From: Natronorubrum halalkaliphilum
GTDB taxonomy: Archaea > Halobacteriota > Halobacteria > Halobacteriales > Natrialbaceae
Assembly (NCBI RefSeq): GCF_009834785.1
Contig: NZ_WUYX01000037.1
Span: 1 to 43,871, forward strand
Direction: 5' to 3'
DNA length: 43,871 nt
Both the position numbers and the translations under genes were made by a program. Positions 1 through 43,871 of the stretch are shown one piece after another; position 1 is the stretch's first letter; the number at the start of each line of letters is the position of its first letter. The notes under the pieces were generated by a model. It did not search any database. It was not told where the DNA came from and worked only from the letters and a program-made list of their open reading frames with translations.

Positions 1-108
1 CGACACCTCCTCATTCCTTCCGAAAAATAGCCACGATAAGCCGTCGCTGTCATGCGTTTTGTCTCCTAACTAAAGACGGATGGACGGGCGGACAGGGCCC
101 GCTCCGGT

Positions 109-1380
109 ATGACTGAGCAGTGGCGTCCCGGGGAGAGGGTCAAAGAGCTTCGGACCGAAATCGCGTTCAATTCGGACCGGATTCACTTCCGGTTTCGATG
201 GGACCAGCCGAATCCGGGCGGGTGGCTCCATGACATGCTCGTGTATCGCGACGGCGAGTGGACGCAGTTTGCCGATCCGTCTCCGTGGGTGGCGAAAGGG
301 GAGACTCCCGAGCACACCGGCTTCTACGAGGACCGCGTGAGTTTCCTCCTCGACGACGGATCGGTAACCGGATTCGAGGAATTCGGCGGCTGGTTAACCG
401 TTCACAAGGGGATGCGATCGCTGCCCAGCGAAGTATCCGAAGCGGACGTTCAGTCCCACGATCACTTCGGCGCCGAGGGCCTCGACAAAACGGACATCCG
501 GAAGTTCATTCCACAGGCCTGCGAGGGCGAGTGGTGGGAAAACGACTGGCGAACGGTCGGGTCCGAGGGCGAACTCGAGCGGCTCAAACGGGACGGCGTG
601 TTCCTCGATCTCCCGATGTGGCGGGCCCACCGGAGTAATCCGAAAGGCTACGGAACGGACCACCACGTGCTCGACTACCGACACAGCGATCAGGGCCGGA
701 ATACGTACACCACCCAGGAGTGGGGACCACGGGACGGACCGGAGTACATGTGGGATCCCGACGTCGTCGAGAGGGGAGCGCTCGACTATCACGAGATCCG
801 TGACGGAAACGTCCCCCACCAGCAGGACGACACGTACGCGCTGGAGATGAAGGACGCCGTTGCCTTCGATCCCGACGTCGCGGAGTGGGAGGGTGCGATG
901 ATCCCGCGCCGGCCGCTACAGGAACCGCACGGGAGCGCCGCGGATTGGCGCGGGACCGGCGTCTGGAACGACGGGGAGTGGGTCGTCGAGATGTGGCGTG
1001 ACCTGCAAACCGCCCACCCCGTGGACACGAAGCAACTGACGCCCGGCGAGGTGTACACGTGGACGCCGGCCGTCCACCACGGTGCCGGGAAGCGGTGGCA
1101 CTGGGTCGCGTATCCGTACAAATTCGGCCTCGGAGTCGAGCCGAACTACAGCGGTGAGCAACACGCACACGGAACGACCGAACTCGTCGCCGAGGAGTTC
1201 ACCGGTGACGAGCCCGACTGGGACGATATTTCTACGTATACGATTCCGCTCGTCTTCCCCGGATTGCTCGACTGGACCGATCTCACGAGCGACGACCACG
1301 CGCGAGCCACGGAGATTCGGAACGCCGAGATCACGATATGGGAACTCTACGAAAAGGACCCGGAATCGTTCATCGAGTGA
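109..1380 (+). CDS. EB_dh-type haem-binding domain protein (ethylbenzene dehydrogenase gamma-like)
   Basis: This 423-residue protein resembles the haem b-binding gamma subunit domain of ethylbenzene and dimethylsulfide dehydrogenases. The most telling part is about residues 260-345, where a conserved stretch (EMWRDLQTAHPVD, then AVHHGAGKRWHWVAYPYKFG) follows the pattern of that family. In characterised complexes such a subunit passes electrons from a molybdenum enzyme to an acceptor. Here there is no molybdopterin or Fe-S subunit next to it, and no signal peptide or membrane segment is visible, so a cytoplasmic or stand-alone role is inferred. A stop at 67-69 lies in frame upstream and the ATG at 109 is the first start after it. 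The neighbour bcp is convergent. The family call is fairly firm; the partner and reaction are unknown. Confidence 0.7.
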   Translation: MTEQWRPGERVKELRTEIAFNSDRIHFRFRWDQPNPGGWLHDMLVYRDGEWTQFADPSPWVAKGETPEHTGFYEDRVSFLLDDGSVTGFEEFGGWLTVHKGMRSLPSEVSEADVQSHDHFGAEGLDKTDIRKFIPQACEGEWWENDWRTVGSEGELERLKRDGVFLDLPMWRAHRSNPKGYGTDHHVLDYRHSDQGRNTYTTQEWGPRDGPEYMWDPDVVERGALDYHEIRDGNVPHQQDDTYALEMKDAVAFDPDVAEWEGAMIPRRPLQEPHGSAADWRGTGVWNDGEWVVEMWRDLQTAHPVDTKQLTPGEVYTWTPAVHHGAGKRWHWVAYPYKFGLGVEPNYSGEQHAHGTTELVAEEFTGDEPDWDDISTYTIPLVFPGLLDWTDLTSDDHARATEIRNAEITIWELYEKDPESFIE

Positions 1381-1558
1381 GCGGCTTCGAAAGCTGGTCT
1401 CGGACGACCGAAACGAGAACGAAACGTCGATGTGCCGGAGACGAACAGTCTACAGGGGACAGAAGCGGCGATGGCCGTCCCATCTTCTCCCCTCGTTGCA
1501 CCGTCGTATCCGCCCGAAACGATCTGCTGAGCGAAAGGGCACGACGAGTTCCGTTGGC

Positions 1559-2038
1559 CTACGGCGTCACTTCGGGCGACCGATCCTCGAGTTCCTCGAG
1601 AACCGCTTCGGCGTGGCCCTCGGGCGAGACGCCCTCGTAGACGGCCTCGATACGACCGTCGGGATCGACGACGTAGGTGTTGCGGAAGACGCCGTCGAAG
1701 GTATTGCCGAACATCTGCTTTTCGCCGTAGGAGTCGTACAGCGTCGCGACCTCGCCGAGTTCATCCGAAAGGAGGTCGAACTCAAGGTCGTACTCGTCGG
1801 CGAAGGATTCGATATCGTCGACCGGGTCGTCGCTGATTCCGACGATGTGGGTATCGTGGTCGTCGAACGCGGGTTTCGCGTCGTTGAACGCACAGGCTTC
1901 GGTGGTACACCCGTCGGTGTTTGCACGCGGGTAAAAGTACACGACGAGTCGCTGCCCCTCGAAATCGGAGCGCCGAACGGTGTCGCCGTGCTGGTTTTCA
2001 AGTTCGAACTCGGGTGCCTCGTCGCCTACGTCGAGCAT
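1559..2038 (-). CDS. bcp: Thioredoxin-dependent peroxiredoxin, Bcp/PrxQ type
   Basis: The 159-residue protein is a PrxQ/Bcp peroxiredoxin, which reduces hydrogen peroxide and organic hydroperoxides in the cytoplasm using thioredoxin-like donors. It begins with GDEAPEFEL and carries the family signature FYPRANTDGCTTEACAF, giving a peroxidatic Cys at residue 44 and a resolving Cys five residues later at 49, as in atypical two-Cys Bcp. The later FRNTYVVDPDGRI segment matches the conserved end of the AhpC/TSA fold. Length is normal for the family. It is transcribed alone, convergent with the haem-domain gene and about 140 bases downstream of gins51. Function is assigned with high confidence. Confidence 0.93.
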   Translation of the reverse strand: MLDVGDEAPEFELENQHGDTVRRSDFEGQRLVVYFYPRANTDGCTTEACAFNDAKPAFDDHDTHIVGISDDPVDDIESFADEYDLEFDLLSDELGEVATLYDSYGEKQMFGNTFDGVFRNTYVVDPDGRIEAVYEGVSPEGHAEAVLEELEDRSPEVTP

Positions 2039-2182
2039 GGCCGTGTGTTAGCGACCGTCGATGTATGCGTTGTGGTTTCGGTTCCGTCGATACAGTGCCA
2101 GATCTCTCTCGCTCTCGGGGGGCAGCTGAAACCAAACGATCGTTCGGATTCCCCTCGGAATGGGTCGCGGTCAGGGGCCCGC

Positions 2183-3217
2183 TTACTCGAGCGGTTCGGC
2201 CGCCTCTTGCTCGAGCAGCGGCGTGGCGTTCTGTTCCGGGAGGGTAACGATGTCGTCGGTCGACAGCGAGTACTCCCGGTCGTCGACGCCGAGAATCGAG
2301 CCGATGTCGCGGGTAATTCTGACGGTCATGCGATCAACATCCATATCGGCAGAGCCGTCATCGACCGAGTTCGAATCCGGGTCCGGGACCGAATCGGTAT
2401 CGTCCGTGACATCGATATCGGCATCCGTACCGGTACCGGCCCCGTCCCCGACGGCGTACGGCTGGCCGTCGTCCGACGATGACGATGGTGTCGCCGAGCC
2501 AGCGACCTCCTCGTCGATCGTTGGCCCGTCACTGCCCATGACATCTGCAGGCGTGACGCCGCTCGAGTCGCCGGATTCTGGCCCCTCTGACGGTCCACTC
2601 CCTCCAGTCTCCGGCCCGCCGTCATCGTCGGCCGCAGGCGGAGGTGTGGGGCCGGCGTCTCCCGATGGCTCCTGCGGTGGCACCGGCGGGGTATCGTCGT
2701 CGACGCCCCCGGCCGGTGAATCCGAGTCGACCGCCGTTCCGGGGTCGTCAATCGGGGCGGGCCCGGACCGATTCGAGTCCGGACGGTCGGGTTCGGTGGG
2801 AGTATCGGCGGCGGGTCCCCCCTCGGTCTCGATCTCCTCGAGAACGTCGAGCACGCGGGACTTGTTCGAGCCGATCCGTTCGACGAGGTCGTCGAAGAGG
2901 TCGGCTTCCTCGGCAGTAAGTCCCTCGTCGTTGGCCGCCATTCCGGCTGCGGAAAGGCTGGCTTGCTTGACGAGTTTCCCCATGCGGCGCTCGTAGATCG
3001 CCTCGACGACGTCTTTTGCGGTCTCGATCTCGTCGGTGAGTCGGCCGACTTCGGGCGATGAAAAGGGGTCATCGGCCTGTTCGGCGACGCGGTCGCGTTC
3101 GTCCTCGAGATCGGCGATGTACTCGCCGACCTCCTGATAGAACGAGGGGCGCAGATTCTGGAGGCTATCCTTCTGGCGCTCCTTGCTCTGGACTGAACGC
3201 AACTCGTCTAAATTCAT
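2183..3217 (-). CDS. gins51: GINS complex subunit Gins51 with long acidic linker
   Basis: This 344-residue protein is the archaeal GINS51 (Sld5/Psf1-like) subunit, which joins the CMG-type replicative helicase with MCM and a RecJ-like protein. The helical A domain occupies about residues 1-140 (MNLDELRSVQSKERQKDSL, then ERRMGKLVKQA). A Gly/Ser/Pro/Asp-rich linker of about 140 residues follows. A small B domain at about 285-335 (MTVRITRDIGSILGVDDREY) is recognisable at the C-terminus. The linker is far longer than in non-halophilic homologues and looks disordered. The start overlaps the end of priS by four bases (ATGA), so the two are co-transcribed and translationally coupled. Pairing of gins51 with priS is common in archaea. 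Confidence 0.88.
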   Translation of the reverse strand: MNLDELRSVQSKERQKDSLQNLRPSFYQEVGEYIADLEDERDRVAEQADDPFSSPEVGRLTDEIETAKDVVEAIYERRMGKLVKQASLSAAGMAANDEGLTAEEADLFDDLVERIGSNKSRVLDVLEEIETEGGPAADTPTEPDRPDSNRSGPAPIDDPGTAVDSDSPAGGVDDDTPPVPPQEPSGDAGPTPPPAADDDGGPETGGSGPSEGPESGDSSGVTPADVMGSDGPTIDEEVAGSATPSSSSDDGQPYAVGDGAGTGTDADIDVTDDTDSVPDPDSNSVDDGSADMDVDRMTVRITRDIGSILGVDDREYSLSTDDIVTLPEQNATPLLEQEAAEPLE

Positions 3218-4389
3218 TCTTTCTCCTTTTCGGCGCTGCCGCGTGCCATCAAGAACACGGCAACGTACTCCGGTAGTGACTGGTCGCCCTCCGAGACTGT
3301 AAAGCTATCCCCGCCGAGTTCGATCTCGCCCGGCTCGGTGACGGTGACGGTGATCTCGTGGCCCCGGAACGTCTCCGGAACCGCGTCGTCGAGCGGATCG
3401 AACGCCGCGAGTTCGTCGCGCTCGAGGCGGACCGTTTTCAGCCCACTGCCCCCGTGAAGACTCCCCGGCAGGCGGATGAGTCGGTTCGTGTCAGTGGTGA
3501 CGGGTTCGTCGATCGGCGCGTTATCTCGTTCGATCGCCTGATCGGCGAACCGTTCGGCCAACTGCGCGACCGCGGTGTGGACCGTGACGTTGCCCGCCTC
3601 GAGTTGCTCGCGGTTGTTGCGAGCGGCGTTGAGCGTCGCCTGGGCCTTACCTTCGCCGATGCCGTCGAACTCCTGAAGTCGATCGAGAGCGGCCGCTTCC
3701 TCGAGTTCGAGGAGTTCGTCGATGAACGCCATCAGATGAGCGTGGGTTCGAGCACCCCAACCGCCGTCGATCTGTAGGGTCCGTCGTTCCGTCGGCGTCT
3801 TGCGGCCGAGTCCGGCGACGGTCTCGGTTTCGATCAACTCGTCGAAATCCATGCCGATGCCGCGAACGTAGTCGACGATCTCCCGTCGGTGCTCTCGCTC
3901 GAGATGCAAAACGTTCTCGTCGCGGACGTGGACGTGATAGCCCCGTCCGCCGGAGAAGACGATCTCGAGGTCCTCGAAACCGAAATCGTCCTCGAGGAAC
4001 TCGAGCAGTCGCAACAGGGCGTCCTTACACTTGGCGAGCATCTCGCCGTAAGAGTCCTCTCCGAGGGTCACGCTCGGTAAGTGGTCGGCGTCGAGATCGA
4101 AGACGAGATCCGCGGACTGCCAGTCTTTCTCGTGCATCGAACTCGCGCCGGGATCCCGAAAGCGACCCGCGGAGAAGTAGACGTGCTGTGGGCGTTTTCG
4201 AACGAGGAACTCCTCGAGATCGCCCAGTTCCAGCAGCGAACGGTGGCGGACCATCGTCGTGTCGGGGCCTTCGGTCCAGGGAATGTATCCCCACTCGCGT
4301 TCGTTGGCCGCGGGTGGTGGTGTGATCGCTGTCCGCCGGTAGTGATCACGAAATCGCCCTCGAAGGTAAGCCCTCGTTCGCTCCTCCAT
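3214..4389 (-). CDS. priS: DNA primase small (catalytic) subunit PriS
   Basis: The 391-residue protein is the catalytic subunit of the archaeal/eukaryotic-type primase, which makes RNA or DNA primers with PriL. The N-terminal part contains RPQHVYFSAGRF and the metal-binding motif LVFDLDAD at about residues 93-100, whose acidic residues form the active site. The FSGGRGYHVHV segment at about 144-154 and the later LIRLPGSLHGGSG are further family signatures. Length is typical for haloarchaea. priL is not in the window. It leads the priS-gins51 operon and is divergent from the ATP-grasp gene across about 150 bases. Confidence 0.95.
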   Translation of the reverse strand: MEERTRAYLRGRFRDHYRRTAITPPPAANEREWGYIPWTEGPDTTMVRHRSLLELGDLEEFLVRKRPQHVYFSAGRFRDPGASSMHEKDWQSADLVFDLDADHLPSVTLGEDSYGEMLAKCKDALLRLLEFLEDDFGFEDLEIVFSGGRGYHVHVRDENVLHLEREHRREIVDYVRGIGMDFDELIETETVAGLGRKTPTERRTLQIDGGWGARTHAHLMAFIDELLELEEAAALDRLQEFDGIGEGKAQATLNAARNNREQLEAGNVTVHTAVAQLAERFADQAIERDNAPIDEPVTTDTNRLIRLPGSLHGGSGLKTVRLERDELAAFDPLDDAVPETFRGHEITVTVTEPGEIELGGDSFTVSEGDQSLPEYVAVFLMARGSAEKEKE

Positions 4390-4541
4390 GCGCCTCAGGT
4401 AGTCGTGGGTGCGGGGGTATAATCCTGCCGAATGGTCGGCTTCGATGGGCGGCCCGCTCGCGAGTGGCGCGCCTTCTCGGGACGCCCCCGAGGGGATGCC
4501 GGAACCGCAGGATTTAGCCCTTCCGACTGGCTGGATCGACC

Positions 4542-5774
4542 ATGAGCCGACAGTTCACCTCGATCGCGGATCTCTGTGCGACCCTCGAGGATCGTTCGTT
4601 CGACCGACCGCCGGCGATCGTCTCTAACGCTCACATCACCGGCGTGAGCGTCGCGCGGGCGCTCGCCGCTCACGGCGTTCCCGTCATCGCGCTGGATCGA
4701 ACCGGCGACGGCGTCGCGCCGCCCTCGGAAGCCGTCGTCGCGGCGGGCGAAGTCACCTTCCCGCTCGACGATCCCGACGGCTTCCGCGACGACGTCGAGT
4801 CGGTCGCGGCCGCGCTGGATCACGACCCCGTCGCCTTCCCCTGCATGGACGAGTGGGTCCACGCGTTCGCGGAGACCGAACCCGAGGGGGTTCGCCGCCC
4901 GTTCGCCGATCGGGACGTGATCGCGAACGTCCTCGACAAGGAGTCGCTGTACGCCACCGCCGAGGAACTCGGCGTTCCGTTCCCCGAAACGTACCGCCTC
5001 TCCGAGGTCGATCCCGACGGGGCCGCCGATCAACTTGGCTTCCCGCTGGTCGTCAAACCCGCCCGCAAGCGGGAGTTCGAGGAACTGCTCGGCACGAACG
5101 TCGTCGAGGTCGCCGACCGCGAGGAGTTCCACGACGTCGTCACCGAGGCCGACGAGGCCGGCGTCCGAGTCATGGCCCAGGAGAAGGTCCCGGTCGCGAC
5201 CGGTGAGGACCGGTCGCTGGCCTCCTACCGCTCCCCCGACGGTGAGGTGTTGAGCGTCGTCGGCAACGCCCGCGTTCGTTACCCGCAGGGCTACGGCACC
5301 TCCTGCGTCGTCGACACCGTCTCCGATCCCGAACTCGAGGCCGACGCGCGGTCGATCCTCGAGGAGAGCGGCTACTACGGGATCAGCGAGGCCGAGTTCG
5401 TATACGATCGAGACCGCGAGGAGTACGTCCTGCTCGACGTGAACACGCGCCCGTGGAAGTGGATCTCGATGCCCGTCGAGGCGGGCGCGAACCTGCCGTA
5501 CGCGGCCTACGCCGACGCCGTCGGAGCCGAGTACGAGTGGACGGACCCCGACAACGCGCGCTGGATCTACCTGCCCGACTACCTCTCGCTGCTCGCGAGC
5601 ACCCCCTCGTTTCGGGACGTGCTCTCGAACGAGGAGTGGACCGCCTTGCTCTCCGGGGAGTTCGAGTCGACGCGCGGACTGACCACGGGCGTCTACCGGC
5701 CGTCGGATCCCGGCCCAGCGCTGCAGATCCTCGAGACGGAGTTCGGCGGGCCCGATTACTACTGTTCGTGCTGA
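4542..5774 (+). CDS. ATP-grasp superfamily carboxylate-amine ligase
   Basis: This 410-residue protein belongs to the ATP-grasp enzymes, which activate a carboxylate as acyl-phosphate and couple it to an amine or thiol. An N-terminal Rossmann-like preATP-grasp region (about 20-110, PPAIVSNAHITGVSVARALAAHG) is followed by a lid and ATP-binding part (LGFPLVVKPARK, about 165-176) and the metal-binding motif VLLDVNTRPWKW at about 296-307. The arrangement resembles predicted D-aspartate ligase-like or carbamoyl-phosphate-synthase-like proteins found scattered in archaea. The substrate cannot be told from sequence or neighbours. The C-terminus ends in a Cys-Ser-Cys pattern. It stands alone downstream of the priS divergence. 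Confidence 0.8.
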   Translation: MSRQFTSIADLCATLEDRSFDRPPAIVSNAHITGVSVARALAAHGVPVIALDRTGDGVAPPSEAVVAAGEVTFPLDDPDGFRDDVESVAAALDHDPVAFPCMDEWVHAFAETEPEGVRRPFADRDVIANVLDKESLYATAEELGVPFPETYRLSEVDPDGAADQLGFPLVVKPARKREFEELLGTNVVEVADREEFHDVVTEADEAGVRVMAQEKVPVATGEDRSLASYRSPDGEVLSVVGNARVRYPQGYGTSCVVDTVSDPELEADARSILEESGYYGISEAEFVYDRDREEYVLLDVNTRPWKWISMPVEAGANLPYAAYADAVGAEYEWTDPDNARWIYLPDYLSLLASTPSFRDVLSNEEWTALLSGEFESTRGLTTGVYRPSDPGPALQILETEFGGPDYYCSC

Positions 5775-5834
5775 CGGCCGAAACGTCCGACAGACGATAG
5801 TTCCGGTCGGCCCGGCAGTCGGTCTCGGCGTTCC

Positions 5835-5946
5835 TATACTGTCGGCCGGAACTACTCGAAGATCGGTCGCTCGAATACGGCCGTCGCCTTCGGAGACGGC
5901 CGGAACTCCGCGACCGACTTCTCGCTGACTTCCGGCCGACAGTATA
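5835..5946. repeat. 112-base fold-back sequence with 17-bp perfect terminal inverted repeats
   Basis: The arms at 5835-5851 (TATACTGTCGGCCGGAA) and 5930-5946 are perfect reverse complements. Inside them TCGGTCGC at 5863-5870 pairs with 5910-5917, and GGCCGTC at 5879-5885 pairs with 5895-5901, all about the same centre near 5890. The whole can therefore fold into one imperfect hairpin. No clear target-site duplication is visible. It could be a small non-autonomous element (MITE) or an operator/leader for the monooxygenase gene that starts 40 bases later; a TATA-like AGTATATT lies across its right end. Confidence 0.6.
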
Positions 5947-5985
5947 TTCTCCGGTGTCGATTCGCTTTTTCCCCGGGAGGAACAC

Positions 5986-7347
5986 GTGCGGACGATGAGC
6001 GATCACCTACACTTCAATCTCTTTACGATGAACTCGGTTGAGCATGTCTCACCGGGATCCTGGACGATCCCGGGCGATCAGTCCCACCGGTACACCGATC
6101 GCGAGTACTGGACCGACGTCGCGCGGACGGCCGAACGCGGCGGCTTCGACGCGATCTTCTTCGCCGACGTCCGCGGCATCTACGACGTCTACGACGACGA
6201 TCGTGACCCGGCGATCCAGCGAGCGATTCAGACGCCATCGAACATGCCACAGGCGCTCGTGCCCGCGATGGCCGAAGTAACCGACGACATCGGGTTCGCC
6301 GTTACACGGTCGACGAGCTACGTCCACCCCTACCAGCTCGCCCGCGAACTATCGACGCTCGATCACGTCACGGACGGACGGATCGCGTTCAACGTCGTCA
6401 CCTCGTATCTCGAGAGTGCGGCCGAAAACCTCGGGATGGGCGATCGGATGGAACACGACGAGCGGTACGACCGGGCCGACGAGTTCATGGACGTCTGCTA
6501 CCGGCTCTGGGAGGACTCCTGGGAGGACGATGCGATCGTCCGCGACGCCGAGTCGGAGACCTACACCGATCCCGAGAACGTCCACGCGATCGACTACGAG
6601 GGCGAGTACTTCACGGTCCCGGGACCACACGGCTGCGAGCCGTCGCCCCAGCGATCGCCCGTCATCTACCAAGCGGGCTCCTCGGATCGGGGTCGACGGT
6701 TCGCGGCGACGAACGCCGAAGGCGTCTTCGTCTCTCAACCGACGAAGGAAGCGACCCGCGACTACATCGAGGACATGCGCGAGCGCGTCGGCGACCGCGG
6801 CCGCGACCCCGACTCGCTGAAGTTCTTCCCCGGAATCGTCGTCATTACGGGCGAAACCGACGAGGTCGCCCGCGAGAAACACGAGACCTACAAGGAGCAC
6901 ATCAGCGTCGAGGGCACCCTGTCGCTGCTCTCGGGCTTTATCGACATGGACTTCTCCGAACTCGAGCCCGATCAGAAGGTCGAGCACATCGAAACCGACG
7001 CCATCCGGGGGACGATCAACGCGTTCACGAAGAACGATCCGGACCGCGAGTGGACGGTCGAAGAGGTCGCGCAGTTCGCGGGACTCGGCACGACCTCGCC
7101 CGTGATCGTCGGCGGTCCCGAAACGGTCGCCGACGAACTCGAGGCGTGGCAGGAGGAGGTCGGCGTCGACGGCTTCAATCTCAAGGAGGTAACACGGCCC
7201 GGAAGCCTGCGGGACTTCGTGGACTACGTCGTTCCCGTTCTCCGCGAGCGCGGGCTGATCCGCGAGGAGTACGAGGGCGAGACGCTGCGGGAGAACATGT
7301 TCGAGCGACGCGGCCTGCCCGACGGACACCCCGGGGCGGACTCGTAG
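5986..7347 (+). CDS. LLM-class flavin-dependent monooxygenase, NtaA/SnaA/DszA family
   Basis: The 453-residue protein is a bacterial-luciferase-like monooxygenase of the nitrilotriacetate monooxygenase (NtaA/SnaA/DszA) group, which uses FMNH2 supplied by a separate reductase to oxygenate substrates. Signatures include the N-terminal FNLFTMNSVEHVSPGSW, AERGGFDAIFFAD at about 50-62, LDHVTDGRIAFNVVTS at about 122-137 and the RSPVIYQAGSSDRGRRFA block near 223-240. GTG at 5986 is preferred because GGAGG lies five bases upstream; an ATG nine bases later is possible. No flavin reductase is adjacent, so the substrate (possibly an aminopolycarboxylate or a sulfur compound) remains unknown. The gene follows the fold-back sequence. 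Confidence 0.88.
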   Translation: MRTMSDHLHFNLFTMNSVEHVSPGSWTIPGDQSHRYTDREYWTDVARTAERGGFDAIFFADVRGIYDVYDDDRDPAIQRAIQTPSNMPQALVPAMAEVTDDIGFAVTRSTSYVHPYQLARELSTLDHVTDGRIAFNVVTSYLESAAENLGMGDRMEHDERYDRADEFMDVCYRLWEDSWEDDAIVRDAESETYTDPENVHAIDYEGEYFTVPGPHGCEPSPQRSPVIYQAGSSDRGRRFAATNAEGVFVSQPTKEATRDYIEDMRERVGDRGRDPDSLKFFPGIVVITGETDEVAREKHETYKEHISVEGTLSLLSGFIDMDFSELEPDQKVEHIETDAIRGTINAFTKNDPDREWTVEEVAQFAGLGTTSPVIVGGPETVADELEAWQEEVGVDGFNLKEVTRPGSLRDFVDYVVPVLRERGLIREEYEGETLRENMFERRGLPDGHPGADS

Positions 7348-7457
7348 TCGGGTTCGCCGTCGAGTAGTGATCGGTTCTCGAGCGGATCGACGGCCACCGA
7401 CCGCCGACCGTCGACCGCGTCGAAACCGCCCTCGAGAAGCGGGAGAGAGCTGAGGGT

Positions 7458-7550
7458 GTGACCGACGGCCTCGAACCGACCGAACGCGAGTGGACCGATC
7501 CCGAGCGGTGTCCGTTCTGCGGCGACGTCGTGGCGGAGTGGGTCACCTGA
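7458..7550 (+). CDS. Possible 30-residue protein with one CPxCG zinc-binding motif
   Basis: A frame opening after a stop at 7368-7370 reads protein-like to TGA at 7548-7550. It ends with ERCPFCGDVVAEWVT, containing a single CPxCG motif. The only usual start inside is GTG at 7458, giving a 30-residue product. However, the 29 codons before it also have haloarchaeal codon and residue bias (Asp, Glu, Arg, Val), so the sequence may be the 3' remnant of a longer gene. Haloarchaea are rich in very small CPxCG zinc proteins, but those often carry two such motifs, and here the second pair is missing. Evidence is weak. Confidence 0.3.
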   Translation: MTDGLEPTEREWTDPERCPFCGDVVAEWVT

Positions 7551-7608
7551 CGGCGACGGTAGCAGTGTAGCGATGGCTCGAGGAGCGGAGAGCCATCGGC
7601 AGTGGCGC

Positions 7609-8085
7609 TCAGCGCCGCATCAGATCGGACAATCGATCCGTAATTCCGACGTCGGAGCCGAGTTTCAGGTAGTAGGCGTCGCCCCCGTCCTCGTAGTAGT
7701 CGTCGATACGCCGCTTGATCTCGAAGCCGAGGTGTTCGTAGAACTGGAGGGCGTTCTCGTTGCTCGTCCGGGCGTGACACGTGATCGTATCGTGGTCTTC
7801 CGCGACGCGCGCGACGAGTTGTTTGCCGATGCCTTCACCGCGGAGGTCCGGCGACACCGCGAGGAACAGAATGTAGCCGTCGCGCCGAACCGCGGCGAAC
7901 CCGACGAGTTCTCCGTCGCGGACGTAGCAGTGGACCTTGGAGCGGCGATACGCATCGGAAAAGAAGTCGTAGCGCTGTTTGAGCACACCTTCCTGACTGT
8001 TAATCTCCTCCTTGAGTTGCCAGGCCTGGTCGACGAAGTCGTCACTCCCCGGCGTGACGACCCGACTGTCGATGTTGACGCTCAC
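7609..8085 (-). CDS. GNAT-family N-acetyltransferase
   Basis: This protein of about 158 residues has the GNAT acetyltransferase fold, which moves acetyl from acetyl-CoA to an amine. The acetyl-CoA loop is seen as LAVSPDLRGEGIGKQLV (R-G-E-G-I-G) in the middle. The terminal NENALQFYEHLGFEIKRRI segment matches the RimI-like motif B region. I chose GTG at 8085 because a TATA-like AATTATATT (reverse strand, near 8110-8118) sits about 28 bases upstream, as expected for a leaderless transcript. A TTG two codons earlier is the other possibility. The acceptor substrate cannot be told. It is a single gene divergent from archease. Confidence 0.8.
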   Translation of the reverse strand: MSVNIDSRVVTPGSDDFVDQAWQLKEEINSQEGVLKQRYDFFSDAYRRSKVHCYVRDGELVGFAAVRRDGYILFLAVSPDLRGEGIGKQLVARVAEDHDTITCHARTSNENALQFYEHLGFEIKRRIDDYYEDGGDAYYLKLGSDVGITDRLSDLMRR

Positions 8086-8301
8086 TAGCAAACCCTACCA
8101 GCGTCGCCAATATAATTCCACCGGCACTCATCGATCTGGAATGTCTGACACGACCCTATCCAGACAGTGTCCTCGAACGGCGCTCGTCGCAAGGGAGCGA
8201 CACGATCGATGTCCGCCGATTCGGTCGCCGTGGGGAGACCGGCCCGCGAACGAAAACGACGGGCATACGACCCCGGCAGCCGAACCCGCTGTCAGAGAGC
8301 A

Positions 8302-8802
8302 ATGACAGGTGATCGGAGCCCGGGCCAGGCGTTCGAACTGCGCGATCACACGGCCGACATCGCGGTCGCGGCAACCGGCGACACGCTCGAGCGGGTCTTC
8401 GCCGCGGTCGCCGACGGACTCGCGGCCGCCTCGTGTGACGACATCCCCGGGGAGACCGGCGAGCGGTTTTCGCTTTCGGTGACCGCCGAGAGTCGCGAAG
8501 CCCTGCTGTTCGATTATCTCGACGAACTGATCTATCTCCGCGACGTCCGGAACGAACTTCCTGTCGAACACCGCGTCGAGAGGATCGAGTCGCCGGAGGT
8601 CGAAGGCGCGACAGCCGCAGTGACTGGCACCGACGATGAGGGCGACGCGGACGCCGACTGGTCGCTCGAGGCCACCGCCCGAGGCGTCCCCCTCGCCGAG
8701 ATCGACGCGCGCGAAGTAAAGGCAGTCACGTACTCCGAGATGCGACTCGAGCGCGCGTCCGACGGCGAGGGCTGGGAAGCGTACGTGGTTTTCGACGTTT
8801 AA
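8302..8802 (+). CDS. Archease, activator of RtcB RNA ligase
   Basis: The 166-residue protein is archease, which speeds up guanylylation of RtcB and its multiple turnover in tRNA splicing and RNA repair. The signature FELRDHTADIAVAATG appears near the N-terminus, AESREALLFDYLDELIYL at about 62-79, and the C-terminal AVTYSEMRLE block is conserved. The loop at about residues 107-119 (TGTDDEGDADADW) is an acidic insertion. ATG at 8302 gives a normal N-terminus; the open frame runs further upstream without resemblance to the family. rtcB follows about 290 bases downstream on the same strand, which supports the assignment. Confidence 0.92.
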   Translation: MTGDRSPGQAFELRDHTADIAVAATGDTLERVFAAVADGLAAASCDDIPGETGERFSLSVTAESREALLFDYLDELIYLRDVRNELPVEHRVERIESPEVEGATAAVTGTDDEGDADADWSLEATARGVPLAEIDAREVKAVTYSEMRLERASDGEGWEAYVVFDV

Positions 8803-8820
8803 CGGGTTTGCGGCGAGATG

Positions 8821-8869
8821 TGGGTGGTGGGTGGTGGGCGATGGGCGATGGGCGATGGGCGATGGGCGG
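8821..8869. repeat. Seven tandem 7-bp units
   Basis: Seven consecutive 7-bp units are visible: TGGGTGG twice, TGGGCGA four times, then TGGGCGG. They start about 20 bases after the archease stop codon. The sequence is G-rich on the + strand with runs of three G at regular spacing, so it could form a quadruplex as well as slip during replication. Confidence 0.85.
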
Positions 8870-8928
8870 TCATCAGTGAGCGCCGAGCGGTCATCGGAAA
8901 GTGGTAAGCAGTCATCGGTAAATGGTGA
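8866..8928. repeat. Three degenerate 21-bp tandem units
   Basis: Three 21-base units begin GCGGTCATCAGTG (8866), GCGGTCATCGGAA (8887) and GCAGTCATCGGTA (8908), and run directly on from the 7-bp array. The units diverge in their second halves. The remainder of the archease-rtcB gap (8929-9092) shows nothing recognisable apart from the rtcB ribosome-binding site. Confidence 0.6.
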
Positions 8929-9092
8929 AGGGTAAGCGCTGGGCGGCCACCGGTTTTCGTTCTCGTCCCGACCGATCGCCGGTTTTCGTTTACGGCAGCG
9001 TCGAACTCGAGTCGCCACAGTCGCCGCGAGTTCGACGAGCGAAGCCAGGCCAGAGACGAACTTCTTTGACCGTTCGGACCGGAGGTTTTCGT

Positions 9093-10559
9093 ATGAGCGA
9101 ATCCACGTTCGACGCAGACGGTATCACGCTCGAGAAGGTGCGTGACTACGTCTGGGAGATCCCACAGGAAGGCGATATGCGCGTGCCGGCGCGAGTGCTC
9201 GCGAGCGAACCCCTTCTGGAGGAGATCAAGGACGACAAAACCCTCGAGCAGATCAAAAACACGACCCACCTGCCGGGAATTACCAATCACGCGATCTGTA
9301 TGCCCGACGGTCATCAGGGCTACGGGTTCCCCGTCGGTGGGGTTGGTGCACTCGACGCCGAAAACGGCTGTATTTCGCCGGGAGCGGTCGGCTATGACAT
9401 CAATTGCGGCGTTCGGATGATGCGGACGAACCTGACCTACGACGAGTTACAGGGCCGCGAAGCGGAACTCGTCGACTCCCTGTTTGCAAACGTTCCGTCG
9501 GGTCTGGGCGGCGGCGGCATCGTCGAAGCCGGGATCGACGCCGTCGACGAGATTCTCGCTCGCGGGGTCGACTGGGCCCTCGAGAACGGCCACGCCGTCG
9601 AGGAGGACCTCCTGCACTGCGAGGACGAAGGCATGCGCGAGGGCGCGGACCCGGACAAGGTCAGCCAGAAGGCGAAAGACCGTGGTAAGAACCAGATCGG
9701 CTCGCTCGGCTCGGGCAACCATTTCCTCGAGGTCCAGCGCGTCACCGACGTCTTCGATGGCGACGTGGGCGAGGCCTACGGGCTCGAGGAAGACCAGATC
9801 GTCGTCCTCATTCACTGCGGTTCTCGCGGACTGGGCCACCAGACGTGCAACGACTACCTCCGGAAGATCGAGCAGCAACATCAGGGGCTGTTGAATCAGC
9901 TGCCGGACAAGGAACTGGCCGCCGCGCCGGCGGGCTCGCAGCTCGCGGAGGACTACTACGGCGCGATGAACGCCGCGATCAACTTCGCGTGGGTCAACCG
10001 GCAGCTGATCATGCACCGCACGCGGCAGGTCTTCGAACGCGTCTTCGACCGGTCGTGGCAGGAGATGGAGATGGAGCTGCTGTACGACGTGGCGCACAAT
10101 ATCGCGAAAAAGGAAAGCCACGACGTCGGTGGCGAACAGCGGGAACTCTACGTCCACCGCAAGGGTGCGACGCGCGCGTTCCCAGCGGGTCATCCCGAAG
10201 TCCCGAAGGCCTACCGCGACGTCGGCCAGCCAGTCATCATCCCCGGCAGCATGGGCGCGGGCAGCTACGTCCTCCGGGGCGGCGAGAACTCGATGGACCT
10301 CACGTTCGGGTCGACGGCCCACGGCGCGGGCCGGCTGATGAGCCGCACGCAGGCCAAAGACGAGTTCTGGGGCGGCGACGTCCAGGACCAACTCGAGGAG
10401 CAGGAGCAGATCTACGTCAAGGCCCAGTCGGGGGCGACGGTCGCCGAGGAAGCCCCCGGCGTCTACAAGGACGTCGACGAGGTCGTCCGCGTCTCGGACG
10501 AACTCGGAATCGGCGACAAGGTCGCGCGGACGTTCCCCGTGTGCAACATCAAGGGGTAA
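9093..10559 (+). CDS. rtcB: RtcB tRNA-splicing / RNA-repair ligase
   Basis: The 488-residue protein is RtcB, the GTP- and Mn-dependent ligase that joins RNA 2',3'-cyclic phosphate or 3'-phosphate ends to 5'-OH ends, including tRNA exon halves. Visible signatures are ICMPDGHQGYGFPVGG, the metal-binding Cys in YDINCGVRMM (about residue 105), GSLGSGNHFLEVQ, LIHCGSRGLGHQ and the STAHGAGRLMSR motif, whose His at about residue 410 is the guanylylated residue in the family. ATG at 9093 is preceded by GGAGG with seven bases between. No intein is present and the length is typical. Archease lies upstream in the same direction; orc1 is convergent 62 bases downstream. Confidence 0.97.
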   Translation: MSESTFDADGITLEKVRDYVWEIPQEGDMRVPARVLASEPLLEEIKDDKTLEQIKNTTHLPGITNHAICMPDGHQGYGFPVGGVGALDAENGCISPGAVGYDINCGVRMMRTNLTYDELQGREAELVDSLFANVPSGLGGGGIVEAGIDAVDEILARGVDWALENGHAVEEDLLHCEDEGMREGADPDKVSQKAKDRGKNQIGSLGSGNHFLEVQRVTDVFDGDVGEAYGLEEDQIVVLIHCGSRGLGHQTCNDYLRKIEQQHQGLLNQLPDKELAAAPAGSQLAEDYYGAMNAAINFAWVNRQLIMHRTRQVFERVFDRSWQEMEMELLYDVAHNIAKKESHDVGGEQRELYVHRKGATRAFPAGHPEVPKAYRDVGQPVIIPGSMGAGSYVLRGGENSMDLTFGSTAHGAGRLMSRTQAKDEFWGGDVQDQLEEQEQIYVKAQSGATVAEEAPGVYKDVDEVVRVSDELGIGDKVARTFPVCNIKG

Positions 10560-10621
10560 CTGCGACGCCGGTCACGGCGCGGAAAATATCGCGATCACGA
10601 GCTGGCACACTACGGAAGGCC

Positions 10622-11995
10622 TCACGAGTCGCGGAGCGACTGACGGGCGACCGTTCGGGCGGTTTCTAGATCGAGTTCGTCGAACGTGTCGTCCTCCTCG
10701 AGGGTCTCGAGGACGGCTTCGACCGGTTCCGTGAACGTAAACATGAGGTGAACGCCGCTTTTGAACCCGCCGCTCGTCCGCTCGCTCTCGAGGACGCCGT
10801 ACGTGCCGGCCTTGTTGATGTGGCTGTTGACGGTTTCCTGCGTGTAGACGTCGCGGTCGGTGCGCTGACAGATTTCTCGATACAGCGCGTAGACCGCTGG
10901 ACTCGGAGCGGCTCCGTCGTTCACGTCGGCGACGACCGCGGCGGCGTAGAGGGAGAGCTTCTTCTGGAGGGTCATGCCGCCGACCATCTCTAACACGCGG
11001 TTCTTTACGACCGAGTCGTTGGCCGCGTGGACGTGTTGCTCGGTGACGACCGTCTCCCCGTTTCGGTTCGCTATTTCGCCCGCGTCGCGGAGCAGGTCGA
11101 TCGCTCGCCGCGCGTCGCCCTCGTTTTTCGCCCCGTAGGCCGCAACCAGTTCGATGACACCGTCGTCAAGTGCATCCTGTTTGAAGGCGTCGCGTCGGCG
11201 GTTGAGAATTTCGATGAGTTCGGTGGCGTCGTAGTCCGAGAAGTGAATTCCCGTCGGATTGTACGAGCTGTCGGTTCTGCTGTCGAGGTTCTCGCGGAAT
11301 TTGGGATGGTTGGTGATCACGACCGTCGAGACGAGGGTGTCGACGTGCTGTTCGGCCATCACTCGACTCAGGCTATAGAGCAGTCGAGAGTACGCGGGTT
11401 CGTCCTCACCGACGCGGCCGGTGAGCGCGTCGATCTCGTCGAGAACGAACACGAGCGCGTCGAAGTGGCGGTCGACGATCTCGTAGAGTCGAACGTATTT
11501 CGCGTCCGTAGAGACGCCTTTTCGTGGAATGTCCCACGCGACGCCCGCTTTGCTCGCGGTCTGATGCCCGAGTTTCCAGACGGCGCGATCCAGCGAGTGC
11601 GACTCCATCGTCTTGAAGTTCACGGCGACGAAGTCGAAGGCGATCTCGTTCTGCGTGGCGCGTTCTTTCACTTTCTCGGCGACCGCTTTCACGGTGAGGC
11701 TCTTCCCGGTGCCGCTCGGACCGTACAGCAAGAGATCCGGCGGTCGTTCGCCGTCGAGGGTGTCCCGAAACGCGCGCGCTTCGGCCGCCAGTTGTTCGTC
11801 GCGGCCGTAGATCCGGTTGTGATCGACGATCGTGTTCGAGTCGACGAGTTGCTTGTTCTCGAAGACGGTTTTCCGCTCGCCGTCGAGGATGCTATCGACG
11901 ATAGACGATTCGGGAGAGCGGGTCGTGCCGTCGTCTTCGTCCCCGTCCTCGTGTCCGTCTCCGTCTTCTCGAGCGGACGATAGCTCGTGGTCCAT
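10622..11995 (-). CDS. Orc1/Cdc6-family replication initiator
   Basis: This protein of about 457 residues is an archaeal Orc1/Cdc6 AAA+ initiator, which binds origin repeats and loads MCM. Walker A is GPSGTGKS at about 92-99 and Walker B FVLDEID at about 183-189. A sensor-1-like VVITNHPKF follows, and a C-terminal winged-helix region begins near residue 330. The first 30 residues are acidic and probably disordered. ATG at 11995 is chosen; a GTG three codons earlier is possible. Upstream lies a large array of repeats (12024-12595), one copy of which adjoins the likely TATA element. Haloarchaea carry many Orc paralogues, each often beside its own origin, so this one probably acts on the adjoining array. 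Confidence 0.95.
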   Translation of the reverse strand: MDHELSSAREDGDGHEDGDEDDGTTRSPESSIVDSILDGERKTVFENKQLVDSNTIVDHNRIYGRDEQLAAEARAFRDTLDGERPPDLLLYGPSGTGKSLTVKAVAEKVKERATQNEIAFDFVAVNFKTMESHSLDRAVWKLGHQTASKAGVAWDIPRKGVSTDAKYVRLYEIVDRHFDALVFVLDEIDALTGRVGEDEPAYSRLLYSLSRVMAEQHVDTLVSTVVITNHPKFRENLDSRTDSSYNPTGIHFSDYDATELIEILNRRRDAFKQDALDDGVIELVAAYGAKNEGDARRAIDLLRDAGEIANRNGETVVTEQHVHAANDSVVKNRVLEMVGGMTLQKKLSLYAAAVVADVNDGAAPSPAVYALYREICQRTDRDVYTQETVNSHINKAGTYGVLESERTSGGFKSGVHLMFTFTEPVEAVLETLEEDDTFDELDLETARTVARQSLRDS

Positions 11996-12023
11996 TATCG
12001 ACACTGTTCACGAATCTGCAATA

Positions 12024-12595
12024 CCTCTTTCGAAATGAGCGACCTGCAGTCGTAATGAAGGGTCCGTGGTCGAAATGAACCCGCGATTTCGGCGGCGGCG
12101 TCGTGAACGACTGCCGAAATGAAGGGACCGTTGTCGAAATGAATCTCGGGATTCGATCGTCGCCGGATCGATGGGGTGATTGACCGTAATCGAAATGAAG
12201 ACACTGTGACCGGAATGAAACACGGCCAGACCGTTGTCGAAATGAAGACACCGTTATCGAAGTGAAGGGGCTGTGTCGGACGGAAAGGCACCGTCGTCGA
12301 AGTGAAGACGCCGTCACCGAAATGAACTCCGGGACCGGAGAGAACCGACGATCGAGCGGGACCGTTCTCACACCGTAATCGAAATGAAACCGAAAACGAG
12401 AGGGGGACCCGTGGCGGGAGACGAGGACCGTTGTCGAAATGAATTGTCAAGCGATGGGGTTGCGAACTGCCCCTTCCGGCTTCTACGGTCCGTATGGCTC
12501 CGAAAACAGATTTTAGCGGACAGGTTTCATTTCGATTGCGGTGTGAGAGTGATACTCTCTAGATACTCTTTCAATGAATTTCATTTCGAATACAG
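12024..12595. repeat. Array of about 16 copies of a 16-bp element upstream of orc1/cdc6: candidate origin or Orc-binding array
   Basis: The consensus is CCGTNNTCGAAATGAA. Forward copies are centred on the starts 12024, 12043, 12064, 12110 (short), 12128, 12184, 12203, 12231, 12251, 12271 (degenerate), 12291, 12311, 12373 and 12428. Two inverted copies lie at 12526-12541 and 12580-12595. The five copies from 12231 to 12311 begin exactly 20 bases apart. The stretch 12540-12595 is AT-richer than the rest. No gene is convincing here; frames that stay open do so because the repeat unit does. Position beside an orc1/cdc6 gene suggests replication initiation or autoregulation. Confidence 0.75.
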
Positions 12596-12665
12596 TGTGA
12601 GGGACCGTTCCGCTCCTGACTCGACTCCGATCGGATCGTCCACCGTCTACTTCAACCACTCCCCT

Positions 12666-12881
12666 TTATTTCAATCGATACGGGTTATCATCGCTTTCGT
12701 CGCCCTCCTCGTCTTCGCTCTCGTAGGGCTTCCGGGCCGTAATCGTCACCGTCGCTTCGGGGTCGTCTTCGTCCGACCACGGGCTATCGTAGGCCGAAAT
12801 CTCGAGGTCGGTGATATCCCACCCTTCCTCCTCGATGAGTTCTACGAGGCGGCGCTGATCGTCGAGCATATCCTCATCCAT
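12666..12881 (-). CDS. Small acidic haloarchaeal protein of unknown function
   Basis: This 71-residue protein has no function I can name. The N-terminal half (DDQRRLVELIEEEGWDITDLEISAYDSPW) looks like a helix followed by strands, and the middle DPEATVTITARKPYE looks like a beta strand pair, so a compact folded domain is likely. The C-terminal tail is very acidic. The codon and residue bias fits the neighbours, and the frame ends just before the repeat-rich region. It lies 64 bases downstream of the HTH-10 regulator on the same strand and could be co-transcribed. Confidence 0.6.
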   Translation of the reverse strand: MDEDMLDDQRRLVELIEEEGWDITDLEISAYDSPWSDEDDPEATVTITARKPYESEDEEGDESDDNPYRLK

Positions 12882-12945
12882 ACGAACCCGTTCGAGCGTG
12901 ATCCGGGTAGTTCTTCCGCCGGCTGACGCGACGTCTCAGGAGAGA

Positions 12946-13617
12946 TTACCCGTTTCCGGCGTCGTCAGTCCCGATATCGATGGCTTCCTCGACGAGCGAG
13001 CGGTGGGCCCGTCGGAGCCGTTCGGACAAAGCCTGATGCGCGATGTCGAGTTCGTCCGAGAGATTTTCCATGTCCATGTCGCGAGGGATCTGGTAGTAGC
13101 CTCGCTCCAGGGCTTCGACCAGCGTCTCGTACTGGGCGTCTGTCAGCCCGTACTGACCGTGCCGGTCGTCCTCCATCCGATGGATCTTCTGGATTTCGAT
13201 CGTCAGTCCCTGATCGGTCGCGAACTCGTACGTACTCGAGAGCGACTCCCGCTCCGGAAAGAGCACCCGAAATCGCCACCGTCGCCCCTCGACGCTCGCG
13301 TCCAGCACCGTCGCTTTCTCCTCGGTCAGCAGGTGAATCATGACGGTCACATTGTCGACCCAGTTCAGCCGATAGAGTCGCTCATCGTCCAGATCGGTCA
13401 GAAGTTCACAGTCTTCGACGCTGGAATCGTCTTCGAGAAGATCGTCGACCTCGGCGAGCGTCGACTCGTCGCCGGCGAACCAGACGTAAGGCATGACGTG
13501 GTCCGGATCGTACGCGACGACGCGTTCGATTTCGACGGCGAGGTCGCCGACGGCCTCGAGCGTCTGCCAGAGTGCAAACTCGTTCGCGGGGACGGTCAGC
13601 TCGGCGATGGTGCTCAT
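12946..13617 (-). CDS. HTH-10 (Bat-like) family transcription regulator
   Basis: The 223-residue protein fits the bacterioopsin-activator (HTH-10) regulators that are abundant in haloarchaea. Residues 1-150 form the variable sensor-like part seen in this group. The C-terminal about 55 residues (LTDAQYETLVEALERGYYQIPRD, then LSDELDIAHQALSERLRRAH) make the helix-turn-helix. ATG at 13617 is chosen over an ATG five codons upstream because the family usually begins MSTI-like. It is divergent from moaA across about 190 bases, so it might control moaA or itself, but no operator was identified. The signal sensed is unknown. Confidence 0.85.
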   Translation of the reverse strand: MSTIAELTVPANEFALWQTLEAVGDLAVEIERVVAYDPDHVMPYVWFAGDESTLAEVDDLLEDDSSVEDCELLTDLDDERLYRLNWVDNVTVMIHLLTEEKATVLDASVEGRRWRFRVLFPERESLSSTYEFATDQGLTIEIQKIHRMEDDRHGQYGLTDAQYETLVEALERGYYQIPRDMDMENLSDELDIAHQALSERLRRAHRSLVEEAIDIGTDDAGNG

Positions 13618-13777
13618 ACCGGTGTCCACCACGTCTATCTACAAGAGTAATCGACCCGAACAGCTAGCGGTCCGACCTGTTTGGAGCGGGAGGCCACCGC
13701 GGCGTTCCCAGTCGTGTTTGCGATCCAACCGAAGCCGCAACCGAAACCGGTTACGAAGGGGTGGAAACACCCGGCGT

Positions 13778-13785
13778 GTTTAAGC
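13778..13785 (+). promoter_or_regulatory. TATA-like element of moaA
   Basis: GTTTAAGC lies about 25-31 bases before the moaA ATG, the position expected for a leaderless haloarchaeal transcript. Confidence 0.55.
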
Positions 13786-13808
13786 GGATCCGACCGCAAT
13801 CGTGTGGT

Positions 13809-14798
13809 ATGCTCACCGACGAGTTCGGGCGGGAGGTAACCGGGGTTCGGGTTTCCCTCACCGATCGGTGTAATTTCGACTGTGTCTACTGCCACAACGA
13901 AGGACTGGGCGATACCCGTGGGCCGATGGATCCACAGGACGACGAGATGTCGACCGACGACGTCGTCACGTTTCTCGAGGTCGCCGCCGAGTTCGACGTC
14001 GATGCGGTCAAGTTCACCGGCGGCGAGCCGATGCTTCGCCAGGATCTCACGGAGATTATCGAGCGAACGCCGGATCAGATGGAGGTCTCCCTGACGACCA
14101 ACGGTACCTTCCTCCCCGGACGCGCGGAGGACCTCGTCGACGCCGGACTCGATCGGGTCAACGTCTCCCAGGACGCCCTCGATGCGGAGGACTTCGCCGC
14201 CGTTACGAAAAGCGGCGCTTACGACAAGGTTCTGGAAGGCGTCGACGCCGCCCTCGAGGCCGGTCTCGATCCGGTCAAGCTCAACATGGTCGTCTTCGAG
14301 CACACCGCGGGCTACGTGCCCGAGATGGTCGACCACGTCGCCGAAAACGAGGGGCTGCAACTCCAGCTGATCGAATACATGCCCGAACTGACCGGCAAGC
14401 CCGAGTGGAACATCGACATCCAGCGGGTCCACGACTGGCTGGCCGAGCAGGCCGACGAGATCGAACACCGCGAGATGCACGACCGGAAGCGCTACTGGGT
14501 GAGCGGAGACGACGGTACCGGCCGCGGAATGGTCGAGATCGTCGACCCCGTCGAGAACCCGACGTTCTGTGCGAACTGCCACCGGGTCCGGGTCACCCAC
14601 GAAGGATATCTAAAAGGCTGTCTCAACCGAAACGACGACCTCAAACCGATGGGAGAGATGACCAAACCAGAAATTCGGGCGGCGTTCCGCGAGGTCGTCG
14701 CGAACCGAGTCCCCTATTACGGCGAGTACATGATCAAAAACGGCGACGGCGAGTGGGAAGTCAACGACGAGTACATCGAAGAGTACGCCGAGATCTGA
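13809..14798 (+). CDS. moaA: GTP 3',8-cyclase MoaA (molybdenum cofactor step 1)
   Basis: The 329-residue radical SAM enzyme converts GTP to 3',8-cyclo-GTP, the first step of molybdopterin synthesis. The SAM-binding cluster motif CNFDCVYC gives Cys 21, 25 and 28. A second C-terminal cluster is formed by [30 protein letters not shown] and SLTTNGTFL are the usual TIM-barrel signatures. The C-terminus ends in Tyr-Ala-Glu-Ile without the Gly-Gly tail known to matter in some bacterial MoaA proteins. ATG at 13809 has a TATA-like box at the leaderless distance; the upstream in-frame extension has no family match. No other mo genes are nearby. Confidence 0.95.
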
Positions 14799-14912
14799 TT
14801 CGCGAACCGCAGGTCCGCGTTCCCCGTTTCGTCTTTGGATTTCGAGTTCCGTCTTCCGTCCTTCGAATTCCCGTTTTGAATACCGTTTCCGTCGCTCTCG
14901 CCCTCTCGAGAG

Positions 14913-15458
14913 TCAGCTCCCGCTCCAGTTCGCGGATCGCCCGCGCTGTGTGCCGAGTCCGATCGTAATCAGGACAGCTGCCAGCAACAGTAACACGGCC
15001 GCAGCAACCGGTTGTCCGCCACCTGCAACGACGTACACCGCGTAGCCGACGGTTCCAGACAACAGGCCGACCAGCAAACTCGAGACGATCTGGACGGCCT
15101 CGAGTCGAGCGGTTCGGCTCTCCCGACCGAGTTGTTCGCCGAGATCGACGGCACTGTGGCCGAGATCCCACGCGATCACGGTCGCGATGGTTCCGATAAC
15201 GGTCGGTTCGACCGCGGTCTGTTCGAGTCCGCCGACGACGACGCCGATGAAGAGAACGACGGCTCCCACATCGAGCGCCGTCGGCAGCCCCCGAACGACG
15301 CCGGCCGCGAGGCAGACGGCTCCGAGCAGGCCGAACGCGAGCGCGCTGTCGGCGCCGGCGCCGATAGCCAGAACAGCCGCGAGGACGGCCGCGATCGTCG
15401 CCGCGCTCAGGACGACGGTGGGTCGACGCGTAATCGTCTCGTCGTCGGTCCCGGTCAT
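14913..15458 (-). CDS. Polytopic membrane protein of the DUF58 operon (DUF7519-like)
   Basis: This 181-residue protein has about five or six hydrophobic segments (residues 14-32, 36-50, 55-72, 80-95, 120-140 and 145-168) with few charged residues between them, so it is an integral membrane protein. I relate it from memory to the haloarchaeal DUF7519 group that closes DUF58 operons; the biochemical role is unknown. The start ATG overlaps the stop of the DUF58 gene by four bases, so it is the last gene of the three-gene operon. It is convergent with moaA. Confidence 0.7.
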   Translation of the reverse strand: MTGTDDETITRRPTVVLSAATIAAVLAAVLAIGAGADSALAFGLLGAVCLAAGVVRGLPTALDVGAVVLFIGVVVGGLEQTAVEPTVIGTIATVIAWDLGHSAVDLGEQLGRESRTARLEAVQIVSSLLVGLLSGTVGYAVYVVAGGGQPVAAAVLLLLAAVLITIGLGTQRGRSANWSGS

Positions 15459-17467
15459 CGGCGCACACCCGCGTGTCGTGCTATGGCCGTATCCAGCGAT
15501 TCGTCGTCGGGCCAGTCGATGACCGGAATGCCCGCACGCTGAAGGTCGGTTCGACGGACGTTCCGGGCGACGCGGGCCAGTTGCTGTCCGGCGGTTCGGT
15601 CCGCCGTCGGATCGGGACTGATAACGGTTACCGGGTGGCCACGGGCCTCGAGCCGGCGAGCGATATCGCCGCCGACGGAGTCGGACAACGGGGTCAGCAG
15701 AATAATCTGACTGTCGTCGGAGAGGCGACGTCTGAGCGACCGCAGTTGCCGTCGCCACTGACACGCCGAACTCGGCGGGAGCGTAGAGAACTGGGGGTGG
15801 GTCGCGAGCAGGTTTCGAAACTGCAGTTCGTGGTGGCGACCGGACGCCGGCGGGAGCCAGCACTGCTCGGCGTCCGAAGACTCCTCCCGTCCGCCGTCGC
15901 GAGCGACCGGGCCGAGCGCGGCGAGGCCGACCGTCTCGCCCGTCGCGAGCAGGGCCGTTCCGATCCGTCCCGCGGCGTCGACGGATCGATCGACGGCGTG
16001 GGTTGCGTCGGGGTCCGGTGCACAGTAGGTTGCCAGTCGCGCATCGACCAGTACGACTACGCGGGCCGTCCGTTCCTCGTGAAATTCGAGGGTGGCGAGA
16101 TCGCCGGTCTTCGCGTGCCGGTTCCAGTCGATCCTGCTGAGCGGGTCGCTCTTGCGATACTCTCGGACGGAGTGAATGGTCGTCCCGGAGCCGCCGTCGG
16201 CCGTCTGGACGCGGCCGGCGAACGACGTCGTCGCCGACCGGATCGGAACGTCGGTAGCCAGCGGCTGCAGCGACGGCTCACAGACGACCGTCGTCTCGGT
16301 GTCGACGAGGAACTCTCGCTCCACCGATCGTGAGAGGTCGCGGGCGATCGCGATCGCGGGATCGAACGCGTGGGTCCCCCGACGGGCCGTCACCGTGTAC
16401 TCGAGCGTGACGGATTCGCCGGGTCGAAGCGCGGTCCCGAGCCGACTCGAGCCCTCGGTGACGGCCATGTCCGCGGGCACGCCGTCGACGAACCGCAGGT
16501 CGGGAACGAACGACCCGCTCTCGTTCGTCAGCGTCACGGTAACGTCGATTTCGTCGCCCGGTTCGGGGTCGTCGTCGCTCAGCGTTCGGTCGAGGGATAG
16601 CTCGAGTTCCGGGGGGTCGAATGCGCGAGCGAAGCCGGCGTAGCCGACGCCTACGACGCCGGCGAGGACGATAGCCGGGGAGTCAGCGACGGCTCCGATA
16701 CCGACGGCGAGCAGTGCGACGGCCCCGATCCCGGTCCAATGCTCGGTCAAGCGTCGGCGGTGAGCTTCGATGCCGTCGACCGCGGTTGTCGTCGTTCGCG
16801 TCCGGGACTGAGCGTTTGCCGTAGGGCCGGGACGGCTGAATCCGCCACGCAGGTCGTCCGGCTCAGGATCGTACTCGGGAAGCGATTGGCGGTCGATTTC
16901 GGTACGTTCTCCGTCGTCGCCGACCGCGACGATGGCGGCGACCGCGTGTCGGATGCCGGACTGGAACGGCGTGTTTCCGGCCGGAGTGACGACCGCTGCG
17001 AGTCGCGTCCGAAGCGAGCGGGCGGGCGGTTCGACGCTGTCGGAGAGAAATGCGGCCGCGACCCGGTCGTCGGTCCAGGTGCCGTTTTCGATGCGGCGAG
17101 TGGCGTCCTCGACCGAGTCTCCCTCGAAGCGGGTGAGGACGGCGACCGCGGCTCCCCGAAGGCCGCTTCGCAGGCGGCGGCTACTGGCGGTGTGGCCGGC
17201 TGTCACCGCCCGGAACTCGTCGACCGTTCCGGAAAGCGAGCGGCCGGGAACGGGGACGGATCCCCGTCGCTCGGGATCGGGCGTTCCGAAACGGGTTCGG
17301 ACGCCGTGTCCGCGCGAGAGCGCTGACAACGCGACCACGAGCGCGACTAAGCCGATGACAACGATTGTCGGCCGGGTAACGGCGATCTCGACGACGCCCG
17401 CGACGACGGCGATCGCCACCAGGAAGGCCGCGGTTCCGAGCAGGACGGCAACGCGGCGGGTGTTCAC
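15455..17467 (-). CDS. DUF58 protein with an N-terminal membrane domain (probable fusion)
   Basis: The 670-residue protein has two parts. Residues 1-180 have two membrane segments (about 8-28 and 33-50) and a soluble tail (SVEDATRRIENGTWTDDRVAAAFL), resembling the separate small membrane protein (DUF7269) that usually precedes DUF58 in haloarchaea. From about 235 a second pair of membrane segments leads into the DUF58 protein, with a conserved-repeat-like beta domain (ELSLDRTLSDDDPEPGDEIDV) and the diagnostic SVREYRKSDPLSRIDWNRHA at about 435-455, followed by a von Willebrand-like domain. DUF58 proteins are linked with MoxR ATPases in envelope-related complexes; no MoxR is here. The gene overlaps both neighbours by four bases. 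Confidence 0.85.
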   Translation of the reverse strand: MNTRRVAVLLGTAAFLVAIAVVAGVVEIAVTRPTIVVIGLVALVVALSALSRGHGVRTRFGTPDPERRGSVPVPGRSLSGTVDEFRAVTAGHTASSRRLRSGLRGAAVAVLTRFEGDSVEDATRRIENGTWTDDRVAAAFLSDSVEPPARSLRTRLAAVVTPAGNTPFQSGIRHAVAAIVAVGDDGERTEIDRQSLPEYDPEPDDLRGGFSRPGPTANAQSRTRTTTTAVDGIEAHRRRLTEHWTGIGAVALLAVGIGAVADSPAIVLAGVVGVGYAGFARAFDPPELELSLDRTLSDDDPEPGDEIDVTVTLTNESGSFVPDLRFVDGVPADMAVTEGSSRLGTALRPGESVTLEYTVTARRGTHAFDPAIAIARDLSRSVEREFLVDTETTVVCEPSLQPLATDVPIRSATTSFAGRVQTADGGSGTTIHSVREYRKSDPLSRIDWNRHAKTGDLATLEFHEERTARVVVLVDARLATYCAPDPDATHAVDRSVDAAGRIGTALLATGETVGLAALGPVARDGGREESSDAEQCWLPPASGRHHELQFRNLLATHPQFSTLPPSSACQWRRQLRSLRRRLSDDSQIILLTPLSDSVGGDIARRLEARGHPVTVISPDPTADRTAGQQLARVARNVRRTDLQRAGIPVIDWPDDESLDTAIARHAGVRR

Positions 17468-18444
17468 TGGTTCTCACCTCGGCCCACGCTGTCGACCGAG
17501 TCATCGACCGGCTCGTCGCGCAGGGTGCGACCCGTGGATTCGGCGTATTCGGCTTCGATACGACGGAGCACCGCGACTGCCCGCGCTTCTCGCTCCGGGG
17601 TGGTCGAGGCGTCCCCGTATCTGACGTCCTCGAACAACTGCGTGAGTTCGCCGACGTGGTCGCGGTCCATGCCGGCGTCGGTTGCGGCGCGAGCGAACTC
17701 GCGCGGTGTGCTCGACTCGGGCCGATCGACCTCGAGCGGCCGCGTCATCTCCCGCCAGGCCCGGTAGACCGCGTTCTCGACGTCGGCCGTGTCCTCGATC
17801 CGATCCGCTGCGTTGCCCGCGGCGGTGCCGACCACGGCGGCCGTCTCCGCCGTTGCCTGCGAATCAGTACCGTCGGCCGTCCGTTCGGCAGCCGTCGCCG
17901 CCGACTCGTCCGAGCCCCGCGAGAGAAACAGTCCGCCGAGGAAGATAACCGTTACCAGCGCTAACAGGGCGAGCAGCGGCCCGCCAGTGATCGGGGTGAG
18001 TTCGCCGTCCGACCCGGGCGAGTCGCCGTCACCGGATTCCTCGCCGAACTCCCCTCCTTCCTCCGGAGTCATTTCGCTCCCGAACAACGAGCTGAGCTCT
18101 AGCAGGGCGACCGAGAGAGTGACCATTATCAGGGCGACGACCAGTCCGATAGCGATCAACTTGATCGCGTCGCGTCGGTGTGTAATGAGATACCAGACGA
18201 ACACGATCGCGAGGAGACCGATCACCAGGTAGATCAGCGCCTCGAGAAACGGAGGAACGGTGCCGTCACTGACCTGTTCCGGTGGCGGCGGCTGACCGCC
18301 CGATCCGTCTCCGGGCGTGGCTCCGCTACCCGACCCGTCGCTCCCGGTCTCGAGGGGCGAACGGACGGTCGCCGCTGCGAGGGCAATCGCGACGATCGCA
18401 CAGGCAGCGGCGACCAGTCGGAGGAGCGGATTGGATTCGGTCAC
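17464..18444 (-). CDS. DUF4129 domain membrane protein
   Basis: This 326-residue protein starts with a hydrophobic segment (7-25) and has others at about 68-86, 93-115 and 155-175, separated by a Gly/Pro/Ser-rich outer loop and an acidic loop. The C-terminal about 100 residues (NAVYRAWREMTRPLEV, then TPREFARAATDAGMDRDHVGELTQLFEDVRYG) are the DUF4129 domain, found beside transglutaminase-like and DUF58 proteins. A GTG start at 18444 is consistent with a TATA-like TTTATTATC about 27-34 bases upstream. It is the first gene of the operon, coupled by overlap to the DUF58 fusion gene. A role in envelope maintenance or secretion is inferred from the family association only. Confidence 0.82.
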   Translation of the reverse strand: MTESNPLLRLVAAACAIVAIALAAATVRSPLETGSDGSGSGATPGDGSGGQPPPPEQVSDGTVPPFLEALIYLVIGLLAIVFVWYLITHRRDAIKLIAIGLVVALIMVTLSVALLELSSLFGSEMTPEEGGEFGEESGDGDSPGSDGELTPITGGPLLALLALVTVIFLGGLFLSRGSDESAATAAERTADGTDSQATAETAAVVGTAAGNAADRIEDTADVENAVYRAWREMTRPLEVDRPESSTPREFARAATDAGMDRDHVGELTQLFEDVRYGDASTTPEREARAVAVLRRIEAEYAESTGRTLRDEPVDDSVDSVGRGENQ

Positions 18445-18543
18445 CGGTTATCGGCAGCTAACAGCTGTATGATAATAAATGGATCGAGCACGGCCGCGAT
18501 CGAGACGGAGCGCGGTAAACGGAACCGCCGGTTCGAACCGTCG

Positions 18544-20586
18544 TTATTCGGAACCCCCATCGGACACCTGAACGGACTCATAGATGTCCTCGACGAGGTG
18601 GTCGTAGCGATCCGCGATCTTCGAGCGCTTTTTCTTCATCGTCGGCGTCATGAGACCGTTTTCCTCGGTGAACCCTTCGGGCGTGATCCGGAACTCCTTG
18701 ATCGTCTCGTAGGATTCAAAGTTCTCGTTGACCTCGTCGACGGTCTCCCCGATCCGGTCGCGTACCCACTCGTGGTCGGTGAGAGCTGCAGTATCGTCCG
18801 GCAGCGAAACGTCGTCAGCGTCCGCCCGCGTGCGGAGCGCGTCGACGTTCGGGACGAGTAACGCGCCGACGAACTTCTCGCCGTCGCCGACGACCAGACA
18901 CTGTTCGACCATATCGACCGCGGCGAAGGCGTCCTCGATGGGCGCCGGTGCGACGTTCTTCCCCGTCGAGAGTACGACGAGCTGTTTCGTCCGCTCGCGG
19001 AACTGGAGGTAGCCGTCGGAGTGTTCGTGGACGATGTCACCGGTGCGGAACCATCCGTCCTCGGTGAAGGCACGGTCGGTCGCACCGGGCTTGTTCCAGT
19101 AGCCCTCGGTGACGTTCGGTCCCTTTATCAGGAGTTCGCCGACGTCACCGTCACCGTCGCCGCCCTCGAAGTCCGCTTCGTGGACGACGGACGCGTCGAG
19201 CTTCGTCTCGAGGCCGACCACCGGCGGACCGACGGTCCCGATTCGCGGATCGCCGGGTGGGTTCGCCGCGACGACCGGCGACGCCTCCGTCATGCCGTAG
19301 CCCTCGTAGATCGGGAGGCCCATCCCGTGGAAGAGCTGGCAAAGCGCCGGCGAAAGGCTGCCGCCGCCGCTGATAAACGAGCCGATGTTTCCGCCCAGGC
19401 CCTGGCGAATCTCCTCGAAGACGAGCTGATCGGCGCTTTCCATCTCGCCCTCGAGTTCCTCGCCGGGGTCGTCGGCCCGCTGGTAGCGCCGAGCGACGTC
19501 GACGGCCCACTCGAAGACGTCGGCTTTCGCCTCGTCCTGTGCGGCCCGGTTCCGGATCCCGTCGTACAGTTTCTCGTACACTCGCGGGACGCTCGTCATG
19601 TTGTCGGGTGCGATCGCGGGAAGGTCGTCGGTGAGCGTGTCCGGGCTCTCGGCGTAGGCGACGCAGGACCCCGCGGCGAACAGCATGAAGTGGCCCGCGG
19701 TCCGCTCGAAAACGTGGGCCAGCGGCAGGAACGAGACGACCTGCGTCTCGTCGTCGATCGACGGATCGTCCTCGCCCTTGTCGGGTCGCGGCCCGTACCG
19801 TCTGTAGATCTGATTGACGTTCGTCCGGAGATTTCGGTGAGTGAGTTCGACGCCCTTCGGCTGGCCCGTCGTTCCGCTGGTGTAGATCAGACTCGCGAGA
19901 TCGTCGATATCGCGGCCCGCGAGCCAGGAGTCGTACTCGTCTCGGTCGAACGCCTCGCTCCCTCGTCGGTAGAGCTCTGCGAGCGTGAGAATATCCTCGC
20001 GAGCCGCGTACTCGTCGGTCTCGAGGTCGTCGAAGACGACGATGAACTCGAGAGCCAGTTCGTCTTCGACCTCGAGCACGCGCTCGAGTAGCGTCTCGTT
20101 CTCGACGACGACGCCGGACGCACCGGGATCGTCGAGCAGGTACTGAAGCTGGTCGGGTGAGGAACCCTTGTAGACCGTCGTCACGACGCCGCCGGCAGCG
20201 AGGATTCCGAAGTCCGAGAGCGCCCACTCCATGCGCGTGTCCGCGAAGATTCCGACGCGTTCGCCGTCGGCAATTCCGAGCTCGCGGAAGCCGGCTGCGA
20301 GTCGGCGGACCAGTTCGCCCATCCGGTCGTACGTAATCGAGGCGTACTCCCCGCTCGGTACGGCCTCGATCGGTGGTGACGGTAAGTCGCTGTCGCCGTC
20401 GCCGCCACCACCACCACTACTGCAAGCCTCACTGTCGCCGGCGATCGAGCGATCGTAGACGCCGCCTTTGTACCGCTGGGCGGGTCGGTCGCCGTTTCGC
20501 TCGACGCTCCGCTCGAACATCTCGGCCAGCGTGTCGAGTTCGAGTACCGGATGTTCGAACTCGGCTTCGGCCTCGTACAAATCCAT
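18544..20586 (-). CDS. Long-chain acyl-CoA synthetase (AMP-forming)
   Basis: The 680-residue enzyme belongs to the AMP-forming long-chain fatty acid-CoA ligases, which activate fatty acids through acyl-AMP. Signatures are the P-loop-like YTSGTTGQPKGVELTHRN at about 238-255, VPRVYEKLYDG, GYGMTEASPV near 438-447 and WFRTGDIV near 512. The N-terminal AEMFERSVERNGDRPAQRYKG is typical of FAA1-like enzymes. A Ser/Gly/Asp tract (about 52-66, CSSGGGGGDGDSD) is an odd low-complexity insertion. ATG at 20586 is chosen because a strong TATA box (TTTTATAAGTAGG on the reverse strand, about 20610-20622) lies at leaderless distance. The gene is single. Confidence 0.92.
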   Translation of the reverse strand: MDLYEAEAEFEHPVLELDTLAEMFERSVERNGDRPAQRYKGGVYDRSIAGDSEACSSGGGGGDGDSDLPSPPIEAVPSGEYASITYDRMGELVRRLAAGFRELGIADGERVGIFADTRMEWALSDFGILAAGGVVTTVYKGSSPDQLQYLLDDPGASGVVVENETLLERVLEVEDELALEFIVVFDDLETDEYAAREDILTLAELYRRGSEAFDRDEYDSWLAGRDIDDLASLIYTSGTTGQPKGVELTHRNLRTNVNQIYRRYGPRPDKGEDDPSIDDETQVVSFLPLAHVFERTAGHFMLFAAGSCVAYAESPDTLTDDLPAIAPDNMTSVPRVYEKLYDGIRNRAAQDEAKADVFEWAVDVARRYQRADDPGEELEGEMESADQLVFEEIRQGLGGNIGSFISGGGSLSPALCQLFHGMGLPIYEGYGMTEASPVVAANPPGDPRIGTVGPPVVGLETKLDASVVHEADFEGGDGDGDVGELLIKGPNVTEGYWNKPGATDRAFTEDGWFRTGDIVHEHSDGYLQFRERTKQLVVLSTGKNVAPAPIEDAFAAVDMVEQCLVVGDGEKFVGALLVPNVDALRTRADADDVSLPDDTAALTDHEWVRDRIGETVDEVNENFESYETIKEFRITPEGFTEENGLMTPTMKKKRSKIADRYDHLVEDIYESVQVSDGGSE

Positions 20587-20944
20587 GCGTAGTACGGGTT
20601 TCGCATCCCTACTTATAAAAAATGACAGTCTCCTCGGTGCCGATGGCCTCGGGCCGACCGGTTCCCTCGGAGCCGAGAGCGACAATCGATATGCGACACG
20701 GAAACCGCCCCGAACCGACGGCTACACAGCCACGTCCACGAAGAAGTGTCGCCGACTATCGTCGTCACAACGCCTGTTGAAGGCTGTACAGTTCTTCTCG
20801 CGGCCAGTGGCTCTCCGCGAGTGTGACCCGATACCGGTGTCGGCACCTTTCGTTGCGCTTAAGTACCCGACACGGGTAGGTTCGGGTGCAATACGTGTAG
20901 GGGAGTGATCCCCGAGTCCGTAAGGGCGATGATAGACTGACGGT
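20587..20944 (+). promoter_or_regulatory. Promoter region of the tRNA-Ser / rpsM transcription unit and of the acyl-CoA ligase
   Basis: This gap has no convincing gene. At its left end is the reverse-strand TATA box of the acyl-CoA ligase. At 20859-20865 TTAAGTA is the likely TATA element for tRNA-Ser. A small hairpin GGGGA-GTGA-TCCCC at 20900-20913 would lie in the precursor leader of the tRNA. The rest shows nothing recognisable. Confidence 0.5.
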
Positions 20945-21027
20945 GTTGTGGTAGCCAAGCGGCCCAAGGCGCATGGTTGCTAACCATGTGGCGTCAAGCC
21001 TCCGGGGTTCAAATCCCCGCCACAACG
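20945..21027 (+). tRNA. tRNA-Ser (anticodon GCT)
   Basis: A class II tRNA cloverleaf is visible. The acceptor arms GTTGTGG (20945-20951) and CCACAAC (21020-21026) pair, and G at 21027 is the discriminator, as expected for serine. The anticodon loop TTGCTAA gives GCT at 20979-20981, reading AGC/AGU. A long variable arm (GGCGTCAAGCC) and the T-arm GGGGTTCAAATCCCC follow. CCA is not encoded. There is no intron. It sits directly before the rpsM operon. Confidence 0.96.
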
Positions 21028-21066
21028 TCGGATATACTGGCGGACTGTCGTCAGTATTCACTCACG

Positions 21067-21084
21067 CTGGCGCGCTTGCGCCAG
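21067..21084 (+). promoter_or_regulatory. Leader hairpin between tRNA-Ser and rpsM
   Basis: CTGGCGC and GCGCCAG form a perfect 7-bp stem around the loop GCTT. A second weaker hairpin (ATACTG at 21034-21039 with CAGTAT at 21052-21057) lies between it and the tRNA end. They could guide tRNA 3' processing or control translation of the ribosomal operon. Confidence 0.4.
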
Positions 21085-21127
21085 TCGCATTTGCAACGCG
21101 CGCACACCAGACACACATACACGACAC

Positions 21128-21646
21128 ATGAGCGAGGAAGAACCTCAAGAACAACAGGACGACGAAGACCTTCAGTACTTCGTCCGCATCGGTCAGACCG
21201 ACCTCGATGGGACGAAGTCCGTCGAGCGCTCGCTCTCGGAGATGAACGGGATCGGTCGACGAACCGCCCGACTCATCGCCGACGAAGCGGATATCGACCG
21301 GACAGCGACGTTCGGCCGACTCGACGAAGACGTCATCGACGAGGTCGTCGAACTCGTAGAGAACTACGCTGCTGAAGTTCCGGACTGGCTCAACAACCGC
21401 CAATCGGACTTTTACACCGGGGAAACGACCCACGAGATCGGCAACGATCTCCAGTTGACCCGGCAGCACGACATCAACCGGATGAAGATGATCGACTCCT
21501 ACAAAGGAATTCGCCACAAGCGCGGACAGAAGGTCCGCGGCCAGCGAACCAAGTCCACCGGTCGTACGGAGGGCACCATCGGAGTCAACGTCGAAGAAAT
21601 CCGCGAAGAACAGGCAGAGGAAGCCGCCGAGGAGGATGACGAATAA
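21128..21646 (+). CDS. rpsM: Small ribosomal subunit protein uS13
   Basis: The 172-residue protein is archaeal S13, located in the head of the 30S subunit. It starts with an acidic extension and contains [34 protein letters not shown] (helix-hairpin-helix) and the C-terminal [23 protein letters not shown]-type basic region, followed by an acidic tail typical of halophiles. It is the first protein gene of the operon rpsM-rpsD-rpsK-rpoD. Its stop codon overlaps the rpsD start by one base. Confidence 0.98.
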
Positions 21647-22167
21647 TGCCGCTCGGAACCGATACCAAACAGTACGAGACGCCGAATCACCCCTACCAGG
21701 GTGAACGCATCGCCTCCGAGCACTCCCTTCTCGACCGCTACGGACTCTCGAACAAAGAGGAGCTCTGGCGAGCCCAGTCCCAGCTTCGTTCCTACCGGCG
21801 CGAGGCTCGAGACCTGCTCGGCCAGGCCCAGGACGACGAGACCGTTATCCGCCGCTCCGAGGAGTTCCTCGGTCGGCTCAAACGCGTCGGCATCCTCGAC
21901 GAAGCAGACGAACTCGGTGACATCCTGTCACTCGAGATCGAGGACGTCCTCGAGCGACGACTCCAGACGGTTGCCTACCGCAAAGGACTGGCGAACACGC
22001 CACAGCAGGCGCGCCAGTTCATCACGCACGGGCACATCGTAATCGGCGACCAGCGCCAGCGGATCCCGTCGTACGTCGTCGATGTCGACGAGGAGGACCT
22101 CGTCGCATTCGACGAGAACAGTCCACTTGCGGACGACCTCCATCCGGAACGAGCGGAGGGTCAATAA
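21646..22167 (+). CDS. rpsD: Small ribosomal subunit protein uS4
   Basis: The 173-residue protein is archaeal S4, a 16S rRNA-binding protein needed early in 30S assembly. It starts [22 protein letters not shown] and has the S4 RNA-binding domain at about 103-160 ([31 protein letters not shown]-like), with [18 protein letters not shown]. It lies between rpsM and rpsK in the usual archaeal order and is almost directly joined to both. The assignment is firm. Confidence 0.98.
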
Positions 22168-22168
22168 C

Positions 22169-22558
22169 ATGAGCCAAGACGACGAAAAGTGGGGAGTCGC
22201 CCACGTGCACGCATCGTTCAACAACACCGTCATGACCGTGACCGACCTCACGGGCGCGGAAACGATCGCCAAGTCCTCCGGCGGGACGGCGGTCAAGCAG
22301 AACCGCGACGAGGCGTCGCCGTACGCGGCCATGCAGATGGCCGAGTCCGTCGCCGAAGAGGTCAAGGCAGCCGGCATCACGGGCCTTCACGTCCGTGTCC
22401 GCGGTCCCGGTGGCAACCTACAGAAGTCCCCCGGCCCCGGCGCGCAGGCGACCATCCGTGCGCTCGCCCGCTCGGGTATCGAAATCGGGCGCATCGAAGA
22501 CGTCACGCCGATCCCACACGACGGATCGCGCGCACCGAAAGGCAAGGGCGGCTACTAG
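22169..22558 (+). CDS. rpsK: Small ribosomal subunit protein uS11
   Basis: The 129-residue protein is archaeal S11 from the 30S platform. Signatures are [50 protein letters not shown] and the basic end [15 protein letters not shown] at 22169 lies one base after the rpsD stop codon; the frame is open further upstream only because it overlaps rpsD. rpoD starts four bases after its stop. Confidence 0.98.
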
Positions 22559-22562
22559 ATCC

Positions 22563-23312
22563 ATGACCGAAGAGTACGACGTCGAATTCGTCGAACGCGA
22601 GGACCGCGAAGCACGGATCCTCGTCCGCGGCGTCACACCCGCGTTCGCCAACGGTATCCGTCGGGCGATGCTGGCCGACGTGCCGACGATGGCCGTCGAT
22701 ACCGTCCGGTTCGTCGAGAACTCGTCGGTCATGTTCGACGAACAACTCGCACTTCGACTCGGGCTCGTCCCGCTGACGACCCCGCCCGAAGGCGAGTTCG
22801 CCGAGGACGACACCGTGACGCTCTCGATCGACGTCGAAGGGCCAGCCACCGCCTACTCGGGCGATCTCGTCTCGAGCGACGACCTCGTTCAGCCCGCAGA
22901 CGAGAACGTTCCGATCATCGAACTCAAAGACGACCAGCGCCTCGAGGCCGAGGCGGATGCCGTCCTCGACCGCGGGAAAGACCACGCGAAACACCAGGGC
23001 GGTGTGGCCGTCGGGTACCGACATCTCCAGCGCGTGGAGGTCGTCGGCGACCTGCCCGAGTTCGAAGAGCCCGAATCGCGGATCATCCGCGGCGTCATCG
23101 AGGACGACGGCGAACTCGTCCCGACGAGCGAGTTCGATCACGATCTCTCGAACCGGTATCCGGGCAAGGAGGTCGAAATCGAGGACGTGCCGAACGCCTT
23201 CGTCTTCCACGTGGAGACTGACGGCTCGTTCCCCGTCGAAGAGCTCGTTACGCGAGCCGCCGACTCGATCGAACGGCGTGCGACCGAACTCGAAGAAGCA
23301 GTACAGCTATAG
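22563..23312 (+). CDS. rpoD: DNA-directed RNA polymerase subunit D (Rpo3), without Fe-S cysteines
   Basis: The 249-residue protein is archaeal RNA polymerase subunit D, equivalent to the alpha-like assembly subunit, which pairs with subunit L. The N-terminal [30 protein letters not shown] and [10 protein letters not shown] segments are diagnostic. In many archaea a central domain carries a 4Fe-4S cluster; this sequence contains no cysteine at all, so the cluster is absent. The end forms the dimerisation helix ([21 protein letters not shown]). ATG at 22563 follows rpsK closely, and the gene closes this ribosomal cluster before tRNA-Leu. Confidence 0.97.
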
Positions 23313-23444
23313 ACATGAACCGACGCCCCCAATCCCGACACTGTGAGGCCGCGTTTGCCGGCGCCGTGAGCGACGAGACCGGCACCGCCTCGTCCGATGG
23401 AATCGAAAGGGGTTTGAAGGGGCGACGGGTAGACGGAAGTGCGA

Positions 23445-23529
23445 GCAGGGATAGCCAAGTCAGGCCAACGGCGCAGCGTTCAGGGCGCTGTCTCGTAGGA
23501 GTCCGCAGGTTCAAATCCTGCTCCCTGCA
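23445..23529 (+). tRNA. tRNA-Leu (anticodon CAG)
   Basis: A class II tRNA is visible with acceptor arms GCAGGGA (23445-23451) and TCCCTGC (23522-23528) and discriminator A at 23529. The anticodon stem CAGCG/CGCTG encloses TTCAGGG, so the anticodon is CAG at 23481-23483, reading CUG. The variable arm is long (TCTCGTAGGAGT region), and the T-arm CAGGTTCAAATCCTG follows. CCA is not encoded. Five T bases directly after the gene (23530-23534) may end transcription. Its 3' end is duplicated downstream. Confidence 0.96.
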
Positions 23530-23530
23530 T
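23507..23530 (+). repeat. Left copy of 24-bp direct repeat: 3' end of tRNA-Leu (att-like)
   Basis: These 24 bases cover the T-arm and acceptor 3' strand of tRNA-Leu(CAG) plus one base. An exact copy lies at 23633-23656. The shared sequence stops sharply at the T after the discriminator. Confidence 0.85.
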
Positions 23531-23632
23531 TTTTCCAGCTCGACCAAACGGGAGAGCTGTGAAAATGGAACGGCAGATTTGAGCCACGGGAGTCGCAGCG
23601 ACCGAGCGTTTGCGAGGTCGACCGTCTCCCGG

Positions 23633-23656
23633 AGGTTCAAATCCTGCTCCCTGCAT
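23633..23656 (+). repeat. Right copy of 24-bp direct repeat: orphan tRNA-Leu 3' end (att-like scar)
   Basis: This exact copy of the tRNA-Leu 3' end has no cloverleaf before it; the 102 bases between the copies do not fold into the 5' half of a tRNA. Duplicated tRNA 3' ends mark where integrases of the tyrosine family insert elements, so this is likely an attachment-site scar or a decayed tRNA paralogue. From 23657 to 23882 I see nothing recognisable except the rpl18e ribosome-binding site. Confidence 0.7.
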
Positions 23657-23882
23657 CACTTCTCTCCTGCTGATCACCGTTCAGTGATCGTTCGATCACG
23701 TTCGTGTTCACGGTCCCGGTCCCGTTTCCGTGTCCGTGCCCGTTCCAGCCGTCTCCGGAACCGACGGCTGTGCGAACGTCATCGACATCGACACGCGATC
23801 CGGTGTGACGAACAGGAAATCGATTCCAGCCGGCTGCACAACTCCTCGTGCAGTCGTCCGTTTGCAGATTTGGAGGAAACCA

Positions 23883-24236
23883 ATGAGTAGCAAGACTAAT
23901 CCGAGGCTCAACGATCTTATCGCCGAGCTGAAGTCGACGTCCCGAGAAACGGACGCCGACGTCTGGCGAGATGTTGCGGATCGACTCGAAAAGCCCCGGC
24001 GCACCCACGCAGAGGTGAACCTGGGCCGTATCGAGCGATACGCACGCGAAGATGAGACTGTCGTCGTTCCCGGCAAAGTGCTGGGCTCCGGCGCACTACA
24101 GAAAAACGTCACCGTCGCGGCTGTCAAGTTCTCTTCGTCCGCAGAGACGAAGATCGAACAGGTCGGTGACTCAGTACCGCTCGAGCAAGTGCTCGAAGAG
24201 AACCCCAACGGATCCAACGTGCGGGTGATTCGATGA
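23883..24236 (+). CDS. rpl18e: Large ribosomal subunit protein eL18 (L18e)
   Basis: The 117-residue protein is archaeal/eukaryal-type L18e of the 50S subunit. It begins [18 protein letters not shown] and contains [27 protein letters not shown], the conserved core. ATG at 23883 has TTGGAGG about seven bases upstream. It starts the second ribosomal block and overlaps the rplM start by four bases (ATGA). Assignment is firm. Confidence 0.97.
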
Positions 24237-24682
24237 GTATCGCAGAGTTCGACGCAGACGTCGTCGTCGATGCCCGTGACTGTATCCTCGGTCGCGTCGC
24301 CAGCGAGGTCGCCCAGCGCGCTCTCGACGGCGAAACCGTCGCGATCGTCAACGCCGAAGATGCCGTTATTACCGGCGACAAGGAAGACATCTTCGACACC
24401 TACCGCACGCGACTCCAGCTGGGCTCCGACAGAGGGCCCTACTACCCGAAGCGACCGGACACGATCTTCAAGCGGTCCGTTCGCGGGATGTTGCCCTACA
24501 AGAAAACGCGCGGTCGCGAGGCGTTCGAGAGCGTCCGCGTCTACGTCGGCAACCCCTACGAAGACGACGAGGACCGCGAGGCGGAGATCCTCGAGGGAAC
24601 GTCGCTGGATCGACTTTCGAACATTCGCTTCGTCCACCTGGGCGAAGTCTCCGATCAACTCGGTGCTAACGTCACATGGTAA
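24233..24682 (+). CDS. rplM: Large ribosomal subunit protein uL13
   Basis: The 149-residue protein is archaeal L13. It has [23 protein letters not shown], the conserved [20 protein letters not shown] and [16 protein letters not shown]. It overlaps rl18e by four bases and rpsI by seven bases, so the cluster is translated as a coupled unit. L13 is a core 23S rRNA-binding protein. The assignment is firm. Confidence 0.98.
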
Positions 24683-25074
24683 CGAACACGAGTGGAAAGA
24701 AGAAGACGGCCGTCGCCCGCGCAACCGTCCGCGAAGGCGAGGGTCGCGTCCGAATCAACTCCAAGCCAGTCGAACTGGTCGAACCGGAGATGTCCCGCCT
24801 CAAGATGCTCGAGCCGTTCCGCATCGCCGGTGAGGACCTGCGCAGCGAGATGGACATCGACGTCCGCGTCGAGGGAGGCGGTATCAGCGGCCAGGCAGAC
24901 GCCGTCCGTACCGCCGTCGCACGCGGCATCGTCCAGCACACGAACGACGCCGAACTTCGCGACGCGTACATGGAGTTCGACCGCTCGCTGCTGGTCAACG
25001 ACGTTCGTCAGTCCGAACCAAAGAAGTGGGGCGGCCCGGGCGCTCGGGCTCGCTACCAGAAGTCCTACCGCTAA
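24676..25074 (+). CDS. rpsI: Small ribosomal subunit protein uS9
   Basis: The 132-residue protein is S9, whose basic tail reaches the P-site of the 30S subunit. It has [19 protein letters not shown] near the start, [13 protein letters not shown] in the middle, and ends [17 protein letters not shown], the canonical terminal motif ending in Lys-Ser-Tyr-Arg. It overlaps rplM by seven bases and precedes rpoN by twelve bases. Confidence 0.98.
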
Positions 25075-25086
25075 GGTGATTCAATC

Positions 25087-25281
25087 ATGATGGTACCGGT
25101 CCGGTGTTTCACCTGTGGCAACGTCGTCGCCGAACACTGGGAGGAGTTCGACGAGCGGGCTAACGAGGGCGACGAGGACCCCGAAGCGGTCCTCGACGAA
25201 CTCGGCGTCGAACGCTACTGCTGTCGGCGCATGCTCGTCAGTCACACCGACCTCGTAGACGTCGTCTCTCCGTACCAGTAA
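25087..25281 (+). CDS. rpoN: DNA-directed RNA polymerase subunit N (Rpo10)
   Basis: The 64-residue protein is the zinc-binding subunit N of archaeal RNA polymerase, which helps to hold the D-L-N-P assembly platform. The zinc site is CX2C at residues 7 and 10 (RCFTCGNVV) and a CC pair in [14 protein letters not shown]. Length is exact for the family. It is one base from rpoK. Assignment is firm. Confidence 0.98.
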
Positions 25282-25282
25282 C

Positions 25283-25468
25283 ATGCAACAGGAACGTCAC
25301 AATCGCTACGAGAAAGCACGCATCCTCGGCGCGCGAGCGCTGCAGATATCGTACGGTGCACCGGTGTTGATCGAGACGAATCAGTCCGAACCGATCCTCA
25401 TCGCCGCCGAAGAGTACGACGCCGGCGTCCTGCCGTTTACCGTCAAGCGGGGGTACGACCGGAAATGA
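25283..25468 (+). CDS. rpoK: DNA-directed RNA polymerase subunit K (Rpo6)
   Basis: The 61-residue protein is subunit K, the archaeal omega/Rpb6 equivalent. It contains the conserved [24 protein letters not shown] and ends [12 protein letters not shown]. It lacks the long N-terminal tail of eukaryal Rpb6, as usual for archaea. It overlaps the enolase start by four bases. Assignment is firm. Confidence 0.97.
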
Positions 25469-26676
25469 CGCTCATTACCGACGTTCGGCTCCGACGCATC
25501 CTGGACTCGCGGGGTAACCCGACAGTCGAGGCTGACGTCGTGACCGAAAGCGGGGGCTTCGGCCGTGCAGCGGCACCGAGCGGTGCCAGCACGGGCGAGT
25601 ACGAGGCCGTCGAGCGACCGCCGACCGAGGCGATCGCTGCGGCCCGCGAACACGCCGTCCCGCGTCTCGTCGGTGAAGCCTACGCCGGCAACCAGCGGGA
25701 AGTCGACGCTATCTTGCACGCTGCAGACGGCACCGACGACTTCTCCGAAATCGGCGCCAACAGCGCAGTCGCGATTTCGATGGCCGCCGCGAAGGCCGGC
25801 GCCGACGTGCTCGGCGCACCGCTGTTCCAGCACCTCGGCGGGGCGTTCCGCGGAGAGAACTTCCCAGTTCCGCTCGGTAACGTCGTCGGCGGTGGCGAAC
25901 ACGCCGCCGACGCGACCGACATTCAGGAGTTCCTCGCCGCACCCGTCGGCGCGCCGAGTGTCGAAGACGCCGTCTTCGCTAACGCCGCCGTCCACGACGC
26001 CGTTGCCGACCTGCTCGAGGAACGCGGTGTTCCGTCCGGCAAAGGTGACGAGGGCGCATGGGCTCCCTCGATCGACGACGGCGAGGCGTTCGAAATCGTC
26101 GCCGAAGCGGTTTCGCTGGTCGAGGACGACGTCGGCTTCAACATCGGCTTCGGACTCGACGTCGCTGCTGCCGAGATGTACGACGACGAGTCGGAGACCT
26201 ACGAGTACGAGTCAGCCGGCGTCAGCCGCGACACGGACGAACAGATCGAATACATCGCCGACCTCGTCGACGAGTACGACCTCGTCTACGTCGAGGACCC
26301 GCTCGACGAGAACGATTACGACGCCTTCGCCGATCTCACGGACGCGGTCGGCGACCAGACGCTGATCTGTGGTGATGACCTGTTCGTCACGAACACCGGC
26401 CGACTCATCGACGGCATCGATCGCGGCGCGGCAAACAGCATCCTGATCAAGCCAAACCAGATCGGGACGCTGAGCGACGCCTTCGACGCAATCGAACTCG
26501 CGACTGAGAACGGCTACGATTCGGTCATCTCTCATCGCTCCGGCGAAACCGAGGATACGACGATCGCACACCTCGCCGTCGCGACCGACGCACCCTACAT
26601 CAAGACGGGTGCCGTCGGCGGCGAGCGAACCGCAAAGCTCAACGAGCTCATCAGAATCGCAGACGACGCGACATGA
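25465..26676 (+). CDS. eno: Enolase
   Basis: The 403-residue protein is enolase, which converts 2-phosphoglycerate to phosphoenolpyruvate in the cytoplasm. Signatures are [13 protein letters not shown] at 13-25, [13 protein letters not shown], the metal-binding residues in [22 protein letters not shown] and [11 protein letters not shown], and the catalytic Lys region LIKPNQIGT followed by [18 protein letters not shown]. Length is slightly shorter than bacterial enolases, as in other haloarchaea. It is embedded between rpoK and rpsB with four-base overlaps on both sides, a known archaeal arrangement. Confidence 0.98.
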
Positions 26677-27488
26677 CAGACAACGACTCATCCCAGGAAG
26701 GGCTCGACGCCGCCGAAGAAGAGATCGACGAGGAGCCAGCCGAAGGGGCTGGCCCCGCCGCCGATCCCGACGAAGACGTCGAGCCAGCCGACGAACAACC
26801 CGCCGACGCCGAAGCCACCGAGGCCGACGCCGACGCAGAACCAGCCACTGACGAGGAGCCAGAAGACGCCGGTCCAACCCTCGACGACGACGTAATGTCC
26901 GACGAGGAGGCCGACCTGCTCATTCCCGTCGAGGACTACCTCGGCGCCGGTGTTCACATCGGGACCCAGCAGAAGACCAACGACATGGAGCGGTTCATCC
27001 ACCGCGTCCGGACCGACGGTCTCTACGTGCTCGACGTTTCGAAGACCGACGGCCGCATCCGCACGGCCGCGAGCTTCCTGTCGAACTACGATCCAGAACA
27101 GATCCTCGTCACCTCGAGTCGCCAGTACGGTCGGTTCCCGGCGGAGAAGTTCGCCGAAGCCGTCGGCGCTCGCGCCCGCACCGGTCGTTTCATCCCGGGT
27201 ACCCTGACGAACCCGAAGTACGACGGTTACATCGAACCCGACGTACTCGTCGTCACGGACCCGATCGGTGACGCTCAGGCCGTCAAGGAAGCTATCACGG
27301 TCGGCATCCCGGTCATCGCGATGTGTGACTCGAACAACCAGGTCAGTAACGTCGACCTCGTCGTCCCGACGAACAACAAGGGTCGAAAGGCCCTCTCGGT
27401 CGTCTACTGGCTCCTCGCCAACGAAGTCCTCGACAAGCGCGGTGCAGAGCCGTCCTACTCGCTCGAGGACTTCGAGAGCATGGTCTAA
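26673..27488 (+). CDS. rpsB: Small ribosomal subunit protein uS2 with long acidic N-terminal extension
   Basis: The 271-residue protein is archaeal S2. The first about 70 residues are nearly all Asp, Glu, Ala and Pro and have no counterpart in non-halophiles. The S2 core starts at about [21 protein letters not shown] and includes [53 protein letters not shown] and [23 protein letters not shown]. It is the last gene of the block and is followed by a likely terminator. Confidence 0.98.
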
Positions 27489-27490
27489 TC

Positions 27491-27535
27491 CGAATCGGAT
27501 ACGATTCGAGACGAATACGGATACTGTTCGTTTTT
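27491..27535 (+). terminator. Likely terminator after rpsB
   Basis: CGAATCG and CGATTCG (27491-27497 and 27502-27508) form a perfect 7-bp stem around GATA, three bases after the stop codon, and a run of five T follows at 27531-27535. T-tracts are the main archaeal termination signal; the hairpin is supporting only. Confidence 0.5.
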
Positions 27536-27659
27536 CCGCGGCCGCGGCCGTGACCGAGTGCTGTCAGCCAGTCAGCGACCGTGAGGAGCGATTTCTGTGG
27601 TCGGTCTCTCGAGAACTTACGAGCAAAGGAGTTACGTAGGAACCGCTCGAACGAGGGCT

Positions 27660-27782
27660 ATGATCGATTCGCTGTTCACGTTCGAAAAGGAGAAGATGCC
27701 GATCCCAGTGATCGCCGCGACGACAGGACTGATCGTGATTTTCGCACTCGGCATTCCGTATCGCGTGCTCGTCGGCTTCTGA
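27660..27782 (+). CDS. 40-residue single-span membrane protein
   Basis: This short frame encodes a charged N-terminal stretch (MIDSLFTFEKEKMPIP) and one hydrophobic span at about 17-37 (VIAATTGLIVIFALGIPYRVL). The codon bias is haloarchaeal. Its start is 171 bases after rpsB on the same strand. I do not recognise a family. The frame is open further upstream, but the ATG at 27660 gives the protein that looks natural. It may be a small membrane microprotein; expression is unproven. Confidence 0.5.
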   Translation: MIDSLFTFEKEKMPIPVIAATTGLIVIFALGIPYRVLVGF

Positions 27783-28149
27783 TACTGTCGGACAGCAGTC
27801 ACGGCGAAGTCGGTCGCGAATTCGCGGCCGTTTAGCACTCCACTGGGTTGCGATGCCCAGCAGAACGCGTGGGTTCTGCGCACGTCTTCGACGGCGACGG
27901 CCCCACCAGCACGCCCGGCCCACACATGTCCGGCAGTATGACCGCTGAAGCGAGCCTGCTGTATCGCCGATTCGTGGCCAGTGGCGAATTTCGACCGGCG
28001 CTCAACCGCCCGTAGCGATGCTGACCCTTCTCAACAATCTCACCAGTGAGTGACTGATACGGTCTGCTCGTCAGTTCGCACAGGTGACTCTCTGGGGTTT
28101 GTGTCGTCCCGTACTCGAGTTTAAATACCATACCGAGCCCAGTCGGACT
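27783..28149. other. Gene-free gap with two adjacent hairpins and a strong promoter
   Basis: No convincing gene is visible. Two perfect hairpins follow each other: CTGGG/CCCAG at 27843-27860 and CAGAAC/GTTCTG at 27861-27878. They may belong to a small RNA. At the right end TTTAAATA (28120-28127) is a strong TATA box about 23-30 bases before the next start codon. Confidence 0.4.
28120..28127 (+). promoter_or_regulatory. TATA box of the pilin-like operon
   Basis: TTTAAATA is centred about 26 bases before the ATG at 28150, fitting a leaderless transcript. Confidence 0.7.
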
Positions 28150-29088
28150 ATGGACTGGGAGGCACCCGTTGACGCGTGGTACGTCTATCTGGCAGTTTCG
28201 CTCGTAAGCGTCGCGATCGCTGGTGTTGTCCTCGGCTTTCCGACGGGAGCCCCGCCGGATGCGAATCGGGCGGCGAACACGATCGAACCGGTTGCCGGAA
28301 GCACCACCGAAGCCAGCGCAACGTGGGAGTACGACGCCGAAACGATCGTCATCGACGGGACGACCCTCGAGTTAGCAAACGAGCACGGAATCAGTCACGC
28401 CAGCCTGAATTATGGTGTCGTCGTTCCCGTCAACGATTCTAAACGGTTGGCAAACATAACTCGCGGTGCCGAGTTCGAAGCCGAATACGGCGACGAACTG
28501 GCGGACGAGGATACACACGCAGTCGAAACGTTTCTTTCGGAGGTCACAGACCAATACGAGAAAAACAGCGATACGAGGCTGACCGCAAGCGACGAACTAG
28601 TTGCTCGCCAGGTCAGTGTCGACCCGGCGGACGACAACATCAGGTCGTTCGTCGAGGTCGTCAACTTCGAGTCGATTCCGTCTGATTGGAAACTCGGCGG
28701 TTATGTTATGACCGGTATTGGAACCGTGCAGGGATCGTACAGCGGGATCGATGGGAACAGCATCGAAATGTCCGTCGATGGTGACTACGCCGGCCCGAGT
28801 GGTTCTTCCATCAGCGACGCTGTTACCGATCAGACCTTTCATAGCGGCGAAGGCGAATTTTCGGTAGATATCGAATCATCGGATACCTTCGACCGACCGG
28901 GCGACTCTCCCGTGGACGTGACGATCGAGTTCGACAACGGTGGAACGTGCGTGGAGTCACTCGATCCCGGTTCTGAAGGGCGGTGTACGAACGAGATATC
29001 GCGCTCGGCCGACTTCGATGCTAGCGCACCGTTCGTCGAACACAAACGTACTACTGAGATGTACCATGTCACACTTGTCGTCGTCTAG
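28150..29088 (+). CDS. Secreted/membrane-anchored haloarchaeal protein (DUF7283-like)
   Basis: The 312-residue protein has one membrane segment at about 10-32 (WYVYLAVSLVSVAIAGVVLGFPTG) after a short cytoplasmic start, and the remainder is an acidic, Ser/Asp-rich extracellular domain. It contains two cysteines (GTCVES and GRCTNE) close together that could form a disulfide. I relate it from memory to DUF7283, a haloarchaeal family found with Tad/type IV pilus-like clusters; the biochemical function is unknown. It is the first of three coupled genes, its end overlapping the next gene by 23 bases. Confidence 0.7.
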   Translation: MDWEAPVDAWYVYLAVSLVSVAIAGVVLGFPTGAPPDANRAANTIEPVAGSTTEASATWEYDAETIVIDGTTLELANEHGISHASLNYGVVVPVNDSKRLANITRGAEFEAEYGDELADEDTHAVETFLSEVTDQYEKNSDTRLTASDELVARQVSVDPADDNIRSFVEVVNFESIPSDWKLGGYVMTGIGTVQGSYSGIDGNSIEMSVDGDYAGPSGSSISDAVTDQTFHSGEGEFSVDIESSDTFDRPGDSPVDVTIEFDNGGTCVESLDPGSEGRCTNEISRSADFDASAPFVEHKRTTEMYHVTLVVV

Positions 29089-29581
29089 GGCCCAGACCGA
29101 GCCGATCGCAGCGCTCGTTGCCGTGCTGGCGCTCAGTACCGGCATCGGGTTGTACGCCGTGTACATCGGCGGTGTACTCCCCGGACAGAGCGATCGCACT
29201 GCAGAAACGACGGCGATCGACCGCATCTGGGAGGACCTCGAGGACGAGGAACACGGCGTCTTTCCCGTCCCGGAGTACGAATCCGGCACGGACCGACAGC
29301 TGCGTGAGGCCCTCGATCAGGATTCGTTACCTGACGGGAAGAACGTCTACATAGCGATCACCGCGTACGAAGACGGTGAGCCAACCGTTTACGCCGCGGC
29401 TCACTTCGATTCCGAAGGCGACACGCTTCGGGAGCAACAACTCCCGTCGAGCCACGCGGACTTCGGTCCACCGCGAGCGGCGGGCGAACCGGATTCGACG
29501 GGCATCGCGACGCGACCGATTTCGGTCGAGGTAACCCCGGCGGACGTCCGCGGCGGCACGCTTCACGTGGAGGTCTGGTGA
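29066..29581 (+). CDS. Pilin-like/type IV pilus-associated membrane protein (DUF7285-like)
   Basis: The 171-residue protein starts with SSRAQTEPIAALVAVLALSTG, which resembles the class III or archaeal pilin-like N-terminus: a short charged leader, Q-T/E-P and a hydrophobic helix (about 13-35). The remaining part is soluble and acidic. I relate it from memory to DUF7285. The ATG at 29066 lies inside the end of the previous gene, and the stop overlaps the GTG start of the next gene (GTGA), so the three are translated together. Its role is unknown; a pilus or secretion system minor component is inferred. Confidence 0.68.
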   Translation: MSHLSSSRAQTEPIAALVAVLALSTGIGLYAVYIGGVLPGQSDRTAETTAIDRIWEDLEDEEHGVFPVPEYESGTDRQLREALDQDSLPDGKNVYIAITAYEDGEPTVYAAAHFDSEGDTLREQQLPSSHADFGPPRAAGEPDSTGIATRPISVEVTPADVRGGTLHVEVW

Positions 29582-30741
29582 CCGTGCGACGGCGCGATGC
29601 GGACCGCGACCGCGGTGTCAGCACCGTCGTCGATGTCGCTCTGGCACTGCTCTTGATCACCGCGAGCGTGATGATCGTCGGCTACGCTCTCACCGAGACG
29701 TCCGACGGTGGGGCCGGCGACCACACGGACCAGATCGTACCGAACGATGATGAGTTCGGTGACCGTTCGGCGACGCAGACGACGGAGGTCCTCGCCGAAT
29801 CGACGATTGCCGTTACGTACAGCCTCGAGGATGTTCGCGACGAAGACGAGTTCTCCGAGCCCGTCATCACGAACGCACACACGTATACGCGAACCGATCA
29901 CGGCTCCCCGCTCGGGTTGTTGGCCGACGCTGCGTTGACGAACCACCGGATCGGGGGTGATCCCGTGCTGGCCTACGGCCAGGAGTACGAGGAGGCCGTC
30001 GACTGGGCGATCCGTCACAATTTGTTGGGTGCCGAACGGAATTTCTACGTCGTCGCCGAGTGGGAACCCTATGACGGAGCGGGTATCAACGGCACGGCGA
30101 CGGCCGGCGAACGGCCACCCGCCGACGCCGACATCTCCAGTACGTCGACGACGGTCTCGAGCGGATTTTCGGCAATCGACGACGACGAACTCGAGGAGAG
30201 TTGGCTCGACGCCGACGACTGGTGGGACGAAACGATCAGCGGCTTCCCGGGTGTCGACGACTCGGCAGACCTGCCGGGACTGGCAGGCTCGGACAACAAG
30301 TCCTACGCCGCGGCCGGGACGGTCATCGGTGAAACCATCGTAGAGGGCCTGTTCCCACCCGAACCGTCCCAGTACGCACTGGAAGATCAGGGGATCGAGC
30401 GAGCGCTCAAGGTCTACCACTACAACTCGATGGTCGAAACCATCGGCGACTTCTCGTTCCGGAGCGCAGACACCCATCCACCGCTGGTTCGCTCCAAAGC
30501 GAGGGCCGAGGCGGCGAATCACAACGTCCTCGTCGGCCAGGATGGCGGGTACGACTTCACCGACGCCGACGGACTTGCCGCCTGGATCGCGGCGGACATC
30601 CCCGACGCCTTCGAGGAGGAGTTCGCGGAGATCGACGAGAACTACGACGGCGAGGAGCGCGACGAGCGGAAAGTCGAGACGGTAATCGCGGCGTTGGCGA
30701 ACGACGACGTGACGGTAACGGTCCAGACCTGGACCGAATGA
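29578..30741 (+). CDS. Pilus-associated membrane protein (DUF7284-like)
   Basis: The 387-residue protein begins MTVRRRDADRDRGVSTVVDV and then a single hydrophobic helix (VALALLLITASVMIVGYAL, about 20-40). The R-G-V-S-T-V start is like that of archaeal pilin-like and flagellin-related proteins. The body contains a cluster of Gly/Asp and Trp-rich stretches and is presumably outside the membrane. I relate it to DUF7284 from memory. The start is GTG at 29578, overlapping the stop of the previous gene. No ATPase (TadA/PilT type) or TadC-like membrane platform is in the window, which is unusual for such genes. Confidence 0.68.
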   Translation: MTVRRRDADRDRGVSTVVDVALALLLITASVMIVGYALTETSDGGAGDHTDQIVPNDDEFGDRSATQTTEVLAESTIAVTYSLEDVRDEDEFSEPVITNAHTYTRTDHGSPLGLLADAALTNHRIGGDPVLAYGQEYEEAVDWAIRHNLLGAERNFYVVAEWEPYDGAGINGTATAGERPPADADISSTSTTVSSGFSAIDDDELEESWLDADDWWDETISGFPGVDDSADLPGLAGSDNKSYAAAGTVIGETIVEGLFPPEPSQYALEDQGIERALKVYHYNSMVETIGDFSFRSADTHPPLVRSKARAEAANHNVLVGQDGGYDFTDADGLAAWIAADIPDAFEEEFAEIDENYDGEERDERKVETVIAALANDDVTVTVQTWTE

Positions 30742-30763
30742 CGCGAAAACGTCCGCGAACGAT

Positions 30764-31684
30764 TCAGGATTCCGTGGCGACCAATTCACGAACCCGTTCG
30801 ACCGCAGCCTCGGCGTCGGTCCCGAAGACGTAGGTCGCGGGTTCGATCCCGAACGCACCGCGGTGATAGGCGACGTGTGGAACGCCGCCGTGTGCCGTGA
30901 ACCTCGAGCGAAGGTGTGCCCCGCGGTCTTCGTAGTCGGCGTCGAACTCGAGGGTCGCCAACCCACGCTCCTGAGCGGCCTCGAGCAGTCGATCGTCCGT
31001 CGCGATATTCAGCGCGCCGCGAATATTAGGATCGACGTCGGAGGCGGCAAGGAGTGCGGTCGAAACGTGTTTGGAGGCCCCGAACTCGGGATTTGCGGGG
31101 ATCTCGAGGCGGCCGTTCAGTTCGTAGATTCGGCCCGGAATCGCGGCGACGTCGGTTTCATCGTCGGGGTCGGGAAGACACATTCCGATATTGGTGCCGA
31201 CGTTAGGGACGTAGCCGCTAATTTCGGGCACCGTGGCGAGGGTTCGTGCGGCCGTCCGCACGTCGGCGAGTACGTCTCGTTCGGCCCGTACGTCGGGATC
31301 GAGACCGCGGACACAGAGGTCACAGCCGAGTCCCTGAAGGGCGGGCATCTCCTCCTCGTGGAGTTCGCAGATCGGCCCGCGGTCCTCGAGGCTTCGAATC
31401 AGCGAGAGGAGTTCGGCCAACGCGTCGTAGCCGTCCATCTCGCCGCTCGAGAGACCGTCGGCGATGCGATCGACGGTGGCAACGGTTTCGGGGTGATTAC
31501 GAAAGCGGTCGTCGCCGCCGCTCTCGCCGCCCACGTACTTGCTGACGGCGGCCTGGGTCACGCCGAGGTTGGCTGCGATCTCCTGTTGGGTCATGCCGCG
31601 ATCGGCGAGTCGGGTCGCGAGCATGGCCCGCACCGTCGGGAGAAACCGGTCGACAACGAGTTCGCTCGGCAGGACGAGAGACAT
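30764..31684 (-). CDS. thiR: ThiR-type regulator: HTH plus ThiN (thiamine-phosphate synthase-like) domain
   Basis: The 306-residue protein has an N-terminal Cro/XRE-like helix-turn-helix (LADRGMTQQEIAANLGVTQAAVSKYVGG, about 25-52). Its C-terminal half matches the ThiN domain (VPEISGYVPNVGTNIGMCLPDPDDETDVAAIPGRI, then ANPEFGASKHVSTALLAASDVDPNIRGALNIATDD). This HTH-ThiN architecture is that of ThiR, the archaeal repressor that senses thiamine phosphate and controls thiamine synthesis and uptake genes. Start ATG at 31684 is the natural one. It lies 79 bases downstream of phnE on the same strand, so it may be in the transporter's operon. Confidence 0.85.
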   Translation of the reverse strand: MSLVLPSELVVDRFLPTVRAMLATRLADRGMTQQEIAANLGVTQAAVSKYVGGESGGDDRFRNHPETVATVDRIADGLSSGEMDGYDALAELLSLIRSLEDRGPICELHEEEMPALQGLGCDLCVRGLDPDVRAERDVLADVRTAARTLATVPEISGYVPNVGTNIGMCLPDPDDETDVAAIPGRIYELNGRLEIPANPEFGASKHVSTALLAASDVDPNIRGALNIATDDRLLEAAQERGLATLEFDADYEDRGAHLRSRFTAHGGVPHVAYHRGAFGIEPATYVFGTDAEAAVERVRELVATES

Positions 31685-31763
31685 ACGAGCGCGTAGCGCG
31701 GACACCGGCTTAAATCCGGCTACCGCGCTCGAACGAGCGCGCTCGAGTGTCCTGCGGTCCGGC

Positions 31764-32642
31764 TCAGCTCCGTGCGGCCCGCCGCTCGGCGTCGAGCAGG
31801 CTTCGGAGTCGATTCGCCACGAATTCGACGCTCACCACGAGGACGAGGATTGCGACGATCGCCGCCATGACCCGTGTATAGTTTCTGGCTCTGAAAGCCA
31901 TGATCAGCGGATAGCCGATGCCGCCCGCGCCGACGATGCCGAGCACCGAGCTCTTGCGGGCGTTGATCTCGAGGTAGAACAGCGTCCACGCGACGTACGC
32001 CGTCGATACTTGCGGAATTCGAGCGGCCGACGTCGTCGCCAGGAGTCCGGCGCCGCTCGAGACGACGGCGTCGACCGGCGCGCGGTCGATCTCTTCCATC
32101 TCGTCGGCGAACAATCGTCCGAGGTCGCCGACGGTCCCCATCGCGATAGCGAGCGCACCGGCGACCGGCCCGAGTCCCGCGAGGATCACGAACAGGAGCG
32201 CGTAGACCATGCTCGGCACGGCCCGAACGCCGCCCAGAAACAGCCGCAGGGGAGTGTAAACGATTCGCGGCGTTACGTTGCTCGCGGCGAGAACGCCGAG
32301 ACAGAACGCGAGCGGGAGCCCGATCGCCGTACCGACGCCCGCGATGGCCAGCGTCTCGAGGGTCGCCGACGCCAGCGTCGAGCCGTCCGCCTGCAACTGC
32401 GCCCAGAGCTGTCCGGGCGCGAGCATCTCCTCGAGCAACACGTCCCGCAGGTTTCCGCGGTGGGCGTAGAGGTACGCGAGGTCGAAACCGAGCCATCGCG
32501 CGGCCGCGAACACGAGAGCGACCAGCGCGACGACCGCGCCGGTCCGAACGACGAATCGGCGTCGCCAGCGGGCCTGAACCTGGTCGAACTCGTCGTCGAC
32601 GGCGATTCCGTCTTCGGAGTGACGCCGCTCACGCCGGGACAT
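31764..32642 (-). CDS. phnE: Phosphonate-family ABC transporter permease
   Basis: The 292-residue protein is a PhnE-like ABC transporter permease. Membrane segments occur at about 32-50, 90-120, 130-160 and 240-270, and the permease motif EINARKSSVLGIVGAGGIGYPL (about 220-240) is characteristic of phosphonate-type permeases. It overlaps phnC by 14 bases. Transport of a phosphonate, phosphite or some other oxyanion is inferred from the family; the presence of a ThiR-type regulator next door leaves open a thiamine-related substrate. Confidence 0.88.
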   Translation of the reverse strand: MSRRERRHSEDGIAVDDEFDQVQARWRRRFVVRTGAVVALVALVFAAARWLGFDLAYLYAHRGNLRDVLLEEMLAPGQLWAQLQADGSTLASATLETLAIAGVGTAIGLPLAFCLGVLAASNVTPRIVYTPLRLFLGGVRAVPSMVYALLFVILAGLGPVAGALAIAMGTVGDLGRLFADEMEEIDRAPVDAVVSSGAGLLATTSAARIPQVSTAYVAWTLFYLEINARKSSVLGIVGAGGIGYPLIMAFRARNYTRVMAAIVAILVLVVSVEFVANRLRSLLDAERRAARS

Positions 32643-33336
32643 TGTACACCTCCCCGATGCGTTCCGGGTCGACGTCGGCCGCGGCGGCGTCGAGCGTCAG
32701 CCGCCCGTCGGCGAGGCCCAGATATCGATCGGCGATCTCGCCGGCGAGTCGCGGTTGGTGGAGACTGACGAGGCCGACGAGGTCCTCCCGACGGACCACC
32801 GATGCCAGCCGCTCGAGAACGGCGCGAGCGGTCACCGGATCGAGCGACGCAACCGGCTCGTCAGCGAGGAGCACTCGCGGCTCCTGGTGGAGCGCGCGAG
32901 CGATGCCGACGCGCTGACGCTCGCCGCCGGAGAGGTCGCCGACGCGTTGCTGTGCGCAGCCGGCCAGATCGACCGCGTGGAGTCGTTCGATCGCGGCTCG
33001 TTTCTCCGCCGCCGTATGCCACCCGAGAAGCTCGCGCCAGGCCGACTCACGGGCGAGGCCACCATCGAGGACGTTCTCGAGGGCCGATTTACCGTCGAGC
33101 AGGGCTCCCTCCTGAAAGATCAACGCGGCGTCGGTCCGGCCGAGGGGCTCGCCCTCGAGTCGGATCGTTCCCGAATCGGGCCGTTCCAACCCGTTTAGAC
33201 ACCGCAGCAGGGTCGTTTTTCCGGAACCGGAGCGACCGACCAGGACTGCCATTGAACCGGGTTCGAGGTCGAACGAGATATCGGCTACCGCGTCGACAGC
33301 GCCGTAGCGCTTCTCGAGGCCGGTGACGGAGAGCAT
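32629..33336 (-). CDS. phnC: Phosphonate-family ABC transporter ATPase
   Basis: The 235-residue protein is the ATP-binding subunit. Walker A is GRSGSGKTTLLR at about 34-45, the signature LSGGERQRVGIARAL is at about 134-148, and Walker B is RVLLADEPVASLDP. It is PhnC-like in length and order. It starts six bases after phnD and overlaps phnE, making one transport operon phnD-phnC-phnE. Confidence 0.92.
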   Translation of the reverse strand: MLSVTGLEKRYGAVDAVADISFDLEPGSMAVLVGRSGSGKTTLLRCLNGLERPDSGTIRLEGEPLGRTDAALIFQEGALLDGKSALENVLDGGLARESAWRELLGWHTAAEKRAAIERLHAVDLAGCAQQRVGDLSGGERQRVGIARALHQEPRVLLADEPVASLDPVTARAVLERLASVVRREDLVGLVSLHQPRLAGEIADRYLGLADGRLTLDAAAADVDPERIGEVYNVPA

Positions 33337-33342
33337 GGCGGT

Positions 33343-34284
33343 TTATTCGTCGCTGGTGTCGTCTTCCTCGTCCTCCGCTTCGGCGTCGTCGAGTGTCTCG
33401 ATGTCGAGTCCCATCTGGTCGGCAATATCGCGAACGTGGTCGTACAGTTCGGGGTCGAACTCGCCGTACTCGTCGACTCGGTGGTCCTCGAGTGCCGTCT
33501 CGGGCGTCTCGATGAGCCGCGTTGCGAGCCGGTCGCGGACGTCCTCGGGCGTGTCCGGCTTCGCGACGATCACGTCGAACGGAATCGGATCGCTTTCCGC
33601 GATCTTGCTGATTTCGTCGTCGTCGGGATGCTGAAAATCACCGTACGCCGCGGCGTCGACGTGGCCTTCCTCGAGAACCCGGAGCGCGGCGTCGTGGCTC
33701 CCGGCCCAGTCGATATCGAAGTCGTCCGGTTCGGTCTCGATATCCCCCGCGTGCAGGCCCGCTTGCGAGAGCCTGTACCGGGGGAACATGCCGCCGCTGG
33801 CCGACATCGGGTCGACCATGGCAATGGTCTTCCCCTCGAGATCCTCGATCGACTCGATTTCGGTGTCGCTTCTGGTGGCGATGTAGGTGTGATAGGAATC
33901 CGAGCCGTGGGACCAGTTGATCGCGAGGGGGTGAACGTCGTCTTCTTGAGCGAGCACGAAGATGAACGGCGAGAGATTCGCCAGTTCTGTGTGTCCGTTG
34001 ACGACGCTCTCGACGACGCCGCTGTAGTCGGTGGTCGGCACTCCCTCGACGGTGTCGACCGCTTCGAACCCGTCTTCGATCCACTCGAACGTTCCCGCGT
34101 ACTGGTCCCGCAAATCTTCCGCGTCCTGGAACGGCGGCAACCCGAACTCGATATGTCCGTCCGCCCACGCCCCGACGGGGTGATCGCCTTCGTCGATGTC
34201 CGAGCCGGCGATGTCGTCGAGACAACCGGCAGCGCCGGCGGCAACGGTTCCGGCAAACGCGCTGAGATACGTTCTCCGATTCAT
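33343..34284 (-). CDS. phnD: Phosphonate-family ABC transporter substrate-binding lipoprotein
   Basis: The 313-residue protein is a PhnD-like solute-binding protein. The N-terminus MNRRTYLSAFAGTVAAGAAGC has a twin-arginine pair and a lipobox-like AAGC, so it is probably exported by Tat and anchored by lipid, as is usual in haloarchaea. The body contains the PhnD-type pocket segments GKTIAMVDPMSASGGMFPRYRL and GSHDAALRVLEEGHVDAAAYG. The C-terminal tail is strongly acidic. ATG at 34284 gives the signal at the very start. Substrate is uncertain. Confidence 0.88.
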   Translation of the reverse strand: MNRRTYLSAFAGTVAAGAAGCLDDIAGSDIDEGDHPVGAWADGHIEFGLPPFQDAEDLRDQYAGTFEWIEDGFEAVDTVEGVPTTDYSGVVESVVNGHTELANLSPFIFVLAQEDDVHPLAINWSHGSDSYHTYIATRSDTEIESIEDLEGKTIAMVDPMSASGGMFPRYRLSQAGLHAGDIETEPDDFDIDWAGSHDAALRVLEEGHVDAAAYGDFQHPDDDEISKIAESDPIPFDVIVAKPDTPEDVRDRLATRLIETPETALEDHRVDEYGEFDPELYDHVRDIADQMGLDIETLDDAEAEDEEDDTSDE

Positions 34285-34409
34285 AGCTACGATGGGGATC
34301 ACCGAGGGTTAACACTCACGAATAGGTCTGAGTGCAGTCAGAATGCTGTCACGACCGACGGCGGGGCCACCCGGGTCAGTTGCGGGGGCCGTCGCTTCCG
34401 AAAGATAGG

Positions 34410-34416
34410 TATTAAC
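34410..34416 (+). promoter_or_regulatory. TATA-like element of mvk
   Basis: TATTAAC lies 24-30 bases before the mvk ATG, at the distance for a leaderless transcript. Confidence 0.55.
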
Positions 34417-34439
34417 CGTCGTCGTGCGAACGGCCGGAC

Positions 34440-35426
34440 ATGGCAGTCTCGAGCGCTCCCGGCAAGGTGTATCTGTTCGGGGAGCACGCGGTGGTCTACG
34501 GCGAACCCGCCGTTCCGTGTGCCATCGAGGTGCGGGCACGGGTCGGCGTCGAGCAACGATCGGACAACAAACTCCGGATTCACTCCGAAGACCTGAGCCT
34601 GGACGGCTTTACGGTCGAGTACGCGGGGTCGGCGGACGAGCGTCCCGACGTGGACGTCTCCGAGTCCCTGCTGACCGCGGCGATGGGGTACGTCGACGGC
34701 GCGATCGAACAGGTCCGGGACGTGACCGGCGACGACGACGTCGGATTCGACGTGACCATCGAGAGCGACATTCCGCTGGGTGCGGGCCTGGGGTCGTCCG
34801 CGGCGGTCGCCGTCGCCGCTATCGACGCCGGAACGCGCGAACTCGGCACGACGCTCGAGATCGACGAACTCGCCGAGCGTGCCTACCAGACCGAGTACGA
34901 CGTCCAGGGGGGCCAGGCCTCCCGGGCGGACACGTTCTGTTCGGCCACGGGCGGGGCCGTCCGGGTCGAAGGCGATGACTGTCGGTCCCTCGAGGCGCCC
35001 GATCTCCCCATCGTAATCGGGTTCGACGGCGGCGCCGGCGACACTGGCGAACTCGTCGCGGGCGTCCGAGGCCTCCGCGAGGAGTACGAGTTCGCGGCCG
35101 ACACGGTCGAGTCGATCGGCGACATCGTCCGGAACGGCGAGCAGGCGCTCGCCGAGGGCAATATCGAAGAACTCGGCCGCCTGATGAACTTCAATCACGG
35201 GCTGCTCTCGGCGCTTGGAGTCTCCTCGAGATCGCTCGATTCGATGGTCTGGGCGGCCCGCGACGCCGGCGCTAACGGCGCGAAGCTGACGGGTGCGGGC
35301 GGCGGCGGCTGTATCGTCGCCCTCGACGAAAGCGACGAGGCCGAGACGGCGCTGTCGTACACGCCCGGCTGTAAGGACACCTTCCGCGCCGAACTCGCGG
35401 ATACGGGGGTGAGGCGAGTCGAATGA
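34440..35426 (+). CDS. mvk: Mevalonate kinase
   Basis: The 328-residue GHMP kinase phosphorylates mevalonate in the pathway to isoprenoid lipids. It starts with SSAPGKVYLFGEHAVVYGEPAVPCAIE, has the ATP-binding loop DIPLGAGLGSSAAVAVA at about 110-126, and the C-terminal motif NGAKLTGAGGGGCIVAL at about 278-294. Length is normal. It overlaps ipk by four bases (ATGA). In archaea the two enzymes belong to the modified mevalonate pathways. Confidence 0.97.
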   Translation: MAVSSAPGKVYLFGEHAVVYGEPAVPCAIEVRARVGVEQRSDNKLRIHSEDLSLDGFTVEYAGSADERPDVDVSESLLTAAMGYVDGAIEQVRDVTGDDDVGFDVTIESDIPLGAGLGSSAAVAVAAIDAGTRELGTTLEIDELAERAYQTEYDVQGGQASRADTFCSATGGAVRVEGDDCRSLEAPDLPIVIGFDGGAGDTGELVAGVRGLREEYEFAADTVESIGDIVRNGEQALAEGNIEELGRLMNFNHGLLSALGVSSRSLDSMVWAARDAGANGAKLTGAGGGGCIVALDESDEAETALSYTPGCKDTFRAELADTGVRRVE

Positions 35427-36193
35427 TCGTCCTGAAACTCGGCGGGAGCGTTATCACGGAGAAAGACCGTGCGGAAACGCTCGACGGCGAGGCGCTCGGG
35501 CGAGCCGCCGACGCGGTCGCAGCGACGCTCGAGGCGGCCGGACAGGGGCCGGGCGGGAGCGAAGACGAAACCGCGGACCTCGTGATCGTCCACGGCGGCG
35601 GGAGTTTTGGCCATCACAACGCCAGCGAACACGGCGTGACGACGACCGACGGAACGCACGACGCCGCCGCGGCACTCGAGATTCACGGGGCGATGAAGAC
35701 ACTGAACCAGTTCGTCCTGACGCGGCTCCTCGAGCGGGACGTGCAGGCGGTCCCTGTTCATCCGTTTTCGGCGGGCCACCGCGACGAGACGGCCGCCCTC
35801 GAGTTCCCGACCGGGCAGGTCGAGACGCTACTCGCGGAGGGGTTCGTGCCGGTCCTCCACGGCGATATGATCGCTCACGCCGGCTCGGGTGCGACCGTCG
35901 TCAGCGGCGACGAACTGGTCGTCGAACTGGCTCGCGACCTCGAGGCCGACCGGATCGGGCTCTGTTCGACGGTTCCGGGCGTCCTGGACGACGCGGACGA
36001 CGTGATCGATCGGATTTCGAAGTACAAGGACGTCGAATCGGTGCTGGGTGCCAGCGACGCGACCGACGTAACCGGTGGCATGGCCGCGAAAGTCCGGGCT
36101 TTGCTCGAACTCGAGGCCGAGGCGTCTATCTTCGGGCTCGAGGCGCTGGATTCGTTCCTTCGGGGTGAGCCGGCGGGGACGACGATCGAGTAG
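35423..36193 (+). CDS. ipk: Isopentenyl phosphate kinase
   Basis: The 256-residue protein is an amino-acid-kinase-fold enzyme that makes isopentenyl diphosphate from isopentenyl phosphate, the last step of the archaeal modified mevalonate pathway. Signatures are KLGGSVITEKD at the start, VIVHGGGSFGHHNASEHG with the catalytic His (about 57-74), VPVLHGDMIAH and TDVTGGMAAKVRALLEL. It is translationally coupled to mvk. The downstream genes rnj/idsA often seen in haloarchaea are not here; instead a convergent ThDP enzyme follows. Confidence 0.96.
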   Translation: MIVLKLGGSVITEKDRAETLDGEALGRAADAVAATLEAAGQGPGGSEDETADLVIVHGGGSFGHHNASEHGVTTTDGTHDAAAALEIHGAMKTLNQFVLTRLLERDVQAVPVHPFSAGHRDETAALEFPTGQVETLLAEGFVPVLHGDMIAHAGSGATVVSGDELVVELARDLEADRIGLCSTVPGVLDDADDVIDRISKYKDVESVLGASDATDVTGGMAAKVRALLELEAEASIFGLEALDSFLRGEPAGTTIE

Positions 36194-36368
36194 CGTCGCT
36201 GGCGACGGCGAGCGGACGGACAAGGCGTCTCGATCCCGAATTTTGACTGGGGGTTCCAAGTTCCGAGCGCAGTCGTCGGTCAGACGGACTGCTATGGGTC
36301 AGTGCCGGCGCGGCCGCGAGCAGTCTTGCTCTTCGGTTGATCCGCAAAACGAGTTCCAACAGGCCGTC

Positions 36369-38060
36369 TCAGTCGTGTACCAACACGTCGAGCACGTTGG
36401 TCCCGTCGTTGGCCAGTGCCTCCTCGAGTGCGCCTTCGATCTCGTCCGGCGTTGCTACCCGTTCGGCGCGTGCGCCGTGGCTCTGGGCGTTTGTGACGAG
36501 GTCGACGGCCGGATCGAAGTCCATCCCGGCGAACTCGTAGTCGGCTTCGTCGCCGCCCATCAGTTTGAGCGTGTTATCCTTCAGGATGCGGTAGTTGCGG
36601 TTGTCCGAGATAACGACCGTGAGGTCGACGTCGTGCCGGGCCGCGCTGTAGATCGAGTGGGGGTAGTAGAGGTAGGAACCGTCGCCGATGAAACCGACGA
36701 CATCGCGGGGATCGTCCCGCTGGCCCTCGGCGACGGCGGCACCGACCGACGCGGGGAGGCCGTAGCCGAGGCCGCCGCCCTTGTTCGAAATGTACTGTTC
36801 GGGCGCGAGGTCCCAGCGGGTCAGCATGGCGTACTTCGAGGTCACACCCTCGTCGACGATGTACGCGTCACCGGCGACGGCCTCCATCGCGTCGACGAGT
36901 TCGGCCTTCGAGGACCGGGGGTCATCCTCGGCGTCGCCCTCGCCCATGCCGGCCATCTGCGCCTCGACCATCTCCTTGATCGCGCCGACGTTCTCGAGTC
37001 GCTCTTCGACGGTCTCCGCGGAGAGGCGACCCTGTAGTCGTTCGATGAGGTCCTGCATGACCAGCCCCGGATCGCCGACGATGGCCGCGTCAGCGGGCTG
37101 GTTCTTGCCGATCTGCCAGTCGTCGTCGCTGATGTGGATACACGCGGTGTCCGGATCGACCAGCGCCTCCTCGTGGCGGGTCAGCGTCGTGTTGGTCGAG
37201 CAGCCGACGAACGCGACCGTATCGGTGTCCATCAGCATCGATGCGAGGGTTTCGTCCGGTGGGATGTAGGAAACCCACTGGTCGTGGTCGGTCGGGAAGT
37301 TAACCTCGCAGGAGAGGATTTCGCCGTGGATCCGGGCGCCGGTGGTCTCGGCGAGTTCGACCGCCGCCGCGACGGCGTCCGCACCCGAGCGGGCGACGTG
37401 GTCTCCCAGGACAATCACCGGACTCTCGGCCTCGGCGAGCAGGTCAGCAGCGTGCTCGAGCTGCGCGGGATCGCCGCTGCCGGCGTTCGGAATCGGACCG
37501 AGGCGTTCGGGCTCGGCGTCGGTCTCCTCGAGCATGACGTCCAGGGGCAGCCCGAGGAAGACGGGACCCGTCGGCGGCGTCATCGCGACGCGGAACGCCC
37601 GCCGGAGCATCGTCGGGAGCGCGGAGACGTCGAGCACCTCGTCGGACCACTTGCAGAACTGTTCGGTCATCTCGACAAGATCGCCCGACAGAATGGGTTC
37701 TTCGTGACGGAAGTCCGTGCTGTGGTTGCCCGCGGTGACGACCAGCGGCGCGCCGGCGATCTTGGCGGCGTAGAGGTTCCCCAGCCCGTGGGCCAGCCCT
37801 GGAGCGATGTGGAGATTCGCGACGCCGACCGGCGTGATCGAGTCGTCGTGATGGGAGTGATAACGCCGGGTCTGGGCGTATCCCGAGGCCATCCCGACCG
37901 CGATGTCCTCGTGCAGTCCCAGCACGTAGTCCAGGTCACTCTGGCTGATCGCCTCCATGATCGGCAGCTCCGTCGTGCCCGGATTCCCGAAGACGTAGTC
38001 GACGCCGTAGGACTCGAGCGCGTCGGTGAAGAGATCGGCACCGGTGTAATCGTCTGCCAT
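36369..38060 (-). CDS. ThDP-dependent decarboxylase-like enzyme (benzoylformate decarboxylase/acetolactate synthase family)
   Basis: The 563-residue protein has the three-domain layout of thiamine-diphosphate enzymes. The N-terminal FGNPGTTELPIMEAI contains the conserved Glu that activates ThDP, and VANLHIAPGLAHGLGNL contains a His found in benzoylformate decarboxylases. A central domain follows (VIVLGDHVARSG). The C-terminal ThDP-binding motif is GDGSYLYY through DNRNYRIL (about 460-495). A short His-rich insertion (YHSHHDD) is seen at about 65-71. The sequence is nearer to benzoylformate decarboxylase-like proteins than to true IlvB; the substrate is unknown. ATG at 38060 is chosen. It is divergent from the beta-propeller gene. 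Confidence 0.85.
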   Translation of the reverse strand: MADDYTGADLFTDALESYGVDYVFGNPGTTELPIMEAISQSDLDYVLGLHEDIAVGMASGYAQTRRYHSHHDDSITPVGVANLHIAPGLAHGLGNLYAAKIAGAPLVVTAGNHSTDFRHEEPILSGDLVEMTEQFCKWSDEVLDVSALPTMLRRAFRVAMTPPTGPVFLGLPLDVMLEETDAEPERLGPIPNAGSGDPAQLEHAADLLAEAESPVIVLGDHVARSGADAVAAAVELAETTGARIHGEILSCEVNFPTDHDQWVSYIPPDETLASMLMDTDTVAFVGCSTNTTLTRHEEALVDPDTACIHISDDDWQIGKNQPADAAIVGDPGLVMQDLIERLQGRLSAETVEERLENVGAIKEMVEAQMAGMGEGDAEDDPRSSKAELVDAMEAVAGDAYIVDEGVTSKYAMLTRWDLAPEQYISNKGGGLGYGLPASVGAAVAEGQRDDPRDVVGFIGDGSYLYYPHSIYSAARHDVDLTVVISDNRNYRILKDNTLKLMGGDEADYEFAGMDFDPAVDLVTNAQSHGARAERVATPDEIEGALEEALANDGTNVLDVLVHD

Positions 38061-38171
38061 GAAACATCGTGGCTCGTGCTGGCACATGAATTTGTGTGTT
38101 CCAGCGACTCCTCCCCGACGCGTTTTCCGGTTCTCGAGGGCTTAGGAAACCCGGGGGCGCATGGCACACGT

Positions 38172-39092
38172 ATGAGCATGAGCGATCAGTTGCTGGTACT
38201 CAACAAGGATTCGGACACGATGTCCGTCATCGACGCCGACTCCGGCGAGACCGAAACCGTCGTGGAAACGGCGTTCAACCCCCACGAGATCGAAGTCACG
38301 CCGGACGGCGAGAAGGCGTACATCACCTGCTCGCTGGGCGGGTCACTGCTGGTCTTCGACACCGAGACCTGGGAGCGAACGGCCGAAATCGAACATGAAG
38401 AGTTCGACTTCCCCCACGGGTTGGCGATCCGCGAGAGCGCCGGTGAACTGTGGCTGGCCTCGACGTATAGCAGCCGAGTGTACGTGATCGACATCGAGAC
38501 CGACGAGATCGTCGATCACATTCCGACCCATCAGGACAAATCCCACATGGTGGCGCTTACGCCCGACGAGGAGCGGGCGTTCGTCGCCAACATCGGCAGC
38601 GAGAACGTGACCGCGATCGACTGCGACGAACGGCGGCTCATCGCGGACCCCCGCGTCGGCGAGGAGCCCGAAGGGATCGAGGTCCACCCCGAGGCAGGGC
38701 TGCTCGTTGCGAACCAGGAAGACGGAATGCTTTCGGTACTCGATCCGGAGACGCTCGAACAGACGAGCCGTGCGCTGCTCGGCGAGACCCCGATCCGCGT
38801 GGTTCCGTCCCCGGACGGTCGGCACGTCCTCGTTCCCAACCGGGAGTCGAACGACGTGTCCCTGATCGACACCGAGCACGTCCGCGACGGCGACCGGCAG
38901 CCCTGGGAAATCGCCCGTATTCCGGTCGGCATCTGGCCCGGCGGCACCGTTTTCTCCCCCGACGGGGAACGCGCTTTCGTCGCGAACAACAAGACGAACG
39001 ACGTTTCCGTGATCGACTGCGAGGACTGGACCGAACTCGAGCGATACGAGACGGAGCTCCATCCGGACGGAATCGCGTACTTGCCACGATAG
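38172..39092 (+). CDS. YncE/YVTN-type beta-propeller protein
   Basis: The 306-residue protein consists of about seven repeats of the YVTN/lactonase-like beta-propeller type, with units such as MSVIDADSGETE, LLVFDTETWER, VYVIDIETDEIVD, AFVANIGSENVTAIDC, LLVANQEDGMLSVLDP and AFVANNKTNDVSVIDC. There is no signal peptide, so it is likely cytoplasmic, unlike many exported relatives. Such folds serve as binding or catalytic platforms; nothing tells its ligand. It starts 111 bases from the divergent ThDP enzyme gene, and the pair may share regulation. Confidence 0.82.
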   Translation: MSMSDQLLVLNKDSDTMSVIDADSGETETVVETAFNPHEIEVTPDGEKAYITCSLGGSLLVFDTETWERTAEIEHEEFDFPHGLAIRESAGELWLASTYSSRVYVIDIETDEIVDHIPTHQDKSHMVALTPDEERAFVANIGSENVTAIDCDERRLIADPRVGEEPEGIEVHPEAGLLVANQEDGMLSVLDPETLEQTSRALLGETPIRVVPSPDGRHVLVPNRESNDVSLIDTEHVRDGDRQPWEIARIPVGIWPGGTVFSPDGERAFVANNKTNDVSVIDCEDWTELERYETELHPDGIAYLPR

Positions 39093-39192
39093 AGCGTCGC
39101 CCGCACGCGTTCTCACTCTACCTGCGGTCCCGTTGTCTTGTTTTCGCACACTGTTTCGAGTCTCGTCCCTCGAGTGCAGGTGCCGCCCGCGG

Positions 39193-39199
39193 TATTTTA
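39193..39199 (+). promoter_or_regulatory. TATA-like element of the UbiA gene
   Basis: TATTTTA lies 25-31 bases before the ATG at 39224, as for a leaderless transcript. Confidence 0.55.
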
Positions 39200-39223
39200 C
39201 ATCAGTTCGTTGTCGGTCGGGGT

Positions 39224-40084
39224 ATGGCCCTCGCGAGAGCTGAATCCGGTGTCGGAGCGACGGTGTCCGCGTTCTGGTCGCAGGTCCACCCCGTCTTCAT
39301 GCTGCCGCCGCTCGCCGCGTCGCTGTTCGGTGCGATTTTGACCACTCACTTCACGCCTTCACTTGCGATACTCCACGTCGTCGCGATATTCGCGGCGGTC
39401 TACACCGCACATCTCAAGGACGGCTACGTCGACTTCCACGTCCGGGGTGAAGACGACGACCATCCGCTCTCCGAGCACGGCTGTCGGGTCGGTCTCGCCG
39501 CTTCGACGGCGACGTTCGCGCTCTGTTGTCTCCTCCTCTTCGTGCTCGTCGGCTGGATGGCCGTCGCGCTGACGCTACCGACGTGGGTTATCGCCTACCA
39601 TCACGCGCCACAGCTCGATACGAATCCCCTGACGGCGACGACCGGCTACCCGCTCGGGATCGCCCTCTCGATACTGGGCGGCTTCTCCGTCCAGAGTGGG
39701 ACGATCGCTGCCGTCCCGCTCGGCTTCGCGCTCGTCTTCCTCGTCTTGCTGTCGGGGATCAAGGTCATCGACGACGCGCAAGACTACGACTACGACCGCT
39801 CGATCGACAAACGGACCGTCGCCGTCACGCTCGGCCCACAGCGAGCGTACACGGTCGCGTACGGCTTGATGGTGGCCGCACTGCTCGTCGTGGTCGCCTT
39901 CGCCGCCGCTCGAGTTTTCCCGCCGACAGCCGTCCTGGCGGCGGTCGCCTTCGCGGCAGTTGCGCTCGTCGCTCGTCGAGCCACCCCCGATATCGCGACG
40001 ATGTTGCTCATCCGCGGCTCGTACGTCTTTCTGGCCGTCCTCGTGGCCGCCGTCTGGTTCGAGCCGCTCGCCGCGCTCGTGTGA
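39224..40084 (+). CDS. UbiA-family prenyltransferase
   Basis: The 286-residue protein has about eight membrane segments and the second Asp-rich motif of UbiA enzymes, VIDDAQDYDYDRSIDKRT (about 184-201). The first Asp-rich motif is degenerate but recognisable in HLKDGYVDFHVRGEDDDHPL (about 65-84). These enzymes attach prenyl chains to aromatic rings or other acceptors in the membrane (menaquinone, archaeal lipids, carotenoid elongation). The acceptor here cannot be told. It is transcribed alone. Confidence 0.85.
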   Translation: MALARAESGVGATVSAFWSQVHPVFMLPPLAASLFGAILTTHFTPSLAILHVVAIFAAVYTAHLKDGYVDFHVRGEDDDHPLSEHGCRVGLAASTATFALCCLLLFVLVGWMAVALTLPTWVIAYHHAPQLDTNPLTATTGYPLGIALSILGGFSVQSGTIAAVPLGFALVFLVLLSGIKVIDDAQDYDYDRSIDKRTVAVTLGPQRAYTVAYGLMVAALLVVVAFAAARVFPPTAVLAAVAFAAVALVARRATPDIATMLLIRGSYVFLAVLVAAVWFEPLAALV

Positions 40085-40147
40085 GGGGGCTGGAAATATC
40101 GGGTGAAGTGTAGGAGGAACGACTCGAAGCGCGCCTCGACCGCGACG

Positions 40148-40429
40148 CTACTCTGCCTCGGCTTCGGCCCCCTCGGACTGTTCGGAAACCTTCGGCGGCT
40201 TCCAGTCTAGCTTGATCGTCACCGTCTCGCGCTGTCCCCGCAGAATCGACGACCGTTCGCGGACCCCGATCTCGTAGGCGATTTCCTCCGACGGGTGGAG
40301 TTCGACCGCCTTGTTTCCGGTTTGGACCGTCGCCGAGCCGTCGCCCTCGAGTTCGTCGGCCAGCGCTCGAAGCTGTTTAGCAGCCTCGTCGCGTGTGACT
40401 CTATCAGCAGAGAGCGTTTTCTCTACCAT
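40148..40429 (-). CDS. amphi-Trp domain protein
   Basis: The 93-residue protein fits the amphi-Trp domain family. The N-terminal helix is RDEAAKQLRALADELEGDG and the conserved core TVQTGNKAVELHPSEEIAYEIGVRERSSILRG, with the single Trp in IKLDWKPP. The family is common in haloarchaea and of unknown function. ATG at 40429 is chosen; an ATG nine codons upstream is possible. The last residues are Glu-rich. It is convergent with the UbiA gene. Confidence 0.8.
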   Translation of the reverse strand: MVEKTLSADRVTRDEAAKQLRALADELEGDGSATVQTGNKAVELHPSEEIAYEIGVRERSSILRGQRETVTIKLDWKPPKVSEQSEGAEAEAE

Positions 40430-40624
40430 GTCTGTGTCTCCCACAGATTTGCGCATAAGCCGTCCGCCTAACAACCGTGGTATCCTCGAGTGAGAGGGGA
40501 TTCCGGCTTAGCAGCTGTGATCGTTGAATCTGATACCGGTAGGAACTGTTGAACCTCTTGATCGGAGATCGGTGCTACCGATCGGTTCTTCACGGCTCTT
40601 TTCGCGCCGAACTACCCAAACGGG

Positions 40625-40984
40625 TCATTCACTCGAAACGATATTGATAACCGCCCGTTCGTCACTCCGAACAAAGACCTCAAAAACACCTCCCTCGGTG
40701 ATATCGACGTCGAAAGTCTCTTCGTCCGTAACACGCTCGCGAAATATCGACGCCGCTGTTTCACGGTGTATAATATCGCACGCTATCTCCGAGTCAGAGT
40801 CACTGGCCGTTCCGAGAGTGACCTCGATCCACTCGTTCGTCCCAGCCTGAAAGGTATAGAACGCCTCCCCGGAAAACGATTCATCGATGAGGTAGTCCTC
40901 GTCTGTTGACGCCGTAGGCAGTTCGAGACACCCAGAAAAGAACCCGAGAGTGACACACCCAGCGAAGATTGTCCGCCGTTTCAT
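40625..40984 (-). CDS. Small putative lipoprotein, unknown function
   Basis: The 119-residue protein begins MKRRTIFAGCVTLGFFSGC, with an Arg pair, a hydrophobic stretch and a lipobox-like FSGC with Cys at 19, so it is probably exported and lipid-anchored. The rest looks like a small all-beta domain with acidic residues (FYTFQAGTNEWIEVTLGTASD, then VDITEGGVFEVFVRSDERAVINIV). I recognise no family. Codon use is less GC-rich than that of the upstream genes. It sits at the left edge of the AT-richer region. Confidence 0.62.
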   Translation of the reverse strand: MKRRTIFAGCVTLGFFSGCLELPTASTDEDYLIDESFSGEAFYTFQAGTNEWIEVTLGTASDSDSEIACDIIHRETAASIFRERVTDEETFDVDITEGGVFEVFVRSDERAVINIVSSE

Positions 40985-41143
40985 TTCTCGTCTTCGATTT
41001 ACGTCTCGAGTGTCTATCGCATAAATATTTCGACGTTGTCATATGTGGCGGATGTAGTTTGAATATGTACTAAAGACTTCAAATAAAATACGATGTATAA
41101 GATAGAGTGACATAGTTTACTAGCGTAGCCGTATCGTAGAGAT
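40985..41143. other. AT-rich gap
   Basis: The stretch 41018-41125 is clearly AT-richer than the rest of the window (for example ATAAATATTT and TCAAATAAAATACG) and holds no gene. It could include the promoter of the lipoprotein gene and mark a junction of transferred DNA. Confidence 0.5.
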
Positions 41144-41939
41144 AGCACGGAAACAGTCACATCAGCAGACGGCACGGCAATCGCGTACGAACGGACAGGG
41201 AGCGGGCTACCGCTCGCGCTCGTGCATGGGAATGGCGACGTGCATAAGTTCTAGGATCTGGCTGGAACGCGTCCTGCTCTCGCGGAACACTGCACGGTCT
41301 ATGCGATCGAGCGTCGTGGTCGCGGTGAGAGCGGGGACGCTGCCGAGTACCGACTGGAACGGAATTCGAGGTCGTGGTTGCGGTCGCCGATTCGATCGAC
41401 GAGCCAGTGATCTTGCTTGGCCATTCCGGAGGAGCACTCTATTCGCTGGAGGTGGTCCTGCGAACTTACAACCTACGTAAACTCATACTGAACGAACCTC
41501 CTATTGCGGTCGGCAACCACGAACTCGGTATTGAAGCGGGGATTGCGAAATGAATCGATTGCTTGACGATGATGATAACGAGCATGTGATCGCGTTCTTC
41601 CTGTAAGAAGTAGCCGGCCTCACGCCGGATGAGCTTGATGCCGCTCGCTCCAGTCCAATCCGGCAGGATATGGTTGACGCTATGCCCACATTGCCTCGTG
41701 AGTTGCAAGCGATCGCCGAGTATGAGTTCGATGCAACTCGATTTGAGAAGATGACGCCGACCTTGCTACTGAGCGGTAGCGAGAGCCCTCCGTTCTACCA
41801 GGATGCAATAGAAACAGTCAACGGTACACTCCCTAACAGCCAGATCACTACTTTCGAGGGGCACCAACACGAACCGATGCACACCGCGCCGGACCGCTTC
41901 GTAGACGAGGTGCTCACTTTCGTCCGAAAACCGAGCTAG
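41144..41939 (+). pseudogene. Alpha/beta hydrolase pseudogene with frameshifts and stops
   Basis: Three reading frames together spell one alpha/beta hydrolase. The first piece (ADGTAIAYERTGSGLPLALVHGNGDVHKF) meets a TAG at 41252 and continues in frame to ERRGRGESGDAAEYRLER. The second frame has VVAVADSIDEPVILLGHSGGALYSLE with the nucleophile elbow GHSGG and ends at a TGA near 41551. The third starts MNRLLDDDDNEHVIAFFL, meets TAA at 41604, and then runs intact from 41607 to the end with TLLLSGSESPPFYQDA and the catalytic-His segment GHQHEPMHTAPDRF. Two frameshifts and two in-frame stops mean it cannot make the full enzyme. Confidence 0.85.
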
Positions 41940-42056
41940 TCAGAGTCTGACGGTTTTTCAGGAGATGAGTTTATGTTATTGTTTCGCATAGATTGGAGAG
42001 TGGGTTATCCATCGGCCGGATAACACCGCCAGAGATACGAACGGAGGGTAATTACG

Positions 42057-42362
42057 ATGGGCGAATCCGATCTGGAGGACTTTCTAATCCTTCGAGAGTT
42101 AGACGAACCGATCACACGAGACGATCTAGAGGCAGTTGATGAGCGATCGACTGCATGCCGTCGAGAACTCGACGATGAGGGGATGAACGTGCGTGCTGTC
42201 GAGTCGGAGGTCCTGACGGACGAAGACGGTAACGTGACTGGAACACACTGTCACTACAAGGCGGAGAGCGAAGCGGCGGTGCGGGAACACGCGAACCGGG
42301 CTGGACTCCCCGTCTCACGTATCGATCGCCCCGGTCGCCCTATCGGAGGCGACTTCGAATAA
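42057..42362 (+). CDS. DUF4242-type small protein
   Basis: The 101-residue protein resembles DUF4242 (SCO4226-like) proteins, of which one bacterial member binds nickel. The pattern FLILRELDEPITRDDLEAV, then ACRRELDDEGMNVRAVESEV and HCHYKAESEAAVREHANRAGLP, fits the ferredoxin-like fold of that group. A GGAGG at 42043-42047 lies nine bases before the ATG. It lies in the AT-richer accessory part. Function is unknown. Confidence 0.68.
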   Translation: MGESDLEDFLILRELDEPITRDDLEAVDERSTACRRELDDEGMNVRAVESEVLTDEDGNVTGTHCHYKAESEAAVREHANRAGLPVSRIDRPGRPIGGDFE

Positions 42363-42577
42363 CCATTTTTTACGGCCTTAGAAGCGTATTGAATAGCCGA
42401 TTCATGATGTGCGTGGTGAAAATAAACAGGATCGCTGACCTGAACTCATCCGCTAAGTCGGTCACGCTATTCCTGACGAAATCTGAGTAGTTCGGACTAA
42501 TCCTGCTAAATTCGGGGTACGAACGTCCCAGGAACAGGATTCGCTCTGCGGAGGGCGATGATAGGAGGGCCGGGCTA
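42363..42577. other. Gap without a recognisable gene
   Basis: This stretch is AT-richer on its left side and has no start-to-stop frame that looks real. A reverse-strand frame from the cupin end reads for about 70 codons to TAA near 42373 but has no start and no recognised family. I see no inverted repeats of an insertion sequence. Confidence 0.4.
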
Positions 42578-43123
42578 TCAGCACTCTACCGGCTCGACCC
42601 ACTCCGTCGCTGGTTCTCCATCGGGAATCCCGAGGAAAGTGACGTGTGCGAGCGCGCCCTCCTCGCTGTCCGCCTTGTGGACGTGGCCAGGGTCAATCCA
42701 TGCGTCGCCCGCCGAGTACGTCCGCGGGACGCAATCGTCCTCCATCGTGTGCTCGATTTCGCCCTCGATCATACGGACGATGGACATCCCAGGGTGGCGG
42801 TGCCACCCGGACTCTCCTCCCTCTTCCCACGTCGCCTCGGCGAGGATGACGGTCGAGGCGTCGTCGAGGTCGACGACGAATGATTCGCCGGCGTCGTCGT
42901 AGGTCACCTCGAACGTCGACGACACGTCGTCGGTGAAGGACGCGTGCTCTTGGAGGATCTTGACCTCGAAGCCATCAGGTTCGTCTACCTCGACCTCATC
43001 GTCGTAATTGTCTTCGTCAGCGACCGTCGTCCCGCTCAGAACGAACGTCCCCGCCGTAGCCGCACTGGCTTTCAGCACTGCTCTGCGTAACACTTCGCCG
43101 GTTGATTCATTGTTGAAAGTCAT
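42578..43123 (-). CDS. Tat-exported cupin-domain protein
   Basis: The 181-residue protein starts with a twin-arginine signal (EVLRRAVLKASAATAGTFVLSG), so it is probably exported folded. After an acidic stretch the cupin fold shows the metal-binding motif GWHRHPGMSIVRMIEGEIEHTM, with His-X-His and Glu, and the second motif GDAWIDPGHVHKADSEEG. Small exported cupins bind a metal and may act as enzymes or metal stores; the role here is unknown. It is transcribed alone. Confidence 0.82.
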   Translation of the reverse strand: MTFNNESTGEVLRRAVLKASAATAGTFVLSGTTVADEDNYDDEVEVDEPDGFEVKILQEHASFTDDVSSTFEVTYDDAGESFVVDLDDASTVILAEATWEEGGESGWHRHPGMSIVRMIEGEIEHTMEDDCVPRTYSAGDAWIDPGHVHKADSEEGALAHVTFLGIPDGEPATEWVEPVEC

Positions 43124-43285
43124 GAAATCACTCTCGTGTGTATCGCCATTCCGCAGAACGACCTACGAGAAGCTAGCATAGATAGTCATTTGCTGGCATT
43201 CCAGCAGTCGGTGATTGCGTTGCAACAACTGATATCTGACCACCAGTTGCCATATTCATCCCAGTGCGACCAACTCAATCACAAT

Positions 43286-43312
43286 TATGCCGCCGTACCA
43301 GCAGACGGCATA
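43286..43312. repeat. Short inverted repeat before the GNAT gene
   Basis: TATGCCG (43286-43292) and CGGCATA (43306-43312) are reverse complements across 13 bases and lie 40 bases before the GNAT start. It could be an operator; the surrounding gap 43124-43351 holds nothing else I recognise. Confidence 0.3.
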
Positions 43313-43351
43313 CCAGGAAACCTAACAACCGAGCGTTGCGGAGTCCCCTGT

Positions 43352-43801
43352 ATGGAACTCGTCGAAGCCACCGCAGACGACCTCGATGCGCTCGTTGACC
43401 GATGGTACGACCTCGCTAAGGGGATGGAGGAGCACTCCGAGTTGAACGAACTCGTCTACGCGGACGCTCGCGAGGTTCCCGACGACGGTTTCCGCGCTCA
43501 CTTGGACGACGAAGACGTCACAGACTACCTCGTCGTCCACGACGGCGAACCTATCGGCTTCGTCACGCTCCGCGAGGGCTGCCACCCTTCCCGGCAGTAC
43601 TCGACGTACCTTCGCATCGTGAACCTCGCTATCGACGAAGACAGGCGGAATCAAAGCCACGGCACGGCGGTCGTCGAACGCGTGAAAGAACTCGCTGGTG
43701 AACGGGGCTGTGACCACATCAAAGTCTCCTGTGAGTGGGAGAACGAAGATGCACGCCGATTCTACCGCGACACGAATTTCCGACCAAAGAGCGTGTCATA
43801 G
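43352..43801 (+). CDS. GNAT-family N-acetyltransferase
   Basis: The 149-residue protein is a second GNAT acetyltransferase. It begins MELVEATADDLDALVDRWYDLA and has LVVHDGEPIGFVTLREG in the middle. The acetyl-CoA loop is imperfect: NLAIDEDRRNQSHGTAVVERV replaces the usual R/Q-x-x-G-x-G/A with N-Q-S-H-G-T-A. The end has HIKVSCEWENEDARRFYRDTNFRPKS as in this family. ATG at 43352 is chosen because upstream codons do not look like protein. The acceptor is unknown. Confidence 0.8.
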   Translation: MELVEATADDLDALVDRWYDLAKGMEEHSELNELVYADAREVPDDGFRAHLDDEDVTDYLVVHDGEPIGFVTLREGCHPSRQYSTYLRIVNLAIDEDRRNQSHGTAVVERVKELAGERGCDHIKVSCEWENEDARRFYRDTNFRPKSVS

Positions 43802-43871
43802 AATCCAACTCATAGTTTGAGTTTCTCACGTCCTGGATCGTGTCCTCGCTCGTAGTTGGTGATCGCAATCG

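Follow-up and report, generated by a model that had tools for sequence, protein, structure and literature searches.

Archaeal ThiR reportedly combines an HTH with a ThiN domain and is said to respond to thiamine phosphate. ThiBPQ, the thiamine importer named for haloarchaea in the available text of PMC12029414, takes up thiamine compounds by ABC import. Among binding proteins, the closest solved fold to that of the PhnD studied here is PtxB (PDB 5lv1, 5jvb; accessible part of PMC5700983), with a VIA Z of 27.5 and an rmsd of 2.6 over 254 aligned positions. Larger organic phosphates can fit PhnT-family binding proteins, and the example in the accessible part of PMC12718374 is GpxB (PDB 9lf9), a glycerol-phosphate-binding protein of this family, which takes a phosphate head with an organic tail. 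No link between a phosphonate-type transporter and thiamine was found in our literature search, whose coverage did not extend to the ThiR papers Rodionov 2017 and Hwang 2017.

The window, which is the whole stretch of 43,871 nucleotides of Natronorubrum halalkaliphilum that was analysed, contains phnD, phnC, phnE and the gene of an HTH-ThiN (ThiR-type) regulator, all on the (-) strand. The first gene of the transporter operon encodes a PhnD-like substrate-binding lipoprotein (33343..34284; ORF 33343-34302, with a likely ATG at 34284 and the start MNRRTYL), in which a twin arginine and an AGC lipobox were recognised by eye. It is followed by the genes of a PhnC-like ATPase (32629..33336) and a PhnE-like permease (31764..32642), which overlap by 14 bases, and by that of the regulator, a paralogue named ThiR-A here (30764..31684; ORF 30764-31705, likely ATG at 31684), with its HTH at the N-terminus and its ThiN domain at the C-terminus. 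The phnE stop and the thiR ATG are 79 bases apart, and the ORF coordinates confirmed the order, common direction and gap given in the initial annotation. The divergent neighbour of phnD is the mevalonate kinase (MVK) gene (34440..35426, (+) strand), with an isopentenyl phosphate kinase gene beyond it (35423..36193, (+) strand). The notion of a simple phnDCE-thiR operon lost ground for two reasons. By eye, thiR is preceded by its own promoter-like element, the TATA-like ATTTAAG 24 bases upstream of its ATG (31709..31715, (-) strand), and a histidine kinase gene intervenes in genome G338; a gap of equal size is present in G032. TATA-like elements were also seen by eye before thiR in relatives with and without phnDCE.

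In Pfam, the regulator scored 165.3 bits with ThiN (cut-off 25) and 22.9 with HTH_3, just under the cut-off of 23, while HTH_3 reached 29 in the ThiR orthologue of locus L043; the fusion of an HTH to ThiN marks the window regulator as ThiR-type. In our reading of the ThiN alignment with MJ0236, the EEPPNVSTMEWG stretch is diverged and five residues shorter in this protein. PhnD scored 171.3 bits with Phosphonate-bd (PF12974; cut-off 27), PhnC 108.2 with ABC_tran (cut-off 25) and PhnE 38.6 with BPD_transp_1 (cut-off 26.4). In NCBIfam, PhnE was above its cut-off (TIGR01097, 241.6 vs 216.7) and PhnC below that of its best match (TIGR02315, 220.3 vs 266.1), whereas PhnD was far below the cut-off of the PhnD equivalog (98.6 vs 261.1) and barely above that of the broad phosphate/phosphite/phosphonate model (112.7 vs 112.05). 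With its PF12974 binding protein, PhnC-type ATPase and PhnE-type permease, the transporter is a PhnT-family ABC importer. PF12974 was the sole Pfam match of PhnD, no ThiB model was among its six NCBIfam matches, and a search of its own genome for OpuAC gave no match.

The window PhnD has the PtxB/PhnD fold. The phosphate-head residues Y55, Y100, S130, T131, S132 and H160 of Te PtxB correspond to Y87, Y131, S161, A/T/S162, S163 and H197 of PhnD, and Tyr87, Tyr131, Ser161, Ser163 and His197 were each present in 20/20 aligned clade members. The phosphite cap formed by Tyr208 and Asp22 in PtxB is replaced by Asp237 (19/20) and Phe52 (20/20), respectively. The comparison with characterised binders that the initial annotation had called for thus gave a conserved phosphate head in a pocket that is not of the phosphite type. 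Five further residues (Asn123, His126, Tyr214, Asp216 and His219) were found in 20/20 clade members and were absent or rare in 15 paralogues, so that, from the alignment, one ligand is probably common to the whole PhnD clade. The family and the PtxB-like fold, together with our mapping of Asp237 onto Asp205 of E. coli PhnD, which binds the amine of 2-aminoethylphosphonate, favour a rival view, in which an ordinary importer serves phosphorus nutrition by taking up a small amino-phosphonate or organic phosphate. Its place between MVK and thiR would then be due to a chance insertion in an ancestor of the Natrialbaceae, and the arrangement of G248 described below to coincidence. We regard this explanation as rather unlikely, and its other points are given with the evidence on gene neighbourhoods and promoters.

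Within the haloarchaea, PhnD is a member of a separate clade with about 60-84% identity (21 genomes and three named contigs), while the commoner haloarchaeal PhnD paralogues are 29-40% identical to it. The thiR gene adjoins the phn genes in 14/24 orthologous loci, a count that admits three less tight cases, namely two loci in which one ORF, or a gap of that size, is interposed and one where a second phnD is; the pairing questioned in the initial annotation is therefore more than an accident of one genome. The order MVK-phnDCE-thiR, with thiR beside phnE, was found in 13/24 loci, all from Natrialbaceae (12 genomes and L052). In nine of the 24 loci, a point in favour of phosphorus nutrition, thiR was absent from the fetched stretch, and one further locus stops at a contig end; in eight of these nine (all except L056) no thiamine gene could be named in the fetched stretch, mostly by eye. 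The same explanation gains from the finding of thiR directly beside MVK without phnDCE in 19/30 thiR loci, many from Natrialbaceae, because of which the pairing in this family may go back to a single ancestral insertion. In a tree of the loci, the ThiR-adjacent Natrialbaceae did not form one clade excluding non-adjacent members, the tree having been made by a quick method with 7/21 inner branches open and long branches for G248 and L056. The genes of one low-GC locus (L138) were read as plain ORFs. A scan of viral contigs for relatives confirmed 0/27 candidates, and in the genus of G248 the clade occurred in 2/52 genomes, both already in the set.

The C-P lyase protein PhnJ gave no match in 19/21 clade genomes, the own one included, which argues against phosphorus nutrition as far as the C-P lyase route is concerned; it was as rare with the paralogues (1/30 genomes, 30 of the 76 paralogue genomes having been searched), and its absence was consequently rejected as proof of another substrate. 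A transporter always beside C-P lyase or phosphite genes and never beside ThiR, the pattern that the initial annotation had set against its own suggestion, is not what we found, given ThiR in 14/24 loci and PhnJ in 2/21 genomes.

A second, differently oriented link to ThiR, which speaks against chance insertion, was found in another family. In G248 (locus L043), a symporter gene, two tenA genes, thiDN and thiR are followed by convergent phnECD, and Pfam confirmed the identities of SSF, both TenA, ThiDN and ThiR; this locus is a thiamine-salvage cluster. ThiR-A also lies in SSF-TenA-ThiDN islands without phn genes (L140-L143), which were selected for ThiDN near ThiR; the links of ThiR orthologues to thiamine genes, in L043 and L140-L143, come from selected loci. 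Paired TenA was commoner with PhnDCE (12/21 vs 8/40 genomes), and inside the Natrialbaceae it was found in only 5/13 vs 8/40. The TenA pair and ThiDN of the G248 cluster and the presence of TenA in 17/21 PhnDCE genomes would also suit a thiamine-regulon importer of an unphosphorylated pyrimidine or breakdown product (HMP, FAMP) feeding TenA, the head site then holding something else. Four genomes (G141, G033, G231 and G066) had no ThiC match and kept Thi4, and would therefore need an external pyrimidine. An importer of this kind is improbable in our view, since the phosphate-head residues are invariant at five of six positions and 4/21 PhnDCE genomes had no TenA match. The idea that PhnDCE substitutes for a lost ThiC was unsupported (ThiC in 12/16 vs 166/276, p 0.30).

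A motif trained only on thiC/thi4 promoters (34 sites) scored 9.5 to 16.3 at 5/5 tenA promoters outside the training set, two of which come from near-identical loci (L140 and L141). In scans of 14 kb of the own genome and 12 kb of G033, its best match (16.7 and 11.7, respectively) was immediately upstream of tenA. The motif was poor at some thiamine genes (-14.5 for ThiE of L056, 0.1 for ThiDN of L143). Upstream of phnD, it gave the top match of the locus in 8/24 copies and a rank of six or better in 17/24, while in 7/24 it ranked just 8 to 54. The two best matches in 16 kb of G248 were the phnD and tenA/thiDN promoters, and a strong site (14.6) precedes the second phnD copy in G104. Three loci in which thiR is not adjacent (L039, L053 and L137) kept the rank 1 match upstream of phnD, which also counts against phosphorus nutrition. 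In the window, the best match upstream of phnD (34313..34334, (-) strand) was weak (3.3, rank 2 in 16 kb), and the top match (9.8) lay away from phnD, at 29039. Candidates for the ThiR sites that the initial annotation had asked for upstream of phnD are the top matches in eight of the 24 copies and, in the window itself, a weak one.

A conserved element, TCGTGAGTGTTAACCCTCGGTG (34300..34321, (-) strand), is a candidate ThiR operator with a weak motif match here (-3.4); in 22/24 copies the position of its [GC]TGTTA core varied by no more than 2 bases, and the element overlaps the TATA position. The clade phnD promoters scored 1.7, above the paralogous ones (n=15, median -5.1, maximum 3.1; p 9e-5), in rank tests that ignore shared ancestry and are uncorrected for kinship. 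AT-richness plays a part in these scores, because the paralogous phnD promoters also exceeded the general controls (-16.1). Shuffle values of single copies ranged from <0.001 to 0.19 for the phnD upstream site. No autoregulation of thiR through the thiC/thi4 motif was seen among 40 promoters (median -17.9).

The paired loci, the salvage cluster, the thiamine-operator-like promoters and the non-phosphite pocket favour, with a confidence somewhat better than even, the view that phnDCE, under thiamine control, imports a compound related to thiamine and probably phosphorylated. The suggestion of the initial annotation that PhnD might bind a thiamine precursor or thiamine phosphate stood to this extent. 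What the data show directly is the gene order, the clade, the conservation of residues and the similarity between promoters, and from these we infer the ligand itself, direct binding by ThiR and the direction of control. A phosphonate-family ABC importer would have come to serve thiamine (vitamin B1) nutrition. The ancestral phosphate-head site of the lipid-anchored PhnD, together with an acidic and aromatic tail pocket, would accommodate a phosphorylated vitamer (thiamine phosphate, HMP phosphate or thiazole phosphate), and PhnE and PhnC would carry it inward. With thiamine phosphates in good supply, ThiR would repress phnDCE transcription at a site that overlaps the TATA region of phnD, in the manner of thiC, thi4 and tenA. 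More tentatively, and with somewhat less than an even chance, a change of substrate class took place in the clade as a whole: its importers, controlled by ThiR, now take up a phosphorylated thiamine vitamer, with thiamine phosphate and HMP phosphate as the likeliest, and they have become dispersed across haloarchaeal families, in some cases with the operator kept and the regulator missing. If this is true, genes of these haloarchaea to which annotation would assign phosphonate transport serve vitamin transport instead, a further class of substrates is added to the PhnT family, and archaea directly take up phosphorylated B1 compounds as a nutrient.

Comparison with the known systems showed that the window regulator shares HTH and ThiN with archaeal ThiR, with TenA and ThiDN as neighbours in related genomes, whereas the binding protein differs from that of ThiBPQ in matching PF12974 and no ThiB model. 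E. coli PhnD (PDB 3p7i) has the family, the head site and, by mapping, the Asp at the cap position in common with the window PhnD, which differs in falling far below the PhnD-equivalog cut-off and in coming from a clade mostly without PhnJ. GpxB aligned with the window PhnD over 252 positions (Z 24.6, rmsd 2.9, 16% identity); it is marine bacterial, and the accessible part of its description (PMC12718374) gives no thiamine context. PtxB, with 24% identity, has the phosphate-head residues in common with the window PhnD, while the latter differs in having Asp237 and Phe52 in place of the Tyr208/Asp22 cap and, unlike PtxB, ThiR as the neighbour in more than half of its clade loci.

The genes phnD (33343-34284), phnC (32629-33336), phnE (31764-32642) and thiR (30764-31684) lie on the minus strand in the Natronorubrum halalkaliphilum genome (G000; 4.56 Mb, 72 contigs); all are ORF calls with families assigned by Pfam and NCBIfam, and the window PhnD scored far under the cut-off of the NCBIfam PhnD equivalog. 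A gap of 6 bases separates phnD from phnC, phnC and phnE overlap by 14 bases, and the gap between phnE and thiR is 79 bases. Divergent genes for mevalonate kinase (MVK) and isopentenyl phosphate kinase are located upstream of phnD. About 0.2 kb past the latter is a gene for a thiamine-diphosphate-dependent enzyme (36369-38087), benzoylformate decarboxylase-like but under the NCBIfam equivalog cut-off.

A search of 292 Halobacteria genomes (E up to 1e-20) recovered PhnD orthologues of 60-84% identity in 16 genomes (17 copies), while 76 further genomes held only paralogues at 29-40% identity. A PhnC search of 391 genomes added five genomes to this clade, giving 21, and missed the clade genome G231 at its cut-off; with three named contigs (L052, L053 and L056), 24 orthologous loci were compared. 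The order MVK-phnDCE-thiR was found at 13 of them, all in Natrialbaceae (G000, its congener Natronorubrum texcoconense G116, G032, G262, G062, G105, G144, G104, G091, G307, G338, G377 and the contig L052). In G338, a histidine kinase gene (L135:5505-6734; HisKA and HATPase_c by Pfam) separates phnE from thiR, and the gap in G032 is similar in size to the one filled by this gene. G104 has an extra phnD copy, in inverted orientation, in its phnE-thiR interval. In G248, from another family, thiR is convergent with phnECD. No thiR was found in the stretch around nine loci (G064, G141, G033, G099, G231, G066, G316, L053 and L056), and the G347 locus is cut off by a contig end. ThiE and ThiM lie about 4.5 kb downstream of the transporter in L056; the stretches of the other eight thiR-less loci, inspected mostly by eye, held no nameable thiamine gene. 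The low-GC genome G316 has NAD-synthesis genes among the ORFs upstream of phnDCE (L138:11668-15176: a nadC-type QRPTase, an FAD protein that is nadB-like by order, and NadA). No ThiR match was present within 16 kb around the five paralogue phnD loci inspected (L046-L050).

Among the best 30 thiR matches, thiR was directly beside MVK without phnDCE at 19 loci, and in its carriers phnDCE sits between these two genes. Because the MVK-thiR pair exists without the transporter, a single insertion, with loss and transfer afterwards, could account for the pairings in Natrialbaceae. In the PhnD+C+E tree of the 24 loci, G064/G347 and G141/G033/L053, none with a visible thiR neighbour, fell inside the thiR-neighbour group, so the transporter seems to have moved at times without thiR. 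G248 formed a long branch outside this group and, with its different layout, provides a second piece of evidence for linkage.

The G248 order is an SSF symporter, two TenA genes, then divergent ThiDN and ThiR, then convergent PhnE, PhnC and PhnD, the first five each confirmed by Pfam. Loci L140-L143, from four genomes and selected since ThiDN had already been placed near ThiR-A (the ThiR paralogue of the phnDCE loci), carry SSF-TenA islands beside ThiR and ThiDN without phnDCE, with one TenA in L142 and two in the other three. G000 has a second ThiR of 41% identity, located some 3.4 kb past thi4 (L144). ThiR-A thus looks like the salvage-linked paralogue in those genomes. A further permease gene adjoins the thiamine genes in all four islands (L140:6520-7779, L141:9086-10345, L142:11793-13124 and L143:1477-2802), being Nramp (PF01566, over cut-off) in the three searched; the small P-loop-like ORF beside it gave no Pfam match in the two searched. 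The TenA-ThiR-ThiDN islands of G226 and G288 (L140 and L141), from different genera, are nearly identical by eye, which suggests recent transfer.

In the thiC and thi4 promoters, a clear dyad follows the TATA position and precedes the ATG (AACTAGGT-CATACA-ACCTAGTT in the G000 thiC promoter); from 34 such sites (16 thiC, 18 thi4) a symmetrised 22-base matrix was built. All five tenA promoters outside the training set scored 9.5 to 16.3, and in G000 and G033 the top match in the 14 kb and 12 kb scanned was just upstream of tenA; the matrix was weak at ThiE of L056 (-14.5), ThiDN of L143 (0.1) and thiR promoters. Median scores were 1.7 for clade phnD promoters and -5.1 for those of paralogues (maximum 3.1, n=15), against -16.1 for general upstreams (n=200), -17.9 for thiR (n=40) and -14.4 for MVK (n=29); the phnD copies being related, p-values here are only indicative, and AT-richness supplies part of the signal. 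A [GC]TGTTA core occurs at a fixed distance from the phnD start (within 2 bases) in 22 of 24 copies (consensus TCGTGGGTGTTATCCCTGGGTGGTT). The best match before phnD ranked first in the entire locus in eight copies; counting these, 17 copies had it at rank 6 or better, and the other seven ranked 8 to 54. The window site itself is weak (3.3, rank 2; -3.4 in register). The top match in 16 kb around the locus (29039-29060, 9.8) falls within a DUF7285 gene or close to its start and is probably due to chance. The second phnD of G104 (L038:10607-11518, 60% identical to the window phnD) has a strong site (14.6).

Among solved folds, the AlphaFold2 model of PhnD (pLDDT 85) was nearest to PtxB (Z 27.5), ArrX, HtxB, GpxB (Z 24.6) and PhnD. 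Residues were mapped by hand count through PtxB alignments and the pocket description in PMC5700983. The phosphate head would be held by Tyr87, Tyr131, Ser161, Ala162, Ser163 and His197, invariant in the 20 aligned clade copies (of 25) except at 162 (Ala, Thr or Ser). The phosphite cap is replaced, with Phe52 for Asp22 (20/20) and Asp237 for Tyr208 (19/20). Asp237 maps onto Asp205 of E. coli PhnD, which binds the amine of 2-aminoethylphosphonate (PMC5700983). Invariants specific to the clade (Asn123, His126, Tyr214, Asp216 and His219) suggest that the clade shares one ligand, whose head would be a phosphate or phosphonate and whose tail would be polar-aromatic. Such a ligand could be HMP phosphate or thiamine phosphate, but an amino-phosphonate fits as well; GpxB shows that organic phosphates are acceptable to this family (PMC12718374).

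The ThiC, Thi4, PhnJ and TenA counts gave nothing or went against the proposal. PhnJ was found in 2/21 clade genomes versus 1/30 paralogue genomes searched (of 76), and TenA in 17/21 versus 30/40 Natrialbaceae without PhnDCE; paired TenA occurred in 12/21 versus 8/40 (5/13 for the clade within Natrialbaceae). Thi4 was matched (2e-33 or better) in all 20 genomes examined, 16 of them from the clade. ThiC was matched in 178/292 genomes and in 12 of 16 clade genomes, so PhnDCE as a simple ThiC replacement is not supported.

The initial annotation had proposed that PhnD might bind a thiamine precursor or thiamine phosphate rather than a phosphonate, or that the regulator lay there by chance. The proposal of a thiamine link held up better than expected for a chance neighbour. 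On balance, phnDCE most likely encodes a transporter linked to ThiR that would import a compound related to thiamine, probably a phosphorylated one. Part of this picture may already be known, a ThiR regulon having been published (Rodionov 2017).
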